A stretch of 64,000 nt of DNA from Flavobacterium sp. SUN052 (GTDB taxonomy: Bacteria > Bacteroidota > Bacteroidia > Flavobacteriales > Flavobacteriaceae): assembly GCF_028867935.1 (NCBI RefSeq), contig NZ_JAPQNS010000001.1, positions 1,178,001 through 1,242,000 of the forward strand. Reading direction: 5' to 3'. Positions 1 through 64,000 of the stretch are shown in pieces. Under the pieces are notes generated by a model. It saw only the letters and a list, made by a program, of their open reading frames with translations, had not been told where the DNA came from and did not search any database. Every line of letters starts with the position of its first letter. Positions within the stretch are counted from its first letter, which is position 1. A program made the position numbers and the translations under genes.

Positions 1-1
1 C

Positions 2-1012
2 GAAGCTGCACCGCCTGCGCTCATGCGCGATCTTGCGCTGGAGATCATTCGGCGCAACCTGACCGTTACCTGGTGGACAAATATCCGGTTCGAAGTCAGT
101 TTTACCCCTGATTTATGTCGATTGCTGAAAGCTTCAGGATGTATTGCCGTTTCGGGCGGGTTAGAGGTGGCTTCAGATCGGTTGTTGGAGCGAATGAAGA
201 AAGGGGTTACGGTGGCCCAGGTAGCTCGTGTTGCCGATGCATTTACCCAGGCTGGTATAATGGTGCATGCGTATCTGATGTACGGTTTTCCGACTCAGAC
301 CATGCAGGAAACCATCGACTCGCTCGAAATGGTCCGGCAGTTATTTCAAACGGGTGTAGTGCAGTCGGGGTTTTGGCACCGTTTCGCCATGACCGCACAT
401 AGCCCGGTGGGCGTGAACCCGGCTGCGTTTGATGTACAACGTATTGGCCCTGACCAGCCCGGAAACCTATTTGCGGATAACGATCTTGATCATGCTGACC
501 CCCTGGGAGCTAACCATGATTTGTTTGCTGAGGGATTGCGTAAGTCGTTGTTCAATTATATGCACGGTGTGTGTTTAGATTTCCCCCACCAGAAATGGTT
601 CGACTTTAAAGTGCCACCGACAACTATACCACCCCGCTACATTGAAAAAGCTATTCGCCAGCGTACCGACGACCATCAACGGCCCAACGCACTTGTTTTC
701 TGGCTTGGCGAACTGCCTACAATAGACGTTTTTGAGGTAGAACCGAGTGGACGAACTGCCCGGAAGAAGGCAGTTGAAATGGCCGAACTTGAATTCTACA
801 GCAAACAAAACCAATGGGTACTTGAGGTTGAACTTAGACTAGGAGAGTGGCTGATGACCGTACTGCCATCGATGCAAATTGATGCCCCAACGCCAATGGC
901 TATGCAACAACTTAAAATGGCCTATGAACAAACCGACTTAGGCAATTTTGAGCAGTTTAAAGCGTCTTCGGCCTGGCAACAACTTCGGGAGAATGGGTTG
1001 CTAGTGGTATAA
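2..1012 (+). CDS. B12-type radical SAM protein, C-terminal part (5' truncated)
   Basis: The reading frame is open from base 2, so the gene begins before the window; the ATG at 23 is internal. The visible part starts inside a radical SAM barrel: GLEVASDRLLERMKKG matches the conserved GxE-S-x-x-L-x-x-M-x-KG segment of the family, and a YGFPTQT segment follows. The N-terminal cobalamin-binding domain and the CxxxCxxC cluster expected for B12-binding radical SAM proteins lie outside the window, so the subclass is inferred from the C-terminal layout (aromatic-rich tail with WLGE and a long helical end). The substrate is unknown. The gene converges on the OmpA-family gene across a short hairpin. 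Confidence 0.75.
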   Translation, partial: EAAPPALMRDLALEIIRRNLTVTWWTNIRFEVSFTPDLCRLLKASGCIAVSGGLEVASDRLLERMKKGVTVAQVARVADAFTQAGIMVHAYLMYGFPTQTMQETIDSLEMVRQLFQTGVVQSGFWHRFAMTAHSPVGVNPAAFDVQRIGPDQPGNLFADNDLDHADPLGANHDLFAEGLRKSLFNYMHGVCLDFPHQKWFDFKVPPTTIPPRYIEKAIRQRTDDHQRPNALVFWLGELPTIDVFEVEPSGRTARKKAVEMAELEFYSKQNQWVLEVELRLGEWLMTVLPSMQIDAPTPMAMQQLKMAYEQTDLGNFEQFKASSAWQQLRENGLLVV

Positions 1013-1016
1013 AAAA

Positions 1017-1042
1017 AGCTGTCACCTATAACGATGACAGCT
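1017..1042. terminator. Hairpin terminator between convergent genes
   Basis: Perfect 8-bp stem AGCTGTCA/TGACAGCT with a 10-nt loop. A run of seven A at 1011-1017 becomes a U-run after the hairpin on the minus strand, so it fits best as an intrinsic terminator for the OmpA-family gene. It is 4 nt past the stop of the plus-strand gene and may also serve that gene. Confidence 0.7.
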
Positions 1043-1070
1043 CCTAAATTTATGCCTAAAAACGTAACGA

Positions 1071-2426
1071 TCACTTGTATACCACCTTCATGTCAATTTT
1101 GCGCATGGTTGGCTGGCGAACGGCGGTAGAATCACCCGGTTTTATTTTTACGCCCGTTCCCAGGCCAATCGCATCGACCCGAATAAAGTTGATTCCCTGA
1201 GCTACAAGCATTGACTTGATCGCATTGACTCGTTTAAAGGAAAGACTCTTATTGGTAATGGCTCCTTTAGCATCATTTGCATACCCTACCAGCCGGATTT
1301 GTGCGGCTGGATTTGCCTTCAAGAAGTTAGCAATGTCCATAATCACAGGAGCAGAACCGGGTGTCATGCTGGCAGAGCCGGGTTGAAACGAGACTGCTGA
1401 CAGGGGGAAAGTCCGTCCTTTAGGAGCCGTAACGTCGGCCATGTAATTTTTGAGGTCGGTTGCCAATGTTCCTCCACCGGCCGGCACAACTGCCGGAACT
1501 GTTGCCGGGGGCACTTTTGTACCCGCAACGGCTGTTGTTGAACGCGGAACGGCACGCTGAGTCGTATCAATGGGAACATCCATCGAACGAGCTACTGTGT
1601 CCGATTCACTAACATCGGTAGTCGATGCGGGTGTCAGATTAGAGTCCTGATCGTTGAGAGCCTGATTTTTGCTGTTGTAATAAATCATGTAGCCAATAAC
1701 ACCAACTACAGCCGCAATCAATACGTAAATCCCGATTTTAGAGAGCGAACTGTTGCCATCACCGTCATTATTAGCCACTTCGTAAGAGGGCGAAATCGGG
1801 ACGGCGGGCGAGCCTGCCGACCGACCAACGGGCTGGGCAGGGGCTATCCGGCGAGCGGGGACAGCAACACCAGCCACAATTTGCTGAAGCCCAACTTTCT
1901 CGATCAATTGGGGCAGGAGGCTATCGGGTACTTTTTGGACGAACTCATCCCGTTGTTCGAAAAGAGCCGCAGCCAGTGCATCAGCATCCATTTTACCGTC
2001 CCGCACGTGTTTACCCAGTACGTCCAAAACAATGCCCGAAGTCAACCCTAGTAACGATACTGCCGATGAATTTCGGATGCCTGCATAACTCGATATCATG
2101 TTCGCAATTGAACTTTTCATGGCTGGCAACAGATGGCTAATCGTGTCGTTGCCGTGTGATATGAGTGTGTGCGTTTGGGTGGGGTCTTTTAGTGTACTTG
2201 CCAGACTAGCCGTAATTTTGCCATCGTAATCACCCTTCTGTATATAATTGAAGAGCTGGTTAACACCAATCTCCGACGTAGTGCGTTTCAGCAACCCGCC
2301 CAATAGGGTCAGACCAAGTCCCTCAATAGCTTTTTGCGTTTTTGGAGCGGACTCCTCCACATACACCGCTGCTCTGTTGATAACTTCCGGCGATACAGTG
2401 TCGTTAAACGCGGCAAAAAAATTCAT
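1071..2426 (-). CDS. DUF937 - transmembrane - OmpA-like envelope protein
   Basis: A 451-residue protein with three parts. Residues 1-195 are helical and Ala/Gly/Leu-rich, as in DUF937 (YidB-like) proteins. One membrane segment lies near 232-251 (IGIYVLIAAVVGVIGYMIYY). The C-terminal 120 residues form an OmpA-type peptidoglycan-binding domain, with the Asn-Asp-Ala-rich loop and the final RKIDMKVVYK strand. A Pro/Thr/Val-rich linker separates membrane and OmpA domains. There is no N-terminal signal peptide, so the DUF937 part is probably cytoplasmic and the OmpA part periplasmic, linking a cytoplasmic module to the cell wall. A second DUF937 gene lies at 11.9 kb. Role unknown. Confidence 0.8.
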   Translation of the reverse strand: MNFFAAFNDTVSPEVINRAAVYVEESAPKTQKAIEGLGLTLLGGLLKRTTSEIGVNQLFNYIQKGDYDGKITASLASTLKDPTQTHTLISHGNDTISHLLPAMKSSIANMISSYAGIRNSSAVSLLGLTSGIVLDVLGKHVRDGKMDADALAAALFEQRDEFVQKVPDSLLPQLIEKVGLQQIVAGVAVPARRIAPAQPVGRSAGSPAVPISPSYEVANNDGDGNSSLSKIGIYVLIAAVVGVIGYMIYYNSKNQALNDQDSNLTPASTTDVSESDTVARSMDVPIDTTQRAVPRSTTAVAGTKVPPATVPAVVPAGGGTLATDLKNYMADVTAPKGRTFPLSAVSFQPGSASMTPGSAPVIMDIANFLKANPAAQIRLVGYANDAKGAITNKSLSFKRVNAIKSMLVAQGINFIRVDAIGLGTGVKIKPGDSTAVRQPTMRKIDMKVVYK

Positions 2427-2507
2427 ATATTTCTGTCTTCTTGAAAGTAGAATTCAGTACATGTAGACGCTTCGCTGTCTTTAGAAGCTGCACTAGTGTA
2501 CCAGAAT

Positions 2508-2562
2508 CCCTAAAATTAGGGTAAATCAGGTTATTCATATAAATAACCATCCCACAAAGTTA
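2508..2562 (-). promoter_or_regulatory. Leader with two palindromes and a -7 box
   Basis: On the minus strand TAACTTTG (2555-2562) fits the Bacteroidota -7 consensus TAnnTTTG and could start the OmpA-family transcript with a leader of about 120 nt. Two hairpins follow: GGTTATT/AATAACC (2529-2548) and CCCTAA-AA-TTAGGG (2508-2521). They may instead end the xseA-xseB transcript, whose stop is at 2568. No T-run decides between these. Confidence 0.4.
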
Positions 2563-2567
2563 AAATT

Positions 2568-2756
2568 TTATCCGGTTTTTATCCGTGAAACCGCTTCCTG
2601 AAAGTCTCCCTCAACGGCACGTAGGCGTTGTTGACAGTAAGCAATCAGGTCTGTCGCCTGGCGAATTTTGCCGGGCAATTCATCCAGGGGAGTGGCTTCA
2701 CTCTCAATGTCGTCAATTAAATCGACTAATTGGTCATACGCTTCCTGATAGGTCAT
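2568..2756 (-). CDS. xseB: Exodeoxyribonuclease VII small subunit
   Basis: A 62-residue protein with the XseB pattern: an acidic start (MTYQEAYDQLVDLIDDIE), an LDELPGKIRQATDLIAYCQ helix and a CQQRLRAVEGDFQEAV second helix. Family members are two-helix coiled proteins of 60-80 residues that bind the C-terminal coiled coil of XseA. The enzyme degrades single-stranded DNA to oligonucleotides. It lies 5 nt downstream of xseA on the same strand, the usual order, so the two are co-transcribed. Confidence 0.9.
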   Translation of the reverse strand: MTYQEAYDQLVDLIDDIESEATPLDELPGKIRQATDLIAYCQQRLRAVEGDFQEAVSRIKTG

Positions 2757-2761
2757 TATTG

Positions 2762-3967
2762 TTAACTGATTACGGCGTTCGTTACCCCATCCCCCAGTCT
2801 GAGCTGAATCCTGTCTCCAATTGCTAAAGCCGACGTTTTGGTGATAATTCGCCCGTCGCGCATCAGCATGGCATAGCCGCGCCGAAGCACATTGGCCGGA
2901 TCGAGGTGTTTGAGGGTAACGCTTTTTTCGGTCAATTCGAGATGTCTATTCTTCAAATAATCGTGTGTGGTAAACCGAAAACGTTCGGTCTGGATACTCA
3001 AATTCTCGCGGGCCGACAGCAGTCGTTCGCGGGCGGCTTCGGTAAGCCGGGCGAACTGGCGAAGGCATTGTTCTTCGAATTGCCGGTTGTGATCGATCAG
3101 GAACGCAGCAGCTTTGGTGGGCGTCTTCACACTCTGATGGCACAACATATCGGCAATACTTACGTTGCGCTCATGCCCAATACCCGCCAAAATCGGAATG
3201 GGGAACATGGCCACTGCCAAACCGACCCGGAAGGTATCAAACGAACCAAAATCAAGTTGCGAGCCACCGCCCCGAACCATTACAACGGCATCATAATCGA
3301 TTCCACTCTGTCGAATTCGGTCCAGTTGCCCACAGATAGCCCGATCGGCACCTTGCCCCTGAACCTGTGTCAGGTATTCATCAATAGCAAAGCTGTACCC
3401 AAATGGATTATGCTGTAATTCATGACGGAAGTCGCGCCAGCCGTCGGAGTTTGGTGCTGCGATCAGGGCAATCCGTTGCCAGGCTACCGGGCGAGGCAAT
3501 AACTGGTTCGCCGTGATATACACTCCGTTTTCCTGCCATACTACTTCTGCATGATCGCGAACGAGCGTATCCAGAATGGCCTGCCGTTCACGCTCCAGAT
3601 TGCCGAGAGTATAAGAATGGTCGATCTGGTGAATTTCCAGACGCATACCATACACAGCGTGAAAAGCGACCGTCACAAATAACAGGACCGAGATGTTACG
3701 CGAAAAGGCCACTCCGGTTGCCTGTTCAAAACCCCGAATAATGGGGTAGTTTTTACGCCAGATAGCAGCCTCCATTTTTGCCACCGTATCGCGTCCACCC
3801 GGCGATCCACTATCACGGTCTACGAGGGTCAGGAAACAGTAGTTTCGGTCAGGATAATTTTTAATATCGCTGGTTTCAGCCACCACCCAAAACCCCTTTC
3901 CGGCAAAGTTTTGCTCTACAACGGCCTCAACGGCATACGCTAAATCAGCTAATCGGATGGGAGTCAT
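2762..3967 (-). CDS. xseA: Exodeoxyribonuclease VII large subunit
   Basis: XseA is the catalytic subunit of exonuclease VII. The N-terminal OB-fold is seen from MTPIRLADLAYAVEAVV, followed by the catalytic domain with VVMVRGGGSQLDFGSFD and GIGHERNVSIADM motifs, then a long helical region (residues about 270-360) that binds XseB. I place the start at 3967 (401 aa). The open frame continues 16 codons upstream, but that stretch lies in an intergenic inverted repeat and has no family similarity. Downstream xseB is 5 nt away. Upstream is pheS in the same direction, separated only by the hairpin repeat. Confidence 0.92.
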   Translation of the reverse strand: MTPIRLADLAYAVEAVVEQNFAGKGFWVVAETSDIKNYPDRNYCFLTLVDRDSGSPGGRDTVAKMEAAIWRKNYPIIRGFEQATGVAFSRNISVLLFVTVAFHAVYGMRLEIHQIDHSYTLGNLERERQAILDTLVRDHAEVVWQENGVYITANQLLPRPVAWQRIALIAAPNSDGWRDFRHELQHNPFGYSFAIDEYLTQVQGQGADRAICGQLDRIRQSGIDYDAVVMVRGGGSQLDFGSFDTFRVGLAVAMFPIPILAGIGHERNVSIADMLCHQSVKTPTKAAAFLIDHNRQFEEQCLRQFARLTEAARERLLSARENLSIQTERFRFTTHDYLKNRHLELTEKSVTLKHLDPANVLRRGYAMLMRDGRIITKTSALAIGDRIQLRLGDGVTNAVIS

Positions 3968-3979
3968 AACTACAGTGGG

Positions 3980-4061
3980 CAGTGAGCAGTAGCAGTGAGC
4001 AGTTTGCTGACGCATATTCTCGCTTATGCGTCAGCAAACTGCTCACTGCCACTGCTCACTG
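3980..4061. repeat. 36-bp-stem inverted repeat, CAGTGAGCAGT type
   Basis: Arms 3980-4015 and 4026-4061 pair over 36 bp with one mismatch (3991/4050) around a 10-nt loop. The arms are internally repetitive, with AGTGAGCAGT occurring twice. The repeat ends 1 nt from the pheS stop codon and 12 nt before the xseA start, between two co-directional genes, so it is a strong candidate terminator or RNA-processing signal for pheS. Related words occur at 7.6, 11.3 and 28.1 kb. Confidence 0.9.
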
Positions 4062-4062
4062 G

Positions 4063-5115
4063 TTAAAGTCCTTCAAACTGCTTCAGGAACCGGACATCAT
4101 TTTCGAAGTACAGGCGCAGGTCACGAACTTCGTATTTCAGCATGGTGATTCGTTCGATACCCATACCAAACGCGAAACCTGTGTACTCTTCCGCATCAAC
4201 TCCACAGTTAATCAATACTTGCGGGTCGACCATACCTGAACCAGCAATCTCAACCCAACCCGTATGCTTGCAAATATTACATCCTGATCCGTGGCAAATC
4301 TGGCAGGAAATATCAATCTCGGCACTTGGCTCGGTGAAGGGGAAGTATGATGGGCGAAACCTTATTTTGGTGTCCTTCGTGAACATCTCTTTCACAAAGT
4401 GGTACAGGGTATCTTTAAGATCCTTGAACCCCACATTACGGTCGATATATAAACCCTCAACCTGGTGAAACTGGCAGTGGGCACGTGCCGAAATGGTTTC
4501 ATTGCGATATACACGACCGGGCATAATAGAACGTATAGGCCGGAAAGTTTCCTCACGACTACGTTGTTCCATCAGTCGAATCTGCACATTGGAAGTGTGT
4601 GTACGCAATAACAAATCGTCAGATTGGCTAATGGTCGATTTTTCCACGAAAAAGGTGTCCTGCATATCACGAGCAGGGTGATTTTCGGGGAAATTCAGAG
4701 CACCAAAGTTATACCAGTCACTTTCTATTTCGGGACCGTCGGCAACATTGAAACCAATACGCTCAAAAATCTGAATGATTCGTTGGCGAACCAGGGAAAG
4801 AGGATGTTGAGTCCCGGTTGCGTTCGGAATAGAAGGTAACGTCAGATCGATGGCTGGTCCCTGCTTCCCATCCTGTCCCGATTCAACAGCTTCTGAAAGC
4901 TGCTGAAATCGCTCTAAGGCTTTGTTTTTTAATTCGTTAAGTTCCTGGCCGACTGTACGGCGATCAGCCTGAGCAACTGTTTTCAGGCTGTCGAACAGAT
5001 CACCCATAACGCCTTTTCGGCTCACGAATCGCAGTCTAAACTGCTCTAATTCTTCTTTGGAGTCTACTTTGAATTGATCGACTTCCTGTAAAAGCTCCCT
5101 TACTTTGTCCAGCAT
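4063..5115 (-). CDS. pheS: Phenylalanine-tRNA ligase alpha subunit
   Basis: A 350-residue class II aminoacyl-tRNA synthetase subunit that charges tRNA-Phe together with PheT, which is not in the window. The N-terminal coiled coil (about residues 1-90) is the tRNA-binding part. The catalytic core shows motif 2 around HCQFHQVEGLYID and motif 3 at FGMGIERITMLKY. A Cys cluster CQICHGSGCNICKHTGW near residue 275 is also present. Length and order are typical. It has its own -7 box 27 nt upstream and ends directly at the large hairpin before xseA. Confidence 0.95.
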   Translation of the reverse strand: MLDKVRELLQEVDQFKVDSKEELEQFRLRFVSRKGVMGDLFDSLKTVAQADRRTVGQELNELKNKALERFQQLSEAVESGQDGKQGPAIDLTLPSIPNATGTQHPLSLVRQRIIQIFERIGFNVADGPEIESDWYNFGALNFPENHPARDMQDTFFVEKSTISQSDDLLLRTHTSNVQIRLMEQRSREETFRPIRSIMPGRVYRNETISARAHCQFHQVEGLYIDRNVGFKDLKDTLYHFVKEMFTKDTKIRFRPSYFPFTEPSAEIDISCQICHGSGCNICKHTGWVEIAGSGMVDPQVLINCGVDAEEYTGFAFGMGIERITMLKYEVRDLRLYFENDVRFLKQFEGL

Positions 5116-5141
5116 TCTCTATTTCTGATTGACCTAGGGCA

Positions 5142-5149
5142 CAAAGATA
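5142..5149 (-). promoter_or_regulatory. pheS -7 promoter element
   Basis: On the minus strand TATCTTTG, a perfect TAnnTTTG, lies 27 nt upstream of the pheS start codon. No clear TTG -33 partner is visible at the usual 19-21 nt distance. Confidence 0.55.
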
Positions 5150-5485
5150 GGCATTCCTAAGCCATCGCCATACGGAAGCGAACTGTGGAATGGACTGTTT
5201 TAGTGTGGAATAAATTACACACTTTGATGAATAATGCACACAAACATAGTATCGCCGAGTATTCTATAAACGCAGTAGGATAGATTGCAAACCGTTGCCT
5301 AACTTATTGATAGTAAGTACTATTACTTAAGCTCACGAAAAAGTAGGTTATGACAACTCGAATAAAGGGTCTGATTGTTGTCTATACGTCGTTGTGTTGG
5401 CTGTAAATCTGCACTCGTTGAAACTTATACACCGCTTGTCTTCATTCGACTCAAAATCAACGTTTACCTTTCATTTCATAACGCC
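5150..5485. other. Intergenic region before the first LytTR gene
   Basis: Divergent spacer between pheS and the first LytTR gene. It is AT-rich with no convincing ORF. A 14-bp palindrome ATAGTAAGTACTAT (5310-5323) could be an operator for the LytTR gene. Nothing else supportable was seen. Confidence 0.4.
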
Positions 5486-5917
5486 ATGAATACTATGACC
5501 TCCGAATCTTTCCTCGACAGTATGACGATGCCTTTTCCAAAAAGCACCGACAAAACCACCGGATCAGGATGCCTGCAGAAACTATTGATTCCTTTTTACG
5601 ATCGCAAAAGAACGGTGTCTGTTGAAGAAATTGTCCGGCTGGAAGGTTGTGGCAACTATACCAATTTCTTTTTGAAGGACGGTACTAAAATGTTGGTGTC
5701 ACGTACACTAAAGGAATACGAAACATTGCTTGATGGTCAGGCTTTTGTTCGGGTCCACAAATCGTGTATCGTAAACCTGAGCTTCGTGCGCAAATTTTAC
5801 GTTAAAAAAGAGGGTGAACTAGAATTGACTGATGGACAGCAGGTGAAAATTTCACGTCGTCGGGCCCAGATGTTTATGGACCGCATGCAGCACCGCCAGC
5901 CAATGGATGTAAATTAA
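5486..5917 (+). CDS. Stand-alone LytTR DNA-binding protein (first of two)
   Basis: A 143-residue protein that is essentially one LytTR domain (residues about 40-138), with segments VEEIVRLEGCGNYTNFFLKDG, SRTLKEYETLL, FVRVHKSCIVNL and KISRRRAQMF typical of LytTR DNA-binding domains. There is no receiver domain, and the N-terminal 35 residues carry no recognised domain. Such proteins bind direct-repeat sites and usually work with a partner sensor. I use the ATG at 5486; the open frame extends upstream without family similarity. The next gene is a paralogue with the same layout, and each is followed by its own hairpin. Confidence 0.8.
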   Translation: MNTMTSESFLDSMTMPFPKSTDKTTGSGCLQKLLIPFYDRKRTVSVEEIVRLEGCGNYTNFFLKDGTKMLVSRTLKEYETLLDGQAFVRVHKSCIVNLSFVRKFYVKKEGELELTDGQQVKISRRRAQMFMDRMQHRQPMDVN

Positions 5918-5945
5918 GGTAGCTTTCCGTTTCTCTCCACAATAA

Positions 5946-5995
5946 AAATCCCCCCGGTCGAGTACGTAGTTTTACGTATTCAGTCGGGGGGATTT
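5946..5995. terminator. GC-rich hairpin after the first LytTR gene
   Basis: AAATCCCCCC (5946-5955) pairs with GGGGGGATTT (5986-5995), with an inner TACGTA/TACGTA pairing. It lies 29 nt after the stop. The downstream T-run is weak on the plus strand, so the terminator role is inferred from position and stem strength. Confidence 0.6.
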
Positions 5996-6153
5996 ACCTA
6001 AAAATAGGGTTAAATTATTTTCTATATAATTGATTTATAAGTAGTTAGATCTTATTAGGGGCCAATCGGGTAGCCTGTTTTACATGGAGAAATAGGCTTG
6101 ATTCGGTAGTTTTGTTCAAGAACTTATTTACTATCGAACAAAAACACTACCCC

Positions 6154-6567
6154 ATGGAATCACTTAACAACGCTCAAACATTACCCGTACTTCCTACTTT
6201 TCCCGCTTCTTATCAACGGGGAATTCAACGGATTGCTCTGCCTTACCTGAATCGTACTGTCATGCTTTCAGTCGATGACATTACCTGTTTGCAGGGAGAG
6301 GGGAACTACACCTTTCTGTTCACTCGTGACCGGAAGAAGTATTTAATTTCAAAAACGTTGAAAGAGTTTGAGCGGACGCTTGATGGCGAAGTGTTCCTGC
6401 GTGTTCACAAATCGTATATCGTCAATTTGGGTTACGCCCGCCGGGGAGTGTTTGGTAACGACCGCACCATTCGCATGGTCGATGGCCGGGAGGTATCCGT
6501 TTCGCGTCGTCGTACAAAAGATATATTCGAGCGGTTGAGCCGCTACCACCAGAATCTACTGAACTAA
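6154..6567 (+). CDS. Stand-alone LytTR DNA-binding protein (second of two)
   Basis: A 137-residue protein paralogous to the one ending at 5917: VDDITCLQGEGNYTFLFTRD, SKTLKEFERTLDG, FLRVHKSYIVNL and EVSVSRRRTKDIF align one to one with the first copy. It is again a single LytTR domain without a receiver. The start is the ATG at 6154; the open frame upstream begins with TTG and lacks similarity. A canonical terminator follows 39 nt after the stop. The pair probably arose by tandem duplication; targets are unknown. Confidence 0.8.
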   Translation: MESLNNAQTLPVLPTFPASYQRGIQRIALPYLNRTVMLSVDDITCLQGEGNYTFLFTRDRKKYLISKTLKEFERTLDGEVFLRVHKSYIVNLGYARRGVFGNDRTIRMVDGREVSVSRRRTKDIFERLSRYHQNLLN

Positions 6568-6605
6568 CCATTACGGTACTAATATAGTGGGTTAATTGGA
6601 CGGAT

Positions 6606-6653
6606 AACCGTTGCCCAAATCCCAGTGGGAGGCAGGGCAACGGTTTATTTTTT
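6606..6653 (+). terminator. Intrinsic terminator of the second LytTR gene
   Basis: AACCGTTGCCC (6606-6616) pairs perfectly with GGGCAACGGTT (6635-6645), followed by a T-rich tract (TTATTTTTTTT). Classical rho-independent layout. Confidence 0.85.
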
Positions 6654-6688
6654 TTCTCAAGTCCCTCAGCGTTCAAAAGCAAAAACAA

Positions 6689-6744
6689 AAGTCGGCTGAT
6701 GTTTGAGAAGATCCGATAGGATCTTCTCAAACATCAGCCGACTT
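6689..6744. terminator. 26-bp perfect hairpin with GATA tetraloop
   Basis: Arms 6689-6714 and 6719-6744 are perfectly complementary over 26 bp with a 4-nt loop. On the minus strand the hairpin is followed by a T-rich tract (complement of GCAAAAACAAAA), so it fits as terminator of the minus-strand barrel gene ending at 6762. It lies only 36 nt from the terminator of the convergent LytTR gene. Confidence 0.75.
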
Positions 6745-6761
6745 AAAGCTTTAGTCGGTCT

Positions 6762-7460
6762 TTAAAAGATTTTATAAGCCAGCGTAACCTGCCATGATTT
6801 TAACTTTTGACTAAACTGTGCTTGCCCCGTTTCGCCTAGATTAACGGCTGCAATATCAGAAATACTTCCCTCGCGCCGAACGTCGATTCCCAATCGACCT
6901 AAATCAATACCCCCCCCAATCTGGTAGCCGTAATAAGCCTTCGACCAGGCGTCATTGAGCGTACCTGTTGTATATTGGCGTAGGGCTTCTCCAAAACGCT
7001 GATTGTCGCCTGTCCGAAACGAAAATACGGGCCCGGCAACTACCCGTAATGGACCTCCTTTCAAACCAAGTAATACAGGAACATCAAAACTAGTAGTCGA
7101 AATATTGACAGTTTGCGTAGTGGTGCTGCCGTTATCTGTACGGATGATATCAAACGAACTAGCCTTTGTTGAGTACAATACTTCAGGCTGGATATACAGA
7201 TTACGTCCGAAACGGGCATATACGCCAAAAGCAGAGCCGGTGCGCGTGTTAAGACTTTCGCGCAGGTTGTCTCTGATCTGCTGACCGTTTACATTCAAAG
7301 CTGGTGAGCCATTGGCATTCAGACGAGTTGTTACGATGTCTGAACCGAATGTGAATTTCGACAGGTTTACTCCGCCTTTGATGCCAAACTGAAAGGAATC
7401 CTGAGCAAACGAGACAGCTGGTAAAAGCGCAACAGCTACAAAAAGAAGGGTCTTCTTCAT
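6762..7460 (-). CDS. Outer-membrane beta-barrel protein (porin/PorT-like family)
   Basis: A 232-residue protein with a clean signal peptide (MKKTLLFVAVALLPAVSFAQ) and FGIKGGVNLSKF at the start of the mature part, a signature of the small Bacteroidota outer-membrane barrel family. Alternating hydrophobic strands, YIQPEVLYS and a final VTLAYKIF aromatic-ending strand support a barrel. The start is the ATG at 7460; the 25 upstream codons in frame precede the signal peptide and are not credible. Function beyond the barrel fold is unknown. Confidence 0.8.
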   Translation of the reverse strand: MKKTLLFVAVALLPAVSFAQDSFQFGIKGGVNLSKFTFGSDIVTTRLNANGSPALNVNGQQIRDNLRESLNTRTGSAFGVYARFGRNLYIQPEVLYSTKASSFDIIRTDNGSTTTQTVNISTTSFDVPVLLGLKGGPLRVVAGPVFSFRTGDNQRFGEALRQYTTGTLNDAWSKAYYGYQIGGGIDLGRLGIDVRREGSISDIAAVNLGETGQAQFSQKLKSWQVTLAYKIF

Positions 7461-7572
7461 TAGATAAGTTGTATAGTTACTAGAGTTGACAATTGAACTA
7501 ACGCTTACCCCCATCAATAGGCATGCCGAAGCCAACTTATTTTTAGGGAATGGCGTTTTAAAAGTAGACAGT

Positions 7573-7672
7573 GGCAGTGAGCAGCAGCAGAAACTGCCAC
7601 TTTGCCGGTTGGATTAGTAAGCACGAGAAAGGTTTAACGGAGAACTTCCGCTTAGTTTAATTGCTCACTGCC
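7573..7672. repeat. Dispersed inverted repeat, CAGTGAGCA type
   Basis: GGCAGTGAGCA (7573-7583) is matched by TGCTCACTGCC (7662-7672) across a 78-nt spacer, with looser similarity outside. The words match the hairpins at 3980 and 28054, but here the element lies between divergent genes (the barrel and radA), not at a stop codon. Confidence 0.6.
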
Positions 7673-7696
7673 TCTGCCAACTGCTACTATTGAAAA

Positions 7697-9079
7697 ATGG
7701 CTAAAATCAAAACGTCTTATTTCTGCCAGAGTTGTGGGCAGCAATCACCCAAATGGCTGGGTCGCTGCCCGTCGTGCGGGGAGTGGAATACATTTGTTGA
7801 AGAGGTTGTCCAGAAAGACGAACCCGAAAAAGGGGACTGGCGTGTAACAACGGGTGGATCGCAGAAGGCAGCCCCCAAACCAAAAGCCCTCCATGCTATC
7901 AATTATGAAGAACAGCCCCGCACCACTACCGTTGACGCCGAACTCAACCGAGTCTTGGGCGGAGGTATTGTACCGGGCTCGCTGGTGTTGATTGGCGGAG
8001 AGCCAGGTATTGGTAAGTCGACATTGATGTTGCAGATTGCCATGACCTTGCCCGGAACGCGGGTGCTTTATGTGTCGGGAGAAGAGAGCGAGCATCAGAT
8101 CAAGATGCGGGCCGAACGACTGGATGCCCCCACGAGCGACTGCCACGTAATGACCGAAACGTCCACGCAGAACATTTTTAGGGTAGTAGAACACTTTGAA
8201 CCCGAAGTGCTCATTATAGACTCCATTCAGACCATGCACTCCTCACTCGTAGAGTCGGGGGCGGGAAGTGTGTCGCAGGTGCGGGAGTGTACCGCCGAGT
8301 TTATGAAATACGCCAAAGAGTCGGGGGTGCCGGTATTCATGATTGGGCACATCACCAAAGAAGGCACCATTGCCGGTCCCAAAGTTCTTGAACACATGGT
8401 CGATACTGTGCTCAGCTTCGAAGGTGACCGCCACACCACGTACCGGATTCTTCGCACCACCAAAAACCGTTTCGGAAGCACGTCCGAACTGGGCATTTAC
8501 GAAATGCTGGGATCAGGATTGCGGCAGGTAACAAACCCCTCCGAAATTCTGATTTCACAACGCGACGAAATTCTGAGTGGCGTCGCCATTGGCTCCATGC
8601 TAGAAGGGAATCGCCCGCTGATGATCGAGATTCAGGCGCTTGTGGGTGTTTCGACTTACGGCACGCCCCAGCGAAGCAGCACTGGCTTCGATAATAAACG
8701 TTTGCAGATGTTGTTGGCTGTGCTCGAAAAGCGCGGTGGATTTCGGTTGGGTCAGCAAGACGTTTTTCTGAACATTGCGGGTGGCTTAAAAGTCGAAGAT
8801 CCCGCCATTGACTTGTCGGTGTGTGCAGCCATTGTGTCGTCGTACGAAGATATTGCGATTCCGTCTACAGTGGCTTTTGCCGCTGAGATTGGCCTCGGTG
8901 GCGAAGTACGTGCCGTCAGCCGGATTGAACAGCGCATTGCTGAGGCCCAAAAACTGGGTTTTAAAGAGATTTTTGTGTCGAAATACAATCTCAAGGGGGT
9001 CGAAGCGAGCGAATACAAAATCAAAATTCGCCCGGTCGCTAAATTAGACGAAGTGTTTCAGGGCGTGTTAATGGGGTAA
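7697..9079 (+). CDS. radA: DNA repair protein RadA
   Basis: A 460-residue protein with all RadA hallmarks: an N-terminal zinc finger (C10, C13, C24, C27), Walker A GGEPGIGKST at about 100-109, the diagnostic KNRFGS motif near residue 257, and a C-terminal Lon-protease-like domain. RadA is a hexameric helicase that promotes branch migration of recombination intermediates. The ATG at 7697 gives the canonical N-terminus MAKIKTSYFCQSCG. It appears monocistronic. Confidence 0.96.
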   Translation: MAKIKTSYFCQSCGQQSPKWLGRCPSCGEWNTFVEEVVQKDEPEKGDWRVTTGGSQKAAPKPKALHAINYEEQPRTTTVDAELNRVLGGGIVPGSLVLIGGEPGIGKSTLMLQIAMTLPGTRVLYVSGEESEHQIKMRAERLDAPTSDCHVMTETSTQNIFRVVEHFEPEVLIIDSIQTMHSSLVESGAGSVSQVRECTAEFMKYAKESGVPVFMIGHITKEGTIAGPKVLEHMVDTVLSFEGDRHTTYRILRTTKNRFGSTSELGIYEMLGSGLRQVTNPSEILISQRDEILSGVAIGSMLEGNRPLMIEIQALVGVSTYGTPQRSSTGFDNKRLQMLLAVLEKRGGFRLGQQDVFLNIAGGLKVEDPAIDLSVCAAIVSSYEDIAIPSTVAFAAEIGLGGEVRAVSRIEQRIAEAQKLGFKEIFVSKYNLKGVEASEYKIKIRPVAKLDEVFQGVLMG

Positions 9080-9191
9080 ATGGGTGATTTATGTAAAATA
9101 AATAGTTCAAATAGGCTAGTATCATATATATAAATCGACAATTGTTATTTCGTGGGTGGGATTATTGGCATCTAATCCCGATTTTTGGCCT

Positions 9192-10334
9192 ATGCGCGTA
9201 CTCATTGCTCCAGATAAGTTTAAAGGGTCGTTAACCGCAACAGAAGTTGCCTGTTGCGTAAAGAAGGCATTATTGGCCTATCAGCCCATGCTGGAAACTA
9301 CTCTCAGACCCGTAGCTGATGGGGGAGAGGGCACTGCTGAAGTGCTGACAACGGCCACCAACGGTAAACTCTGGACGGTTAGAGTGAATGATCCACTCTT
9401 TCGACCCGTTAATGCAACATACGGTATTTCGGGCGATGGCGAAACAGCTTTCGTTGAAATGGCTCAGGCATCTGGCTTGAATTTGTTAAAATCCGAAGAG
9501 CGTAACCCATTGCTGGCCACCACGTTTGGTACTGGAGAATTAATTAAGGATGCAATTTTGAGGGGCGTCCGTGAAGTGGTACTTTGCATTGGCGGTAGCG
9601 CTACTACTGATGCAGGTATGGGTATGGCAGCGGCTTTGGGATACGAATTTCTAGATAAAAAGAACGCTCCCCTGCATCCCGTTGGGCAATCAATGCGGTA
9701 CGTGAATCGCATTCGGCGGGCCTCGCTCGACATTGATCTGCGGAGCGTTCGGTTTCGAGTAGCCTGCGATGTCGAAAATCCATTGTTTGGACCAAACGGA
9801 GCCGCCAGCATCTATGGCCCCCAGAAAGGAGCCACAACGAAAATGGTAAAAGAACTGGACAAAGGCCTGCAAACTATTGCCAATGTTTTGAAGCGCGATT
9901 TTGGTATCGACGAAGCTGATAAACCCGGAAGCGGAGCAGCCGGAGGGTTAGGATATGGCGCGCGGGTTTTTTTGAAAGCTACTTTTCAGAATGGATTTGA
10001 TCTGGTATCGGACATGCTCGATATGGCGGGGGAAATTGGCCGTACAGACCTAATCATTACTGGAGAAGGTAGCCTCGATATGCAAACGCTGGAGGGAAAG
10101 GTGATTGCTGGTCTGGCCCGATTAGCCAAATCCCACCAGGTTCCGGTGATTGCTTTTTGCGGTCGGCTGGCGCTAAATCAAGGGCAACTTCAACAGGTAG
10201 GTTTACAGGAAGCTATTCCGATAACACCCGTATCAATGGCTCTCAGCGAAGCCATGATTCAGGCGCCCGTGCTGCTCGATCTGGCAACGCACGAATGGGC
10301 CATTAACCGGCTGGGGCAATACGATAAAAAGTAG
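9192..10334 (+). CDS. Glycerate 2-kinase family protein
   Basis: A 380-residue protein beginning MRVLIAPDKFKGSLTA, the family signature, with VADGGEGT near residue 47 and the GGSATTDAGMGMAAALG nucleotide-binding loop. The family (GarK/GlxK) phosphorylates D-glycerate in glyoxylate and glycerate metabolism. A late GSGAAGGLGYG motif is also present. The start is the ATG at 9192; twelve upstream in-frame codons precede the signature. No neighbouring glyoxylate genes are visible, so the pathway context is unknown. Confidence 0.9.
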   Translation: MRVLIAPDKFKGSLTATEVACCVKKALLAYQPMLETTLRPVADGGEGTAEVLTTATNGKLWTVRVNDPLFRPVNATYGISGDGETAFVEMAQASGLNLLKSEERNPLLATTFGTGELIKDAILRGVREVVLCIGGSATTDAGMGMAAALGYEFLDKKNAPLHPVGQSMRYVNRIRRASLDIDLRSVRFRVACDVENPLFGPNGAASIYGPQKGATTKMVKELDKGLQTIANVLKRDFGIDEADKPGSGAAGGLGYGARVFLKATFQNGFDLVSDMLDMAGEIGRTDLIITGEGSLDMQTLEGKVIAGLARLAKSHQVPVIAFCGRLALNQGQLQQVGLQEAIPITPVSMALSEAMIQAPVLLDLATHEWAINRLGQYDKK

Positions 10335-10373
10335 TTCTCCTTAAAACCAATCTAAAACTATTGTCGTGAGGTA

Positions 10374-10399
10374 GAGTTAGTAAAATGTATTACTAACTC
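10374..10399. promoter_or_regulatory. 10-bp hairpin or operator before the hydrolase
   Basis: GAGTTAGTAA (10374-10383) and TTACTAACTC (10390-10399) form a perfect inverted repeat with a 6-nt centre, 9 nt before the hydrolase start and 40 nt after the kinase stop. It could be an operator, a leader hairpin or a weak terminator. Confidence 0.45.
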
Positions 10400-10408
10400 A
10401 ATAACGTT

Positions 10409-11284
10409 ATGCCTTACATCAAAACCGGCGACAACCGCCACAACGAATCCGTAAGTTTATTCTATGAAGATTACGGCCAGGGTCAGCCTGTTGTGTTTAT
10501 TCATGGGTGGCCACTTGATCACCAAATGTGGGAATATCAACTAACCGAACTTGCTCAGCAAGGGCTACGTTGCATCGCCTATGATCGGCGTGGATTTGGT
10601 AAATCGTCTAAACCTTTCGATGGTTATAATTACGACACGTTTGCCGATGACCTGAAAGCTGTTCTGGACGAGTTAGACCTTCAGAATGTGACTCTAGTAG
10701 GTTTCTCAATGGGAGCCGGTGAAATTGCCCGCTACATGAGCCGCCATAATGGCGCTCGCATTGCCAAAGTGGCGTTGGTGAGCGGAGTAACCCCTTATCT
10801 GTTAAAGACCGATGACAACCCAGATGGTGTTGACGTTTCTACGTTTGATGAGATGGTTGAGAACCTCAAGAAAGATCGAGCTGATTTTCTACAAACATTT
10901 GCCAAGCAGTTTTACGGCGTCAGTCTGATCAGCAAGCCCGTTAGTCAGGCTATGCTCGATGGTGATTTTGTACGGGCTTACCTAGCATCGCCCAAAGCAA
11001 CTATCGACTGTGTGCGGGCATTTTCGGAAACAGATTTCCGCTCCGACGTTCAGGGAATTAACGTACCTACCCTGATTATTCACGGCGATTCAGATAAAAC
11101 TGTTCCCATTGAGTCGTCGGGTGAGCAGACGGCGAACCTGATGATGAACGCCACGTACAAAATTTACGACGGTGCTCCACACGGTTTATTTTATACCGAG
11201 CGTGAGATGCTGAATCAGGACTTACTCAACTTTGTTCTGGAACCATCGATGGCAACGCGCCCATCAACAGCAACAACGTATTAA
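10409..11284 (+). CDS. Alpha/beta hydrolase, chloroperoxidase/esterase type
   Basis: A 291-residue alpha/beta hydrolase. FIHGWPLDHQMWE gives the oxyanion-hole HGW motif, VGFSMGAGEIARY the nucleophile elbow (Ser in GFSMG), IHGDSDKTVP the acid, and GAPHGLF the histidine. The FSMGxGE sequence is characteristic of cofactor-free haloperoxidases and arylesterases. It has no signal peptide, so it is cytoplasmic. The substrate cannot be read from the sequence. A fold-back repeat begins 8 nt after its stop. Confidence 0.85.
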   Translation: MPYIKTGDNRHNESVSLFYEDYGQGQPVVFIHGWPLDHQMWEYQLTELAQQGLRCIAYDRRGFGKSSKPFDGYNYDTFADDLKAVLDELDLQNVTLVGFSMGAGEIARYMSRHNGARIAKVALVSGVTPYLLKTDDNPDGVDVSTFDEMVENLKKDRADFLQTFAKQFYGVSLISKPVSQAMLDGDFVRAYLASPKATIDCVRAFSETDFRSDVQGINVPTLIIHGDSDKTVPIESSGEQTANLMMNATYKIYDGAPHGLFYTEREMLNQDLLNFVLEPSMATRPSTATTY

Positions 11285-11292
11285 TAGTTGAC

Positions 11293-11374
11293 AGCTAGCA
11301 GTGAACGGCTAACAGTGGGCAACGAGCAGTAAGTGCTTGTTCATCCGCCGACTGTTAGCTGTTCACTGCTAGCT
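11293..11374. repeat. 24-bp-stem inverted repeat between convergent genes
   Basis: Arms 11293-11316 and 11351-11374 pair over 24 bp with one G-T position, loop 34 nt; shorter nested CAGT/CTGCTCACTG words lie inside. It sits 8 nt after the hydrolase stop and 10 nt from the stop of the convergent NuiA-like gene. It is probably a bidirectional terminator of the low-complexity hairpin class. Confidence 0.85.
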
Positions 11375-11384
11375 GCTCACTGTT

Positions 11385-11822
11385 TTAGGTTTCAACAACC
11401 TTGGTTTTAAGACCGGCCCGGTCACCTTCGACGGTGCGGCCCAGTAAGTACACATCAATTTCAGAGTCGCCCACCCGGAATACCTGCCGTACACTCAGGT
11501 GTTGTTCAATCACCTGCTTTAGTTTACAGAACGTTTCCGTTCGTTTTTTCTCCTCCTCTTCATACCATTCCTCAACAGTTGTTACTGGTTTCCAAAATTC
11601 TTCTTCGGGAATTTCTTCAACGAATACGGAAGGCGGCAGCATGAGCCATTCCTCGATCTGACTACCAGTAAGCGGAGCTTCCTGCTTTAGGTAGCACTGG
11701 GTAAAAAATATGGGTTCGTCAGATTCACTGGGATAAAGCAAATCGGCTATCAGTGGTTTTACAATTTCTTCAAGGCTAGATGATGTCACTGGGGCGTTAC
11801 TCTCAGGTGTTTCGTTCGTCAT
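11385..11822 (-). CDS. Nuclease A inhibitor-like protein (NuiA family)
   Basis: A 145-residue acidic protein matching the NuiA pattern: SLEEIVKPLIADLLYPSESD, PLTGSQIEEWL, a WKPVTTVEEWYEEEEKK segment and a C-terminal FRVGDSEIDVYLLGRT followed by AGLKTKVVET. NuiA proteins inhibit secreted non-specific DNA/RNA endonucleases by inserting an acidic C-terminal element into the active site. There is no signal peptide. No matching NucA-type nuclease is in the window, so it is an orphan inhibitor here. The ATG at 11822 is the only good start. Confidence 0.75.
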   Translation of the reverse strand: MTNETPESNAPVTSSSLEEIVKPLIADLLYPSESDEPIFFTQCYLKQEAPLTGSQIEEWLMLPPSVFVEEIPEEEFWKPVTTVEEWYEEEEKKRTETFCKLKQVIEQHLSVRQVFRVGDSEIDVYLLGRTVEGDRAGLKTKVVET

Positions 11823-11949
11823 AGTTGCTCGGGTCGATTTTGTGCTAATTTACAACGCAAGTATTATGCTGTTGCCATTTTATGCCTACTTTTCGGTCTA
11901 CTTACAAATACCAGGACTTGTTATTTTAACCCTTTTACAGACATCGGTC

Positions 11950-12522
11950 ATGTTAGAGACTTTAATGAATTTAGTGCGTCAGCAGTCAGGCGAAGCAATC
12001 ATCAAAAACCCCGCAGTACCCAACGAACACAATGATACCGCCATGCAGTCAGTGATGGATGGGATCATGGGCGGTTTGCAACAGCAGGCGCAAGGCGGTA
12101 ATATTGGTGGGTTGCTCAGCACGATTATGGGTCAGCAGGGCGGAGCCAGCAATTTGCAAAACCCGATCATTGGTGGCATTATGAACAATGTTGTCGGTAG
12201 TCTGATGGGCCGTTTAGGCGTGTCGCAGGGGGTTGCCAGCGGCATCGCCAGTGCCGTAGTCCCAATGGTGCTCGAAAAGCTCTTCTCAAAAGCAACTGAT
12301 CCTTCCGATTCAAGTATCGACGTGGGTGGTATTATGAGTCAGGCAACGGGCAACCAACAAGCTGCCAGTGTTGACTGGATGGGTATGGCCTCAACGGCAA
12401 TGGCCGACGGTAAACTCGATATGAGTGACGTGATGCGTGTAGCAGGCGGCTTTATGGGCGGTGGCGGTCAGCAGGGGGGCGGTGGCCTCGGCGGTATGCT
12501 GGGCGGCCTGTTTGGCAAGTAG
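11950..12522 (+). CDS. DUF937 (YidB-like) protein
   Basis: A 190-residue protein rich in Gly, Met and Gln with the DUF937 layout: METLMNLVRQQSGEAI start, internal GGLLSTIMGQQGG and MGRLGVSQGVASGIASAVVPMVLEKLF helices, then a VDWMGMASTAMADGKLDMSDVM segment and a glycine-rich tail ending GGMLGGLFGK. No signal peptide. The start is the ATG at 11950; upstream in-frame sequence is a hydrophobic read-through without family match. Function unknown. The stop is 3 nt from a perfect 25-bp inverted repeat. Confidence 0.7.
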   Translation: MLETLMNLVRQQSGEAIIKNPAVPNEHNDTAMQSVMDGIMGGLQQQAQGGNIGGLLSTIMGQQGGASNLQNPIIGGIMNNVVGSLMGRLGVSQGVASGIASAVVPMVLEKLFSKATDPSDSSIDVGGIMSQATGNQQAASVDWMGMASTAMADGKLDMSDVMRVAGGFMGGGGQQGGGGLGGMLGGLFGK

Positions 12523-12525
12523 GTA

Positions 12526-12585
12526 ATTGGTAACTGAGGGAAAAGGTAATGATATACCTAATTACCTTTTCCCTCAGTTACCAAT
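12526..12585. repeat. 25-bp perfect inverted repeat, GGTAACTGAGGG type
   Basis: Arms 12526-12550 and 12561-12585 are perfectly complementary over 25 bp, loop 10 nt. The left arm begins 3 nt after the DUF937 stop. The right arm lies inside the convergent menC-like gene and encodes its last codons (LVTEGKGN-stop). Probably a bidirectional terminator that has been incorporated into coding sequence. Confidence 0.92.
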
Positions 12586-13661
12586 CCATCCAGATTCCAC
12601 TTCTCACCGGGAACATAGCTGATCTGGCCGTGTTCGGTACGCAGTGGACTGTCGAAATTGTTGTGGTAGAGTTGACCCGTTCCCAAACCTTGAGGAATCA
12701 GGTGACGGTATTTGGCTGTGTATTGTGCAATGGCATTCAGACCGATATTCGATTCCAGCGCTGAGGTGATCCACCAGCCAATGTTGAGCCGATTGGCTAA
12801 TTCAATCCATTCGTCAGAATGGCGTAATCCACCCAGCAGTGTTGGCTTCAACACCACAAACTGAGGCTGGATTTTCTTTAATAATCGAAATTTATCCACG
12901 TATTCCATGTGCCCAATCAACTCCTCATCCAGAGCAATGGGTAGGGGTGAGTGCCGACATAATTCGGCCATCTGATCGTGGTTTCCAGCCCGAATGGGTT
13001 GCTCAATGGAATGCAGTTGGAAGGCCGATAAACGAGTCAGCTTATCCATTGCCTCGTCGAGGCTAAACGCGCCATTGGCGTCTACACGCAGGGTAATTTG
13101 TTCGGGCGAAAACCGTTCCCGAATTGATGCCAGCAACTCCAGTTCCTGCTCAAAGTCGATAGCGCCAATTTTCAACTTCAACGTTGTGTAACCCGCAGCC
13201 AGCTTTTCTTCGATCTGGCGCTTCATAAACGAAGGTTCACCCATCCAGATCAGGCCATTGATCGGTAAGCTCCGCACCCCTCGCACAAAATCATTATCCG
13301 CAATAATCCGTTGCCCCCCCGACAGAAAGTCGAGCATGGCCGTTTCGAAGCCAAAAAGCACACTGGGCAATTCCTGACCAATCAACTGATTCAGCACAAT
13401 GGGTACATTCCAGGAAAACAGCTGAAGGTCGAGTTTGCTGAAGTATTGGCAGAGGTCGGCTAGCCGTTGTTCAAAATCGGGTTGAGCGTCTAAGCTAAGA
13501 CCAGGTAGCGGTCCACATTCGCCCAAACCCATCACTGAAGGGTCTTCATCATCGTAAATTCGAACGATGTACGAATCTTTTTCCGTTAACACGCCCCTCG
13601 ACGTACCGGCTTCAAATCGAAATCGAAGCGTATGTTTCAGGTAGTCGGATACTAAGGCCAT
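12558..13661 (-). CDS. menC: o-Succinylbenzoate synthase / enolase-superfamily enzyme
   Basis: A 367-residue enolase-superfamily protein. The N-terminal capping domain (SYIVRIYDDEDPSVMGLGECGPLPG) is followed by the barrel with the TLKLKIG lysine motif, LRVDANGAF and IEQPI metal-ligand regions, and VVLKPTLLGG. This pattern fits MenC, which dehydrates SHCHC to o-succinylbenzoate in menaquinone synthesis; related dipeptide epimerases cannot be excluded. Other men genes are not nearby. The last nine residues come from the arm of the fold-back repeat and are probably not part of the conserved fold. Confidence 0.8.
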   Translation of the reverse strand: MALVSDYLKHTLRFRFEAGTSRGVLTEKDSYIVRIYDDEDPSVMGLGECGPLPGLSLDAQPDFEQRLADLCQYFSKLDLQLFSWNVPIVLNQLIGQELPSVLFGFETAMLDFLSGGQRIIADNDFVRGVRSLPINGLIWMGEPSFMKRQIEEKLAAGYTTLKLKIGAIDFEQELELLASIRERFSPEQITLRVDANGAFSLDEAMDKLTRLSAFQLHSIEQPIRAGNHDQMAELCRHSPLPIALDEELIGHMEYVDKFRLLKKIQPQFVVLKPTLLGGLRHSDEWIELANRLNIGWWITSALESNIGLNAIAQYTAKYRHLIPQGLGTGQLYHNNFDSPLRTEHGQISYVPGEKWNLDGLVTEGKGN

Positions 13662-13708
13662 AGAGACTGTTGGGCGGTGTCAGTGGGTAATTGAAACGGG
13701 AATTATGG

Positions 13709-13716
13709 TACTTTTG
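13709..13716 (+). promoter_or_regulatory. lpxK -7 promoter element
   Basis: TACTTTTG fits TAnnTTTG. It lies 51 nt before the ATG at 13768 and downstream of the alternative start at 13705, so it supports the later start for lpxK. Confidence 0.5.
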
Positions 13717-13767
13717 AACGCGAATAAAACAAAGAAATCTCAGATTTGTAACTATCAGTTTGTGTCA

Positions 13768-14835
13768 ATGTGGCTGTTACGTCCGTTCAGTGCTTTATAT
13801 GGTCAACTACTTGACTATCGTAACTGGTTGTATGATAGACGAGTAAAACTTGTTTTTACCCCCTTACAAAAAACCATTAGTGTTGGAAATTTGACGGTCG
13901 GTGGAACTGGTAAAACGCCGATGATTGAGTATCTGGTAAAGAAGTTACTTAGTGGTGCATCCGAACGTGAACAATTGGAGCAACACGCAGGACAACTTGC
14001 TACGCTGAGCCGAGGCTATGGGCGACGCTCTACCGGGTTTCGATTGGCAAGCCCGACTGACACCGCTGATACGATTGGTGACGAACCACTCCAACTTTAC
14101 CAAAAGTTTGGTCATCGGCTAACTGTTTCCGTAGCCGAACGACGGGCAGAAGGCTTACAAAAACTGGCTAGCCAATGCCCTGAGATCGATGTGGTTTTGC
14201 TCGATGATGCCTTTCAGCACCGGGCCGTACAACCCCACCTCAACATACTACTTACCGATTATAATAGACCTTTTTACCGTGACCATCCGTTTCCGGAAGG
14301 CCGATTACGCGAACGGCGTCATGGCGCTAAAAGGGCCGATATAATTGTGGTCACCAAGTGCGCAGATGACCTTACATTTGGTGAAAAGCAGCGGATAATA
14401 GACGATATTACCCCGTATAAAGTTACTCAAACACCTATTTTTTTTTCAGGTTTATATTACGAGAAGCCTAAACCATTTGGGAATCACCCCCTTGTACCTA
14501 CCGAAAAAACAACAGTCGTACTGGTGTCGGGCCTAGCCAACGCCGATTCGCTGGAAACCTACGTCAGTCGAACATTTACGCTGTTACAGCATCATCGATA
14601 CAAAGACCATTATGCCTATAGTCGGGTAGACGTTGATACATTACTGCTAAATTTGCCCGCTGGCGCTATTTTGCTTACGACCGAAAAAGACTGGGTTAAA
14701 CTAAATCCGTTGTTAACGGACAAAGAGCGGGCAACACTACCAGTGTATTATTTGCCGGTAGGCGTTCGTTTTTTAGACGGCGAAGAAGCCTTTTTAGAAC
14801 ATATCAATGCCGTAGTTTATCCTAAAAATACTTAA
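13768..14835 (+). CDS. lpxK: Tetraacyldisaccharide 4'-kinase
   Basis: A 355-residue protein with MWLLRPFSALYG at the N-terminus, the Walker A VGGTGKT at about 44-50, GDEPLQLYQKFG, and VVLLDDAFQHRAVQ, all LpxK signatures. It phosphorylates the 4' position of the lipid A disaccharide at the inner membrane. The start at 13768 is favoured by family length and by a -7 box at 13709; the 21 codons upstream in frame lie before or in the promoter. The next gene encodes a putative porin on the same strand with its own -7 box. Confidence 0.93.
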   Translation: MWLLRPFSALYGQLLDYRNWLYDRRVKLVFTPLQKTISVGNLTVGGTGKTPMIEYLVKKLLSGASEREQLEQHAGQLATLSRGYGRRSTGFRLASPTDTADTIGDEPLQLYQKFGHRLTVSVAERRAEGLQKLASQCPEIDVVLLDDAFQHRAVQPHLNILLTDYNRPFYRDHPFPEGRLRERRHGAKRADIIVVTKCADDLTFGEKQRIIDDITPYKVTQTPIFFSGLYYEKPKPFGNHPLVPTEKTTVVLVSGLANADSLETYVSRTFTLLQHHRYKDHYAYSRVDVDTLLLNLPAGAILLTTEKDWVKLNPLLTDKERATLPVYYLPVGVRFLDGEEAFLEHINAVVYPKNT

Positions 14836-14872
14836 CCTGACCAGGTGGGACGCTCCTTCCGGTGTTTTGCGT

Positions 14873-14880
14873 TAATTTTG
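14873..14880 (+). promoter_or_regulatory. -7 promoter element of the porin gene
   Basis: TAATTTTG, a full TAnnTTTG match, 49 nt before the likely TTG start at 14930. A start at 14888 would leave almost no leader, which argues against it. Confidence 0.5.
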
Positions 14881-14929
14881 CCAGGCATTGGCATCCGCGT
14901 GCCATCATTATCATCAACTCCAGTTTCCG

Positions 14930-16990
14930 TTGACTACGTTCTCCCTCATTGCCCGAATTATTGTCTTTTCTGTTAGCTGTCTATCCCTTGTTTCGCTTTC
15001 TACCGGAGCATTAGCACAGGGGTTTCCCGGTACAACCTTGCCGGGGCGAGCTGGTGGCTTTGGCGGGCAGACAAGTGGGCAGCCCGGCGCTGGACGGTCG
15101 TCGTCTACGGGCAGGGGCTCCATCGACGATTCGACCAAGGTGATTTATGGCCCCCGCACTACCCGCTATTTTCTCGAAGCTGATGTGTTGAATAACCGTA
15201 AAACCCTGTTTACGACTGATACGCTGCTTGATGGAGTACACCTCTACAATTTCGTCCAGCGAAACGGAAGCCTTTACCAGGATCTGGGTAACCTCGGCAC
15301 AGCACTCCGCCCCGTTTTTTACCAGGAGCCTACCCAGATTGGCGCGCAAACTGGGTATTCGGTCTATGCGCCGTATGCGTATCAGCTCAGCCAAATCAAA
15401 TACTACGATACCAAATCACCCTTCACCCGGATGTACTTTGTGCTGGGAGGGCGAAACCAAAACGTGCTGAATTTCGATTTCAGCCAGAACGTGAATCCAC
15501 GGCTGAATTTTGGCTTCAATGCACAACGCGTAACCTCACGCAAGCAGTTTGGCATTCCGGCAGCAACCTCATCTAGTTCCAATGCGATTTTTCTGGCACA
15601 AAGCTGGGCCTTTGTTGGCCACATGAATTACCGGACTAAGGATGAAAAGTACATCCTTCTGTTGCATTTCAACCATCTGAACCACGACATACCCGAGCAG
15701 GGGGGCGTGTTGCCCAACCCCCGGGCCGACAGCACCCGGGATTTCTTTTACTATGACGGTAACCCCCGGTTAAATAATGCCAATGGAAAAGAGCTGCGAA
15801 ACATGTGGCACGCCTATCAGCACTATAAAATAGCAGAGGGTTTCCAGTTGTTTCACCGGCTCGATTATCTCCGGCAGATTAACAGTTTCAACGACTATAG
15901 CCTGCAAACAGACTCAACGCTGACTTCTGGTTTCTACCCAACCATTGAGCGGTCACAATTTCCCGATACCGTCCGTCGGGCTGAACTTGACAGTACAGCT
16001 ACGTTTCAGGATAACCGCTACCGACTGCTCGAAAATCAATTTGGTATAAAAGGTGACTATAAAGGGTTTAATTACCGGGCGTACATTCGAAACCGGGTTT
16101 ACGGGCAGCAAGGGCGTTATAACCGGCTACCTAGCAAACTGGATTCAACCTCATTCTGGGGGACGTATAATAACCCGAAGCTACGGCAGGAGACGTTTCT
16201 GGGCCTTTGGCTTGGCTATTATTTCCCCGATAGTCTGACACGACTCACTGCTGAAGGAGAATATCTGGTTGGACGCGACCTTCGGCTCGAAGGACAACTG
16301 GAAACCCGATTTGCCACGGTGGGGTACCGAAGCGTATTTGCATCGCCTACCTTGTTGCAGCAGCGTTTTGAGAGCAATAACTACAGTTGGGCTAATAATT
16401 TTGGCTTGCGAGGAACCCAACACGCCTATGGGACGCTGAACCTGAAATACAAAACGGTACAGATTCAGCCCGGCCTCGACTATTTCCTACTTAATAACTA
16501 CATCTATTACGATGAAGATGCCCGCCCGCAGCAATTGGGCAGTGCGTTTAGTATGGTGCGCGTCGGCTTGGGAGTATCGGCAGGGAAAGGACGCTGGAAA
16601 GCCCAAACGCAGGGATATTATACGCTCATTTCGCGCAGCGACATTATGCGGGCTCCCAAACTGTTTGTGAATGCACGGGCTACATACGACTTCATTTTTA
16701 AGAAAGTGCTGTTTATCCAAACTGGGGTTGAGCTTCATTACAAGTCATCTTATTTTGCCGATGCTTATATGCCTTTGACACAGCAGTTTTACCTGCAAAA
16801 CAAGCAAAAAGTTGAAGGCTATGTATTAGCTGATGTATTCGCGAATTTTCGAATCAACCGAACTCGCCTATTCGTGAAAATGGCTCATGTGAATCAGGGC
16901 GTCACTGCTCCCGGTTATTATGTCACGCCCGGTTATCTGGCAATGCGCCGAAGCTTTGGCTTTGGCGTTGATTGGTATTTGTTCGATTAA
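14930..16990 (+). CDS. Putative porin (large Bacteroidota outer-membrane barrel)
   Basis: About 686 residues. A signal peptide (FSVSCLSLVSLSTGALAQ) is followed by a Gly/Thr/Ser-rich linker and a long region of alternating strands with many Tyr, Phe and Asn, ending in a strand with VDWYLF. The segment DSTKVIYGPRTTRYFLEADV and later TRMYFVLGGRNQNVLN resemble the Bacteroidota 'putative porin' family. No ATG precedes the signal peptide in a sensible place; TTG at 14930 (LTTFSLIARIIV read as Met) is the best start, with TTG at 14888 as alternative. Substrate unknown. Confidence 0.75.
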   Translation: MTTFSLIARIIVFSVSCLSLVSLSTGALAQGFPGTTLPGRAGGFGGQTSGQPGAGRSSSTGRGSIDDSTKVIYGPRTTRYFLEADVLNNRKTLFTTDTLLDGVHLYNFVQRNGSLYQDLGNLGTALRPVFYQEPTQIGAQTGYSVYAPYAYQLSQIKYYDTKSPFTRMYFVLGGRNQNVLNFDFSQNVNPRLNFGFNAQRVTSRKQFGIPAATSSSSNAIFLAQSWAFVGHMNYRTKDEKYILLLHFNHLNHDIPEQGGVLPNPRADSTRDFFYYDGNPRLNNANGKELRNMWHAYQHYKIAEGFQLFHRLDYLRQINSFNDYSLQTDSTLTSGFYPTIERSQFPDTVRRAELDSTATFQDNRYRLLENQFGIKGDYKGFNYRAYIRNRVYGQQGRYNRLPSKLDSTSFWGTYNNPKLRQETFLGLWLGYYFPDSLTRLTAEGEYLVGRDLRLEGQLETRFATVGYRSVFASPTLLQQRFESNNYSWANNFGLRGTQHAYGTLNLKYKTVQIQPGLDYFLLNNYIYYDEDARPQQLGSAFSMVRVGLGVSAGKGRWKAQTQGYYTLISRSDIMRAPKLFVNARATYDFIFKKVLFIQTGVELHYKSSYFADAYMPLTQQFYLQNKQKVEGYVLADVFANFRINRTRLFVKMAHVNQGVTAPGYYVTPGYLAMRRSFGFGVDWYLFD

Positions 16991-17055
16991 ACAGCGTCCA
17001 GTTAACGTAGTCTGGTTTTATCAGGGATGAAAACTGAAAGCAACGCACTTTTACA

Positions 17056-17646
17056 ATGACTACCCTCGGGCTGGAACTACCAACAGACCCACGCTGGGTC
17101 AATATTGCCGAGATGAACATCGGCGACATCCTGATCGACCATGCCTATTGTGAGCAGAAAGCAGCGTCCTCGTGCATTTCACTCATTGTGCAATATCCTG
17201 AAAAAACGAAGCTGGTAGAGGTACTTACCCCAGTTGTGGCTGAAGAGTGGAGCCATTTTCAACGGGTTCTCGATGAACTCCGCAAGCGAAATATTCGGCT
17301 AGGGCGGCAGCGGAAAGATGAGTATGTAAATGCTTTGCAAACCCAGATGCGGGTAACAGCCGGCGATTATTACGAACAGTTGCTGGAGCGCCTGCTACTC
17401 AATGCCTTGATTGAGGCACGGAGTTGCGAACGATTCAAATTATTGTCAGAACATATCGCCGATGAAGGGCTTCGCCAGTTTTACCGGGAGTTAATGATTT
17501 CGGAGGCTGGGCATTACCGGAATTTCCTTGATCTAGCTGAGGAATATCAACCCAAAGAGCGCGTTCGGCGTCGGTGGAAAGAGATTCTGGACCTCGAAGC
17601 ACAGGTTATGGCCTCGCTCGGAACCAGGGCCGGTCGAATGCACTAA
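17056..17646 (+). CDS. miaE: tRNA-(ms2io6A)-hydroxylase, MiaE-like
   Basis: A 196-residue ferritin-like diiron protein. Metal-ligand segments are DHAYCEQKAA, EEWSHFQRV, EARSCERFKLL and SEAGHYRNFL, giving the two E-x-x-H type pairs of the four-helix bundle. MiaE hydroxylates ms2i6A at position 37 of tRNAs reading UNN codons. Family members of this length with WVNIAEMNIGDILIDHAYCE are well matched. It lies 66 nt after the porin gene on the same strand and converges on the oxidoreductase gene with only 10 nt between stops. Confidence 0.85.
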   Translation: MTTLGLELPTDPRWVNIAEMNIGDILIDHAYCEQKAASSCISLIVQYPEKTKLVEVLTPVVAEEWSHFQRVLDELRKRNIRLGRQRKDEYVNALQTQMRVTAGDYYEQLLERLLLNALIEARSCERFKLLSEHIADEGLRQFYRELMISEAGHYRNFLDLAEEYQPKERVRRRWKEILDLEAQVMASLGTRAGRMH

Positions 17647-17656
17647 TAGGAATAGG

Positions 17657-18277
17657 CTATGGCCGACGTATAACCTTGAAGGCAATATCGCGACCCTGTT
17701 TCTGCATGATAGCCAGATTGATCCAGGCAAAAGCAAATTGTTCCAGCAGCCCCACTTTATCGTCGCCCCCAAAGTCATACACCTCGCCGAACCCGGCCTC
17801 TTTAGCTAGTTGAGTAGCAACCGCTTTGCCTTTTACACTGCTGCCAGCTACAAACATGTCGATGGCTGTGTCGCCGTAGACCGGGTTTTCCATGTTTTCA
17901 AAACCGGTGCTATTAAAGCATTTAACCACATCGGGGCAGTTGGTCCAGTGTCGGAGTGCTTCGGTAGTATCCTGATAAGGGTCGGGTTTGAACCGAACGC
18001 TATTCATCGCATCAATAATAACCTTGTGGCTTACGTCGCCTAGAGAATCGGCAATCTCTCGGGTGGCTTGCGGTACGGCAGCAATCAGCACTAAATCGGC
18101 ACCAGTTACTGCCTCGGTAATTGAATGAGTCGTGGTGTTGGGCAGCGCTTCCAGTTCGGCTTTGCCTTTGAAGTTGGCTGTATCGCGAACGCCAAGCCGG
18201 ATGGTATGGCCTACTTTTGCCCAGCGCTCCGCTAAGGCTCCCCCTACGTTTCCAGTACCAATAATAGCAATAGTCAT
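17657..18277 (-). CDS. NADP oxidoreductase, coenzyme F420-dependent type
   Basis: A 206-residue Rossmann protein: MTIAIIGTGNVGGALAERW gives the GxGxxG dinucleotide loop at residues 7-13, followed by LIAAVPQ and VIIDAMNSV. The family name reflects F420-NADP reductases, but in bacteria without F420 such proteins act as NAD(P)H-dependent reductases of unknown substrate. Next upstream on the same strand is a degraded DJ-1/PfpI gene, and then the divergent HxlR regulator. That combination is common for quinone or electrophile-stress loci. Confidence 0.8.
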   Translation of the reverse strand: MTIAIIGTGNVGGALAERWAKVGHTIRLGVRDTANFKGKAELEALPNTTTHSITEAVTGADLVLIAAVPQATREIADSLGDVSHKVIIDAMNSVRFKPDPYQDTTEALRHWTNCPDVVKCFNSTGFENMENPVYGDTAIDMFVAGSSVKGKAVATQLAKEAGFGEVYDFGGDDKVGLLEQFAFAWINLAIMQKQGRDIAFKVIRRP

Positions 18278-18341
18278 CGTTTGTTAAGGTTAGATGTTAG
18301 ACAACGTGATGCCAATGTAGGCTGATTTTAGCTAATTTAGT

Positions 18342-18543
18342 TTATTCGCCTACAGCGTCAATAATGGCTTTGGCAGTTTCAGCACCACTAAAATTCTGTT
18401 GACCAGTAATCAGGTTGCCATCTCGAATGGCAAAGCCCCGCCAAAGGCCCGCCCGTTACGGTGGAGACAGCTGGATTGGCAATCACAATGGCAACTCGTT
18501 TAGGATTTGATGACCGAACACGGTTTGGATATTTGAGGCTCAT
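18342..18543 (-). pseudogene. DJ-1/PfpI family remnant with internal deletion
   Basis: The start codon at 18543 opens MSLKYPNRVRSSNPKRVAIV, continuing into IANPAVSTVTGGP, the first strand of a DJ-1/PfpI protein. The tail, in another frame, reads AIRDGNLITGQQNFSGAETA then KAIIDAVGE-stop (stop at 18342), the last part of the same family, including the conserved DGNLITGQ. About two thirds of a normal gene, including the nucleophilic-elbow Cys, is missing, and the two parts are out of frame. The remnant therefore looks like a deletion-derived pseudogene, not a small gene. Confidence 0.75.
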
Positions 18544-18632
18544 GATGTTGTTAGGTATTTTTAGACGCTGTTGAACAAGGCAAAAGTGATTGTCTGTAGT
18601 AGAATCTCCCACATAGGCACGTTTTAGAGTGT

Positions 18633-18652
18633 CACTACCGTTTGGGGTAGTG
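18633..18652. promoter_or_regulatory. Palindromic operator candidate for the HxlR regulator
   Basis: CACTACCGTTTGGGGTAGTG: 7-bp arms CACTACC/GGTAGTG around a 6-nt centre, 27 nt before the HxlR start and between it and the divergent DJ-1 remnant. HxlR dimers bind such palindromes, often in their own promoter, so autoregulation is likely but inferred. Confidence 0.5.
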
Positions 18653-18679
18653 TTTGGTAATCAGCTAGATACTATTTAT

Positions 18680-19027
18680 ATGCCTGACTTTATGGTCGAT
18701 GGTCGCCTGTATTACAGCCCGGTTGATTACGCGATGCATCAGATTGGCGGTACCTGGAAAATGCCTGTCCTGTGGCGGCTTCGGAAAGGTGTGATGCGCT
18801 ACACAGAAATTAAAAAAACGATTCCCCGTATTACCCATAAGATGCTGACAACCCAGCTCCGGGAACTCGAAGAAATGGGATTTGTGCAACGAACGGCGTA
18901 TCCAGTAGTGCCGCCAAAAGTAGAATACACGTTGACTGCCAAGGGGCAACGAGCCATTGAGATCATCAGTATCATCCGAAGCTACGGGCTGGAGTTGATG
19001 CAGGAGGCCAATATCAGCGAGCATTGA
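18680..19027 (+). CDS. HxlR-family winged-helix transcription regulator
   Basis: A 115-residue regulator with the HxlR core: MHQIGGTWKMPVLWRLRKG, MRYTEIKKTIPRITHKML, TTQLRELEEMGFVQRTAYPV and VEYTLTAKG. These proteins often sense electrophiles or quinones and control neighbouring oxidoreductases. The ATG at 18680 is chosen because the 17 codons upstream overlap the palindromic operator candidate. Divergent from the DJ-1 remnant and the F420-type oxidoreductase, its likely targets. Confidence 0.88.
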   Translation: MPDFMVDGRLYYSPVDYAMHQIGGTWKMPVLWRLRKGVMRYTEIKKTIPRITHKMLTTQLRELEEMGFVQRTAYPVVPPKVEYTLTAKGQRAIEIISIIRSYGLELMQEANISEH

Positions 19028-19129
19028 CCAGGCAATGCAGGGCATCTGACCACGGGAATCAGCGGGTAGGTATGCCCATTTCGTTGTATCTTTGAGGATG
19101 TCCACCCGTATTGTGGCTTCGATTTTATT

Positions 19130-22075
19130 GTGACGTTTCTTCAACAGACAGCTCAAACAATCTATAAAAGTCACCCGAATGGATTCGACCACGTTTGGGT
19201 GATCCTACCGACGCGAAGGGCTGTTTCGGTGTTTCTCGACGAACTGGGCAAACTGTCTGACAAGCCCTTTCTGGCTCCCCATGCCACCGCCATCGACGAC
19301 TTTGTGACCGAGGCTGCTGGTGTTCAATTGATTGACCAGGTAGGGCTTCTGTTTGAATTATTCGAAGTCTTCCGGGTTATCGATCCTGAAGTTGAATTTG
19401 AGCAGTTTATTGGCTGGGCGCCGGTGTTGCTGGCTGACTTCGACCGGATCGACCAGCACATGGTAACGCCCGATTATCTGTTCGAATACCTTACCGAAGC
19501 CAAAGCCCTTGAACGCTGGCAACTCGATTTGCCACCCGGTGCTCAGACCATTCACACTACTGTTGGTACGTCGCGGTATTTCCGGCTTTTCGAAAATCTA
19601 AAGGCCGCCTATCATTCTCTGCACGAACGTCTGATTGCTCAGGGGCTTGCTTATCGGGGTATGGCCTACCGCCAGTTGGCCGAACAGGTGGTGGAACGTG
19701 TTCGCGATAATGCCGATTATGAGATGGTCTATTTTGTTGGTTTCAACGCTCTCAGCCGGGCCGAATCCGACATTATGGAAGCGTTGCTCAAGGGCAAGAA
19801 AGCCCGGATGATATGGGATGTTGATCAATATTATTTAGAGGACAAAAAACAGGAAGCTGGGTTGTTTCTCCGGCGTTACCTCGAAAACGGCTGGTTCTTC
19901 ACTAAAGAAAACCGCGAACACATTGGCCGCACCCTAACGGATCTGCCCAAACACATCCGTATCGTAGGTGTTCCCAATGCCAGCATGCAGACTAAGGTTG
20001 CGGGGCAGATTCATAAACAGTGGCGTAAAGAGGGTGGAGGAGAAGGTGATGGCCTTAAAACCGCTATTGTTCTGGCTGATGAGTCGTTATTGGTGCCGAT
20101 GCTGTACGCCCTTGATGAATCGGTGACGGATCTGAACGTGACAATGGGGCTCTCACTGCGCAATTCGTTGCTGTTCACGCTTGTCGATACGCTGTTTGAA
20201 ATGCAGCGGACCGTGCATGAGTTCAGAACCAAAGATGGCCGGGATCTGCGCATTCCGAAGTTTCACTACCGGCATGTTGTCAAGGTGTTGAATCATCCGT
20301 TTGTGCAGCATTACGCACGTATTCGTAATCTTCAGGCTGTGGTCGATTCGCCGAATGGTCAACTGGAAATTGGTGCACAAACCCGGCCGTTGCTGGTGCA
20401 TATTCAGGAACTGATCCTAAGCCGCCAATGGGTGTATCTGTCGGAGCGTGACTTGCGTGAATTGGGTCAGAATGATCCGCTGCTCAAAACGCTGTTTTTG
20501 CGCTGGCCTACCGAAGCCCCTACGGAAATTATCGGCACGCTTTACCGCCTGATCGACCTCCTGCGGTATGTGTACCGCGACACGCAGGATGCCGTAGAGA
20601 TCGAGTACCTGTACGTATTTTATACGCTTCTGCAACAACTCGAAACAACGCTCGAACGGCAGGCCCAAACGGCAGGAGTGCCCGTCACGCTCCGCAGTCT
20701 GCGGCAGTTTCTGTACGAACTCGTGCGGCAAACGAGCATTCCGTTCACCAGCGAAGGCAACAGTTCACTCCAAGTAATGGGTATGCTCGAAACGCGGGCC
20801 CTTGACTTTGAGCGGGTCATTGTGGTGTCAGTCAACGAAGGGATGTTGCCCCAGACCCGACGACTCAATTCGCTGATTCCGTTTGATATAAGCACCGAGC
20901 TTAAGTTGCCCACGTACCGAGAGCAGGAAGCAGTGATGGCTTATCACTTTTACCGGTTGCTGCAACGGGCTAAAGAAGTCGTTTTAATTCATACGACCTC
21001 GCCCGATGCGTATGGCAATGGGAAAGGTGAGCCCAGCCGGTTTATCCGCCAGATCGAGCATGAACTGGTGCCAGCCAGTAACGGTGCCATCACGATTTCT
21101 AAACCCCTTGTTCGGTTTGGGCGGGAGAAAGTTCGCGAAACGGTGGCACAGAGTTGGGAAGTGGCCAAGTCGCCGGAAGTGCTGGCCAAGCTGAAAACTA
21201 TGTTAAGCACGCGGGGATTGTATCCGACGGCCCTGAACCAGTTTATCGATTGCTCGCTGAGCTTCTATTTTAGCCGGGTGGCGGGAATTGCCGAAGAAGA
21301 AGAGGTTGAAGAAAAAATGGGAGCGGCCGAGTTTGGTGACTGGCTCCACAAAACCCTTGAAAATCTCGACATTAAATACCGGATTGCTGGTCATCCTGTC
21401 ACGCTCGACATGGTGCAGGCAGAGTTGGAATCCACTTTTAAAGAGGTGATGAAAGGCCGGGTTATGGAATCGGGAATCAACCTGCTGCTCTACGATGTAG
21501 CCCAGCGACTTATGCTCGATTTTCAGGAACGCCAGGCTAAACTGACCGATTTGCAGGTAATCAGTACCGAGGAGCGCTACGGCACCCGGCTCGACGTGAC
21601 ATTAGATGGGGGTGAAGTAGTGCGGGTAAACATTGGCGGTAAGATTGACCGGGTAGAGCGGCTTGGCCAAACCATTCGTATCATCGACTATAAAACGGGT
21701 AAGGTCGAGCTGCCCAGTCAAAGCAGCGATATGGTAGCCCGTTTACCGGTCGAAACGGGGTCGAAATGGGGAAAAGCGCGGCAATTGTGGCTCTACAAAT
21801 ACCTGTTCCTGAAAGACAGTAAAGGGAAAAACCCGCATAACCTGCCCGTCACCGCTGGGTTTTACTCCTTCCGCGACATCGAGGGTGGTCTAAAAGCGAA
21901 CACCGTCCATTTCCACGGCCCCGACGAAACGCCTGCCGAGTTTATCAAAGCATCCGAAGATATGCTCCGTGTCATGCTTCGTCGCTTACTCGACCCCACG
22001 GAGGCCTTCCGCAAAACCGACAAACTCGAAACCTGCTCTTACTGCGATTTCAAACGAATCTGCGGTCGGGAGTAA
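19130..22075 (+). CDS. AddB-like helicase-nuclease (PD-(D/E)XK) protein
   Basis: A 981-residue protein. The N-terminal part (VWVILPTRRAVSVFLDEL) resembles the degenerate helicase domain of AddB. The C-terminal 280 residues carry a PD-(D/E)XK nuclease: TALNQFIDCSLSFYFSRV, GDWLHKTLE, and the core RIIDYKTGKVEL. The end CSYCDFKRICG holds the last cysteines of an AddB-type Fe-S staple, with an upstream Cys in the FIDCSLSF segment. It probably works with an AddA-type helicase, absent here, in double-strand-break resection. The start is GTG at 19130; no closer ATG fits. Confidence 0.85.
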   Translation: MTFLQQTAQTIYKSHPNGFDHVWVILPTRRAVSVFLDELGKLSDKPFLAPHATAIDDFVTEAAGVQLIDQVGLLFELFEVFRVIDPEVEFEQFIGWAPVLLADFDRIDQHMVTPDYLFEYLTEAKALERWQLDLPPGAQTIHTTVGTSRYFRLFENLKAAYHSLHERLIAQGLAYRGMAYRQLAEQVVERVRDNADYEMVYFVGFNALSRAESDIMEALLKGKKARMIWDVDQYYLEDKKQEAGLFLRRYLENGWFFTKENREHIGRTLTDLPKHIRIVGVPNASMQTKVAGQIHKQWRKEGGGEGDGLKTAIVLADESLLVPMLYALDESVTDLNVTMGLSLRNSLLFTLVDTLFEMQRTVHEFRTKDGRDLRIPKFHYRHVVKVLNHPFVQHYARIRNLQAVVDSPNGQLEIGAQTRPLLVHIQELILSRQWVYLSERDLRELGQNDPLLKTLFLRWPTEAPTEIIGTLYRLIDLLRYVYRDTQDAVEIEYLYVFYTLLQQLETTLERQAQTAGVPVTLRSLRQFLYELVRQTSIPFTSEGNSSLQVMGMLETRALDFERVIVVSVNEGMLPQTRRLNSLIPFDISTELKLPTYREQEAVMAYHFYRLLQRAKEVVLIHTTSPDAYGNGKGEPSRFIRQIEHELVPASNGAITISKPLVRFGREKVRETVAQSWEVAKSPEVLAKLKTMLSTRGLYPTALNQFIDCSLSFYFSRVAGIAEEEEVEEKMGAAEFGDWLHKTLENLDIKYRIAGHPVTLDMVQAELESTFKEVMKGRVMESGINLLLYDVAQRLMLDFQERQAKLTDLQVISTEERYGTRLDVTLDGGEVVRVNIGGKIDRVERLGQTIRIIDYKTGKVELPSQSSDMVARLPVETGSKWGKARQLWLYKYLFLKDSKGKNPHNLPVTAGFYSFRDIEGGLKANTVHFHGPDETPAEFIKASEDMLRVMLRRLLDPTEAFRKTDKLETCSYCDFKRICGRE

Positions 22076-22093
22076 AAGGTATGTTGGGAATTT

Positions 22094-22261
22094 TCAAACC
22101 AAACGCTTGTCGCGGTTTGGAGCTGACAAACGAGTTATATTTTTAGCACGAATAGCCTTTTGATATTGGATGTACGCGCTGATCTTCTGTTGCTCTTCCG
22201 GTGTTAGCTCGCGGCCATCTACGGTAAAATCAACGTCTTTGGGTTCTCGAATGATCTTCAT
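22094..22261 (-). CDS. Small 55-residue protein coupled to the GNAT-like gene
   Basis: A 55-codon ORF beginning MKIIREPKDVDFTVDGRELT, continuing PEEQQKISAYIQYQKAIRAK and ending KRLV-stop. It is charged and mostly helical, without signal peptide or Cys. Its ATG overlaps the TGA of the upstream GNAT-like gene (ATGA, 4-nt overlap), so translation is probably coupled. The two-gene layout with a small charged partner resembles a toxin-antitoxin pair, but I do not recognise the family firmly and the function is not established. Confidence 0.6.
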   Translation of the reverse strand: MKIIREPKDVDFTVDGRELTPEEQQKISAYIQYQKAIRAKNITRLSAPNRDKRLV

Positions 22262-22791
22262 AAGTATGTGTTTTTGAAGTACCTGTTAATCAATTTCATC
22301 GCTTCAGGAGTGTCAATGATCATTGTATCTCCAAACAGTACTTTCGCTCCCAATGTTTGCTGGTAATGCTGTCGGAGTACCGTCTTCGAAACGAATGAAA
22401 TAAAACCGTCGTAGCCTTTTTCAAAAGCAACTTTGCAGGCATATGCTACTAAGTTGCCCGGTACACCCACATATACTTTAGCCTTACCTTTATTGAACGT
22501 TGCGCTTTCGAGCAGATGCATAAAGACGTGGTCGCCTTTATCTTCCAGACTTAACAACCCCTGAATGATTGTTGGGTTGTTAATAGTGGTGAGTTTATAC
22601 GTCTGCTTTGAGATATCTTTCAACTCCTTTTTCCAGTCAAAATACCAATCTCTCTTTTTGATTTGTTTCTCATGCGCCAGGGTCATCAAGACTACTGACG
22701 TATCGAAAACCTCTCCGGTAATGGCGTTTTCGATGGAATTAGTCAGCTTATCAATTTCAACATCAAGGGGTCTCGTTGGGGGAATGTCCAT
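22258..22791 (-). CDS. GNAT-like protein of unknown substrate
   Basis: A 177-residue protein starting MDIPPTRPLDVEIDKLTNSI. The C-terminal half has the alternating strand-helix order of GNAT acetyltransferases: HVFMHLLESA, KVYVGVPGNLVAYACKVAFEKG, GFISFVSKT, and a final HYQQTLGAKVLFGDTMIID. The acetyl-CoA loop (Q/R-x-x-G-x-A) is not canonical, being replaced by GVPGNLVA, so activity is uncertain. The ATG at 22791 is preferred over 22827. The gene overlaps the 55-residue ORF downstream by 4 nt. Upstream is cobT, same strand, 50 nt away. Confidence 0.55.
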   Translation of the reverse strand: MDIPPTRPLDVEIDKLTNSIENAITGEVFDTSVVLMTLAHEKQIKKRDWYFDWKKELKDISKQTYKLTTINNPTIIQGLLSLEDKGDHVFMHLLESATFNKGKAKVYVGVPGNLVAYACKVAFEKGYDGFISFVSKTVLRQHYQQTLGAKVLFGDTMIIDTPEAMKLINRYFKNTYL

Positions 22792-22841
22792 AAAGGTCAA
22801 ATTACGAAAATGACAGGACTTTTGCAATTGAAGACTTAGCG

Positions 22842-23873
22842 CTATACCTTCCCTGAAACCCCGGCTGATTCAAAAGATGCCATTTCGGTGAGCATAGCTA
22901 CTGCGCTCTGAAGTAGGGGATAGGCCAAGGCGCAACCGCTACCTTCTCCCAATCGCATCGACAGGTTCAGGATGGGTTTCGCTTCCAAAAACTCAAGCAT
23001 GAGCTGATGGCCCGTTTCGTCGGATTGGTGGCAGAATACGCAATAGTCGCGCACGGCAGGGGCCATGGCCCTAGCTACCAGTAGAGCAGCTGTAGCGATA
23101 AATCCATCAACCAAAATGACCATGCCGTTCTCGGCTGCTTGGAGCATACCCCCCACGATGGCCGCAATTTCCAAGCCTCCCAAGGTTGTTAATAGCTCAA
23201 CAGGGGTTTGTGCGGAGGAATGCTGGTTTGCAACGGCTTCTAAGACGGATAATTTATGAGCCAAGCCCACATCGTCGAGGCCAGTGCCGCGCCCAACGCA
23301 TTGGCTCAGTGGCAGGCCTGTGATCCGGTGCATGATCAGAGTGGCCGACGACGTATTACCTATTCCCATTTCGCCAAAACCCACCACCGTGCATCCCCGG
23401 TGGGCCACGCCATCAACAAGGGTACGACCCGCGTCCATAGCCGCTTCGCATTCGTGCGGAAGCATAGCAGGCTCGTGCCGCATATTCCGGGTGCCGGGAG
23501 CCACTTTGTACTTCACGAAGCCCGGTGCATTTTCGGCGAACGAACCATTTACCCCCACATCACAAACCACCAACTGAATTCCGTGCTGACGGCAAAAGAC
23601 ATTTACGGCGGCTCCTCCGGCCAGAAAATTAAGCACCATCTGGTACGTCACAGCTGCTGGGTATGCGCTTACGCCTTCAGCCGTGATGCCGTGGTCGCCA
23701 GCAAATACCAGCAAGTGAGGGGCGGTAAGAGTAGGTGTAGCCGTTTGTTGAATCAAAGCCAGTTGTAGCGCTAGTTCTTCCAGTTGGCCAAGCGCACCAA
23801 GTGGTTTGGTTTTCTGGTCGATGAGCTGCTGAAATTCCGCCTGGCGGGAGCGGTCGATTGGAGTAATGGGCAT
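22842..23873 (-). CDS. cobT: Nicotinate-nucleotide-dimethylbenzimidazole phosphoribosyltransferase
   Basis: A 343-residue CobT: TKPLGALGQLEELALQLA, VFAGDHGITAEGVSAYP, GFGEMGIGNTSSATL, and the catalytic glutamate in GEGSGCALA (E310). It makes alpha-ribazole phosphate for the lower ligand of cobalamin. No other cobalamin genes are nearby, though a B12-type radical SAM gene lies at the window start. A -7 box lies 27 nt upstream of the ATG at 23873. Confidence 0.95.
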   Translation of the reverse strand: MPITPIDRSRQAEFQQLIDQKTKPLGALGQLEELALQLALIQQTATPTLTAPHLLVFAGDHGITAEGVSAYPAAVTYQMVLNFLAGGAAVNVFCRQHGIQLVVCDVGVNGSFAENAPGFVKYKVAPGTRNMRHEPAMLPHECEAAMDAGRTLVDGVAHRGCTVVGFGEMGIGNTSSATLIMHRITGLPLSQCVGRGTGLDDVGLAHKLSVLEAVANQHSSAQTPVELLTTLGGLEIAAIVGGMLQAAENGMVILVDGFIATAALLVARAMAPAVRDYCVFCHQSDETGHQLMLEFLEAKPILNLSMRLGEGSGCALAYPLLQSAVAMLTEMASFESAGVSGKV

Positions 23874-23899
23874 GTTGAAAAGTAATGTGCATTAAACGG

Positions 23900-23907
23900 C
23901 AAAGATA
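23900..23907 (-). promoter_or_regulatory. cobT -7 promoter element
   Basis: On the minus strand TATCTTTG, a perfect TAnnTTTG, 27 nt upstream of the cobT start, the same distance as in the pheS promoter. Confidence 0.5.
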
Positions 23908-24067
23908 GAGCAGACAGTAAGAGGAATTGAACCAGAAAAGCCTAGAAAACGGGAAAAGAGCTACTCGATGGATGATAACCGCTTAATAAATAGGCGGCTA
24001 TCATTGATTCTATTTTTCGATAGGTTTACCACGAAAAATAAATACTAATTTGCTTTTTGAGCACAAC

Positions 24068-24727
24068 ATGAAAACATTCATTACTCTCATAATCGGGTTG
24101 CTGGTAACATCAGCGTCGATGGCCCAGATCGAGAACAACAACACCCTGTCGGTTATGATCGATGGGAAAGAATATAAAACCCAGCCCCGACGGATCATGA
24201 TCGGTAATCTGTGGTGGGTTACTGCCAATGCCATTAAACCTGACAAGTCGCTTCGTATCTGGCTTGGGGGCTATCTCAACCCCGATGCGATTGAGGAAGG
24301 AACCTATCTGGTGGTTGACGCAGATCGGCCAGATACAAAAGAGAACCGACTCAAAGCCGAAGGAATGGGTAAATATAAGGGGTTGGCAGCTATCAAATAC
24401 GTGGAAGAAACCCGGGAGCCCCGCATGGAGTATCACGTGGGCAAGTCGCAGAATGGTAACGAAACCATTGTAGTGAAAAAAGCAGCAGACGGGTCGTTGC
24501 AGGCTACGTTTAACGGGACGCTGGCAGGAAGTTACTGGAAAGAAAAAGCCGGTGCTACGGTCTTTGGGGGCGTTGGCCGTCTGATGAATAAGATGGAGGA
24601 CAAAGTTATTACCAAAGCATCGGGCTACGATTCGGGAATTGATCCAGAAGGCAATGGGTACCGCAAGCAGGACAAAACCGATCAAATTGTGCTGACCAAT
24701 GGCACCTTTATGTTGAAAATGAAGTAG
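24068..24727 (+). CDS. Secreted protein of unknown function
   Basis: A 219-residue protein with a signal peptide (MKTFITLIIGLLVTSASMAQ). The mature part begins with a strand-rich domain (LSVMIDGKEYKTQPRR, WLGGYLNPDAIEEGTYLVVD) and ends KTDQIVLTNGTFMLKMK. No Cys and no catalytic motif. The family is not recognised. The ATG at 24068 is preferred over the TTG at 24050, which precedes the signal peptide. An imperfect 11-bp inverted repeat (ATGATAACCGC/GCGGCTATCAT, 23972-24004) lies about 64 nt upstream. A strong terminator follows. Confidence 0.65.
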   Translation: MKTFITLIIGLLVTSASMAQIENNNTLSVMIDGKEYKTQPRRIMIGNLWWVTANAIKPDKSLRIWLGGYLNPDAIEEGTYLVVDADRPDTKENRLKAEGMGKYKGLAAIKYVEETREPRMEYHVGKSQNGNETIVVKKAADGSLQATFNGTLAGSYWKEKAGATVFGGVGRLMNKMEDKVITKASGYDSGIDPEGNGYRKQDKTDQIVLTNGTFMLKMK

Positions 24728-24755
24728 GAATACCTCAGAAAAGTAAACTCTCTGC

Positions 24756-24811
24756 TATCCATCCTGTTACGTCCGTGTTCTTACACACGCAGCAGGATGG
24801 ATACTTTTTTT
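24756..24811 (+). terminator. Intrinsic terminator after the secreted protein gene
   Basis: TATCCATCCTG (24756-24766) pairs perfectly with CAGGATGGATA (24793-24803), followed by C and seven T. Strong rho-independent terminator 28 nt after the stop, and 5 nt before the stop of the convergent SnoaL-like gene. Confidence 0.85.
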
Positions 24812-24815
24812 CTCC

Positions 24816-25214
24816 TTAAAACATGGTGTTGTTATTCGCTGAGGTAGCTGGAATAACCTGCAACACATCCCAATGCTCCACAATTTTGCCGTTGGTATCG
24901 AAGCGGAAAATATCAATACCAGCCCAGTTTTCAGCCGCCGTGTTCTGGGTTTCGGGCCATTCCTGAAAACAGTGTAAAACCACTAGATCGCCCTCTGCAA
25001 TCGCCCGTTTCACGGTCACTCGCTTACCCGGATATTCTTGCTCCATCCGATTGAAATAAGTGATGAACGCTTCTTTACCATCAGCTACGTGTGGATTATG
25101 CTGTATGTACTCATCCCCAGCGTACTGAGCGATGGCTTCAGCAGGCCGACACTGATTGAACATCAGGTCGTAAAACGCAATCGCATTTTGTTTGTTTAGT
25201 TCGGTCTGTTCCAT
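24816..25214 (-). CDS. SnoaL-like / NTF2-fold protein
   Basis: A 132-residue protein with the SnoaL-like (NTF2 fold) pattern: [49 protein letters not shown] and [20 protein letters not shown]. These proteins are polyketide-cyclase or isomerase relatives, and most have unassigned substrates. No signal peptide. The ATG at 25214 starts the conserved domain; the 25 upstream codons extend toward the SdpR operator and are not used. It is divergent from sdpR. Confidence 0.8.
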
Positions 25215-25323
25215 GATGAACGGATAACGGACCGCTGATTGAAAGGGTTCTGTAATGAATATTTGCCGTTCATCAGTAAATGAAACCACTCATCCGAAGA
25301 GTCTTCTTTAGAAAATTAAATAA

Positions 25324-25339
25324 TTAGATAATTGTCTAA
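25324..25339. promoter_or_regulatory. Palindromic operator candidate for SdpR
   Basis: TTAGATAATTGTCTAA, arms TTAGA/TCTAA with nearly symmetric centre, 18 nt before the sdpR start in an AT-rich stretch. ArsR-type SdpR repressors bind such sites in their own promoter; the assignment is inferred from position. Confidence 0.5.
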
Positions 25340-25357
25340 ATATTTAACGAAGCGATA

Positions 25358-25687
25358 ATGAATACACTATTCAAAGCCCTAAATGACCCCACTCGTCGGC
25401 AGATGCTGGACCTGCTGCGCGAGGGTGACCTCACGGCCGGTGAAATTGCCGACCGCTTCGACATGACAAAGCCCAGCATTTCGCATCACCTGGATTTGCT
25501 TCGGCAGGCCGGTCTTGTAGAGTCAACCAAGCAGGGGCAGTTCATCACGTATACCCTGAATACGTCGGTTCTCGATGAACTCCTAAGCTGGCTAATGGAA
25601 CTTGGACAGCAGGCCGCTCCAGCAACGCCATCCACTCAAAACATTCCAAACTCAATAAACCAACAAGGCAATGAAAACGATAAATAA
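25358..25687 (+). CDS. ArsR-family repressor, SdpR-like
   Basis: A 109-residue ArsR/SdpR protein: MNTLFKALNDPTRRQMLDLL, EGDLTAGEIADRFDMTKPSISHHL and LLRQAGLVESTKQGQFITYTLN form the winged helix. No metal-binding Cys pattern is present, which fits the SdpR autorepressor group. It overlaps the SdpI-like gene by 17 nt. In Bacillus, SdpR represses sdpRI and is titrated by SdpI when the SdpC toxin is bound; by analogy this pair could respond to a membrane-active toxin. Confidence 0.85.
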   Translation: MNTLFKALNDPTRRQMLDLLREGDLTAGEIADRFDMTKPSISHHLDLLRQAGLVESTKQGQFITYTLNTSVLDELLSWLMELGQQAAPATPSTQNIPNSINQQGNENDK

Positions 25688-26327
25688 ACCTCTTGAAGTG
25701 CTGATTCTGATTGTTCTAGTAGCGCCATTTATCTATGCTGCCTTTGTATGGAATCAGATACCAGCGACGATCGTCTCGCACTATGATATTCAGGGACAGC
25801 CCAACGACACCCAGCCTAAGGAGATGTTTTTGCTGATTATGGGAGGGGTGCAGCTTTTTCTATATGTTTTGCTACGGTTTGTGCCAGGGGCGGGCGTTTT
25901 CCCGAATGAACAGACTGGCAATTTCCATCGACTCAGATTGGCGGCAACTCTGTTTTTATCGGGGTTAACGGCCTGGATGATCTACAGTGGCATCCACGCC
26001 GACCAGACGCACAATACATCGGTGATATTGGTGCTTGTGATGGGTCTACTCGCAGCCATCGGGAATTACATGACAACCATTCGGCCTAATTTCTTTGTGG
26101 GTATTCGCACGCCCTGGACCTTATTCAACGAGACAGTCTGGCGCAAAACACACCAGATGGCTGGTCGACTATGGGTGGGCGGGAGCATACTTGGGGCCAT
26201 ACTGTTGCTGATGGTACCAACGGACTGGCAGCTTGCCCTGTTGCTCACTGTAGTAGGTGTTCTGGTAGTTGTGCCCATTGTTTACTCATATCTCGTTTAC
26301 CGGCAAGAAAAACAACGACTGGCCTAA
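25671..26327 (+). CDS. SdpI-family membrane protein
   Basis: A 218-residue membrane protein with a DUF1648-type first segment (PATIVSHYDIQGQPNDTQPKE) and about six hydrophobic helices, plus the SdpI signature PNFFVGIRTPWTLFNETVWRKTHQMAGRLW near 140-165. SdpI gives immunity to SdpC and recruits SdpR to the membrane. It is translated from a start inside the 3' end of the sdpR-like gene, so the two are coupled. No sdpC-like toxin is seen nearby. A secreted hydrolase gene follows after 46 nt, possibly in the same operon. Confidence 0.85.
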   Translation: MKTINKPLEVLILIVLVAPFIYAAFVWNQIPATIVSHYDIQGQPNDTQPKEMFLLIMGGVQLFLYVLLRFVPGAGVFPNEQTGNFHRLRLAATLFLSGLTAWMIYSGIHADQTHNTSVILVLVMGLLAAIGNYMTTIRPNFFVGIRTPWTLFNETVWRKTHQMAGRLWVGGSILGAILLLMVPTDWQLALLLTVVGVLVVVPIVYSYLVYRQEKQRLA

Positions 26328-26373
26328 TTACACTTTTACTTTACAGAGCATTCATTTAATTGACTCATTACCA

Positions 26374-27321
26374 ATGAAAACTATTATTTTTCTACTCCTG
26401 ATTGCCCACGCAACCTTCGCGCAAACTAATGAGCCCGTGGCTTTTACTACGACTGAAGGCATCGAACTGGGCGGGACACTATCCTTGCCGAAAGATCTTA
26501 GCCGCCCGGTTCCGGTCGTGCTGTTGATTGCGGGATCGGGGTCTACTGATCGAGATTGTAACAGTGGGTCACAGCTTAAAAGCAACGCCTATGCCATGCT
26601 CGCCGATAGTCTGAACCGGATGGGGGTGGCTGTGCTCCGTTATGACAAGCGTGGTAGTGGAAAGAACATACCCGCCGTGGTGAAGCAACTAAAGCCCGAA
26701 AATCATCGGTTTGATTTCTATGTCAACGATGCGGTTGGTTTCATCAAGCAACTTCAGGCCGACAAACGGTTTAATAAAGTGTTTGTAGCGGGCCACAGCG
26801 AAGGCTCGTTAGTGGGTATGCTAGCCGCCCGGCAAACAAACGCCAGTGGATTTATTTCGTTGGCGGGAGCAGGACGAAATATTGCCGATATTCTGAAAGT
26901 ACAACTGGGTCGGGGGCAATCGCCCGAAGTGCAGCGATACGTCAACGTCCGTCTCGATTCGCTTCGGGCGGGGCAACGGGTACAGTCGGTGACGCCGGGT
27001 CTAATGTCAATTATGAACCCAGCTACGCAACCCGCCATGATCTCCTGGATGAAGTATGACCCGGCGGTAGAAATAGGCCAGTTTAAAGGGCCGGTCCTGA
27101 TCATCCAGGGCAAACGCGATGTGCAGGTAGCTGTCAGCGAAGCCGAATTACTTCAGAAGGCCCGCCCCGATGCTCAAATCGCATATTTCGATCTGATGAA
27201 CCACATATTGAAAGAGGCCCCCGAAGCCTTTATGGCCAATATTCAAACCTACACCGAGCCCAGCCGACCAATAGTGAAAGGTGTGGCTGATTCTATTGCC
27301 GACTTTGTAAAGAAAAAGTAG
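26374..27321 (+). CDS. Secreted alpha/beta hydrolase
   Basis: A 315-residue protein with a signal peptide (MKTIIFLLLIAHATFAQ). The hydrolase core shows VPVVLLIAGSGSTDRDCNSG (oxyanion region), KVFVAGHSEGSLVGML with the nucleophile Ser in GHSEG, and PVLIIQGKRDVQV with the acid; LMNHILKEAP may supply the His. It resembles the secreted esterase/peptidase group often found in Bacteroidota. The ATG at 26374 is chosen because it begins the signal peptide; the open frame upstream overlaps sdpI. Confidence 0.8.
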   Translation: MKTIIFLLLIAHATFAQTNEPVAFTTTEGIELGGTLSLPKDLSRPVPVVLLIAGSGSTDRDCNSGSQLKSNAYAMLADSLNRMGVAVLRYDKRGSGKNIPAVVKQLKPENHRFDFYVNDAVGFIKQLQADKRFNKVFVAGHSEGSLVGMLAARQTNASGFISLAGAGRNIADILKVQLGRGQSPEVQRYVNVRLDSLRAGQRVQSVTPGLMSIMNPATQPAMISWMKYDPAVEIGQFKGPVLIIQGKRDVQVAVSEAELLQKARPDAQIAYFDLMNHILKEAPEAFMANIQTYTEPSRPIVKGVADSIADFVKKK

Positions 27322-27332
27322 CGACCAATCGG

Positions 27333-27370
27333 CCCTACCTGTAGCTCTCTGGGCAGCGGGTAGGGTTTTT
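27333..27370 (+). terminator. Short terminator overlapping the convergent gene end
   Basis: CCCTACC (27333-27339) pairs with GGTAGGG (27359-27365), followed by TTTTT. It lies 11 nt after the hydrolase stop, and its right part encodes the C-terminus of the convergent barrel gene. Confidence 0.6.
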
Positions 27371-27937
27371 ATATCGTCTGGGTTTAGGCGAGCGAAGTTT
27401 GTGGGGTAATCCACCAATGAAAAAATTGTAACCAATAGAAGGTTGGAGGCCAAAGCCCCGGCCTGTCTCCTGAATGGTTCGATACACCCCTAAACTGGCC
27501 TCGATAGCCTGGTTGCGACCCACAAAATGAGCTAGACCAAGGGAGAAAAAGGTAGCGCTGGAACGCTGTGTCCCGATGTAGGGAAACGAATATTCGTAAG
27601 GCCTGATACCCAGAAACAGATCGGCAAAGGCTTTGGTAGTGCCCTTTAAACCAAAGCGATACCTCGAATAAATACGATACCCGAAACCAATGGTGCCTGC
27701 TTTCCGGTTGGTTTCGCCACGGAGGTAAAACCAGAGAGCAATATCAGGATTGTTCAGCATGAAGACCCGGCCAATGGTCAGATTGACGGGCGCGGGAAGC
27801 GTACGGGTTTCATTGTCCCGAAACGGAACAACCGCATTTTGAACGCCACTCCCAACACCAATTCCCCAGCGTCCCTGAGCATGCGCCGGACTCGTTAATA
27901 CCAATAAAAGAATCACTATGGGTAACAGGTAATTCAT
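27335..27937 (-). CDS. Outer-membrane barrel-like protein of unknown function
   Basis: About 200 residues with a signal peptide (MNYLLPIVILLLVLTSPAHAQ). The mature part has alternating strands (RWGIGVGSGVQNAVVPFRD, FYLRGETNRKAGTIGFGYRI, DLFLGIRPYEYSFPYIG) and an FQ/GRGFGLQPSIGYNFF strand typical of small outer-membrane barrels. The C-terminal 18 residues are basic and lie within the convergent terminator, so the true C-terminal strand is probably IGYNFFIGG. The ATG at 27937 gives the signal peptide. Confidence 0.6.
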   Translation of the reverse strand: MNYLLPIVILLLVLTSPAHAQGRWGIGVGSGVQNAVVPFRDNETRTLPAPVNLTIGRVFMLNNPDIALWFYLRGETNRKAGTIGFGYRIYSRYRFGLKGTTKAFADLFLGIRPYEYSFPYIGTQRSSATFFSLGLAHFVGRNQAIEASLGVYRTIQETGRGFGLQPSIGYNFFIGGLPHKLRSPKPRRYKNPTRCPESYR

Positions 27938-28053
27938 TACGATGAGTAAGCAATTTGACAAAAACTACTTACACAACGTCACAATGGTATGTCAATAAGA
28001 TTAGATAGTGTATGAACTGAGGGAATGGGAAAAACAGTAGGCAGTAGGCAGTG

Positions 28054-28103
28054 GCAGTAAGCAGTAGCAATTAATGCATCGTATTACTGCTACTGCTTAC
28101 TGC
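28054..28103. repeat. Inverted repeat, GCAGTAAGCAGTAGC type
   Basis: GCAGTAAGCAGTAGC (28054-28068) pairs perfectly over 15 bp with GCTACTGCTTACTGC (28089-28103); outside, AGTAGGCAGTAGGCAGTGG extends the pairing loosely with TTACTAATACT. The right arm ends 9 nt before the lytic transglycosylase stop. Same word family as the 3980 hairpin. Confidence 0.85.
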
Positions 28104-28112
28104 TTACTAATA

Positions 28113-28874
28113 CTAAGCTGGCGACAAAAACGTCGAATAATCGTCGGGGCGGGAGAGCAACTCCTTATACAGTAGTACCCGGAACAGGTAGTATCGGGTT
28201 TCGCGGGGTAACTTCATCTGATAATAGTCAACGTTGGCTTGCCGACGGAGTTGACCTTTCACATAACCCGGCCCCACATTGTATGCGGCTGCTACCAACG
28301 ACCACGAGCCAAACTGATCGTACAGTTTACGGAGATACCGACAGGCAGCAATGGTAGCTTTGCGGGTGTTGAAACGCTCATCGGTTTTGCCACCAACTTT
28401 CAAACCCAGTTCACGGGCGGTGCCGGGCATTAGCTGCCAATAACCACCAGCGCCTTTGGGTGATAAAGCCCTCGGGTCAAGGCCACTTTCGGCCAACGGA
28501 ATGTACCGAAAATCGGGGGGGATGTTGTAGTCTTCCAGAATGTCATCAACAACCGGGAAGAAAGCATCAGCTCGTTTGCGAAGACCACCAAGTTTTCCCG
28601 TATGCGTCTTGAAAAGGGTAAACACATGTTTCCAGCGAGTCAGCACTGGCTCCTGATCGAGGGGCATGTTTTCACCACAAAAGTTGACATCTAAGAGGGG
28701 TAATTCCGCTTCATTGAAAAGCCCGGCAACGGTCGAAATGTCGGTTAAACCAGAAATGGGCTGAAAACGGGTGTTGTCTTTTGGCGCAACTGAGGAAGGA
28801 GTAATTTGGGTTGCGGCCATCACGGCCGGACGGGCAAACGCCATCAAACATGATAATCCAATTCGTTTAATCAA
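28113..28874 (-). CDS. Lytic transglycosylase, SLT domain
   Basis: A 253-residue protein with an N-terminal signal (MIKRIGLSCLMAFARPAVMA) and a C-terminal SLT domain: NIPPDFRYIPLAESGLDPRA with catalytic Glu, SPKGAGGYWQLMPGTARELG, and VAAAYNVGPGYVK. It cleaves peptidoglycan with 1,6-anhydro formation. No LysM repeats follow, so it is shorter than MltD. The gene ends just after the fold-back repeat and is divergent from the TonB-dependent receptor at 29154. Confidence 0.88.
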   Translation of the reverse strand: MIKRIGLSCLMAFARPAVMAATQITPSSVAPKDNTRFQPISGLTDISTVAGLFNEAELPLLDVNFCGENMPLDQEPVLTRWKHVFTLFKTHTGKLGGLRKRADAFFPVVDDILEDYNIPPDFRYIPLAESGLDPRALSPKGAGGYWQLMPGTARELGLKVGGKTDERFNTRKATIAACRYLRKLYDQFGSWSLVAAAYNVGPGYVKGQLRRQANVDYYQMKLPRETRYYLFRVLLYKELLSRPDDYSTFLSPA

Positions 28875-28959
28875 AACTAAAACTGATTGATGATACTGGG
28901 ATAACGCCAGTTGCTGTCTGTTTAGTTTATTGATTATGAACAGGTTGTGTTGCTTTTGG

Positions 28960-28981
28960 TTACAAACAAATTAGTTTGTAA
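28960..28981. promoter_or_regulatory. Palindrome TTACAAAC-N6-GTTTGTAA
   Basis: Perfect 8-bp arms with a 6-nt centre in the divergent spacer between the transglycosylase and the TonB-dependent receptor. The half-sites match those of the 18-bp operators at 55.6-61.2 kb, which have a 2-nt centre. A smaller hairpin (TCTACT/AGTAGA) follows at 28990-29006. A regulator site is likely; its target gene is not clear. Confidence 0.5.
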
Positions 28982-29153
28982 GTGGATTGTCTACTTTATT
29001 AGTAGATATACTATTGAAAGTCAGTGGAATAGTGATTGCTGAAACGAGCGAAAAAATATCCTTTAAAAAATGTTAATGCATGGGTTAAGTAGCATGTCGA
29101 TTTAACCATCGTATCCTATAAATTTACGGTATTTGCGTTAGCCCACTCGTTTC

Positions 29154-31577
29154 ATGAAATTTGTTTACATCCTCTTTTTAGTATGGCTGTTGGCGCTGTC
29201 GTCCACAGCTCAGGTTAATTATTCGGCTGCCCCTGCCTCTTCCCAAGTTATTCGCGGAACCATACATGATTCTGAAACGGAGCGTCCTTTATTGGGAGCT
29301 ACTCTCTCGCTGGAAGATGCTACTCAGGCATACCCGGCCGTTTCAGATCGTACCGGTGCATTCACATTTGGTCGGGTTCCAATTGGTCGATATCAGCTTG
29401 TAGCCCGCTTTCTGGGATACGAAACCCAAATTGTTTCCGAAATTTTGTTGGAGTCGGGTAAAGAACAGGTTATTGATGTACGGCTCAAAGCTGGCGTTGA
29501 AACCCTCACCGAAACAGTTGTAAAGGGTATCCGTCCCGACAATAGCCTGGGTAGTGTTCAGACCATTTCGCCCGAGCAAATTCTCCGATTTCCCGCTACC
29601 TACCTCGACCCCGCCCGGCTGGCAACGGCTTATGCCGGGGTAATTAATACCAATGACCAGGCTAATAATATCTCCGTTCGGGGTAATTCGCCCGCTGGCC
29701 TGGTGTGGCGACTTGAAGGCGTTGAGGTGGTAAATCCCAATCACTTAAGCAATGCCGGCACCATTGGCGACCGACCACTTCCCTCGGGTGGGGGTGTGAA
29801 TGTCTTAAGCGCGCAATTACTGAGTTCGACCCGTTTTTTGTCGGGAGCCTTTACGCCCGAGTACGGCAACACGCTGGGTGGCATTATGGATATGCGATTC
29901 CGGGAGGGTAACAACCAGAAGCATGAGTTTACGGCGCAGGCGGGCCTGATTGGTATTGATCTGGCGGCAGAGGGACCATTAAACCGACGAACGGGGGCTA
30001 CATATTTGGTAAACTACCGCTATTCGTTTACGGGTTTGCTGGGCCTGATGGGCATCAAGTTTGGGGGCGAAGACATCCGGTTTCAGGATTTGTCGGTGAA
30101 CCTCGCCTTGCCTACGCGTCGGGGAAAACTGACTCTGTTTGGCGTGATGGGCCAAAGCAGCAACGATTTTGCGGCCAAGACCGACTCTCTGCGCGAAGAG
30201 GACAAAGACCGTTTCTCGATCCGGTTCGATTCGTGGGTGAGCGTGGGTGGACTCACGTACACGCAATCATTACAAAACAACTGGCAATGGCGTGTATCGG
30301 CGGTAGCCTCGGCTAACATAAATACCCGCAATCAGATGCCGGGAGCAAGTACGCTGGGCGGGTTGACGGGTAATCCGTTTCAATACGATCGGAGTACTAA
30401 TGCCCGTGCCACCCTACATAACCAGTTTACCCACCGCGCCCGCGACGACCGACGACTCCAGGTAGGGCTTTACCTGACCCGTTGGTATGGCTCGGCGGGT
30501 GTTTGGCGGGGTACGTCGGACTTAGGCGATGCTCCCCGTGCCGGACGCGTGCAGGAGGGGGTTTTGGGTGCGTGGCTTGTTCAGCCCTATACCAATTACC
30601 AGTGGACACCCTCCGAAAAACTGACCCTGAACACGGGGTTACACGCGAATTTTTTCACGCTTAACAAGAACAGTTTCTCGCTGGAACCACGGGTTTCTGT
30701 TCGCTACCAACCCATTGAGCGTCACAGCCTAACCCTGGCTTACGGCCTGCACAGCCAGACACAGCAGCCCATTGTGTATCTATCGCAACCAATGTACCAG
30801 GTGGCCAACGTCAATAATCTTGATCTCGGCTTAACGAAAGCACACCATTTGGTGGCAGGATATACGTATCGGTTTGATGAAACGTCATCCCTGAAAGCTG
30901 AAGCCTATTACCAGTCGTTGTTCAATGTTCCGGTTGCTGCGGACAGAGGTACGCGCCCCTCAAGCGAGCCTGTTTACAGTAGCTATTCGGTACTCAATTT
31001 GCTCGACATCAATGAGTTCGCGCAACAAGCAATTCCATTAGTCAATAAGGGCCGGGGCCGGAATACGGGTCTTGAACTGACGTATCAGAAACTATTGGTC
31101 AAAAATTATTACCTGTTGCTGACGGGCTCGCTGTACGACTCGAAATACCAAACGCTCGATGGGAATTGGATGGACACCCGCTTCAATGGTCGCCATGCCG
31201 TGAACCTGACGGGCGGTAAGGAGTATGTAACGCAGCGCAACACCCACACCCGTATCTGGGGTTTCAACGCCCGCGTTTCTCAACTCGGCGGCTTCCGCGA
31301 CCGTCCGGTCAATGCCGAAGCCTCGCAAAAGGCGGGAGCAACGGTGTACGCCAGTCCCGATTTCAGCGCCCAACTCCCCGACTATTTCCGGGCCGACCTG
31401 CGGGTGTACTGGAAAAAGAGTCGCGTCCGCTACAGCCGCACTCTCTCGCTCGACCTGATGAACGTAACGAACGCTCAAAATCAGGCTTACAGCTACTACG
31501 ACGCGGTGCAGAAAAAAGTAGTGCAAAAATTCCAGTTGGGCCTGCTACCCATTGTGAATTATCGGTGGGAGTTTTAG
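29154..31577 (+). CDS. TonB-dependent receptor with carboxypeptidase-like N-domain
   Basis: An 807-residue outer-membrane receptor. Signal peptide (MKFVYILFLVWLLALSSTAQ), then a CarboxypepD_reg-like domain (IRGTIHDSETERPLLGATLS), a plug domain (PEQILRFPATYLDPARLATA; NNISVRGNSPAGLVWRLEGV) and a beta-barrel ending YRWEF. It is shorter than SusC and has no adjacent SusD, so it is probably an orphan receptor for a substrate not deducible here. The neighbouring island at 31.6 kb separates it from the hexosaminidase operon, so joint regulation is not certain. Confidence 0.88.
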   Translation: MKFVYILFLVWLLALSSTAQVNYSAAPASSQVIRGTIHDSETERPLLGATLSLEDATQAYPAVSDRTGAFTFGRVPIGRYQLVARFLGYETQIVSEILLESGKEQVIDVRLKAGVETLTETVVKGIRPDNSLGSVQTISPEQILRFPATYLDPARLATAYAGVINTNDQANNISVRGNSPAGLVWRLEGVEVVNPNHLSNAGTIGDRPLPSGGGVNVLSAQLLSSTRFLSGAFTPEYGNTLGGIMDMRFREGNNQKHEFTAQAGLIGIDLAAEGPLNRRTGATYLVNYRYSFTGLLGLMGIKFGGEDIRFQDLSVNLALPTRRGKLTLFGVMGQSSNDFAAKTDSLREEDKDRFSIRFDSWVSVGGLTYTQSLQNNWQWRVSAVASANINTRNQMPGASTLGGLTGNPFQYDRSTNARATLHNQFTHRARDDRRLQVGLYLTRWYGSAGVWRGTSDLGDAPRAGRVQEGVLGAWLVQPYTNYQWTPSEKLTLNTGLHANFFTLNKNSFSLEPRVSVRYQPIERHSLTLAYGLHSQTQQPIVYLSQPMYQVANVNNLDLGLTKAHHLVAGYTYRFDETSSLKAEAYYQSLFNVPVAADRGTRPSSEPVYSSYSVLNLLDINEFAQQAIPLVNKGRGRNTGLELTYQKLLVKNYYLLLTGSLYDSKYQTLDGNWMDTRFNGRHAVNLTGGKEYVTQRNTHTRIWGFNARVSQLGGFRDRPVNAEASQKAGATVYASPDFSAQLPDYFRADLRVYWKKSRVRYSRTLSLDLMNVTNAQNQAYSYYDAVQKKVVQKFQLGLLPIVNYRWEF

Positions 31578-31957
31578 CTGGAAATTTACCGTTTAAGAAT
31601 GTGGTTGAATAGGGGTTGAGGATTGGGCGAATTAGTTGTTCCTTTGTCAAAGTACTGACAAGGTCAACACGACAATAAGAGATTCGCTTAATATGAAAGT
31701 GTTGATTTTCAGTGATTTGATATTAAGCGAAGTGTCATACAATAAGTTGTTGGGTGCGGGTCCATAAATTAGCTTCCAATTCCAGCGTTCGTGCAACAAA
31801 TGACACGCCCTGGCTGAGCAAGTTTGGGCTTCCATGTCAGCGTTTTGGCTGACAAGCCGCACGTTCCAACAGGGTAGCTTTTTGTTTGCAGTTCCGAGTT
31901 GTGGCCGACAAACCGCACTCCTTAAAATAGTCACGTTTTAAGAGTTAATTTAACTAC
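31578..31957. other. Non-coding repeat-bearing spacer before the island gene
   Basis: No credible gene in about 380 bp. It holds an 11-bp perfect inverted repeat TCGCTTAATAT/ATATTAAGCGA (31684-31694 and 31720-31730), a degenerate GC-rich block (31823-31867) with hairpin TGTCAGC/GCTGACA (31835-31854), a similar GGCCGACAAACCGCAC unit near 31903, and a 7-bp hairpin CTTAAAA/TTTTAAG (31921-31942) before the next gene. The block resembles one at 32619-32667. Confidence 0.6.
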
Positions 31958-32437
31958 ATGGGTTTTAACATTTCAGGAATCGTTGTCAATAAAAACTACG
32001 AAGACGCCACCACCGAACTTGGAGACAATTTAGGCTTATCACTAACTTCTCATTCTGAAATTACTTACGAGGAAGCCGCCAGAAATTGGAAGGAAGATGG
32101 GATTTGCGACATCTATTTCCATCAAACAGGTACGTTACTTTACTTGTCAATGGACAGATGCACAGAGGGCTACGCAATACCAGGGCAAAAAGTCCTAACT
32201 TTTGCCTTGTCTGAAACCTCAATGGCGTTCAGTTTGAACTACTATGAGAATGACCATTTCGTCAGAGATATCATGGAGTTCGACGGCGATAGAGTTAAGG
32301 ATAAAGGTAATCCATTGCCGCAAGAAGCCACTAACTCGGACGTTTCAGAGTTAATTTTTACAATGATTGGTGAGGTGCTTGGAACTCGCTTTTGGGACAT
32401 TGACTATGCAGCAAAATCATTCCGATACACCTTTTAA
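31958..32437 (+). CDS. Unknown island protein
   Basis: A 159-residue acidic protein (MGFNISGIVVNKNYEDATTE, later SHSEITYEEAARNWKEDG and ending AAKSFRYTF). No signal peptide or membrane helix. By eye it is more AT-rich than the flanking receptor and hexosaminidase genes, suggesting recent arrival. Small unknown proteins of this kind are often carried by mobile cassettes. I do not recognise the family. It is bracketed by degenerate repeats on both sides. Confidence 0.6.
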   Translation: MGFNISGIVVNKNYEDATTELGDNLGLSLTSHSEITYEEAARNWKEDGICDIYFHQTGTLLYLSMDRCTEGYAIPGQKVLTFALSETSMAFSLNYYENDHFVRDIMEFDGDRVKDKGNPLPQEATNSDVSELIFTMIGEVLGTRFWDIDYAAKSFRYTF

Positions 32438-32482
32438 ATCGGTCAGTGCGTTATCATCGCTCCGCGTGGGCAGCTCTCCGGC

Positions 32483-32601
32483 GACAGGAGGCTCGCCACC
32501 GGAGGCAGGCGCACAGCCCAACCCAGCAGGTATGTAAAGGTATCGGACACATGTGTTCAGTAAAGTAACTCGTTCATCATCAACACCTGCGGTCGTTGGT
32601 T
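32483..32601. repeat. attC-like fold-back repeat, copy 1
   Basis: Outer boxes GCCCAAC (32516-32522) and GTTGGTT (32595-32601) and inner boxes GCAGGT (32526-32531) and ACCTGC (32585-32590) can pair, with a variable loop. The left flank (32483-32503) matches the left flank of the copy at 33149-33169 at 18 of 21 bases. It follows the unknown island gene by 45 nt. The layout resembles integron attC sites, but no integrase is in the window. Confidence 0.6.
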
Positions 32602-32849
32602 GGACGCTCAGGCATGGGCTTGGGCTTGTTCCGTCGTTCGGCTTACAGGCCGCTTGCCGCAATTCCGTCCGGTGGTTCGGCGGTCAGGTTCCGGGCGACA
32701 AATAGAAGTTGGATGAGTTTGGGATTTGGGCTTTAACGTCCGGCTCCGGCTTACACAGGGTACGCCACAGTAAAGAGATTAGAGATGCGTTAGGTTGTTC
32801 CGTCTGACAAGACTATCACTATAATCGTCAACATTTAAAGGTTCTTCCT
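32602..32849. other. Degenerate repeat spacer of the island
   Basis: No gene seen. The block at 32619-32667 (TTGGGCTTG, then TTCGGCTTACAGGCCGC) resembles the one at 31823-31867 before the first island gene, so the unknown gene is bracketed by related degenerate units. The remainder is unassigned. Confidence 0.5.
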
Positions 32850-33122
32850 GTGATATTACTGCATGGTAACGTAGATCTATCTTTGGTATTCTGGGGAATG
32901 GTCGGCGGTTTAATTGGTGCGTTAGGCTTTGCCGTGGCTTGTTTCCGTTGGGTGCGCAGGAGTACCTACTACCAAACCCATTATCAGGAAAGCGACATAA
33001 TTGGGCGCGGGTTTCAACTTATCGTGTTTACAATCGGTATCGGTTTCCTAGCCTACATAGTTTTTGGTATAATTAGTTTTGTGCTTGTCTTGTTCTTAGC
33101 AGAGTTAGGTATAAGTATTTAA
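32850..33122 (+). CDS. Small membrane protein of the island
   Basis: A 90-residue protein with two or three hydrophobic helices: LVFWGMVGGLIGALGFAVAC and the C-terminal LIVFTIGIGFLAYIVFGIIS plus VLVLFLAELG, separated by a basic/polar loop (FRWVRRSTYYQTHYQ). The start is GTG at 32850. No family recognised. It is followed after 26 nt by the second attC-like repeat, the same order as the preceding gene. Confidence 0.5.
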   Translation: MILLHGNVDLSLVFWGMVGGLIGALGFAVACFRWVRRSTYYQTHYQESDIIGRGFQLIVFTIGIGFLAYIVFGIISFVLVLFLAELGISI

Positions 33123-33148
33123 ATTTGTTTGTGTGCCTTCGCTCGTGC

Positions 33149-33245
33149 GACAGGGGGCGCGCCACTGGAACGGAGTTGCGGCTCCCAACCTTGCAGGGGT
33201 GTAAAGGCTCGCTTCGCTCGCCATCACCCCCTGCGGGCGTTGGGC
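33149..33245. repeat. attC-like fold-back repeat, copy 2
   Basis: Outer boxes CCCAAC (33184-33189) and GTTGGG (33239-33244) and inner boxes GCAGGGGTG (33193-33201) and CACCCCCTGC (33225-33234) form a two-stem fold-back with a one-base bulge. TGTAAAGGCTCG is shared with copy 1 in part. The right box GTTGGGC fits the integron core GTTRRRY. Confidence 0.65.
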
Positions 33246-33501
33246 GAGTTGGCTGTATACAAGAAACCGTTTGTACAACATACACCTCATGTCATCCCGT
33301 TTATACTCATTGGAACTGTCTTCGCTCATAGGCCGCCAATACTCATGGACTGCATCTGACAAATTTTTTGATTGGCTGGCTCCGTAAATGTCGGTTTCCC
33401 GATAAATGGCTTTATGGCTTTCAGCAATTAGTCCATTCAACGAAGTAGCCATAGCTTATTGTGGATGAACGGGTTACTTTGGTCTACTAAGCGCGCTGCT
33501 G
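33246..33501. other. Spacer after the island
   Basis: About 255 bp without a convincing gene. A minus-strand frame is open from 33452 but its second half is only the reverse reading of the fold-back repeat; its first 70 residues might be a remnant of another cassette gene. No terminator or promoter was recognised. Confidence 0.4.
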
Positions 33502-35784
33502 TCAATGACCAAACCAGCTATCGGGAATATCTATTGGCTCGGAGCCGTTCAGACTATATTTCAGCTTGAGCGTAAAACCGCCCCCTCCTTCAATAAAATC
33601 TGCTTCGAAAGGGTGCGCGCCTTTTTGCAAAGCTACCTGGCCACTTTTTTCGATAGGTGAATGGTTTCCGTCATTATCCACCACCATCCGGTCAGCAATT
33701 CGCAAAATGCCGCCATCATCGCAGGTGTAGAAAAAGGTGTAAACGCCCGTTTCGGGTACGGTCAGATACCCCCGAAACTGAATACCGAAGCTGGGCGCGT
33801 TTACCGATTTAGGCACCACCAGATTGCTAACGGTATAAGTACTATCAGCCTGCTGTAATTTCATCAATTTCGTTTCCTTGAAGTATTTTTTGAAGTAGCT
33901 ACACCGCAAACCCGCCTGCGAAATGGCAACGGCAGCAGGTGTCGCGTAGGCCTGCTGCTGATAGCGTAGCGAATATACATCGCCCCGTAAGCCCGACGGA
34001 GTGAAGGCCGCCACATTGATCGTCTGCGGTTTGGTGATAGCATACCCATCGGGTAATTCAGGAGAGCTAGGCCCCGGTTGCGACCCATCGACGGTATAAC
34101 GGAGGGTGTAACTGTCCAGCGGCTTTTTGATGTGCAATTCGGCCTTGTCGACAAACACATTTTCTTCAGCAAAGCCGCTTAGGTCGGGCAGGCGGTAGTG
34201 AATTCCCAACTGCTCCATGCGGAGAAAGTGCTGTAGAAGCCGCTTCTGATAAGACGGAAAGTCTTTATTAGCCGTCCAAACCAGTTCCGACAAGGCAGTC
34301 ATGCGGGGCATGGCCATATAATCGGCGCGGTTTTCGGTAGAGATGTATTCTGTCCAGATGTTGGCCTGAGCGCCCAGAAACTGCTTGGTTTGTCCGGCGG
34401 TGATACCCTCGGGAACAACAGCCATGTTGTACACATTTTCGACGGACCGAATGCCCGGAGGAGTATCGAAATACAGATTACTGACCGGCGTCATTACCAC
34501 GTCGTTGCCGTTTTGAGCGGCTTTCTGCGGAGCGTTTTTTACCCAACTCCGCCAGTACATAACAGCGGTAGATGGTTTTAGCCCGCCTTCGAGTGCATCA
34601 TCCCAAACCATCAGTTTTTTGCCTTTCGACTGCACAAATTTCTCAATCCGATGCACGAAATAGCTTTGTAACTCTTCCACGTTTTTGATGCCTTCCCGTT
34701 GCATCAGCTCCTTACAAGCGGCCGACTCCGCCCAGGTCGACTTCTCTACTTCGTCGGCCCCAATGTGAACGTATTGACTTGGAAACAGGGCAATTACCTC
34801 ACTCAACACGGTTTCCATAAAGGTGTACGTAGGTTCGTTGCAGGGACAAATTGGTACCGAAAACGTTTTACCCATGCCCGGCTGACCCGTACAACTCAGA
34901 AACGGATAGGCTTTGATGGCAGCACTCAGGTGGCCGGGCATGTCGATTTCGGGAATGATCTCAACGTGGCGAGCGCTGGCGTAAGCGATGAGGGCGCGCA
35001 ACTGGGCCTGGGTGTAAAACCCGCCGTACTGGGTCTGGCCGTTCTGCTGCCGGATATAGGCTTTGGGCAGGTCGAAATCGGGGTTGGTTACTGCTCGTTT
35101 CAATACCACCGAATCTTGGTTATTGAACGTGCGCCAGGCTCCTTCACTGGTTAGTTTTGGGTAAGCTTTAATTTCCATGCGCCAGCCCTGATCGTCGGTC
35201 AGGTGCAGGTGAAAGGTATTGAACTTATAGAGGGTGAGCCGGTCAATGAATTTTTGCAGGTACTCGATGGAAAAAAAGTGACGCGATACATCCAGGTGCA
35301 TCCCCCGCCAGCCGTAGGAAGGTTGATCCTGAATCCGTACGGCCGGCAGCGTTAGGGTTGGTACCGGTTTGCTTCCTTTGTGCTCAACACTAACAGGCAG
35401 CAGTTGACGAATCGTCTGGATAGCCCGGAACATGCCGGTCGGGGTGCTGGCCCGCAGCGTGACTTGCCGGGTTGTTATCGTCAGTCCGTATCCTTCTGCC
35501 AACGAAATAGCTGGGTCATACTGCATCACGATGGGAGAGCCAGTTCCCTTGGCTGTAAGTGGCTTACCCAGGCTCGGTTGCAAAAGTTGGTTTAACTGCT
35601 CGGCTTCGGAACGGAAACGGTTGTCTTTAACCACCAAAGCGGTTTGCGAGGTCAGTATGAACTCACCGGGCACGGGCGTAAGCGAGGTAGGGTAGGGAAT
35701 GAGTGGGTACCGCTGGGACAACTCCTGTGCTTTTACAAGGGTGGTAACGAATGCAGTTAGCAGCAGGAAATAAAATCGAATCAT
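33502..35784 (-). CDS. Beta-N-acetylhexosaminidase, GH20, with C-terminal PA14-like domain
   Basis: A 760-residue secreted enzyme. Signal peptide (MIRFYFLLLTAFVTTLVKAQ), N-terminal GH20b domain, then a GH20 barrel from about 154 with FHLHLTDDQGWRMEIKAYP and the catalytic D344-E345 pair in HIGADEVEKSTW. The C-terminal 145 residues resemble a PA14 domain (FRGYLTVPETGVYTFFYTCD). GH20 enzymes release terminal GlcNAc or GalNAc with substrate-assisted catalysis. The frame continues 78 codons upstream of 35784, but the signal peptide sets the start. It is last in the minus-strand operon starting at the GH18 gene. Confidence 0.9.
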   Translation of the reverse strand: MIRFYFLLLTAFVTTLVKAQELSQRYPLIPYPTSLTPVPGEFILTSQTALVVKDNRFRSEAEQLNQLLQPSLGKPLTAKGTGSPIVMQYDPAISLAEGYGLTITTRQVTLRASTPTGMFRAIQTIRQLLPVSVEHKGSKPVPTLTLPAVRIQDQPSYGWRGMHLDVSRHFFSIEYLQKFIDRLTLYKFNTFHLHLTDDQGWRMEIKAYPKLTSEGAWRTFNNQDSVVLKRAVTNPDFDLPKAYIRQQNGQTQYGGFYTQAQLRALIAYASARHVEIIPEIDMPGHLSAAIKAYPFLSCTGQPGMGKTFSVPICPCNEPTYTFMETVLSEVIALFPSQYVHIGADEVEKSTWAESAACKELMQREGIKNVEELQSYFVHRIEKFVQSKGKKLMVWDDALEGGLKPSTAVMYWRSWVKNAPQKAAQNGNDVVMTPVSNLYFDTPPGIRSVENVYNMAVVPEGITAGQTKQFLGAQANIWTEYISTENRADYMAMPRMTALSELVWTANKDFPSYQKRLLQHFLRMEQLGIHYRLPDLSGFAEENVFVDKAELHIKKPLDSYTLRYTVDGSQPGPSSPELPDGYAITKPQTINVAAFTPSGLRGDVYSLRYQQQAYATPAAVAISQAGLRCSYFKKYFKETKLMKLQQADSTYTVSNLVVPKSVNAPSFGIQFRGYLTVPETGVYTFFYTCDDGGILRIADRMVVDNDGNHSPIEKSGQVALQKGAHPFEADFIEGGGGFTLKLKYSLNGSEPIDIPDSWFGH

Positions 35785-35839
35785 TGATTCGGCGATTTGG
35801 TATTGAGCGAATAAACTAGGGAGCGATAGGGGTGGGGGC

Positions 35840-37087
35840 TTACTTCGACGCCACAACGAGTGTTTTGCCCGCAGTTTTGCGAAGTTCAATCTCAATTGGA
35901 AACACCAGCCCCGGATCGTTTCGGCGCGCAACCGTTTGCTGCAACGTACCCAGCGTTCGGTTGACCTTGCCTCTGAAAAGACGCTTGCCCTCGTGAATAA
36001 TCTCCACAGGTTTATCAAGGTCCATCATAGCATCGTTCAGGCGAATGACCAGTGTCTCGTAGTCGTTTTTCTCGATGGTAACGACGTTGCCCTTGTATGA
36101 AGCAACGACTTCCCGCCCGGTTTTGGCTTGCCCTTCGGGTACCGCCAACCAGTAGAAATCAGTGTGGACCCGGTCGTCCTGCTTCCAGACCACTTTATCA
36201 GGAATGGTATTACGACGGAAAGGCATCATCCAGGCTATAGCCACGGTATCTTCACCCTGCATCCAGTGACTGCGACCCTCATGCAATTGAACCAGGTGTT
36301 TGTAGCCACCGGGGTCGGCAGTTTGCAAACTGTCCAGCCAGCGTCCCCAGCGTTCGGCAATTTTGTTGCGATCATAGGCCTTATCAAGTGCCCCCATATG
36401 CAGCGTAAAGCCAATATTGCGCAGGTTCACCGGCGTCACTTCGTTGGGGTGGCCGGCCATCATCGCTGCAGCCGCCCACCGGTCGGCCATGCGGGGAGCC
36501 AACTGATACACGCCATCGCCCCCGGCTGAGTAGCCCATCACGTACACTTTATTCGGGTTAACGCCTTCTGCCAGCACAGCCGCCTGGATTAGTTTATCGA
36601 GCATGGGGTCGATGTGCGTTTCGTGCCAGAGGTTCCAGGTGTTAGTAGGAGCACGGGGAGCAACATACACGCCCTCAGCCAGTTTGTAGAGTCCAATCTG
36701 GTTTTTCCACTGCTGGTCGTTGACTTCAGGCTTGGCGTTGCCGCCCCCGTGTAGCGAAATAAACAGGCTGCGCCCGTCGGCTGGTTTTTCGCCGAACAGC
36801 CGGTACTCAAACTTCATGACGTGTTCGCCCTCAGTCAGCGTTTTGTCGACCCAGCTTTTTTTCAGGGCTTCGGCTCGCTGGGTACGTTCATCGTTTAACA
36901 GCAGGCTAGCGGCTTCGTCGGCCTCCTTGCGTGTCAGGTCCGTCCGGGCAGCGGCTTCGGTGCGCAAAGCAGGCCGTTGAATTGGATTCATTGCCAGCCA
37001 CTTTTTCAGGTACGTTACCGGTTGGGCGAACCCCGTTGTAGCGAGACAGATGACTGCCAATAGGGAATAAAAAGTACGTTTTATCAT
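35840..37087 (-). CDS. Secreted alpha/beta hydrolase (esterase/depolymerase-like)
   Basis: A 415-residue protein with a signal peptide (MIKRTFYSLLAVICLATTGFAQ). An N-terminal helical stretch precedes the hydrolase core: LFISLHGGGNAKP (oxyanion), KVYVMGYSAGGDGVYQLAPR with the nucleophile S187, and a late EGRSHWMQGEDT with candidate His. It resembles PHB-depolymerase/feruloyl-esterase-type hydrolases. In a glycan operon it may remove acyl groups from glycans, which is inference. It starts 2 nt after the preceding gene, so the two are coupled. Confidence 0.75.
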   Translation of the reverse strand: MIKRTFYSLLAVICLATTGFAQPVTYLKKWLAMNPIQRPALRTEAAARTDLTRKEADEAASLLLNDERTQRAEALKKSWVDKTLTEGEHVMKFEYRLFGEKPADGRSLFISLHGGGNAKPEVNDQQWKNQIGLYKLAEGVYVAPRAPTNTWNLWHETHIDPMLDKLIQAAVLAEGVNPNKVYVMGYSAGGDGVYQLAPRMADRWAAAAMMAGHPNEVTPVNLRNIGFTLHMGALDKAYDRNKIAERWGRWLDSLQTADPGGYKHLVQLHEGRSHWMQGEDTVAIAWMMPFRRNTIPDKVVWKQDDRVHTDFYWLAVPEGQAKTGREVVASYKGNVVTIEKNDYETLVIRLNDAMMDLDKPVEIIHEGKRLFRGKVNRTLGTLQQTVARRNDPGLVFPIEIELRKTAGKTLVVASK

Positions 37088-37089
37088 GC

Positions 37090-39639
37090 TTATTCAGTAC
37101 CGGCTTTCTGCCCGTTAACAACCGTTAGGGTTGGTGTCAGTTTCCATTCGTTGTCGAAAAAACCAGCCATCCGCACCCCCTGGCTACCGGAGCGAACCAT
37201 GTCCAGCCCAAAGATCATAAAGTCGGGAAAGCCACTGGCTCCGGCAAAATACTGGTTGGCCGAAGCCGCCCGCATCCCCTTCAGGCCTGTTCCGCCAATA
37301 ACCGCTACAGAAGCCGTCGCTGAGTTTTTGATGGGCCACACAAAGTAGGCCGCCAAATCGTCGCCCTGCCATTGCTGACTGCCTGCCCGCAGCTGGTTGC
37401 GCTCGATCTGAATGGGGCAGTCGGCCAGGAGCAGTTTCCAGGCCGCGTTGTTGGTCGCGTTACCAATCAGCACAACACCCCGGTCGGTGTAGGTAGCCAG
37501 CGAAAAGTCCGTGTCGGCCACAATGTCGACGGCGCCATTGCCCCGATAGTACCAGGTCTCCGCATCGAAGCGGGCTTTCTGGATGTTCCAGTCGTTTTCT
37601 TCTTTCGTGCCACGCGTCCCGTACACGAACACCATTCGGTTGTTGAACGCATCTTTGAACGTGCCGTTTCGGTGCGGTCCTTTTTGAGCGCGGTCCGGTT
37701 TTCCGGTTACGGCCCAGCTGTTTCCATCTCGCCGGAGTAGCAGCGTATCATGAGCAGTAACGGTGGTATGGTTAATTGCCGACTGCCCGTCCAGCGTAAT
37801 ACTGACCGACGCCTTCGACCCAAACTGATCCAGTGCCAGTTTCAGCAAGGCCACATTGGTAGTTGTGCCGGTAATTCCCTGCCTGGTCCGGTTGAGCTGA
37901 ATCCGGCTGTAGATCAGCGGCCGTTCCTGCTGTTCGATGGAGGCCCACCGGAAGGTTGAAGAGATACCCGGATTGGCCGTTTTGAAATCAATGGAATTGA
38001 TAGTTGAATCGACGGGGATTGTGTGCCATGTAAAGAATTCGAACAGGGGTTTCCAATCTACACTGTGGTCCCCAAACCAGTGACTGCCGCCGGGATATTC
38101 GTAGTAGCTCAGATCCGGTTGCGTCTCTCCCAGGATTTTTCGCATCTGCCGGGCGTAGGTAACCGGAACGGTACGGTCGGCATCGCCGTGGAAAACGTAA
38201 ACGCCCAGCGGTTTATAGTTGGTTGTCAACTTTAGCACGTCGCTCTGGTTGCCTGCCCGCAATAGCATCTGTTCCAGTGGGTTACTGCTACTATCAGGGA
38301 TGACGCCATCCGCCGAGCCGTATTCTTTCAGAGTTGGGTAGCCCGCGCAGGGCGCAATAGCTGCCCATTTGTCAGGGTAAGTGGCTCCCAGAAACCAAGT
38401 GCCGTGCCCGCCCATCGAATGGCCAGTCAGGTAAATATGTCGCGGGTCGGGTTTGAACTGTTCTTTGGCCAGTGCCAACACTTCCAGCGCATCAATCCGT
38501 CCCCAGTCCTCCCAGTTAAACCCACGCGGACGCCGGTTCGTAGCGGCCACCAGGTTGCCCCAATCTTTAGGTTTGTAGGCCCGCGCTTGTCCACTTGCTT
38601 CAACGCCCGCCCCGTGAACCGACAGGAACAGGGCCGACGACGACGCACTACCAGACGATTGGGGTGTAACGGCGTAATATTGCAGGCTTCCGTCGATCTG
38701 GCTTATAAACGTGCGGCTATATGACGCACCAGGGGCTACGGCCTCAATGCTAACGCTTGCTTTATCGAGGGTCTTTCCTTTCTGAACGAGCGTCAGTTCA
38801 GCCAGTTGCGGCCCTTTGTTTGTAATGGCACTACCATCGAACCCAAAGGTTACTTTCCGGCTCGATAGGGCCGGTACCGTGGGTACGGAAGTCGTCTGCT
38901 CCCGGCCACCTAATCGGCTGGTCAATTGCAGGCCTGTCAGGGGAGTGGCAGACGTATTGACCACTACCACGGCACCCCGCAGCGAAGCGTTCGACTCGCC
39001 AAGCCGGATACTGGGCAGGGTAGGGTCGTCGGTGCGCAGGAGAGCCGGTTGAGTGGGAAAGCTGAGGTTGGCCGTAATCAGGACACCCCGTGCGTAAAAG
39101 TCATTGCGTCCTTTCTGGAGCTTCACGGGAATGTGCAGATACCCCATGCTGTAGGCATCGCCCATGTGCAGTTCGCCGTTCACATACACGTTGCTGTTTC
39201 CCCGAATATTCAACAGGGCAACCTGCTCGCGGGGCGACTCGTAAGTGAGGTACGTGTAGCCACCGGCACCACCCAGACCACCCCGCAGACTACCCGCCGT
39301 AACACCCGGTCCGGCGGGAGCTCCTGCATTGCCACGGAACGAGCCGCGTGGCCGTAGTCGGTTGAGACTATCAGCCGCTACAGCTACCCATTTGATTTCC
39401 CGGCCCTGCTCGTCGGTGCCAAAAACGGCCCCCTCGGTGGGTTGTTTGAGAGTGCCCATGTAGAGCTGATACGCCAGCGGGTCGGTGTAAATGGCCTCGC
39501 GACCATAGCGGCTACCCGTCAGGGCAGCTAAACCCTGGGTAAACTGATACGTAGCTGTTGCTGAGGGTTGGCTAACCTGACCCCAGATGGGGGTTGTTAT
39601 CCACGGCAACAGACAAAGCAGAAGGAATCGGTTAAACAT
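37090..39639 (-). CDS. Large secreted prolyl-oligopeptidase-type alpha/beta hydrolase
   Basis: An 849-residue secreted protein (MFNRFLLLCLLPWITTPIWG signal). The first 320 residues are strand-rich with a lectin-like feel (LLNIRGNSNVYVNGELHMGD). The hydrolase core has FLSVHGAGVE and IYLTGHSMGGHGTWFLGATYP with nucleophile S408, then VYVFHGDADRTVP and YEYPGGSHWFG for the acid and His. Its C-terminal 300 residues have no motif I recognise. Esterase or peptidase, substrate unknown; position between fucosidase and esterase suggests a role in glycoconjugate degradation. Confidence 0.75.
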   Translation of the reverse strand: MFNRFLLLCLLPWITTPIWGQVSQPSATATYQFTQGLAALTGSRYGREAIYTDPLAYQLYMGTLKQPTEGAVFGTDEQGREIKWVAVAADSLNRLRPRGSFRGNAGAPAGPGVTAGSLRGGLGGAGGYTYLTYESPREQVALLNIRGNSNVYVNGELHMGDAYSMGYLHIPVKLQKGRNDFYARGVLITANLSFPTQPALLRTDDPTLPSIRLGESNASLRGAVVVVNTSATPLTGLQLTSRLGGREQTTSVPTVPALSSRKVTFGFDGSAITNKGPQLAELTLVQKGKTLDKASVSIEAVAPGASYSRTFISQIDGSLQYYAVTPQSSGSASSSALFLSVHGAGVEASGQARAYKPKDWGNLVAATNRRPRGFNWEDWGRIDALEVLALAKEQFKPDPRHIYLTGHSMGGHGTWFLGATYPDKWAAIAPCAGYPTLKEYGSADGVIPDSSSNPLEQMLLRAGNQSDVLKLTTNYKPLGVYVFHGDADRTVPVTYARQMRKILGETQPDLSYYEYPGGSHWFGDHSVDWKPLFEFFTWHTIPVDSTINSIDFKTANPGISSTFRWASIEQQERPLIYSRIQLNRTRQGITGTTTNVALLKLALDQFGSKASVSITLDGQSAINHTTVTAHDTLLLRRDGNSWAVTGKPDRAQKGPHRNGTFKDAFNNRMVFVYGTRGTKEENDWNIQKARFDAETWYYRGNGAVDIVADTDFSLATYTDRGVVLIGNATNNAAWKLLLADCPIQIERNQLRAGSQQWQGDDLAAYFVWPIKNSATASVAVIGGTGLKGMRAASANQYFAGASGFPDFMIFGLDMVRSGSQGVRMAGFFDNEWKLTPTLTVVNGQKAGTE

Positions 39640-39695
39640 TATTGATGGATAAAAGGAATGACTAAATATCGTTCTCAGACACCAGCTACAGACTA

Positions 39696-41144
39696 TCAGC
39701 GGTCAACCCGTTTGAATACCCAGGCGGGTTGGCTGGCCAATGATTGGCGCACGGATTCAGGCAGCGAGACCACCAATCCTTCTGGGGTTGAGCGAGTTTT
39801 GAGTGGTTTGCTGTAGCCCAAAAGTGTCACCACGGTTTTTGGTGAAACACCTGCCAGGGTAATGGTGGCCGGAGGGGTTTCGCCTTCGGCAGGCAGATAC
39901 GTCTGGTACGTAGCTTTCCCATTACCTGTGAATGCCCACTGTTTCTGACGATAGGGAGCTACGGGTTTTGTGCCGTAAATAGACTCGCCGTTCACGCGAA
40001 GCCACGCTCCAATTTCCTGCAAGCGACTGTAGGCTTCTTCGTGCCATTCGCCATCGGGGCCGGGGGCGATGTTCAGCAGCAGGTTTCCATTTTTGGCCAC
40101 AATGTCCACTAACGTCTGCACTAATTTCCGGCTGGATTTGAAGTTTTCTTTCGGAATGTACGACCACGAATCGCCCATGGTCATGCACGACTCCCAGGGA
40201 ATAGGCAGGTAGGCATCGGGGATAGACTGTTCTGGGGTAACGTAGTTCTCAAATTCTCCCGTTACGGTGCGATCCACCACCAGCAGGCCGGGTTGATGAC
40301 TGCGACCCATACGGGCGATTCGGGCCATGTCGATGTCCTGATCGTAAGGAATAGTGCGCTGCCAGCTAATGGTCGAGTCGATGGTATTGGCCGGGCGCAC
40401 CCAACCCCCGTCCAGCCAGAGGATGTCTATTTTGCCGTAGCCAGTCATCAACTCCTGAATCTGGTTATAGGTGAAGTCCTTAAACTTTTGCCAGCGTTCG
40501 GGGTATTTTTTTGGTGCGTACGATACGTTGCGATCTTTGGGAGGAAAGTAAGGGTCCCAATAAGACGGCGTGTTCCAGTCAGGTTTGGAGAAGTAGGCTC
40601 CCACCATGAAGTTCTGGTTGCGGAACGCACCAAAAATCTCCTTCGCCACATTGCTGCGCGGATTGCTTGAGAAAGGTGTTTTAGAACTGGTGATTTTGTA
40701 GTCGGTCTGCTTGGTGTCGAACATGCAGAAACCATCGTGGTGCTTGGTCGTAAACACCACGTACTTCATGCCAGCATCTTTGGCAGCTGCGGCCCAGCGT
40801 TCGGGGTTGAATTTAACAGGGTTGAACGTCGTTTGCAGGTTTTCGTAAGCCTGCTTGTATTCGTACCAGTTGGCAGAATAGGGACCGTGACGCTCGCACC
40901 AGCCCTCGTCTTCAGGACAGAGTGACCACGACTCCACAATACCCCAGGTGCTATACGTACCCCAGTGCATGAGCAGGCCGAACTTAATATCCTGCCACTG
41001 CGCCAGTTTTTGTCGCACCAGACTGTCTTTGGGGACTACGTAATGACCGTGATTTTGCTCAGCATGTTGCTGCGCTAGCGCACCCGATGACCAGGTTAGC
41101 AACAGAATGAAACATGCAAGGCGATTGGTAAAGGACTTATGCAT
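39696..41144 (-). CDS. Alpha-L-fucosidase, GH29
   Basis: A 482-residue secreted enzyme with a signal peptide (FILLLTWSSGALAQ). GH29 features: FGLLMHWGTYSTWG, KYVVFTTKHHDGFCMFDT, and the nucleophile D245 in DILWLDGGW. NGNLLLNIAPGPDG near the C-terminal part of the barrel is also typical. It removes alpha-linked L-fucose from glycans with retention. The start is the ATG at 41144, 3 nt inside the TTG-initiated open frame. The GH18 stop is 6 nt upstream. Confidence 0.93.
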   Translation of the reverse strand: MHKSFTNRLACFILLLTWSSGALAQQHAEQNHGHYVVPKDSLVRQKLAQWQDIKFGLLMHWGTYSTWGIVESWSLCPEDEGWCERHGPYSANWYEYKQAYENLQTTFNPVKFNPERWAAAAKDAGMKYVVFTTKHHDGFCMFDTKQTDYKITSSKTPFSSNPRSNVAKEIFGAFRNQNFMVGAYFSKPDWNTPSYWDPYFPPKDRNVSYAPKKYPERWQKFKDFTYNQIQELMTGYGKIDILWLDGGWVRPANTIDSTISWQRTIPYDQDIDMARIARMGRSHQPGLLVVDRTVTGEFENYVTPEQSIPDAYLPIPWESCMTMGDSWSYIPKENFKSSRKLVQTLVDIVAKNGNLLLNIAPGPDGEWHEEAYSRLQEIGAWLRVNGESIYGTKPVAPYRQKQWAFTGNGKATYQTYLPAEGETPPATITLAGVSPKTVVTLLGYSKPLKTRSTPEGLVVSLPESVRQSLASQPAWVFKRVDR

Positions 41145-41150
41145 CAAACG

Positions 41151-42311
41151 CTATTTTCTCATTTCAGTGACCAAATGATTCAGGAGGGTATCTTGTTGCA
41201 GGTCGTAAATGTACTCCCAGAACATTACCCCGGCCAGGCCTTTTTGCTTCACGTAGGCTACCTTTGGATCTACTGACTGGTTGTCGGCGTAGGTGATGAA
41301 CATACGGCTGGTTGGGTTCCAAAGATAGGGAGCTTTAGCATCGGCATCCCAATGGCGAACGAAACCATTTTTGTTGATGTATTTCGCCACTAATTCGTCA
41401 TGACTGATAAAATAATGCTTCCCGGTAGCAGGCTGGTACAGCCCATTATCCTGAGGATTAACGTTATCCCAGCCACGTCCGTAAAATGGAAGCCCCAGCA
41501 CAATTTTTTCCACTGGAACCCCCGCCCGAATATGTCCATCAACGGCTGAGATCGAACTGTTGCGCGACTGGTCCCCTTTTTTCGACTGATCGAGGGGGCT
41601 GTGATGACCTGTTACTTTGTCGTTGCCGTGGTACAAATCATACGTCATGATGTTGACGTAATCGAGATACTTTTGGGCTTCCGCAAGGTTCGTATGGCTC
41701 ACAAAGGCTGTATCGCCCCCAGTGGCGGCTGTCAGCAGGTAATGGTTCGCTCCGGTTCGCTTGTCGAGCTTGCCCTGCTCATCGAGCCGGTCGCGGATGG
41801 CTTTTAAGAATAGCGTGAAATTTTCCTTGTCTTCGGGTCGGTAAATATTTCCGGCTCCGATCTGGGCGGGGTATTCCCAATCAATATCGACGCCATCAAG
41901 TTTATGCTCTTTCAGAAAATCAACCGCGCTATCGGCAAATCGTCGGCGCGAAGCCTCGGTCAGAGCGGCATCGGAGAAGTATTTACAACCTCCCCAGCCC
42001 CCCACCGAAATGAGAATTTTCAGGTCTTTATTAATGGCGCGTAATGATGTTAGCTCGGCTAAATTTGCTTTATCTTTAGCTGAGTTTGGGGCCAGTCCAC
42101 CGGTTTGGTCAGGAACAGCAAAGGCGTAATTGATATGCGTGAGTTTGCGGGCATCAATCTGGGCTTTGGTCCATCCGTTGCCGCTTACGTACCCAATCAC
42201 CACGTAGCGTTTGGAAGGAGGTGCAGTCTGAATGGCCATACCGCACAACGGGGAAAGGCTAATCAGGAAAAATGCCATCAAAACAGATAGCAGCAGAGAA
42301 GAATACTTCAC
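41151..42311 (-). CDS. GH18 glycoside hydrolase (chitinase / endo-GlcNAcase)
   Basis: A 386-residue GH18 enzyme with signal peptide (KYSSLLLSVLMAFFLISLS). The catalytic DxxDxDxE motif reads LDGVDIDWEYP (E146), preceded by KILISVGGWGGCKYFSD and followed by LDYVNIMTYD and GVMFWEYIYD. It hydrolyses chitin or the chitobiose core of N-glycans; the operon with fucosidase and hexosaminidase suits either. I place the start at GTG 42311: the frame upstream to TTG 42341 runs into the -7 promoter box. First gene of the five-gene minus-strand operon. Confidence 0.9.
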   Translation of the reverse strand: MKYSSLLLSVLMAFFLISLSPLCGMAIQTAPPSKRYVVIGYVSGNGWTKAQIDARKLTHINYAFAVPDQTGGLAPNSAKDKANLAELTSLRAINKDLKILISVGGWGGCKYFSDAALTEASRRRFADSAVDFLKEHKLDGVDIDWEYPAQIGAGNIYRPEDKENFTLFLKAIRDRLDEQGKLDKRTGANHYLLTAATGGDTAFVSHTNLAEAQKYLDYVNIMTYDLYHGNDKVTGHHSPLDQSKKGDQSRNSSISAVDGHIRAGVPVEKIVLGLPFYGRGWDNVNPQDNGLYQPATGKHYFISHDELVAKYINKNGFVRHWDADAKAPYLWNPTSRMFITYADNQSVDPKVAYVKQKGLAGVMFWEYIYDLQQDTLLNHLVTEMRK

Positions 42312-42338
42312 AGTTCTTTGGGCAAAGTGGCTAACGTA

Positions 42339-42346
42339 CAAAGATA
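42339..42346 (-). promoter_or_regulatory. -7 promoter element of the hydrolase operon
   Basis: TATCTTTG on the minus strand, 27 nt upstream of the GTG start of the GH18 gene. The following 208 bp up to the ROK start are very AT-rich, with several TTATTAA words, and probably hold the ROK operators; none is clear enough to place. Confidence 0.55.
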
Positions 42347-42554
42347 TTGATATTTTAAATTTTTTATAAAATCGGTGATTTATTAAGAAAATTATTTATT
42401 AACCAGTTATGTATTGATGCATTTGTATGGGTAATTTTGGTGTTTAACAACTTTTTTGATTTGAGACACACAGAAATACCCCTGTATCGCCTTCTATTAA
42501 TACTGATACGTTTCCCCCTTACCGATAACTGACTTTTTAAGGTCAGCCCCCCAT

Positions 42555-43787
42555 ATGCTTGCTCCTACCGCTCTGGATGACACTACCGATACCAAATGGT
42601 CTGTTGTTGCTTATAAAAAAAATCAAAAGGTAAAAAAGGCGCTGTTGCACCTCTACCAGGATGGCCCCTGCACCCTGGCAAAACTGGCCGAAGTGCTCCA
42701 TACTAGTATTCCCTCTGCTACCAACATCATCGACCAGTTGGTGGAGGAGGGCTGGGTAAGTACCATTGGAATGGTCACGGGAAATAATGGCCGACGACCA
42801 GTCTTATACAGCCTGAATCCGGTTGGTCATTACGTACTGATCGTGGATAGTAATACAAAGGGAACCCGCTTGTCTGTGGTCAATTTAATGCGTGAGATCA
42901 TTGTTGAGCGCAGCGATCCCACGGTTCTCAAGGATAGTCCGGGTTTTTCGGCTTTTCTGAAGTCGTTTGTGAACAATGTACTTATGGAATCGGGAATTGC
43001 CAAGGCCGATGTTATTGGGGTCGGGCTCTCGATGCCCGGCTTGATTGACTCGCGGCACGGCCTCAACCTGAGTTACCCTAACCTGGGCATTCCGGGTCAG
43101 TCGTTTACCGACTGGCTGGAGAGGCAATGGAGGTTGCCCGTTTTTATGATCAACGACACTAAAGCCACTGCGCTGGGCGAACACCGGTTTGGCAGCGGCC
43201 GGGGTAAGCAACACGCGCTGGCCATCAACATTGACTGGGGTGTGGGCCTTGGGATTATTATTAACGGCGACGTGTTTCAGGGGGCATCAGGTTTTGCGGG
43301 CGAGTTAGGCCACATTCAGGTTAACCCCAATGGCGAACTATGCTATTGCGGTAAAATTGGCTGTTTAGACACGCTTACGTCGGCTTCATCGCTGGTTAGG
43401 CGCGTGCAACAGGGTGTGTATGACGGGAAGACTACCCAACTGGCGGTTTACGGCGACGATCTGAAGCAGATTACAATCAATCACGTGATTAAGGCAGCTG
43501 ATCAGGGTGATGGCTTTGCTATTGACCTACTGCACGAAACCGGTTATGAGTTAGGCAAAGGGCTATCAATTGCCATCACCTTGTTTAACCCGGAGGTAAT
43601 CATTGTCGATGGGGTGCTGGCTGAAGCCTCGTTATTCATAACCAACGGCATGAAACAGGCCATCAATAAATACTGCCTAAGCGGCTTCCGCGATAACCTG
43701 ACCATCGAAGTCACAACACTGGCGGGTGCGGCTAAGTGGCTCGGCACCCATGCATACGTGATTGAAAGTCTGTTCGTAAACGCCTAG
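42555..43787 (+). CDS. ROK-family transcription regulator (NagC/XylR-like)
   Basis: A 410-residue regulator. Residues 20-85 form a winged helix (TLAKLAEVLHTSIPSATNII). The ROK domain follows, with VIGVGLSMPGLID, GFAGELGHIQVNPNGELCYC, and the zinc motif CxCGxxGC (C263, C265, C270). NagC-like members sense GlcNAc-6-P or other sugars and repress glycan-use genes. Its divergent position next to the GH18-fucosidase-hexosaminidase operon makes that operon the most likely target, and the SusCD pair a possible one. Confidence 0.88.
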   Translation: MLAPTALDDTTDTKWSVVAYKKNQKVKKALLHLYQDGPCTLAKLAEVLHTSIPSATNIIDQLVEEGWVSTIGMVTGNNGRRPVLYSLNPVGHYVLIVDSNTKGTRLSVVNLMREIIVERSDPTVLKDSPGFSAFLKSFVNNVLMESGIAKADVIGVGLSMPGLIDSRHGLNLSYPNLGIPGQSFTDWLERQWRLPVFMINDTKATALGEHRFGSGRGKQHALAINIDWGVGLGIIINGDVFQGASGFAGELGHIQVNPNGELCYCGKIGCLDTLTSASSLVRRVQQGVYDGKTTQLAVYGDDLKQITINHVIKAADQGDGFAIDLLHETGYELGKGLSIAITLFNPEVIIVDGVLAEASLFITNGMKQAINKYCLSGFRDNLTIEVTTLAGAAKWLGTHAYVIESLFVNA

Positions 43788-43954
43788 GTCGGCTTCGGCG
43801 CAGGGCTTTTTTCAACGTACTTGTTTGCTAAGTACTGAAGGTGAATGGGTAACTTGGTGATTAAGTAACTGCATGGTAGATAATACGTTGCGTCTGAAAT
43901 CCTAATTGCCGATTTACCCCATTACAAATCACCATCTACTTTACGAACAGCCTG

Positions 43955-45514
43955 ATGCCTTTTCTGAAAATTGGCCTGCTTCTCTTCCTGCTTGTTGGAA
44001 TAGCTTCCTTTTCTGTTCCCGACAAACCAAACGGTGTTGCCAATGCCCTGAATGTTCCTGATTTTACCACAGATACCGTCGCTTTAGGCCGTCAGCTGGC
44101 CCTGCGCCATTGTGGAGGGTGCCACCTGTTTCCTGAGCCTACGCTGTTAGACAAAAAGACCTGGGTGTCGGGCGTACTGCCGAACATGGCGATGCGGCTG
44201 GGCATTCATTTGCCCCAGAACGATACGCTGAGGCCTTTGTTGCCGGAAGAAGAAAAGCTCGTTAGTCAACTGGGGGTCTATCCCAAAACACCCGCACTGG
44301 CAAAAAGCGACTGGGATGCCATTGTGCAGTATTATGAACGTGCTGCACCTGCGGCACCGCTGCCGCAAAAAGCGCACCTACCCATTGCCGATCAACTACC
44401 GCAGTTCACGGCGGCTGGCGTGTCGCTGGGGGAGAAGCCTGTTCCGCAAACTACCCTGGTGAAATACGACAAGAACACCAATCAGCTCTACGTAGGCGAT
44501 GCTCAGAATACAGTATATGTGCTTGACAAACAATTTCTGGTGTCAGATACCTGGTTAGTCGATACGCCCCCGACAGATATTGATTTTCCCTCAAAGGCAG
44601 CTCCCCGCTTACTGACCATTGGCATTTTCAGTCCATCGGATCAACAGCTGGGCCGACTGATGACGCTGGAGCGGAAATCTAAACCGGGGGTTCCGCCGAT
44701 CAATATTCGGTCATTACCCCGCCCGGTTCAGTTTGCGGCTGGTGATTTGAATGCTGACGGCAAAGAAGACGTTGTGATCTGCGGTTTTGGCAACCACGCG
44801 GGAAAGTTGTTCTGGTACGATGGTTTGGACCCTGCCAAAGAGCATATTTTGAAAGCAGCTCCTGGAGCCAGAAGAGCAATTATTGCGGATTTTAACCGCG
44901 ACAAGAAGCCGGATATTATGGTGCTGATGGCACAGGCCCGCGAAGAAGTGGTCCTGTTTTATAATCTGGGTAATGGAAAATTCCGCGAGAAAACCGTGTT
45001 ACGCTTCCCACCGGTGTTCGGGGCCAGCTATGTTGAGCTTGCCGACTTTAACAAAGACGGTTACCCCGATATTCTGCTAACCAACGGCGATAATTGGGAT
45101 TATTCGGCCGTGGACAAAAACTACCACGGTGTTCGGGTCTATTTAAACGACCAAAAGGATAACTTCAGTGAAGCTTGGTTTTACCCCATGTATGGGGCGA
45201 GTAAAGCCGTTGCCCGCGATTTTGACGGAGATGGTGATCTTGATATTGCCGCTACCTCGTTCTACTCCAATCTGGCCCAGCCAGAACACGGCTTTGTGTA
45301 TTTCAGGAACGAAGGCAAATTGGCCTTTAAACCGTTCAGCACGCCCGAAGCAGCATCGGGAAAATGGTTAACTATGGAAACGGCTGACTTTGATGGAGAT
45401 GGCGATCAGGATATTATTCTGGGTTCCTACTTTCACACCGTTAACGAGATGACCCAGTTGTTATTCAAGGGAATCACCACCTTCCCGCAGTTGCTGGTGC
45501 TGGAAAACAAATAG
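43955..45514 (+). CDS. Secreted mono-haem cytochrome c / VCBS (FG-GAP) repeat protein
   Basis: A 519-residue protein with a signal peptide (FLKIGLLLFLLVGIASFSVP). The first 140 residues hold one c-type haem motif (HCGGCHLF, CxxCH) with a possible distal Met region. The rest has several VCBS/FG-GAP repeats with Ca-binding-type loops: DLNADGKEDV, DFNRDKKPDI, DFNKDGYPDI, DFDGDGDLDI and DFDGDGDQDI. Such proteins fold as beta-propellers. The role next to a SusCD pair is not known; it could bind glycans or transfer electrons. It ends in a fold-back repeat. Confidence 0.85.
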   Translation: MPFLKIGLLLFLLVGIASFSVPDKPNGVANALNVPDFTTDTVALGRQLALRHCGGCHLFPEPTLLDKKTWVSGVLPNMAMRLGIHLPQNDTLRPLLPEEEKLVSQLGVYPKTPALAKSDWDAIVQYYERAAPAAPLPQKAHLPIADQLPQFTAAGVSLGEKPVPQTTLVKYDKNTNQLYVGDAQNTVYVLDKQFLVSDTWLVDTPPTDIDFPSKAAPRLLTIGIFSPSDQQLGRLMTLERKSKPGVPPINIRSLPRPVQFAAGDLNADGKEDVVICGFGNHAGKLFWYDGLDPAKEHILKAAPGARRAIIADFNRDKKPDIMVLMAQAREEVVLFYNLGNGKFREKTVLRFPPVFGASYVELADFNKDGYPDILLTNGDNWDYSAVDKNYHGVRVYLNDQKDNFSEAWFYPMYGASKAVARDFDGDGDLDIAATSFYSNLAQPEHGFVYFRNEGKLAFKPFSTPEAASGKWLTMETADFDGDGDQDIILGSYFHTVNEMTQLLFKGITTFPQLLVLENK

Positions 45515-45601
45515 ATTTCGGATTTGGGATCTCGGATTTCGGATTGGCTGGCGCATAGCGAAAGCAACAAATCCCAAATCCGAAATCCCAAATCTGAAAT
45601 C
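45514..45601. repeat. 32-bp-stem inverted repeat, GATTTCGGATTTGGGAT type
   Basis: Arms 45514-45545 and 45570-45601 match at 29 of 32 positions, loop 24 nt. The left arm starts at the last base of the VCBS gene stop codon; the right arm ends 5 nt before the SusD-like stop. The arms are built from repeated CGGATTT and TTTGGGAT words. Likely bidirectional terminator. Confidence 0.9.
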
Positions 45602-45606
45602 ACACC

Positions 45607-47205
45607 TTACTTCACGTCCCAGAAAATCTTGGTAGTCAAGTTATCTGACGCTTTCACCGCTGCATAATTTGTGGTGTTGTAGGTAATCTCATTACCTGGA
45701 ATTGTCCACCGAACAGGGGGTAACGTCTGATTGTTCGCGTTGTCAACCTGGAAACTCAGCACCGGATAGTCTAACCGGCGAATATCGGCCCAGTTTTCAA
45801 AGGGTTGTACCACGTTGTAATGCAGCCATTTCTGAGTAGCAATCAGCTTCAGTTTGTCGGCATTGGTGGTAGCACTCCCCCAGTTCACGCCTTTACCCGC
45901 GATGTAGGCGGTAATGGAAGCCGCCGTGGCTGGTGAAGGTATCGTCGAGTTGGTGATACCGGTAGCGTTTGTCTTCGCTAGAATGCTGTTGTAAAACTCA
46001 ACCGACTGGGTAATGGCCGTTTCGTAAGCCGTTTTAGCCGACGCATCGTTGTTGGTACGCAAGTAATACTCGGCTTTAATCAGGTTCATCTGGGCGGCAT
46101 TGATTAACACACCCGGAAAAAACTGGTTATGGCTGGTTGTGTAGCGATTGTAAATCGCAACCTGACCGCTGTTGTACAGGGCCGTTTGCACTGCTTCAGT
46201 CGCCGTTGGATCAATTCCGATGTATTTGCCAGCTGCATTGGCTCCCGGCTCAAACAGGACTTTCAGGCGCGGATCGCTGTTTGCGTTCATGTTGTCGATA
46301 ATGGCTTTACCCGCTGTGTTACCATACCAGCCATCTGAGGCTAAACCATCCCGGAATCCTTTTGAGTTGATGTCCGTATTGATATCGAATACATTGACCT
46401 GGATGTTCTGGGCGTTAGTCTCCACAATTGGATACGTCGTAGCGTTGTTCAGAATCTCGGCCATTTCGGTGTTTGCGCGAGACTGGAAAGCTGATACGTC
46501 CGAAACCCGGTTCAGCATTCGTAGGCGGAGCGAGTTCGTGTAACGTTTCCAGAGCGTCATGTCGCCTTTGTTCAGGAAATCCTGCGTCTGGAACGACCGC
46601 TGGTATCCCGCATTCAACGTAATGCTGTTTAGCTCGGTGGCGATGCTTTTCAGATCATCCAGCATGAACGTGTAAATACTCTCGGCCGTGTCGAATTTAG
46701 CGCTCGACGATGAATAATCGCCCCCTTTCGTGCTAAGCAATCCCGCTTCGCTAAACGGAATGGCACCGTGTACGTCAACCATTTTCTGCGTAAAATCATA
46801 CACGTAAACAGCGGCTGCCAACATGAATATCCGCCGGTCTTTCTGCTGATCGGCCGGTAAAGCGTTATACACTTTCTGCAATTCACGGTACTGCGCGAGG
46901 GTGTTGTAATACGTGTACCATACATCTTCCACGCCTGACGAGCCGGGAATGTATTGCCCCGACGCGTTGACCCAACCTGTTGCCTGGGTGTAGTGGTTGA
47001 TCGTGGTCCGTAACGTAACAAAGTAGAAGCGATAGCCCGGCAGTACGTAGTCTCGGTTGGCATACAACACGCCGGTGAACTGCTTCTCAACGGTGGTGGC
47101 AGCAATCTTGGCCGGATCGGGGTAAGCGGCCGTAAACTCGGACTCCTTACACGATACGTTCGCCAACAGAAGCCCTGATAACAAGAGGAGTGATATTTTT
47201 TTCAT
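45607..47205 (-). CDS. SusD-like outer-membrane lipoprotein (SusD-like_2 type)
   Basis: A 532-residue lipoprotein: signal MKKISLLLLSGLLLANVSCK with a lipobox Cys at residue 19. The N-terminal half is helical with TPR-like segments (RIFMLAAAVYVYDFTQKMVD, VHGAIPFSEAGLLSTKGGDY), and the end has WLHYNVVQPFENWADIRRLD, which matches the SusD/RagB-type nutrient-binding lipoproteins. It caps the SusC barrel and captures oligosaccharides or peptides. The ATG at 47205 (or 47211) is used; 57 upstream codons overlap the SusC end. Second gene after SusC. Confidence 0.88.
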   Translation of the reverse strand: MKKISLLLLSGLLLANVSCKESEFTAAYPDPAKIAATTVEKQFTGVLYANRDYVLPGYRFYFVTLRTTINHYTQATGWVNASGQYIPGSSGVEDVWYTYYNTLAQYRELQKVYNALPADQQKDRRIFMLAAAVYVYDFTQKMVDVHGAIPFSEAGLLSTKGGDYSSSSAKFDTAESIYTFMLDDLKSIATELNSITLNAGYQRSFQTQDFLNKGDMTLWKRYTNSLRLRMLNRVSDVSAFQSRANTEMAEILNNATTYPIVETNAQNIQVNVFDINTDINSKGFRDGLASDGWYGNTAGKAIIDNMNANSDPRLKVLFEPGANAAGKYIGIDPTATEAVQTALYNSGQVAIYNRYTTSHNQFFPGVLINAAQMNLIKAEYYLRTNNDASAKTAYETAITQSVEFYNSILAKTNATGITNSTIPSPATAASITAYIAGKGVNWGSATTNADKLKLIATQKWLHYNVVQPFENWADIRRLDYPVLSFQVDNANNQTLPPVRWTIPGNEITYNTTNYAAVKASDNLTTKIFWDVK

Positions 47206-47224
47206 GATCATGATTGCGTTAGGA

Positions 47225-50200
47225 TTAGAAACTGGCCCGTAACATAACGCCCATGGTGCGGAACGATGGGTTCGAACCGGCGTTGTTAATGTTATCTCTC
47301 CACTGCGTACTGACCGTAGTCTGCTCGGCATCCAGGTCTTTGATGGTGCGGTAGAAGAAGAACAGGTTACGACCAAACACCGATAGGGTCAGGTTCTGCG
47401 TTCCGATACGACGAGTAAGCGCGGCCGGAATTCGGTAGCCCAGCGACAACTCCCGCATTTTGATGTAGGTGTTCTCTTTCACATACAGTTCATAGCGCGA
47501 GCTGCTGTATTGTGGACCACCCCAGTTGTAGGTCGAGTTGTAATACGTAGCCTGCGAGATCACGTTGGTGTTTTTCTCGCCGTTAGCCAGCACACCATCC
47601 ATCAGCATACCGTCGTTGTAAACCACTTCGCCATTGGGGCCAGCGGCACCTGTTGTCAGAATTCCTTTGCCGGTTGCGTCTTTGTAGTAGCGGAGGCCAC
47701 CGTGTTCCGCATCCATTGCTGTCAGACTTTCTTCGGTCAAACCGCGCGAGGTCAGCCAGTTGATACCTGTTGGCATGATATGGCCACCGAACCGGAAGTC
47801 AGTTACAATGTCCAGAATGAAGCCTTTGTAGCTGAGGCCATTCAGCAAACCACCCGTCAGTTTGGGCGTTGCGTTACCCGCCTTGATCCAGTTGTTACCG
47901 TCTAACTGATACAAACCATTCGGGCCAACTACGTTCTGACCGGTTGCACTTTTCAGGATGCCGTGAACGAAAATGTCACCCATCGGCTGACCAACCACTG
48001 ACCGTAATTGAGCCGCGTTACCGTCGTAATCGGCGTGTAGCAACTCCGACGAACCGTTGGCCAGTTTCTCTACTTTGTTTCTGTTCTTAGCCAGGTTCAG
48101 GGTCAAATCCCAGTTTAGACCGTTGGCGGTGCTTGCTTTCAGGGGCGATATGTGAAGGGCCATTTCCAGACCCTGGTTCCGCAACGTACCAATGTTGGCC
48201 AGAATGGTGCGGGCACCCGCACTGGAGGCAATCGACAGGGGCAGAATCTGGTCAACGATCTGGGCGTTGTAATACGCTAAATCAACGCGTAGCCGATCCC
48301 GGAACAAGCGGGTATCCAGACCGAATTCAAACTCGCGTTTCTGTTCTGGACGAATCAGGTCGTTCCCGTAATCACTGCTGATGTTGGTGTACAGCACAGA
48401 GTTGCCACCCGTTTGCTGAATGTTCAGGTTGCCCTGTGTGTACGCATTATTGGCCCGGTAGATGGATGGATAGTTACCCACGATACCGTAGGATGCCCGC
48501 AGTTTGGCGTAGGTAATAACGGATGGTAACCGGACCAGGTCGCTGAATACAAATGACGAGTTTACTGACGGGTAGACGAACGTGTTGTTACCCGGTGCCA
48601 GCGTTGAGGTACGGTCCCGGCGGAGCGTACCTTCCACATAAACGATGTCTTTGAAGTTGACGTTTACCGTTCCCAGCATAGCATCCCGAACCCAGCGTTC
48701 GCGGGAGTTGCTACTGTTTGGCGTGTTTACCGAGGCCGAAACGTCGAAGAAGTTCTCCGTGCTCAAGCCGCCATTCGTGCTACGGCTCATCAGCGAATTA
48801 AGCTGCTTGTAGCCATTGTAGCCCGCCATCGCCGACAGTGTAATGTCGTCGTTTAGCTTTTTGGTGTATGTAAGTAACACATCACCATAGACGTTGCTGT
48901 ACAGGTTGTTATTCAAACCAAACGATCCTGAATAGCCGAAAGCCAGCGGAACCGAGCTACGCTGCTTGTCTTCGATGCGCTCCGACGTGAAGTCAGTACC
49001 CAAGCGTCCACGCAGGTTCAGGCTGGGTAAAATCTGCCAGTTCTCCGTAACGCTGGCTATAATCCGGTTGCTGTATTCGTCGTAGGTATTGGCCCGCGTG
49101 CTCCACACATAATCACCGATGTCGGATTTGAATCCATTGCGGATAATGTTTTCGTTCGGCGTCAGGCTGGGGTTGGTGCCCGTAACAAACTTGTAACCCA
49201 GGCTGGTCTGGTATTTATTGAAGTACCAGTCGGCCGCTTCGAAACGGTTCATCATACCCGTAAAGTTGTTGATCATGCGATCCACTTTATACGGACGGTT
49301 GTGGGTGTATTGGTTGATGTAGTTAACAACAATATCCGTCCGCAGCTTAGGATTGGGGGTAAAGCCGAGGTTCAGGTTCATGATGTTACGTTCGTTTTTC
49401 GCGCCGTAGCTGATCATGCCGTTATCCTGCCGCGTTACCGAGAAGCGCAGATTGGTGTTGTCGGTAGCTTTCGAGATCGCCAGGTTGATATTCGAGCTGC
49501 GGGCGTTCTGGAACAGATCCGCGTAGCTGTTGCCCGATGGCGAGTAGGGCCGGATAACCCCGTCGAATGACATAACCGGCTGACCGTCGAACTTCGGTCC
49601 GAAGTTAACCGTCGCATTCAACAACCCACGGGTATCACCTTTGCCGTCGCCGTTTGTGTCGTAAGAAATAAAGCCGTTGGCATCCTGCCCGCCGTTGGCG
49701 TAGTTTAGCATGTAGCCAGGGCCTCTAACGTTCTGATAACGGGGTAGGTAAGCAATCTTGTCAACGTTGTGGCTCGCGCTGAAATCAACGCCAAGACCCT
49801 TGCGGCCTTTTCCATTTTTGGTGGTTACCAGAATAACCCCGTTCACGGCTTCAGAACCGTACAACGCAGCTGCCGAAGCACCTTTCAGCACCGAGATGTT
49901 TTCAATATCGGCTGGGTTCAGGTCAAGCAGACCATTACCCCGAATGCGCTGGTCACCCCAGTAGTCGCCGTTGCGGGCCTCGCCGTTCCGAATGGGGATA
50001 CCATCCATAACGATCAGTGGCTGGGTGTTGCCTGTGATAGACGACAGACCACGGATGTTGATGTTCACACCACTGGTTGCACCACCAGGCGTAGCACTGA
50101 TTGTCACGCCTGGTGCCTTTCCGTACAATGCCGTGGCAAAGTTGGTGTTGGCGGTTTTGATCAATTGATCGTTTTTGATAACGGCGGTAGCGTAACCCAA

Positions 50201-50548
50201 AGCCCGCTGTTCTTTGGTAACACCGAGGGCCGTAACCACTACCTCGTCGATCATTCCAGCATCTTCATCCAGGGTAACATTCACTGTCGACTGGTTGCCA
50301 ATGCTCACTTCTTTCGTTTTGTACCCGATGTATGAAAACACAAGTACACTGTTTCCACGGGCTGGTACGCTATACTTTCCATCGGCATCCGTCGTAGCCC
50401 CCGACGTAGTACCTTTTACCAGAATAGATACGCCGGGTAGCGGCTGTCCATCGGTAGTTGTTGTAACTCGCCCCGTGATCGACTGCGCGAACGCCGGGGT
50501 GCCTATTACCATAAGCAGGATAATAAGCCTAAGTAAACTTAGTCTCAT
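47225..50548 (-). CDS. SusC/RagA-family TonB-linked outer-membrane protein
   Basis: An 1107-residue receptor. Signal MRLSLLRLIILLMVIGTPAF, then a CarboxypepD_reg domain (ITGRVTTTTDGQPLPGVSIL), the SusC box DEVVVTALGVTKEQRALGYA, a plug domain (GVNINIRGLSSITGNTQPLI; GIPIRNGEARNGDYWGDQR) and a 22-strand-type barrel ending with TMGVMLRASF. With the SusD-like partner it forms an importer for complex nutrients, probably fed by the nearby secreted hydrolases. The ATG at 50548 gives the signal peptide; the GTG at 50590 does not. A 17-bp direct repeat lies upstream. Confidence 0.93.
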   Translation of the reverse strand: MRLSLLRLIILLMVIGTPAFAQSITGRVTTTTDGQPLPGVSILVKGTTSGATTDADGKYSVPARGNSVLVFSYIGYKTKEVSIGNQSTVNVTLDEDAGMIDEVVVTALGVTKEQRALGYATAVIKNDQLIKTANTNFATALYGKAPGVTISATPGGATSGVNINIRGLSSITGNTQPLIVMDGIPIRNGEARNGDYWGDQRIRGNGLLDLNPADIENISVLKGASAAALYGSEAVNGVILVTTKNGKGRKGLGVDFSASHNVDKIAYLPRYQNVRGPGYMLNYANGGQDANGFISYDTNGDGKGDTRGLLNATVNFGPKFDGQPVMSFDGVIRPYSPSGNSYADLFQNARSSNINLAISKATDNTNLRFSVTRQDNGMISYGAKNERNIMNLNLGFTPNPKLRTDIVVNYINQYTHNRPYKVDRMINNFTGMMNRFEAADWYFNKYQTSLGYKFVTGTNPSLTPNENIIRNGFKSDIGDYVWSTRANTYDEYSNRIIASVTENWQILPSLNLRGRLGTDFTSERIEDKQRSSVPLAFGYSGSFGLNNNLYSNVYGDVLLTYTKKLNDDITLSAMAGYNGYKQLNSLMSRSTNGGLSTENFFDVSASVNTPNSSNSRERWVRDAMLGTVNVNFKDIVYVEGTLRRDRTSTLAPGNNTFVYPSVNSSFVFSDLVRLPSVITYAKLRASYGIVGNYPSIYRANNAYTQGNLNIQQTGGNSVLYTNISSDYGNDLIRPEQKREFEFGLDTRLFRDRLRVDLAYYNAQIVDQILPLSIASSAGARTILANIGTLRNQGLEMALHISPLKASTANGLNWDLTLNLAKNRNKVEKLANGSSELLHADYDGNAAQLRSVVGQPMGDIFVHGILKSATGQNVVGPNGLYQLDGNNWIKAGNATPKLTGGLLNGLSYKGFILDIVTDFRFGGHIMPTGINWLTSRGLTEESLTAMDAEHGGLRYYKDATGKGILTTGAAGPNGEVVYNDGMLMDGVLANGEKNTNVISQATYYNSTYNWGGPQYSSSRYELYVKENTYIKMRELSLGYRIPAALTRRIGTQNLTLSVFGRNLFFFYRTIKDLDAEQTTVSTQWRDNINNAGSNPSFRTMGVMLRASF

Positions 50549-50596
50549 AAATGAAGGATAGTTAAAGTTGGGGTAATAAAAGTTTAACACAATGCT

Positions 50597-50643
50597 AATA
50601 AATTATTTTAAAAACATACCCCAAAAAATAAATTATTTTAAAA
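50597..50643. repeat. 17-bp direct repeat upstream of susC
   Basis: AATAAATTATTTTAAAA occurs at 50597-50613 and again at 50627-50643, period exactly 30 bp, in the AT-rich spacer 49-95 nt upstream of the SusC start. Two copies in one helical phase suggest a regulator binding site or UP-like element. Confidence 0.7.
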
Positions 50644-50683
50644 TATAGACTTCTAGTGAGCTTTATTTAAGTATAAATGGCCA

Positions 50684-51214
50684 TTAAAGTGTATTTATAT
50701 TGATGTCGAACCGACCCTCAGTAATATGTACAATTTCTTTGCTTACAATAAATTGACCATCGAATTCAAAGGTCCCCGACACAATCCGATTGACTGTATC
50801 CAGACGTGTAATGACTAGTTTACCCGGATTGGCATCCATGGAGTTGAATAGCCGGAACTGGTTATCGTAGTAGATAGCGAAGGGATCATTGTACCGATTT
50901 GTTAATAGGTTTGTGCCAACCACCCCGTTGGTCAGGGTTAACTGAACGCGGTCTTTGGTGCTGGCATTGGTATGAATGAACAAATAGAAAGTGGTGGCGC
51001 TTAATTGCTTGAACTCCACTTCGATGGCCTTTTTAGCAGGCCCCTGGTCGTTTCGAATGCCGTCAGCAATCCAAACCTTACCATTGATTTTACAGCCAAA
51101 TGTGTTTAGTCCTGCGGTTGTAGGCGCTGGCAGGGCGTCTTCTTTCGGTTTGCAGCTATTGGCGATAAGCAATGCCCATGCAACCAGCATCAGTAATTTC
51201 AGGAAGTAATTCAT
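50684..51214 (-). CDS. Lipoprotein of unknown function (DUF6252-like)
   Basis: A 176-residue lipoprotein (LLMLVAWALLIANSCKPKED, lipobox Cys at residue 21). The mature part starts TAGLNTFGCKINGKVWIADG, a pattern common to the DUF6252-type Bacteroidota lipoproteins, and continues as strands ending EGRFDININTL. No catalytic residues. It is monocistronic or first in a run with the permease 98 nt upstream. Function unknown. Confidence 0.65.
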   Translation of the reverse strand: MNYFLKLLMLVAWALLIANSCKPKEDALPAPTTAGLNTFGCKINGKVWIADGIRNDQGPAKKAIEVEFKQLSATTFYLFIHTNASTKDRVQLTLTNGVVGTNLLTNRYNDPFAIYYDNQFRLFNSMDANPGKLVITRLDTVNRIVSGTFEFDGQFIVSKEIVHITEGRFDININTL

Positions 51215-51312
51215 ACAGAAGAGTAAAGGAAGCAGCTAAAAATCAATACAAAGAAATAAGTTTCCTGGAAAACTTGTGACAAGTATGATCGCTGAAAAGT
51301 GGCCTAACTTCT

Positions 51313-53682
51313 CTACTCCGTTTGCAATGCCTTTACCGGGTTAGCCGTGGCGATTTTGACAACCTGAGTGCCAATAGTCAGGATGGCAAGCACCAACATC
51401 AACCCCAACGTGCTGATGAATATCCAGGCGGTAACCGGAATGTGGTAGGGATACTCACTTTCGAGCAGGCCTTTAAGAGCGACGAATGCCAGCGGTAAAA
51501 AAATAGCCCCCGCTACAGTGATCAGAATTACGAACTCCCGGTTGAGCAGGTTAGCGATGCTGGTGGCTGAAGCTCCCAACACTTTTCGGATACCGATTTC
51601 CTTAGTCTTTTTAGCAATATTGAGCGAGACAAGGGCAAAAAGCCCCATCGCCGAGATCATCAGCGTTAGGATAGCCACGTAGGTGAAAATGTCTTTCACC
51701 CGGCGGGACTCATCATAACTGCTGGCGTACACCTCGTTTTGTTGAATCATCTCGAAAGGAGCATCGGGCATGGCGCGTTGCCAAACGGGTTTAAGTTGAG
51801 CTGTCAACTGGGCTATATCGTCGGTATTCACCTTCATGGTCAAAACCCGATTGTCGGCGGGGAGATTCATTTGCAGGATACAGGGGGCAATTTTGACGTG
51901 AAAGAAGCGATAATTGAAGTTGTCGACAACGCCCACAACCTGACAGACTTGATTGTTCAGCCGCACCTGTTTCCCGACTGCCGATGTACAACCCATCGCT
52001 TTGACCAAAGCCTGATTAACAATAATCGAATTACCAACCTCAGCCGTTGAGTTTGCCAGGAAATTACGCCCCTGAACTAGTCGTAGACCCAGCGTTTGTA
52101 CGTAATCGGGGCTAACGCGCAGGATTTCAGCCGTCGATTTGGTGGCACCATCCTCCAGGGTAGTCACGTTGTCTCCGGTGCGGCCCAGCTGATCCTGCGA
52201 GCCCGCCACCTGCATCACGCCTGGCAGTCGGGCAGCGGCATCGCGGAGTTGATTGAATGACTGTTCGCCATCAGTCCGCAACACTACCAGTTTCGAGGGT
52301 TCGTAGCCAACATCCATAGAGCGGAGAAACTGAGTATTTTGCGTGGTCAGAATAGCGGCTGAGACCGTAAACATGGCGATCCCAAATTGCACAACCAACA
52401 GGCTCCGAACAAGACCGTTGGTTCCTTTAATGCGCTGGCGTCCTTTCAGCACAGTTATTGGATTAAAACCACTAACGTAAACGGAGGGATAAAGCCCGGA
52501 TAATAGGCTGATGCTCAACACCAATGTGATCAGGAATAACACTAACTGCCAGTTTTCGAGCACGTTGAAATGGAGTTGAGGGAAGTCGATAAGGATGCGG
52601 AACGTGGGTAAAAACAGGGTGGCGGCCAACAATAACCCAAGACCCAGCGCGAGACTACCCACCAACAGGTTTTCGCCGATAAATTGCCGGATCAGTTGCT
52701 TGCGGGTGCTGCCGAGTACTTTCCGAACCCCAATTTCCTTGAACCGAGTGACAGAGGTGGCAATGGTGTAGTTCATGAAATTGAAGCAGGCCATAAACAG
52801 TACCAAAGCCGCCAGAACGCCAAGAATGATCAAACCGGTGGGGGAGGTGCCAGCGGCAAATGAATGCCGGGTCCGGTAGCCGTTTTGCGAAAGGTCGAGC
52901 AGATTGTCCAGGTAAAACGAATTGACAGGGGACTGACTGTTCACCTCGTTATGGCGTTTCACATACCCGGCAAGGGCAGTGGTTACTTTTCCAATATCGG
53001 TGGGTTTATTGATCTGGATAAACGTACCCTGCACCGAACGCGTCCAGTCGTTGTCGCGCCAGCCGAGCGTTTTGCCAACGCTATAATTCACCAACAGATC
53101 GAAGCTAAAACTGGCTGTGTTGGGGAACGGAGCCGCTACGGCTTTTACCGTAAAACTCTGTTTGGTTTTTCCGTCGAACAAAATCGTGAGTGGTTGCCCA
53201 ATGGCATCTTTCTCCCCAAAGAATTTGCGCGCTGTGGCGTCCGACAGCACGATGCCGGTTGGGTCGCTAAGCGGATCGGCAGTGCCAGCCTGCAAGGGAA
53301 AGGTGAACAGGTTAAAGAAGTTGGGATCGACAAAGCGCACGTATTCATGGAAAGCATTAGTCCCCTGTTTCACGACCGCGCTGTTGCCCTGAAACCGTAC
53401 AAACTGTTTTACTTCAGCCACATCGGCTTGCAGCGCCGGGCCAATGGCGTCGGGCGAAGTAATCCACCGCTCCGGCTGCCCATTGGTGGTTCGGATATGG
53501 TTGACAATAAACGTGGTTGGCGCATTGGTATGAAAAGCGTCCTGACTGAACTGGTGTTGAATAAGCAGATAGACCACCACACTACAGGCTATGCCCATCG
53601 ATATGCCGAGGATGTTGAAACCTGCAAATAGTCTTTGTTTGAACAGGTTACGAAAGGCGACTTTAAAGAAGATACCAAGCAT
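51313..53682 (-). CDS. ABC transporter permease, FtsX/MacB type
   Basis: A 789-residue permease with duplicated MacB-periplasmic-core and FtsX domains: FKVAFRNLFKQRLFAGFNIL at the start, TRFKEIGVRKVLGSTRKQLI (middle) and KKTKEIGIRKVLGASATSIA (late), each followed by four-helix FtsX units. Bacteroidota carry many such orphan permeases, whose ATPases are encoded elsewhere; substrates are mostly unknown (antimicrobial or lipoprotein export are known for relatives). An array of TGTCC/GGACA half-sites lies about 100-130 bp upstream. No ATPase gene is adjacent. Confidence 0.88.
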   Translation of the reverse strand: MLGIFFKVAFRNLFKQRLFAGFNILGISMGIACSVVVYLLIQHQFSQDAFHTNAPTTFIVNHIRTTNGQPERWITSPDAIGPALQADVAEVKQFVRFQGNSAVVKQGTNAFHEYVRFVDPNFFNLFTFPLQAGTADPLSDPTGIVLSDATARKFFGEKDAIGQPLTILFDGKTKQSFTVKAVAAPFPNTASFSFDLLVNYSVGKTLGWRDNDWTRSVQGTFIQINKPTDIGKVTTALAGYVKRHNEVNSQSPVNSFYLDNLLDLSQNGYRTRHSFAAGTSPTGLIILGVLAALVLFMACFNFMNYTIATSVTRFKEIGVRKVLGSTRKQLIRQFIGENLLVGSLALGLGLLLAATLFLPTFRILIDFPQLHFNVLENWQLVLFLITLVLSISLLSGLYPSVYVSGFNPITVLKGRQRIKGTNGLVRSLLVVQFGIAMFTVSAAILTTQNTQFLRSMDVGYEPSKLVVLRTDGEQSFNQLRDAAARLPGVMQVAGSQDQLGRTGDNVTTLEDGATKSTAEILRVSPDYVQTLGLRLVQGRNFLANSTAEVGNSIIVNQALVKAMGCTSAVGKQVRLNNQVCQVVGVVDNFNYRFFHVKIAPCILQMNLPADNRVLTMKVNTDDIAQLTAQLKPVWQRAMPDAPFEMIQQNEVYASSYDESRRVKDIFTYVAILTLMISAMGLFALVSLNIAKKTKEIGIRKVLGASATSIANLLNREFVILITVAGAIFLPLAFVALKGLLESEYPYHIPVTAWIFISTLGLMLVLAILTIGTQVVKIATANPVKALQTE

Positions 53683-53784
53683 ACGGTTGTCGATTTATGG
53701 CTTGCTTATCTACTCACCAAATTGTTTGCCGGAAACAATAAACGGGGTTTAAAATGGTTTTAAGGTGGGTTTGATTCGCTGGTC

Positions 53785-53811
53785 TGTCCAGTAGCGGACA
53801 GGGAAATGTCC
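53785..53811. promoter_or_regulatory. TGTCC/GGACA half-site array upstream of the permease
   Basis: Three half-sites start at 53785, 53796 and 53807, so the period is exactly 11 bp: TGTCC-N6-GGACA-N6-TGTCC. The array lies 103-129 nt upstream of the permease start. The regular alternating spacing suggests a dimeric regulator binding on one helical face. No sigma-54 or -7 box could be assigned with confidence. Confidence 0.5.
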
Positions 53812-53872
53812 GGTTTTGTGCTAAAAGTTTTTGACACGGTACTTCTCCATACAGCTCTTGGCCTAAACCCCT

Positions 53873-55576
53873 TCAAAAGCTCAACGAATACTGCACTGTA
53901 CCTTGTTGTTCGCGGAAGGTTTGCAGCCCCCGGTTCAAAACGGTGGTGGCGTTCACCGAAAGCCTGTGAACAGGCGTTACCTGATAATCGATGCCCAGAC
54001 CGGTGCTGATAACGATCCCTTGCGTGTTGAACTCTGCCAATGTTTCAACGCTTTTTAAGTAATTGGCATTTACCCGCAAACCGAGTTTGTTTTTCAGGAT
54101 TCGCTTGCCGATTTCAAGCGATGGGCCATAAAATGTACTGCTCAAATCGAGTCCGGTTGTGTGGGTATAGCCGTAGCCCACGTTCACATCGATGCTGGCT
54201 ATCAGGTGCTGGAAGGCGTAGTTGAGGGTGTAGTTCCAATTTTCGTTGCGGTTCAGATCAGCCGTGAACGGGTTCAGATCTTCCAGTTCCTGGTAGGTAC
54301 CCGAGCCAGTTATGGTATGAATGCTTGTTTCGCGGGCCCAAAGTTTGAATAGGCTACCCGATAGCGTCCGGTTGTTCTGTGCAACGCGGGCCGTGTCGTT
54401 AATGGGCCGGTAACCAGCCCGTTGGGTAATACCATAGTTGGAATAAGCCAAATCGAGCATCAGGTCTTTTTTGGATGCGTAGGACACACTCAGTGAGCCA
54501 ATCAGGCGATCTGTGCGGGTCCTTTTCTGGTTCATCAGATTGTCATGCTGCCAGCCGATGCTGCTGCGAAGTTGAAGACGCTTTTTGAATAACTTGAGAG
54601 CGGGAGCCACTGTAAAACTCTCCAGATCCGTCTGGAAATAATAAGCTCCCATCGATTTGTAATCGGGTTCGATTCGCTTGTAGCGAAGTTTAAGATCGGC
54701 CCACCGCCCCCGGTAACTGAGCGATGCCTGCACAGCTGTATAAATTTGGGTCGATTCCCGCGCTGTGAACAGGTTTTTCAGTTGCCCCAGATACCGAAAC
54801 CGTTCATCGCGGCTGGTGGTCGTTGCCACGGTATCGGTCCGGCTGTCGTGGGTGTAGGCGCTACCGGCCGCGTCGATTTCAACAAGCAGATTTTTATTGA
54901 GTTGAAAGCGTCCGCTCAGACCCAGTACCACGTTTTCGGCGGGTGCAATCTGACGCAGGCTGTCAGTCCGAATCGAGTTCACATCGTCAGACACGCGGAG
55001 TAAAATCAGGTCGAGGTAATTGCGGGTATTGCCAAGGCCAATTTTGGCGCTGTAACCCGTCCGGCGAAACGTAGCCACCCGGTCGGGATTGGCGAAGTTT
55101 GCATCGATAGCCCGGTTGAATTTGCCCACCACAGCCCCTACGCGCAGAAAGCCGGGATTTACTTCGATTCCCGCCCCCAGAAACGTGTGCCCTGCCAGCG
55201 TGAGGGGCGAAAACATCACGTTGCGGTAGCCCGCGTGCAACGTGAGCCAGTTGCGGAAACGCGGACTAACGCCCACCTGGTTGTAGGGCTGGCGATACCG
55301 TTGCGTTTCTGAGCTCCAAAGCAACTGAACCGGCACCGTCCAGCCCGAACGTGAGGTCAGGGTCAAATTACCAGTCAGCCCCCAGGGCATCACCTGCATT
55401 TGCGGAGTTTCCAGGCCACGCAACAAATAGAAGCCCGTTGAGAGTGCCACATCGCCCGTTACCTGAACGGCTGGTTCTATTTTAGGCAGTGAATCCGGTT
55501 GTATCGTGGCACCGGAAGCGAGGAAACAATGGATTGATAACCAGCAATAAAAGAAGGGAAATAGAGCAGTTTTCAC
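53873..55576 (-). CDS. Large outer-membrane barrel of unknown function
   Basis: A 567-residue protein with a signal peptide (FPFFYCWLSIHCFLASGATI) and many alternating strands (GLTGNLTLTSRSGWTVPVQL, LTLHAGYRNVMFSPLTLAG), ending VQYSLSF with the C-terminal Phe of barrel proteins. The start is GTG at 55576. It lies downstream of the first copy of the shared promoter module (55604-55652), so it belongs to the local regulon. Family not recognised beyond barrel type. Confidence 0.7.
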   Translation of the reverse strand: MKTALFPFFYCWLSIHCFLASGATIQPDSLPKIEPAVQVTGDVALSTGFYLLRGLETPQMQVMPWGLTGNLTLTSRSGWTVPVQLLWSSETQRYRQPYNQVGVSPRFRNWLTLHAGYRNVMFSPLTLAGHTFLGAGIEVNPGFLRVGAVVGKFNRAIDANFANPDRVATFRRTGYSAKIGLGNTRNYLDLILLRVSDDVNSIRTDSLRQIAPAENVVLGLSGRFQLNKNLLVEIDAAGSAYTHDSRTDTVATTTSRDERFRYLGQLKNLFTARESTQIYTAVQASLSYRGRWADLKLRYKRIEPDYKSMGAYYFQTDLESFTVAPALKLFKKRLQLRSSIGWQHDNLMNQKRTRTDRLIGSLSVSYASKKDLMLDLAYSNYGITQRAGYRPINDTARVAQNNRTLSGSLFKLWARETSIHTITGSGTYQELEDLNPFTADLNRNENWNYTLNYAFQHLIASIDVNVGYGYTHTTGLDLSSTFYGPSLEIGKRILKNKLGLRVNANYLKSVETLAEFNTQGIVISTGLGIDYQVTPVHRLSVNATTVLNRGLQTFREQQGTVQYSLSF

Positions 55577-55603
55577 GGCGTTTTTTGTAGTAGGGGAACA
55601 CTA

Positions 55604-55652
55604 CAAAATTGGCCGTTTCAGGTCCCCTGTTTCAATACAAACAAGTCTGTAT
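55604..55652 (-). promoter_or_regulatory. Shared promoter module, copy 1
   Basis: Palindrome ATACAAACAAGTCTGTAT (55635-55652) and, 23 nt away on the minus strand, the -7 box CAATTTTG (55604-55611). This copy has a TTG (plus-strand CAA at 55633-55635) at the -33 position, overlapping the palindrome edge. It serves the outer-membrane barrel gene starting at 55576. Confidence 0.7.
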
Positions 55653-55663
55653 TTAAGGGATTT

Positions 55664-55711
55664 AGGATCACGGATCAGACGGTGTTTACGGATTTTTCAG
55701 TCCGTGATCCT
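55664..55711. repeat. Inverted repeat straddling a stop codon, GGATCACGGA type
   Basis: AGGATCACGGA (55664-55674) pairs perfectly with TCCGTGATCCT (55701-55711), spacer 26 nt. The left arm lies just past the stop (55675) of the membrane-protein gene, and the right arm encodes residues in its C-terminal TGSRT segment. Confidence 0.8.
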
Positions 55712-56241
55712 GTCAGTAACCGGAAAAGCCCGTAGACGATAAACATCACGGCCAAACCAAACGAAAGCCACTTCCCTAATTTAAAAACCTCACATAGAAC
55801 CGCTACCGTCACCGACTGACTTGGATAGCTGTTCAGTAAGGTGACGATGGTTATGTTCTCCAGGTAATCGAAAATCAGGCTGACAAAGGGCAACAGCGTC
55901 ACGCTCGCAAACGGTTTATAGGGCTTGTTTCGATACAACAGGGTCAGGATAACGGCAAACAACAAACTGTATACGATTGGGTAAACCACGTCGGCAGTCA
56001 GTTCCGTTTGCGCGTAGTAAGCACGGGCTTCGGGGCCGTAGTCGGCTACCATCTGTAGTGTTCGGGTTGGGTTGAAACCAACTGTAAGGTCAATGGGGCC
56101 GACGGTTTTGCCCGCCAGCTGATTTATGTTAGATTCCGCATTCTTGAGCCAATAGGCCGGGAAACTGATGTAAATGGCTAACAGAAGGAGCAACGTTTTC
56201 CAGTTGGCAATGCGGTCCAGGAAATTAGATAATGCAGTCAT
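55675..56241 (-). CDS. Small integral membrane protein of unknown function
   Basis: A 188-residue protein with four or five hydrophobic helices (TLLLLLAIYISFPAYWL, VYPIVYSLLFAVILTLLY, SVTLLPFVSLIFDYLENIT, WLSFGLAVMFIVYGLFRLL). No catalytic motif. The C-terminal residues after TGSRTEK lie in the fold-back repeat. It lies between two members of the regulon but has no promoter module of its own; the gap to the upstream Cys-rich gene is 158 nt and holds another inverted repeat. Family not recognised. Confidence 0.65.
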   Translation of the reverse strand: MTALSNFLDRIANWKTLLLLLAIYISFPAYWLKNAESNINQLAGKTVGPIDLTVGFNPTRTLQMVADYGPEARAYYAQTELTADVVYPIVYSLLFAVILTLLYRNKPYKPFASVTLLPFVSLIFDYLENITIVTLLNSYPSQSVTVAVLCEVFKLGKWLSFGLAVMFIVYGLFRLLTGSRTEKSVNTV

Positions 56242-56285
56242 TATAGTGATTGGTGATTGAGTGAATGGAATATTGCGTCAAATAG

Positions 56286-56357
56286 GTAAATGGGTAAATA
56301 AGGGTTTGTTAGAGAGGGTATTATCATGTTCTCTCAACTCCTTAATTACCCATTTAC
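56286..56357. repeat. Inverted repeat, GTAAATGGGTAA type
   Basis: GTAAATGGGTAA (56286-56297) pairs with TTACCCATTTAC (56346-56357); an inner GAGAG/CTCTC (56312-56316, 56331-56335) extends it. It lies 42 nt from the stop of the Cys-rich protein gene. Same GGTAA word class as the 12526 hairpin. Confidence 0.75.
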
Positions 56358-56399
56358 TGAATCACTTAGTTACTCTGTTTCTACTTAGGACCAGCCTTA

Positions 56400-56813
56400 T
56401 CACTCACCTTTGATATCGTCAACTTTCATATACCAGGCCGCTGTAGATGTGCCGCCACCACTACTCAAGACTGGTTTGGGGATACAAAAGCAGATGTAGG
56501 CCTTATATTTTTCGCTGTAAACGCAGCGAGTTTCACCATCACAAGGTTTGGGGGGCTGCGTATTACCACAAGTAGAACAGGCGTCGTCCTCAAATTTGAT
56601 TACCAAGCCTGTTGGCTTACGGACTTCGATGCCGGTAAGTTCACCCCCACGAGACGTAAACGTGAGTGATGACCCGTCGCGCAGTCGAACGGCATTGCGC
56701 CCTTCGCGGATATTAACGGAGCCAGATTCAGTTATAAGTGGAGCTACAGCGTTAGCGTATGACTGAGCAACAATGGCTACGAACAAAGCGAGTATTGAGA
56801 GGAAATTTTTCAT
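56400..56813 (-). CDS. Cys-rich secreted protein, paralogue B
   Basis: A 137-residue protein with signal peptide (MKNFLSILALFVAIVAQSYA). The mature part INIREGRNAVRLRDGSSLTF, ELTGIEVRKPTGLVIKFEDD and a Cys tail (CSTCGNTQPPKPCD, CVYSEKYKAYICFCIPKP) matches paralogue A residue for residue in layout, including the ICxC motif. Six cysteines suggest disulphides or metal binding. The ATG at 56813 starts the signal peptide; the 47 upstream codons are not credible. Its leader still contains AAAAAAGAGGATTG, similar to the module leaders, so it is probably co-transcribed with A or derived from the same duplication. Confidence 0.65.
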   Translation of the reverse strand: MKNFLSILALFVAIVAQSYANAVAPLITESGSVNIREGRNAVRLRDGSSLTFTSRGGELTGIEVRKPTGLVIKFEDDACSTCGNTQPPKPCDGETRCVYSEKYKAYICFCIPKPVLSSGGGTSTAAWYMKVDDIKGE

Positions 56814-56883
56814 TGGATTTGATTGGTTGTTTTGGCGGTTCGCCGTTGTGATTGAAAAAAGAGGATTGAACAATTCTGGAGAA

Positions 56884-57324
56884 TTAAAACCGGGCTGCCG
56901 CTTCCCGAACTTTCTGAACGGCGGGTAATAAGAGGCCGATGTTGTAGATGTCATCGGGCATAGTCAGATCACACGCTTTACAGATACACATACCAATGTT
57001 TTTGTCTTCGGTAGCGAAGCAGGCATCAGGCAGCGGGCATTTGCAAACCGGGTTCGGTGCATCGTCGTTGGGCGAAAGCCGGTCCACTTTACCCGATGCG
57101 TCAACAAACAGAACGTTAGAGAAGGTGTTGCCGCGTTTCAGGAATCGGAGCGTACCGGCATTTCCATCTGCTGATCTCACGGGAACAGCGTTGAGTCCTT
57201 CGTTCAATTTAATCGAGGTGAGGTGAATGTCCTGAAAGACAACTTTGCCAGACGATGTTTGGGCCGAGACAGCGCCAGCCAGGGCAACAACGAATAGTGC
57301 GATAATTACGAGTACTTTTTTCAT
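56884..57324 (-). CDS. Cys-rich secreted protein, paralogue A
   Basis: A 146-residue protein with signal peptide (MKKVLVIIALFVVALAGAVSA). Mature part: IKLNEGLNAVPVRSADGNAG, TLRFLKRGNTFSNVLFVDAS, then the Cys region KCPLPDACFATEDKNIGMCI with CxC motif. The C-terminus LLLPAVQKVREAAARF resembles the LLPAVQ-x-AREAAR motif of DUF1559 (planctomycete pseudopilin-like) proteins, which is odd for a Bacteroidota protein. Function unknown. Driven by promoter module copy 2; stop and next start are 70 nt apart. Confidence 0.65.
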   Translation of the reverse strand: MKKVLVIIALFVVALAGAVSAQTSSGKVVFQDIHLTSIKLNEGLNAVPVRSADGNAGTLRFLKRGNTFSNVLFVDASGKVDRLSPNDDAPNPVCKCPLPDACFATEDKNIGMCICKACDLTMPDDIYNIGLLLPAVQKVREAAARF

Positions 57325-57404
57325 TGAATGAGATTAGTTAACTGGTTAAAAAAGAGGAAATTGATTGAGGGAAAGAGGTTGGCTACACTGCCGTTCTGAT
57401 GATA

Positions 57405-57453
57405 CAAAGATGGGGGATTGGGGAGGGCTGAATCCATACAAACAAAGTTGTAT
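57405..57453 (-). promoter_or_regulatory. Shared promoter module, copy 2
   Basis: Palindrome ATACAAACAAAGTTGTAT (57436-57453), 23-nt gap, minus-strand -7 box CATCTTTG (57405-57412). Transcript leader about 75 nt to the Cys-rich gene at 57324. The palindrome starts 3 nt past the FMO stop codon. Confidence 0.75.
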
Positions 57454-57456
57454 TTT

Positions 57457-58974
57457 TCAGACTGCAACCAATCCAGAGGCAGGTTTTGCAACAGATTTAA
57501 CCGGATATAATGCCTGTAATTCCTGGGTAAGACCCTTGTAAATAGCCGGGTCAAACGGCTTCATAAACTCAGTAATGGGGTTGTTGGTCCGGCGGGTTTT
57601 CAAGCCCATATCGCGCATCAGTTCGTCGGCATGGTGGAACGAGAACGGGATAATACAGGTGCCGGAAGCATTGCTTTTGGGCGCGCGTTGCACCAGCCAT
57701 TCGTGGTGTAAAGCAATCTCCATTTTCATGGCCTGAGCATCGGGCAGATTTAGTTGCCCCTTAAAATACTGGGCCGAATAATGCGCAGCCAACTCCGACG
57801 TAAACGGGGTAAACAACGATGGATTATACCCAACGAACGTCAGGTTCGGTACATCAGCGGGTACCACGTTGCGGTACAGTTGGAACCAGCCTTTCTGATT
57901 ACGAATCCGGTTGCTTACTGCTTCGCTGAAAAAAGGCACCGACTGCCGGAAACCCGTTGCGAAAACCACCTGATCGGCCACGATTCGTTTGCCCGTATTC
58001 AGCACTACACCATCGGGAACAAAGCGGGCTATTTCGCCTTTCTCCAACTGGATCTCACCAGAAGCTGCCCGCTCATAGAAATTGTCTGACGTTAATCCAA
58101 TGGAGCAGTTGGCGATGCTATCGAAGGGTTTATCGGGGAGCAACCCGCTCTTTTTGAGCTTTAACTGTGCCGTTACCAGCTTGCCCAACCCTTTTACCAG
58201 GAGTCCCGTAACGGGTTTACCCAAGGGGCCATGCAGAAATTTGTGAATGCCAAATAGAAACCGGTACGGAAACAACGACTCGCCAAAACGATGCAGCAGC
58301 AAGTGTTTAAAGTTTAGGCCCCAGAAAATTCGGGGCATTTTCCATTTAGCTTCCCGATAAATACAAACGGGCTTCTCCGACACGTTGCTTACCTGCGACA
58401 GAATGTCATGGGCCGATTTGGCAAAACCAACTACGGCTACTTTCTGGACTTTGGCCGCGTCGAGGTGTTGCTGCCGGTACTCAGTGCTGTGGAGCACGGT
58501 GCCCCTGAATACGTCACGGCTCGGAATCTGGGGCATATTGGGCTCACTGAACACCCCGTTGCAGACAACCAGAAAATCAACCACTGTTTCGCTCGCTTCG
58601 CCATGTTGACGGGTGTGAATTACCCAGCCACCCGCTCCGCCGTCGATGGCTTCGGTATGCTCTACGCTCGTGCTAAATCGGATTGCGTTCAAAATGCCGA
58701 ATTGCCGGGCGTAGTTGGTCAGGTATTCCTGCACCTGCTTGCCCGTTGGCCATTCGGGGTAGTGTTTGGGCATGGGGAAGTCGGTGAACGTGTAGGTATC
58801 GCGGTTGTTTTGGGTTGTCACGTTGGGGTACCGACGGGTGGAGGCCCACACCCCGCCCAACTCGGCTTCGCGTTCGAACAGCACTACGGAGAAGCCGTGT
58901 TCACGCATAGTTTTTGCCGTTACTAGACCGCTGACTCCGGCTCCAATGATGCCTATCGTTTGTGTCGTTTTCAT
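57457..58974 (-). CDS. Flavin-containing monooxygenase
   Basis: A 505-residue FMO-type protein. FAD loop GAGVSG at 11-16, ELGGVWASTRRYPNVTTQN after it, the FMO-type region VLHSTEYRQ, a second dinucleotide loop VAVVGFAKSAHDI and FATGFRQSVP. No signal peptide, so it is cytoplasmic. Substrates of bacterial FMOs are varied (amines, sulphides, siderophore precursors); the sequence does not say which. It has promoter module copy 3 (-7 box 51 nt upstream), linking it with secreted and outer-membrane genes. Confidence 0.85.
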   Translation of the reverse strand: MKTTQTIGIIGAGVSGLVTAKTMREHGFSVVLFEREAELGGVWASTRRYPNVTTQNNRDTYTFTDFPMPKHYPEWPTGKQVQEYLTNYARQFGILNAIRFSTSVEHTEAIDGGAGGWVIHTRQHGEASETVVDFLVVCNGVFSEPNMPQIPSRDVFRGTVLHSTEYRQQHLDAAKVQKVAVVGFAKSAHDILSQVSNVSEKPVCIYREAKWKMPRIFWGLNFKHLLLHRFGESLFPYRFLFGIHKFLHGPLGKPVTGLLVKGLGKLVTAQLKLKKSGLLPDKPFDSIANCSIGLTSDNFYERAASGEIQLEKGEIARFVPDGVVLNTGKRIVADQVVFATGFRQSVPFFSEAVSNRIRNQKGWFQLYRNVVPADVPNLTFVGYNPSLFTPFTSELAAHYSAQYFKGQLNLPDAQAMKMEIALHHEWLVQRAPKSNASGTCIIPFSFHHADELMRDMGLKTRRTNNPITEFMKPFDPAIYKGLTQELQALYPVKSVAKPASGLVAV

Positions 58975-59024
58975 GATTATAGCGAGAAAAAAGAGGAAGG
59001 CGATATTGCCCTGTTTGTATGATA

Positions 59025-59073
59025 CAAAGATGGCCTATCGGGTAGGGTGAAATCTATACAACCTTGTTTGTGT
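59025..59073 (-). promoter_or_regulatory. Shared promoter module, copy 3
   Basis: Imperfect palindrome ATACAACCTTGTTTGTGT (59056-59073), 23-nt gap, -7 box CATCTTTG (59025-59032). Leader of about 45 nt to the FMO start. Confidence 0.7.
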
Positions 59074-59121
59074 TTTTGCTGAATGTCAGTCCTTTGCGCG
59101 ACTTTTTTTTGATACAAATGC

Positions 59122-59153
59122 AAAAAGGCAAGGGCATCAGCCCTTGCCTTTTT
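59122..59153. terminator. Bidirectional intrinsic terminator
   Basis: AAAAAGGCAAGGG (59122-59134) and CCCTTGCCTTTTT (59141-59153) form a perfect 13-bp hairpin with a 6-nt loop, A-run and T-run built into the stem. It lies 26 nt downstream of the secreted-protein stop on the minus strand. Confidence 0.9.
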
Positions 59154-59179
59154 TAGTGATTTTTATGTTGGATTGAGGG

Positions 59180-59629
59180 TCAATTAGCCATCTGCAAATT
59201 TCCTGGTCCCGATGGTAAATAGAATAGGAATTTAACGGTGTCGGGAGTAGTAGCGCCCACCAGGTAGTAGAACACCATGTTGGTACCCGTACCCTTGCAG
59301 GCGTAGGCCTCAACGCCCCCCGTGTTGGGTGTACTCAGGTATAGATGGTTAACGTGAGTAATCTTGTCTAATTTAATTACCTTACTCGGATTACCGTACT
59401 CTCTGAGTTCTGGATTGACAATCGTTTTCTTCTGAAGATCAACCCAGGCCGTAACATAGTACTTGTCGGTACCATTACTGTTAGTGATTCCAGAAGAATA
59501 GGGGCACAAGCTCACCCCTGAAGCACGGGGACTGTACGACATTTCTTCGAATGAATATTGGACTTGTTGTGCGAACGATGTGGCTACGAAACCAAGGAGC
59601 ATTGCGAAAATCAGGCTTACTTTTTTCAT
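59180..59629 (-). CDS. Secreted protein of unknown function in the module cluster
   Basis: A 149-residue protein with signal peptide (MKKVSLIFAMLLGFVATSFAQ). The mature part contains a single CPYSSG motif and a later YACKGTG (two Cys in total) and is strand-rich, ending LPSGPGNLQMAN. No family recognised; not related to the Cys-rich pair. The ATG at 59629 is supported by the signal peptide; the in-frame codons upstream run through the promoter module. Own terminator downstream and module copy 4 upstream. Confidence 0.6.
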   Translation of the reverse strand: MKKVSLIFAMLLGFVATSFAQQVQYSFEEMSYSPRASGVSLCPYSSGITNSNGTDKYYVTAWVDLQKKTIVNPELREYGNPSKVIKLDKITHVNHLYLSTPNTGGVEAYACKGTGTNMVFYYLVGATTPDTVKFLFYLPSGPGNLQMAN

Positions 59630-59709
59630 GATTGTAATTGATTGAACTTGGTTAAAAAGAGGAAATTGATTGAGATAAAGAGGTTGGTTCTTGTCCCGTT
59701 TGGGTGATA

Positions 59710-59758
59710 CAAAGATGGCGGATGGAGGAGGGGTAAATCCATACAAACAAGTTTGTAT
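59710..59758 (-). promoter_or_regulatory. Shared promoter module, copy 4
   Basis: Best palindrome ATACAAACAAGTTTGTAT (59741-59758), mismatched only at the central two bases. 23-nt gap, then minus-strand -7 box CATCTTTG (59710-59717). The -33 position reads TGG, not TTG, consistent with activator dependence. Leader about 75 nt. Confidence 0.8.
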
Positions 59759-59796
59759 TTTGTTGATTATGAGACAATTACTGTACATAATAAATC

Positions 59797-59818
59797 CTCT
59801 CCGAAGTTTCGGAGAGGC
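59797..59818 (-). terminator. Hairpin terminator of the beta-lactamase-like gene
   Basis: CCTCTCCGA/TCGGAGAGG, 9-bp perfect stem with a 4-nt loop, 32 nt past the stop on the minus strand and followed there by an AT-rich tract (ATTTATTATG). Confidence 0.65.
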
Positions 59819-59849
59819 TGGTAAGCAGGGCTTTTGTATGGGTAAACTG

Positions 59850-61118
59850 TTACTTCCAGGACTCGTCGAAAGCAGCCCGAATCCAGTTGATATTAGTCAC
59901 ACCGCTGTCATCGTGATTCGACATAACCGCCACCTGAACCCGCGCCGTTGGACAGTCGAAATCAACCAGCATTGTGGCTAGTCCCCCGGTCAGGCCGTTC
60001 ACGTTGAGGGTAATGCCGCCATATTTGTAGTAGTATTCGCCGTACTTGCCGGTCTGCGAATCATTGAATCCCAATGGGCGGCCTTTGTACCCGGTTCGGA
60101 TGGCCTTCATCAGGGGTTCCGATACAATTTTGTAATCGTTAGCCGCCGACGTAATCTGTGCCAGTTCGATGGAGTTCAGGTCGAAACCAGCTGAGCCCAG
60201 GTTTACTAGGGTAGTCAGTGAGCTGGTGTTTGTACCGGCAGCTCCCCCCTGATTGCTATTGTAATAAAGAGTAGGTGAATTGGTACCGGGGTCGGTAGCA
60301 CCGAGCGCACCCCAGATACTTAAGCCTGCGGGTTTGAACACATCATTGCGAACAAAGGATAAGAATATATTCGCCATTCCCGCGTCTAGGTTTGCTGGGT
60401 TGCTTTCCATCTGCGCTATGGTCTGTGGGGTCATTTTCAACACCTCTTTCCAGTAAACGTAAGGTAGCAGCAAACGGCACAAGGCAAAGTTCATGTTGTT
60501 GTACTGGTATGAATCGAACCCGGCTGAGTTGTTGGTCCGAACAGATTGTTGCATTTCGGCCAGCGTGATGTTGATGTCGCTGACACCCCCAACCAGCCCT
60601 GAGTAATGCGAAAGCAATTGCTGAAAGGTAATCTGCCGTACGGATGCTATGGCGTTCATGTACGCTGGGATGTACGGTCCAATTGGTGTGTCGATATCCA
60701 GACCAGCGCGGTCTAACATCCGCACCATAGCCAGCGTAGTTATGTACTTTGAGCAGCTGGCAATCTCCTGACGAGTCATTGGGTTGTAGCCGCTCTGTGG
60801 AGAATCTATAGCTTTCCGGGCTACACCATCATATCCTTCGGCCGTTACAACCCGCTGGCCATCCACAAAAATGGTGTATGCATAGCCCGACAAGTTACGA
60901 ACTTTTAGAAAAGCGTCGATTTTGGTTTTCATGACCATCGGATCGAACTTGATGATTTTAAAGTCGCCGAGACCATTCGGAGCGGGTGGGGTAGTCCCGA
61001 TTGGCGTGTTGCTGATGGGCATTGGGTCGAGGCCCGCCATTTTTTCGCAACTGGTAGTGGTCAGCAGCAGCGAGGTAATTAAGAATAAGCCTGTGTAAAA
61101 ATTGAGGAAGGTTTTCAT
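59850..61118 (-). CDS. Beta-lactamase-like serine hydrolase lipoprotein
   Basis: A 422-residue lipoprotein (LLTTTSCEKM, lipobox C24). Serine-hydrolase motifs: SxxK at S121-K124 (SCSK) and YxN at Y206-N208 (QYNNMN); the third KTG/HxG motif is not clear (candidate NGLTGG near the end). The fold is of the class C beta-lactamase/DD-peptidase/esterase family; the degenerate third motif argues against a real beta-lactamase. Envelope location, substrate unknown. Promoter module copy 5 lies upstream, and the sensor kinase gene is divergent. Confidence 0.75.
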   Translation of the reverse strand: MKTFLNFYTGLFLITSLLLTTTSCEKMAGLDPMPISNTPIGTTPPAPNGLGDFKIIKFDPMVMKTKIDAFLKVRNLSGYAYTIFVDGQRVVTAEGYDGVARKAIDSPQSGYNPMTRQEIASCSKYITTLAMVRMLDRAGLDIDTPIGPYIPAYMNAIASVRQITFQQLLSHYSGLVGGVSDINITLAEMQQSVRTNNSAGFDSYQYNNMNFALCRLLLPYVYWKEVLKMTPQTIAQMESNPANLDAGMANIFLSFVRNDVFKPAGLSIWGALGATDPGTNSPTLYYNSNQGGAAGTNTSSLTTLVNLGSAGFDLNSIELAQITSAANDYKIVSEPLMKAIRTGYKGRPLGFNDSQTGKYGEYYYKYGGITLNVNGLTGGLATMLVDFDCPTARVQVAVMSNHDDSGVTNINWIRAAFDESWK

Positions 61119-61184
61119 GCGATTGTTTTGGCCGGAACGCCGGAGCGGTTAAAAAGAGAAAGGTTCTGTCCCGTTTGGGTGATA

Positions 61185-61233
61185 CAAAGGTGGCGGATCG
61201 GGTAGGGGCGAATCCATACAACCTTGTTTGTAT
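61185..61233 (-). promoter_or_regulatory. Shared promoter module, copy 5
   Basis: Palindrome ATACAACCTTGTTTGTAT (61216-61233), 23-nt gap, minus-strand -7 box CACCTTTG (61185-61192). It lies between the beta-lactamase-like gene and the divergent sensor kinase (start 61292), 58 nt from the latter, so it might also affect the kinase. Confidence 0.75.
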
Positions 61234-61291
61234 TTTGCCGAAAAACGACGTTCATTTGATCTTTCCTCTCCATTGAACCTTGATCCACAGC

Positions 61292-63253
61292 ATGAAACGC
61301 GCCGGTTACCTCTGGTTTTTGCTAATGCTCACCTTTACAGTGAGTGCGCAACAGGCCCGGCAACGCTCTAAAGTCATCATCGTTCGCCCCGATGCTGCGG
61401 GTGAAATTCCGTTACGAGGCCATTTGTACCATTTTGCCGATTCATCCGGTCAGTTAAGTCTTAAACAGGTATTCGACCGCCAGCAAGCGGGCCAGTTTCA
61501 ACCCACCACCAGCCTGACCAACCGCCAGGATTTCGGCTACAATACCACGGCTGTTCACTGGCTTTATTTTGAACTTGAAGCCCCCAACGATGGCCCCCAG
61601 CAATCACGTTTAATGCTCGAAATCGAGTATGCTAACCTCGACGAACTACAGCTGACGGAAGTGGGAGATGGGCGGATTCTAACAGCAGGCCCAACCGGCG
61701 ACCGGTTTCTGTACAGTCAGCGGCCTTACCAGAACAATAATTACGTGTTCCCAATTCGGTTACGGTCCCGCTCCGGCGTACCAGCCGCCAGGGTGGGTTA
61801 TTTCCTTCGGGTAAAACAGCCTCACGCCGTGCTGTCGTTTTTTATTCGGCTCTGGAACCGTCCCGCTTTTGTGGCTTCTGACCGCACCGAATATTTCCTC
61901 TGGGGTATCTATGTGGGTATAATCTGCATTGTGCTGGTGCTGAACATGGTGATGCTGCTGGCCTTGCGCGACTGGATTTACTTGTGGTACAGCCTGTATC
62001 TGCACTTCATGACGATGCATCTGTTCTCCGACGCGGGTCTGGGATTTCAGTATCTGTGGCCCACCGCTCCGCGTCTGAACGAGTTTTTGCCGGTCTATCT
62101 CTACGTCTGGGCGGGCATGGTAGCCCAAACGACGTTTATGCAGTATTTTATTCATCAGAACCGGCATACCAGCCGGGTATACCGGTGGGTGAATGCCTTT
62201 AAAATCTTCGTGACGGCAGCTTTAGTGGGAGTCATAGGCGTGCAGTGGCTGAAAGTACCTGGCCGTGAAGAGTATATGTACCAGTTGGTGTCGGTGTCTA
62301 CGTCTTTATTTGTACCAGTGATAGCCGTGTTGACGATTATGAGTTTGGTGGAAGCGAGTCGGCGGGAGCGGAAAAAAGTGTCTGGCAAGCGAAACGGCGA
62401 AACAATGGTTCGCTTTTATAGCTATGCGCTAGCGGTACAGTTCACGGGCTACATGGTTGTGGCCATCATGAATTTTTGCCAGGCGCAGGGCTGGCCGCTC
62501 CCCTTCGATGTGGAAACCTACGTGGTGCTGGGGATAACGGTGATAGCTGATCTGGTATTTTTCACGTATGGGCTTACCTACCGCTATTCTCGGGCAAAAC
62601 AACACAATCAACAGCTGGAGCTTGACTTGCTAAACAGTCGGCAGGTGGCTCAACAACAGGTAATTGCGTCATTACAGGACGAAAGCCAACGGTTGGCTCA
62701 GGACCTGCACGACGACATTGGGCCACTACTGGCCACGGCCAAAGGGTATTTGTCGCGGTTGGCTCGCACCGACCAGGTTACTCCTTTGCAACAGGCGCAA
62801 ATACTCATCGACGAGGCTGCCGACGAACTCCGTACGCTATCGCATCAGCTGCTACCCAAACAACTGGACCAAACTAGCCTGGTCAATGCAATTGCCGAAG
62901 CCGCCCGGAAAGCAGGCATTCGGGGGGTGCCGGTCCAGTTTGTTAGCTTGGGAGTTGTAAGGCCATTGGGCTCCCAGCGAGAACAGTTGCTGTTCAGCCT
63001 AGCGATTCAACTGATCAGAAACGCCCAGAAACATCCTGACGCGACCGAAGTAATTGTTCAGTTGCTGTATCATGAAGAGCAACTGAACCTGTCGGTAGAA
63101 GATGATGGACAGCCCACCAACTGGGGCGAAACAGACGGGGCTAATCTTCGCGCTAAAGCAGACCTGCTCAAAGCTGATTTACTAATTGATGCCACGGAAT
63201 CGGGCAATTCGGTGATGGTAAGCTTGATGATACCCGACACCATACCGGCATGA
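61292..63253 (+). CDS. 7TMR-DISM sensor histidine kinase
   Basis: A 653-residue kinase. Signal (YLWFLLMLTFTVSAQ), then a 7TMR-DISM extracellular domain (residues about 35-185, RQDFGYNTTAVHWLYFELEA), seven membrane helices (about 200-410) and a cytoplasmic kinase part. The phosphoacceptor is H473 in RLAQDLHDDIGPLLATAKG, typical of HisKA_3 kinases that pair with NarL/LuxR-type regulators. The ATP-binding domain has IRNAQKHPDATE (N-box) and VEDDGQPT. The ATG at 61292 is preferred over TTG 61280. Its stop overlaps the start of the next sensor gene (ATGA). Confidence 0.88.
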   Translation: MKRAGYLWFLLMLTFTVSAQQARQRSKVIIVRPDAAGEIPLRGHLYHFADSSGQLSLKQVFDRQQAGQFQPTTSLTNRQDFGYNTTAVHWLYFELEAPNDGPQQSRLMLEIEYANLDELQLTEVGDGRILTAGPTGDRFLYSQRPYQNNNYVFPIRLRSRSGVPAARVGYFLRVKQPHAVLSFFIRLWNRPAFVASDRTEYFLWGIYVGIICIVLVLNMVMLLALRDWIYLWYSLYLHFMTMHLFSDAGLGFQYLWPTAPRLNEFLPVYLYVWAGMVAQTTFMQYFIHQNRHTSRVYRWVNAFKIFVTAALVGVIGVQWLKVPGREEYMYQLVSVSTSLFVPVIAVLTIMSLVEASRRERKKVSGKRNGETMVRFYSYALAVQFTGYMVVAIMNFCQAQGWPLPFDVETYVVLGITVIADLVFFTYGLTYRYSRAKQHNQQLELDLLNSRQVAQQQVIASLQDESQRLAQDLHDDIGPLLATAKGYLSRLARTDQVTPLQQAQILIDEAADELRTLSHQLLPKQLDQTSLVNAIAEAARKAGIRGVPVQFVSLGVVRPLGSQREQLLFSLAIQLIRNAQKHPDATEVIVQLLYHEEQLNLSVEDDGQPTNWGETDGANLRAKADLLKADLLIDATESGNSVMVSLMIPDTIPA

Positions 63254-64000
63254 CACGAAACTTGATTAGTTTATTTGGGATCGTGATAGCGCTCATGCTT
63301 GGACTGGCAACCTATCACCTAAACTCTGTAAACGCACTGCCCGAGCTACCGATTCCGTTTTCTCATTGGGAAGATACGGGCGGGGCGGCTACCGTTCAGG
63401 ACGCGGTTCGGACCGGTACATTTAAAAAAGCTCCCAAAGGCCGAATCAATTTTGGCTACACCGAATCGGTGCATTGGTTTCGGTTTCAGCTACCCGCCGA
63501 CAGCCTGCCTAAAGATCTCGCTTTTGAAATCCGTAACCATACCATCGATTATATTGAACTGTTCGAGGTGAAATCCGGTCAAATAACTTCCCTGGGTAAA
63601 ACAGGAAGTCGGTTGCCATTTGCCCAGCGCCCATCGCCGACCAAAACATTTGCGTATCTGCTGAGTGTTGAAGCCGGTCAACCAGTTGACTATTACCTCC
63701 GAATTGACAAGCGTTATGAGAATTTAGCCACCGAACTGACCCTTTGGCGTACCGATGATTTTGAAGATAAAGAACAGCGTGAATATTTTCTTTGGGGCTT
63801 TTTTACAGGCGTAGTGGGGTTGATTGTCCTCTTAGCAATCTTGTTTTTTATAGCCACCAGCGACCTCGTTTATGGCTTCTACGGGTTATTTATTCTGGCA
63901 CTGGCGCTCCGACAATTTGCCGATACGGGTCTTGGGTTTCAGTACCTGTGGCCGGGGCTACCGGCGATCAATCAGCCAGACCCCGTTATCCAGGCATTGT
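63250..64000 (+). CDS. Second 7TMR-DISM sensor protein (3' truncated)
   Basis: The ATG at 63250 overlaps the preceding TGA by 4 nt and the frame stays open to the window end (250 codons). It starts MTRNLISLFGIVIALMLGLA (signal or first helix), followed by a DISM-type domain (GRINFGYTESVHWFRFQLPA, FEIRNHTIDYIELFEV) and the first membrane helices (GFFTGVVGLIVLLAILFFIA, GLFILALALRQF). It repeats the layout of the previous kinase, including TGLGFQYLWPGLP, close to AGLGFQYLWPTAP there, so it is a tandem paralogue. Its output domain is beyond the window. Confidence 0.85.
   Translation, partial: MTRNLISLFGIVIALMLGLATYHLNSVNALPELPIPFSHWEDTGGAATVQDAVRTGTFKKAPKGRINFGYTESVHWFRFQLPADSLPKDLAFEIRNHTIDYIELFEVKSGQITSLGKTGSRLPFAQRPSPTKTFAYLLSVEAGQPVDYYLRIDKRYENLATELTLWRTDDFEDKEQREYFLWGFFTGVVGLIVLLAILFFIATSDLVYGFYGLFILALALRQFADTGLGFQYLWPGLPAINQPDPVIQAL

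Follow-up and report, generated by a model that had tools for sequence, protein, structure and literature searches.

Dyad sites with TAC..GTA are typical of the NarL/FixJ family of response regulators, and to our knowledge few response-regulator operators have been defined in the phylum to which Flavobacterium belongs. With regard to split sensors, CheA3 and CheA4 of Rhodobacter sphaeroides are described, in the accessible part of PMC3591291, as a split histidine kinase in which ATP binding and the phosphoacceptor are assigned to different proteins. Hik36 and Hik43 of Synechocystis are a split CheA-type kinase with one regulator, Rre6, and with kinase genes far apart, according to the portion of PMC7656254 that could be consulted. 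DivL of Caulobacter is a pseudo-histidine kinase with a conserved tyrosine at the phosphorylation site, a feature termed unique to DivL in the available sections of PMC4211667. Here we analyse a locus that begins in a window of 64,000 nucleotides (the whole stretch studied) of Flavobacterium sp. SUN052 and continues beyond its end; the locus comprises three 7TMR-DISM kinases, HK1, HK2 and HK3, together with one response regulator (RR) and a set of promoter modules. In the open literature searched, which amounts to a partial survey, no description of such a three-part system was found.

Results

The palindrome ATACAAACNNGTTTGTAT, with up to three mismatches allowed, gave six matches in the 64-kb window against 0.35 expected, and none of 100 shuffles reached six. 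Five of them are found inside 55604..61233 (with 0, 1, 1, 2 and 2 mismatches), the sixth being located at position 28964 with three mismatches. As the initial annotation had claimed, a pattern scan found the five palindromes ahead of five minus-strand genes, the distance to a CANNTTTG -7 box being exactly 23 nt each time and the minus-strand box reading CA(C/T/A)(C/T)TTTG in all five. Palindrome 1 (61216..61233, one mismatch) belongs to a β-lactamase-fold gene and also faces HK1; its -7 box, CACCTTTG, occupies 61185..61192. Palindrome 2 (59741..59758), the only perfect one, palindrome 3 (59056..59073, two mismatches) and palindrome 4 (57436..57453, two mismatches) share the box CATCTTTG, at 59710..59717, 59025..59032 and 57405..57412, respectively. 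Palindrome 5 (55635..55652, one mismatch) is followed by CAATTTTG at 55604..55611, and its edge makes a TTG 21 nt from this box. All five palindromes and their boxes are read on the minus strand.

The genes beside the modules, likewise on the minus strand, encode unrelated proteins. A secreted serine β-lactamase-fold protein of 422 aa (59850..61118; PF00144, E 7.9e-18) has SxxK and YxN motifs, as judged by eye, and a flavin-containing monooxygenase (FMO) of 505 aa is encoded at 57457..58974 (PF00743, E 2.4e-50); both Pfam matches agree with the labels assigned earlier. Between them is the gene of a small secreted protein of 149 aa (59180..59629), predicted to be all-beta with a mean pLDDT of 72. 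Two further small secreted proteins are a Cys-rich one of 146 aa (56884..57324) and a related Cys-containing one of 137 aa (56400..56813), which, as a guess, could share one transcript. A 188-aa protein (55675..56241) has its gene close to that of the FMO in most stretches from the relatives, and a 567-aa candidate barrel (53873..55576), for which a PDB search gave no match and a Pfam search none over the cut-off, lies downstream of the palindrome 5 module.

With at most two mismatches, the module is present in seven copies in the 8.1-Mb genome, i.e. the five described above, one at C1:1253931 with the box GACCTTTG and one at C13:101938; the backwards module used as a control had no match. A further perfect palindrome precedes HK3 and the RR, the latter being encoded 4.4 kb past the window end. 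The five genes had been taken for a local regulon; the shared module stands, but the limitation to five does not, as the putative regulon is larger.

The spacing was scanned on both strands, at 10–35 nt from the palindrome, in the fetched stretches of 12 genomes, using the boxes TA/CANNTTTG, GANCTTTG or TANNTTGC. Merging copies with matching immediate surroundings reduced 43 exact palindromes to 41 distinct ones. Each of the 41 is accompanied by a -7-like box, at 22 nt in 12 cases and at 23 nt in 29, and only four hits were obtained at other distances. The 22-nt spacing is found mostly at HK3 promoters; at the HK3-RR palindrome it is 22 nt, and 23 nt in S. profusum. Since the Bacteroidota -7 box is numbered -12 to -5 in the accessible part of PMC9723704, the palindrome is centred at -43.5 (22 nt) or -44.5 (23 nt), the latter value agreeing with the earlier placement of the centre near -42 to -45, the position of class II activators. 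The operator position is fixed beside the -33 region, as in class II activator-dependent sigma-A promoters. The -33 TTG had been thought weak or absent in at least one copy; in modules with spacings of 22 and 23 nt, a TTG at 17–22 nt from the box is absent from 40 of 54 and present in 14. Conservation between -56 and about +15 amounts to 1.62 bits in the palindrome versus 0.08 bits in the flank. A look-alike on G060:C589 was left out of both the TTG count and the profile, and the latter also lost one module at a contig edge.

The NarL/LuxR-type partner that the initial annotation had suggested is encoded just outside the window (L008:8436-9065) as a protein with a receiver (Response_reg, PF00072) and a GerE (LuxR) helix-turn-helix domain (PF00196, E 1.1e-13). 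In 12 of 12 orthologs the receiver Asp/Thr/Lys and the recognition helix LFLS[VI]ATVKTHRNNINLKL are kept, and the HK3-RR transcript has the palindrome. An RR ortholog is present in 11 of 222 genomes, all of one family. The module was found in all 11 of these versus 6 of the 211 genomes lacking the RR, there as single look-alike hits, with the backwards control in 2 of 222; the Fisher p of 1e-14 overstates independence, the genomes being related and the cassette inherited as a unit. The exact palindrome occurs in 11/11 genomes with the RR and in 5/211 without it (control, 2/222), with A/T-only centres in the former and G or C in the centres of the latter. The module is absent from 69 loci of more distant RRs. 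Loss of the palindromes but not of the -7 boxes in close relatives had been named as grounds for rejecting the modules; in 11 other genomes the palindromes are kept along with the boxes. The co-occurrence and the palindrome at its own promoter make the RR a candidate for binding the dyad site upstream of its putative targets.

In place of the single divergent 7TMR-DISM kinase proposed at first, three with complementary defects were found. HK1 (61280..63253, plus strand) consists of 7TMR-DISMED2, 7TMR-DISM_7TM and HisKA_3; its HisKA_3 match with the histidine kept corroborates the His box read earlier, while the domain search gave no HATPase_c match. HK2, on the same strand (63250..64000, continuing to L008:5109), has kept HATPase_c in the same search and has lost the histidine. 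HK3 (L008:6458-8362), located outside the window and followed by the RR, has 7TMR-DISMED2/7TM domains and a missing ATP lid, and matched neither PAS nor HATPase_c.

This pattern extends to the relatives, in which ATP boxes were counted as canonical when reading N, D[ND]GxG[FI] and xGxG. All 108 HK1 rows that cover the site carry the phosphoacceptor histidine, and 20 of 105 have canonical ATP boxes; in HK2 the histidine is found in 2 of 88 rows (row P0165 does not cover the site) and the boxes in 82 of 86; in HK3 the histidine is replaced by tyrosine in all 106 rows that reach this position, and the boxes are found in 0 of 104. The counts exclude P0162 for HK1, P0109 for HK2, and P0109 and P0110 for HK3, the last two being distant (28% and 25% identical to HK3, with K and H at the site). 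Both HK2 rows with the histidine (S. luteum type) lack the acidic residue that elsewhere comes after it. The full complementary pattern is seen in 24 of 26 contig triples, these being contigs listed for all three kinases, and one triple has a complete-looking HK1, as in Emticicia aquatilis, whose HK1 (P0292) is among the 20 with canonical boxes and could work alone. The genome encodes six other 7TMR-DISM kinases with a HisKA_3 match, and all six possess a His box as well as HATPase_c. A member without HATPase_c also occurs in two further 7TMR-DISM arrays of the genome, so a missing kinase half is not unique to the cassette. Taken together, the motif losses suggest a split, three-protein membrane kinase.

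Discussion

The modules probably represent operators and promoters of an RR regulon, with a split HK1/HK2 kinase and its HK3 pseudokinase partner upstream. HK2 would be the source of the ATP-binding catalytic domain and HK1 that of the phosphoacceptor histidine, HK2 phosphorylating HK1 in trans and HK1 transferring the phosphate to the RR, with HK3, bearing tyrosine at the histidine site, as the pseudokinase partner in the presumed heteromer. A phosphorylated RR dimer would bind AAAATACAAAC-WW-GTTnGTATnGA, centred at about -44.5, and, in replacing the mostly missing -33 element, would recruit sigma-A RNA polymerase to the weak CANNTTTG -7 box in a class-II-like activation; through the palindrome at 22 nt it would also activate its own HK3-RR transcript. 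There is perhaps an even chance that the three tandem 7TMR-DISM receptors form an obligate hetero-kinase, RR~P being produced only on agreement of up to three extracellular inputs, and that the RR drives a fixed-geometry surface regulon together with its own HK3-RR transcript.

The kinase may instead be unsplit, an HK1 homodimer using a diverged ATP pocket alone and HK2 and HK3 being signal-sensing modulators. The invariant HK1 histidine, the canonical boxes retained in some HK1 rows and the two Emticicia HK1 proteins that look complete are compatible with this arrangement, which we nevertheless regard as rather unlikely: these boxes are missing in 85 of 105 HK1 rows, the HATPase_c match is in the strain's own HK2 and not in its own HK1, and retention of the HK2 boxes despite the lost histidine is hard to explain unless the HK2 ATP site is used.

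As for the modules, the spacer letters GGATTyrCCCCT are common to many of them and the 5' ends often share TATCACCCAAACGGG, so that common descent could account for the shared letters and the constant 22–23 nt might reflect copying of one promoter cassette without functional constraint. This is very improbable, since the 22–23 nt are kept in spacer classes that differ from one another (GGATT..CCCC, TGAAA..GGGG and those of HK3 promoters), the upstream flank is flat, and the module-bearing promoters serve unrelated genes and are conserved across several genera. There is similarly little likelihood that an unlinked transcription factor acts on the palindromes with the RR as a mere neighbour. The RR-site link is drawn from sequence alone and an AraC-type gene is located nearby (L008:16178-17182), but that gene had no match at E 1e-8 in the relatives' stretches searched, not all of which reach that far. 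Furthermore, the RR is the only recurring DNA-binding product among 18 own genes traced in these stretches, and it tracks the sites, including the palindrome at its own transcript. That the RR is a repressor, at least at HK1, seems unlikely, although the HK1-side palindrome arm gives a -33-like TTG with a T[TA]NNTTTG box 19–20 nt away. In all 11 loci examined, this box occurs 16–17 nt from the palindrome, by a permissive pattern without chance control; in the window its candidate is TTCATTTG (61251..61258, plus strand), separated by 17 nt from palindrome 1 and on the opposite strand to it. The target-gene palindromes are placed upstream of promoters mostly lacking a -33 TTG, which fits activation, and it is from this promoter geometry that we infer activation by the RR.

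Comparison with known systems

The circuit proposed here is complete and testable, comprising three sensors, a regulator, an operator and targets. Should the kinase indeed be divided among three receptors in the membrane, it would represent a split kinase of receptor type outside the CheA class, with a second, unrelated instance of tyrosine at the phosphorylation site, and would show a route by which pseudokinases become fixed sensor parts. The RR shares the receiver and GerE domains with NarL/FixJ regulators, its nearest solved structures being VraR (5hev), DesR, DevR and NarL, and the cassette kinases are likewise of the HisKA_3 type. In contrast to those systems, a 26-bp conserved stretch lies here at a constant spacing from the Bacteroidota -7 box, and three kinases stand beside one RR. 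As in CheA3/CheA4, the ATP-binding and phosphoacceptor halves appear, from motif content, to be on separate proteins; however, in the accessible part of PMC3591291 the R. sphaeroides proteins belong to a cytoplasmic cluster and lack whole domains, whereas residues or loops are lost here from membrane 7TMR-DISM proteins, and a third, putative pseudokinase (HK3) is added. The CheA domain layout was not found; 7TMR-DISM with HisKA_3 or HATPase_c takes its place. Hik36/Hik43-Rre6, as far as the consulted portion of PMC7656254 describes it, is similar in that one regulator stands beside a putative split kinase, which is not of the CheA type here. With DivL, as presented in the available sections of PMC4211667, HK3 shares the tyrosine in place of the phosphoacceptor histidine. 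DivL combines a CA domain with PAS domains, whereas HK3 is a 7TMR-DISM protein without an ATP lid or a PAS match, and, unlike DivL, it belongs to another phylum and is encoded with the RR.

Promoter modules and their geometry

All five minus-strand modules proposed in the initial annotation are present, each with its palindrome exactly 23 nt before a CANNTTTG box, and the first bases of the palindromes lie at 61233 (beta-lactamase-fold gene), 59758 (149-aa secreted protein gene), 59073 (flavin-containing monooxygenase, FMO), 57453 (Cys-rich protein) and 55652 (567-aa protein). Palindromes with ≤3 mismatches were observed six times in the window versus 0.35 expected, five of the six belonging to the modules. 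Scanning for palindrome-N23-box returned seven modules (≤2 mismatches) in the whole 8.1-Mb genome and none for the backwards control; modules were also found in relatives bearing an ortholog of the adjacent NarL/LuxR response regulator (RR). One additional copy, with the box GACCTTTG, stands upstream of a predicted secreted protein at L008:15177 (in the stretch running past the window end, 12 kb beyond it), and the other on contig C13 upstream of a 230-aa protein with no family match. A perfect palindrome at L008:6446, followed after 22 nt by TACTTTTG, lies ahead of the genes for the third 7TMR-DISM kinase of the cassette (HK3) and the RR.

The spacing was scanned on both strands over 10–35 nt, without presetting the distance, for a -7-like box near 41 distinct exact palindromes; all 41 had it at 22 nt (12) or 23 nt (29), and other distances gave four matches. 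When the set was widened to 54 modules (≤3 mismatches, spacing of 22 or 23 nt), the distance was 23 nt in 44 of them. The numbering follows the -7 box of Flavobacterium psychrophilum, placed at -12 to -5 in PMC9723704, and the palindrome centre thus falls at -44.5, in agreement with the -42 to -45 claimed initially. A conservation profile aligned on 43 of the 54 modules has a sharp onset at -56, with the AAA preceding the palindrome, remains strong as far as nGA at -35 to -33, contains a near-invariant A at -18 (42/43) and drops off after about +15; the palindrome carries 1.62 bits per column versus 0.08 in the upstream flank. The two arms differ: the one distal to the promoter hardly varies, and the proximal one is less strict. 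The -33 TTG, suspected to be weak or absent in at least one copy, is missing 17–22 nt from the box in 40 of the 54 modules; nine modules with a TGA-type spacer, the promoter at 55652 among them, have TTG 21 nt from the box. At the level of sequence, there is good support for the promoter regulon.

Conservation in many modules extends into the first transcribed bases (about TATCACCCAAACGGG), to about +15, as at window 59690-59709; these bases 3' of the -7 box could represent an additional element or a feature of the early transcript. In the Emticicia HK3 promoters (L039:8007, L042:3935), TANNTTGC replaces TANNTTTG at 22 nt, resembling the SM5 box (TAnnTTGY) of PMC9723704. Tandem modules precede one gene in both Emticicia, at L169:1460 and 1570 (110 bp apart) and at L171:48 and 137 (89 bp).

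Palindrome 1 (61216..61233) also faces HK1, and on that side a T[TA]NNTTTG box is found 16–17 nt away at 11/11 loci, the pattern being permissive and the count without chance control. An arm of the palindrome would overlap a -33 box of HK1, and the RR may therefore lower HK1 expression.

Gene content of the cassette

The order of targets diverging from HK1-HK2-HK3-RR is kept in the stretches from relatives, the cassettes of Rudanella and Emticicia sp. CRIBPO being split over several contigs; S. profusum has additional modules on two other contigs. The FMO, the 567-aa protein, small secreted proteins, a 240-aa secreted family and the beta-lactamase-fold protein recur as first genes after modules. 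Four first ORFs had no relative within the set compared, and the Emticicia aquatilis stretch yielded no FMO. A gene for a NamZ-type exo-N-acetylmuramidase lies between HK2 and HK3 in the own genome (L008:5115-6392) and was not found in the relatives' stretches. The Cys-rich protein (window 56884-57324; L169:2727-3155) has the C-terminus GLLLPAVQKVREAA[A/S]R, kept in Emticicia aquatilis, which resembles LLPAVQ..REAAR, a motif found in DUF1559 proteins of planctomycetes; a Pfam search gave no DUF1559 match.

The adjacent response regulator

A response regulator of the NarL/LuxR type proposed from the kinase is encoded beside the kinases, just past the window end: the RR gene (L008:8436-9065) specifies receiver and GerE domains, its nearest PDB structures being VraR, DesR, DevR and NarL, and the sites co-occur with its ortholog in relatives. 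A genome contig scan gave ten orthologs at 72–94% identity, the next reaching at most 42%. Modules were present at nine of the ten loci and at none of 69 loci of more distant regulators. The tenth locus lies on a contig of 3 kb, and the modules of that genome are on other contigs.

In the family that includes S. profusum, 11 of 222 genomes have an RR ortholog (E ≤1e-70). Loss of the palindromes in close relatives, raised initially as a point against the regulon, was not seen, since modules are kept in all 11. The module (≤1 mismatch) occurs in 17 genomes, these 11 and six RR-negative ones with a single match each and spacers unlike the rest (backwards control, two). The exact palindrome ATACNAACNNGTTNGTAT occurs in 16 (control, two): one to seven copies in each RR-bearing genome and one copy, with G or C in the centre, in each of five RR-negative genomes. 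The eleventh RR genome (G255), absent from the first ten, surfaced through its module before the RR search of this set. The cassette is passed on as one unit, so this co-occurrence links the sites to the cassette. Of the 18 own genes traced in relatives, none but the RR gene encodes a DNA-binding product that recurs, and the RR is very probably the regulator of the modules.

Complementary kinase motifs

Aligned across the own genome and ten further ones, HK1, HK2 and HK3 show complementary losses. HK1 has DLHD[DE][ILV]G in 11/11, its ATP lid missing in nine and kept in both Emticicia; HK2 lacks the His in 10/11 and keeps the N, G1 and G2 boxes (in S. luteum the His is present in an altered box); HK3 has DLYDDVG in 11/11 and no ATP lid. 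Pfam assigned HisKA_3 without HATPase_c to the own HK1 and HK3, and HATPase_c without HisKA_3 to HK2. In three database searches, scored among the best 8000 candidates, the matches listed had the HK1 His in 108/108 covered (109 rows) with canonical ATP boxes in 20/105, the HK2 His in 2/88 rows with ATP boxes in 82/86, and the HK3 Tyr in 106/106 covered (109 rows) with ATP boxes in 0/104. Contigs of identical length appearing in all three lists were treated as one contig, and the whole pattern holds in 24 of these 26 triples; in one exception HK1 has canonical boxes, and in the other an HK2 box is one letter off the strict pattern.

As a control, the own genome has 22 7TMR-DISM_7TM matches, 19 of them other than HK1-3. 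Six of the 19 match HisKA_3 (one below cut-off), and all six have both His box and HATPase_c; the protein encoded next to the closest RR paralog is one of them. The cassette thus keeps one phosphoacceptor and one ATP site, on different proteins. Loss of a kinase half is, however, not confined to this cassette, since two other 7TMR-DISM arrays, of HisKA type, each have a member without HATPase_c: L199, lacking both kinase halves, in the array L203, L202, L199 (own genome, C20:19797-24574), and L201 in the array L205, L201 (C37:409035-411775). Both possibly share kinase parts in the same way. Judged by its motifs, HK3 has neither phosphoacceptor His nor ATP site, yet is strongly conserved around the Tyr. 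The proposed three-part kinase is more surprising than the promoter regulon.

Comparison with known systems

No description of an HK1-HK2-HK3-RR system was found among the papers listed from an open literature library, and the three-part reading is open to direct testing. Split kinases are known among CheA proteins (PMC3591291, PMC7656254); HK1-HK3 would work alike if our reading holds, but are not CheA. DivL is described, in PMC4211667, as unique in carrying Tyr at the His site; HK3 differs from it in domain layout and so is not a DivL.
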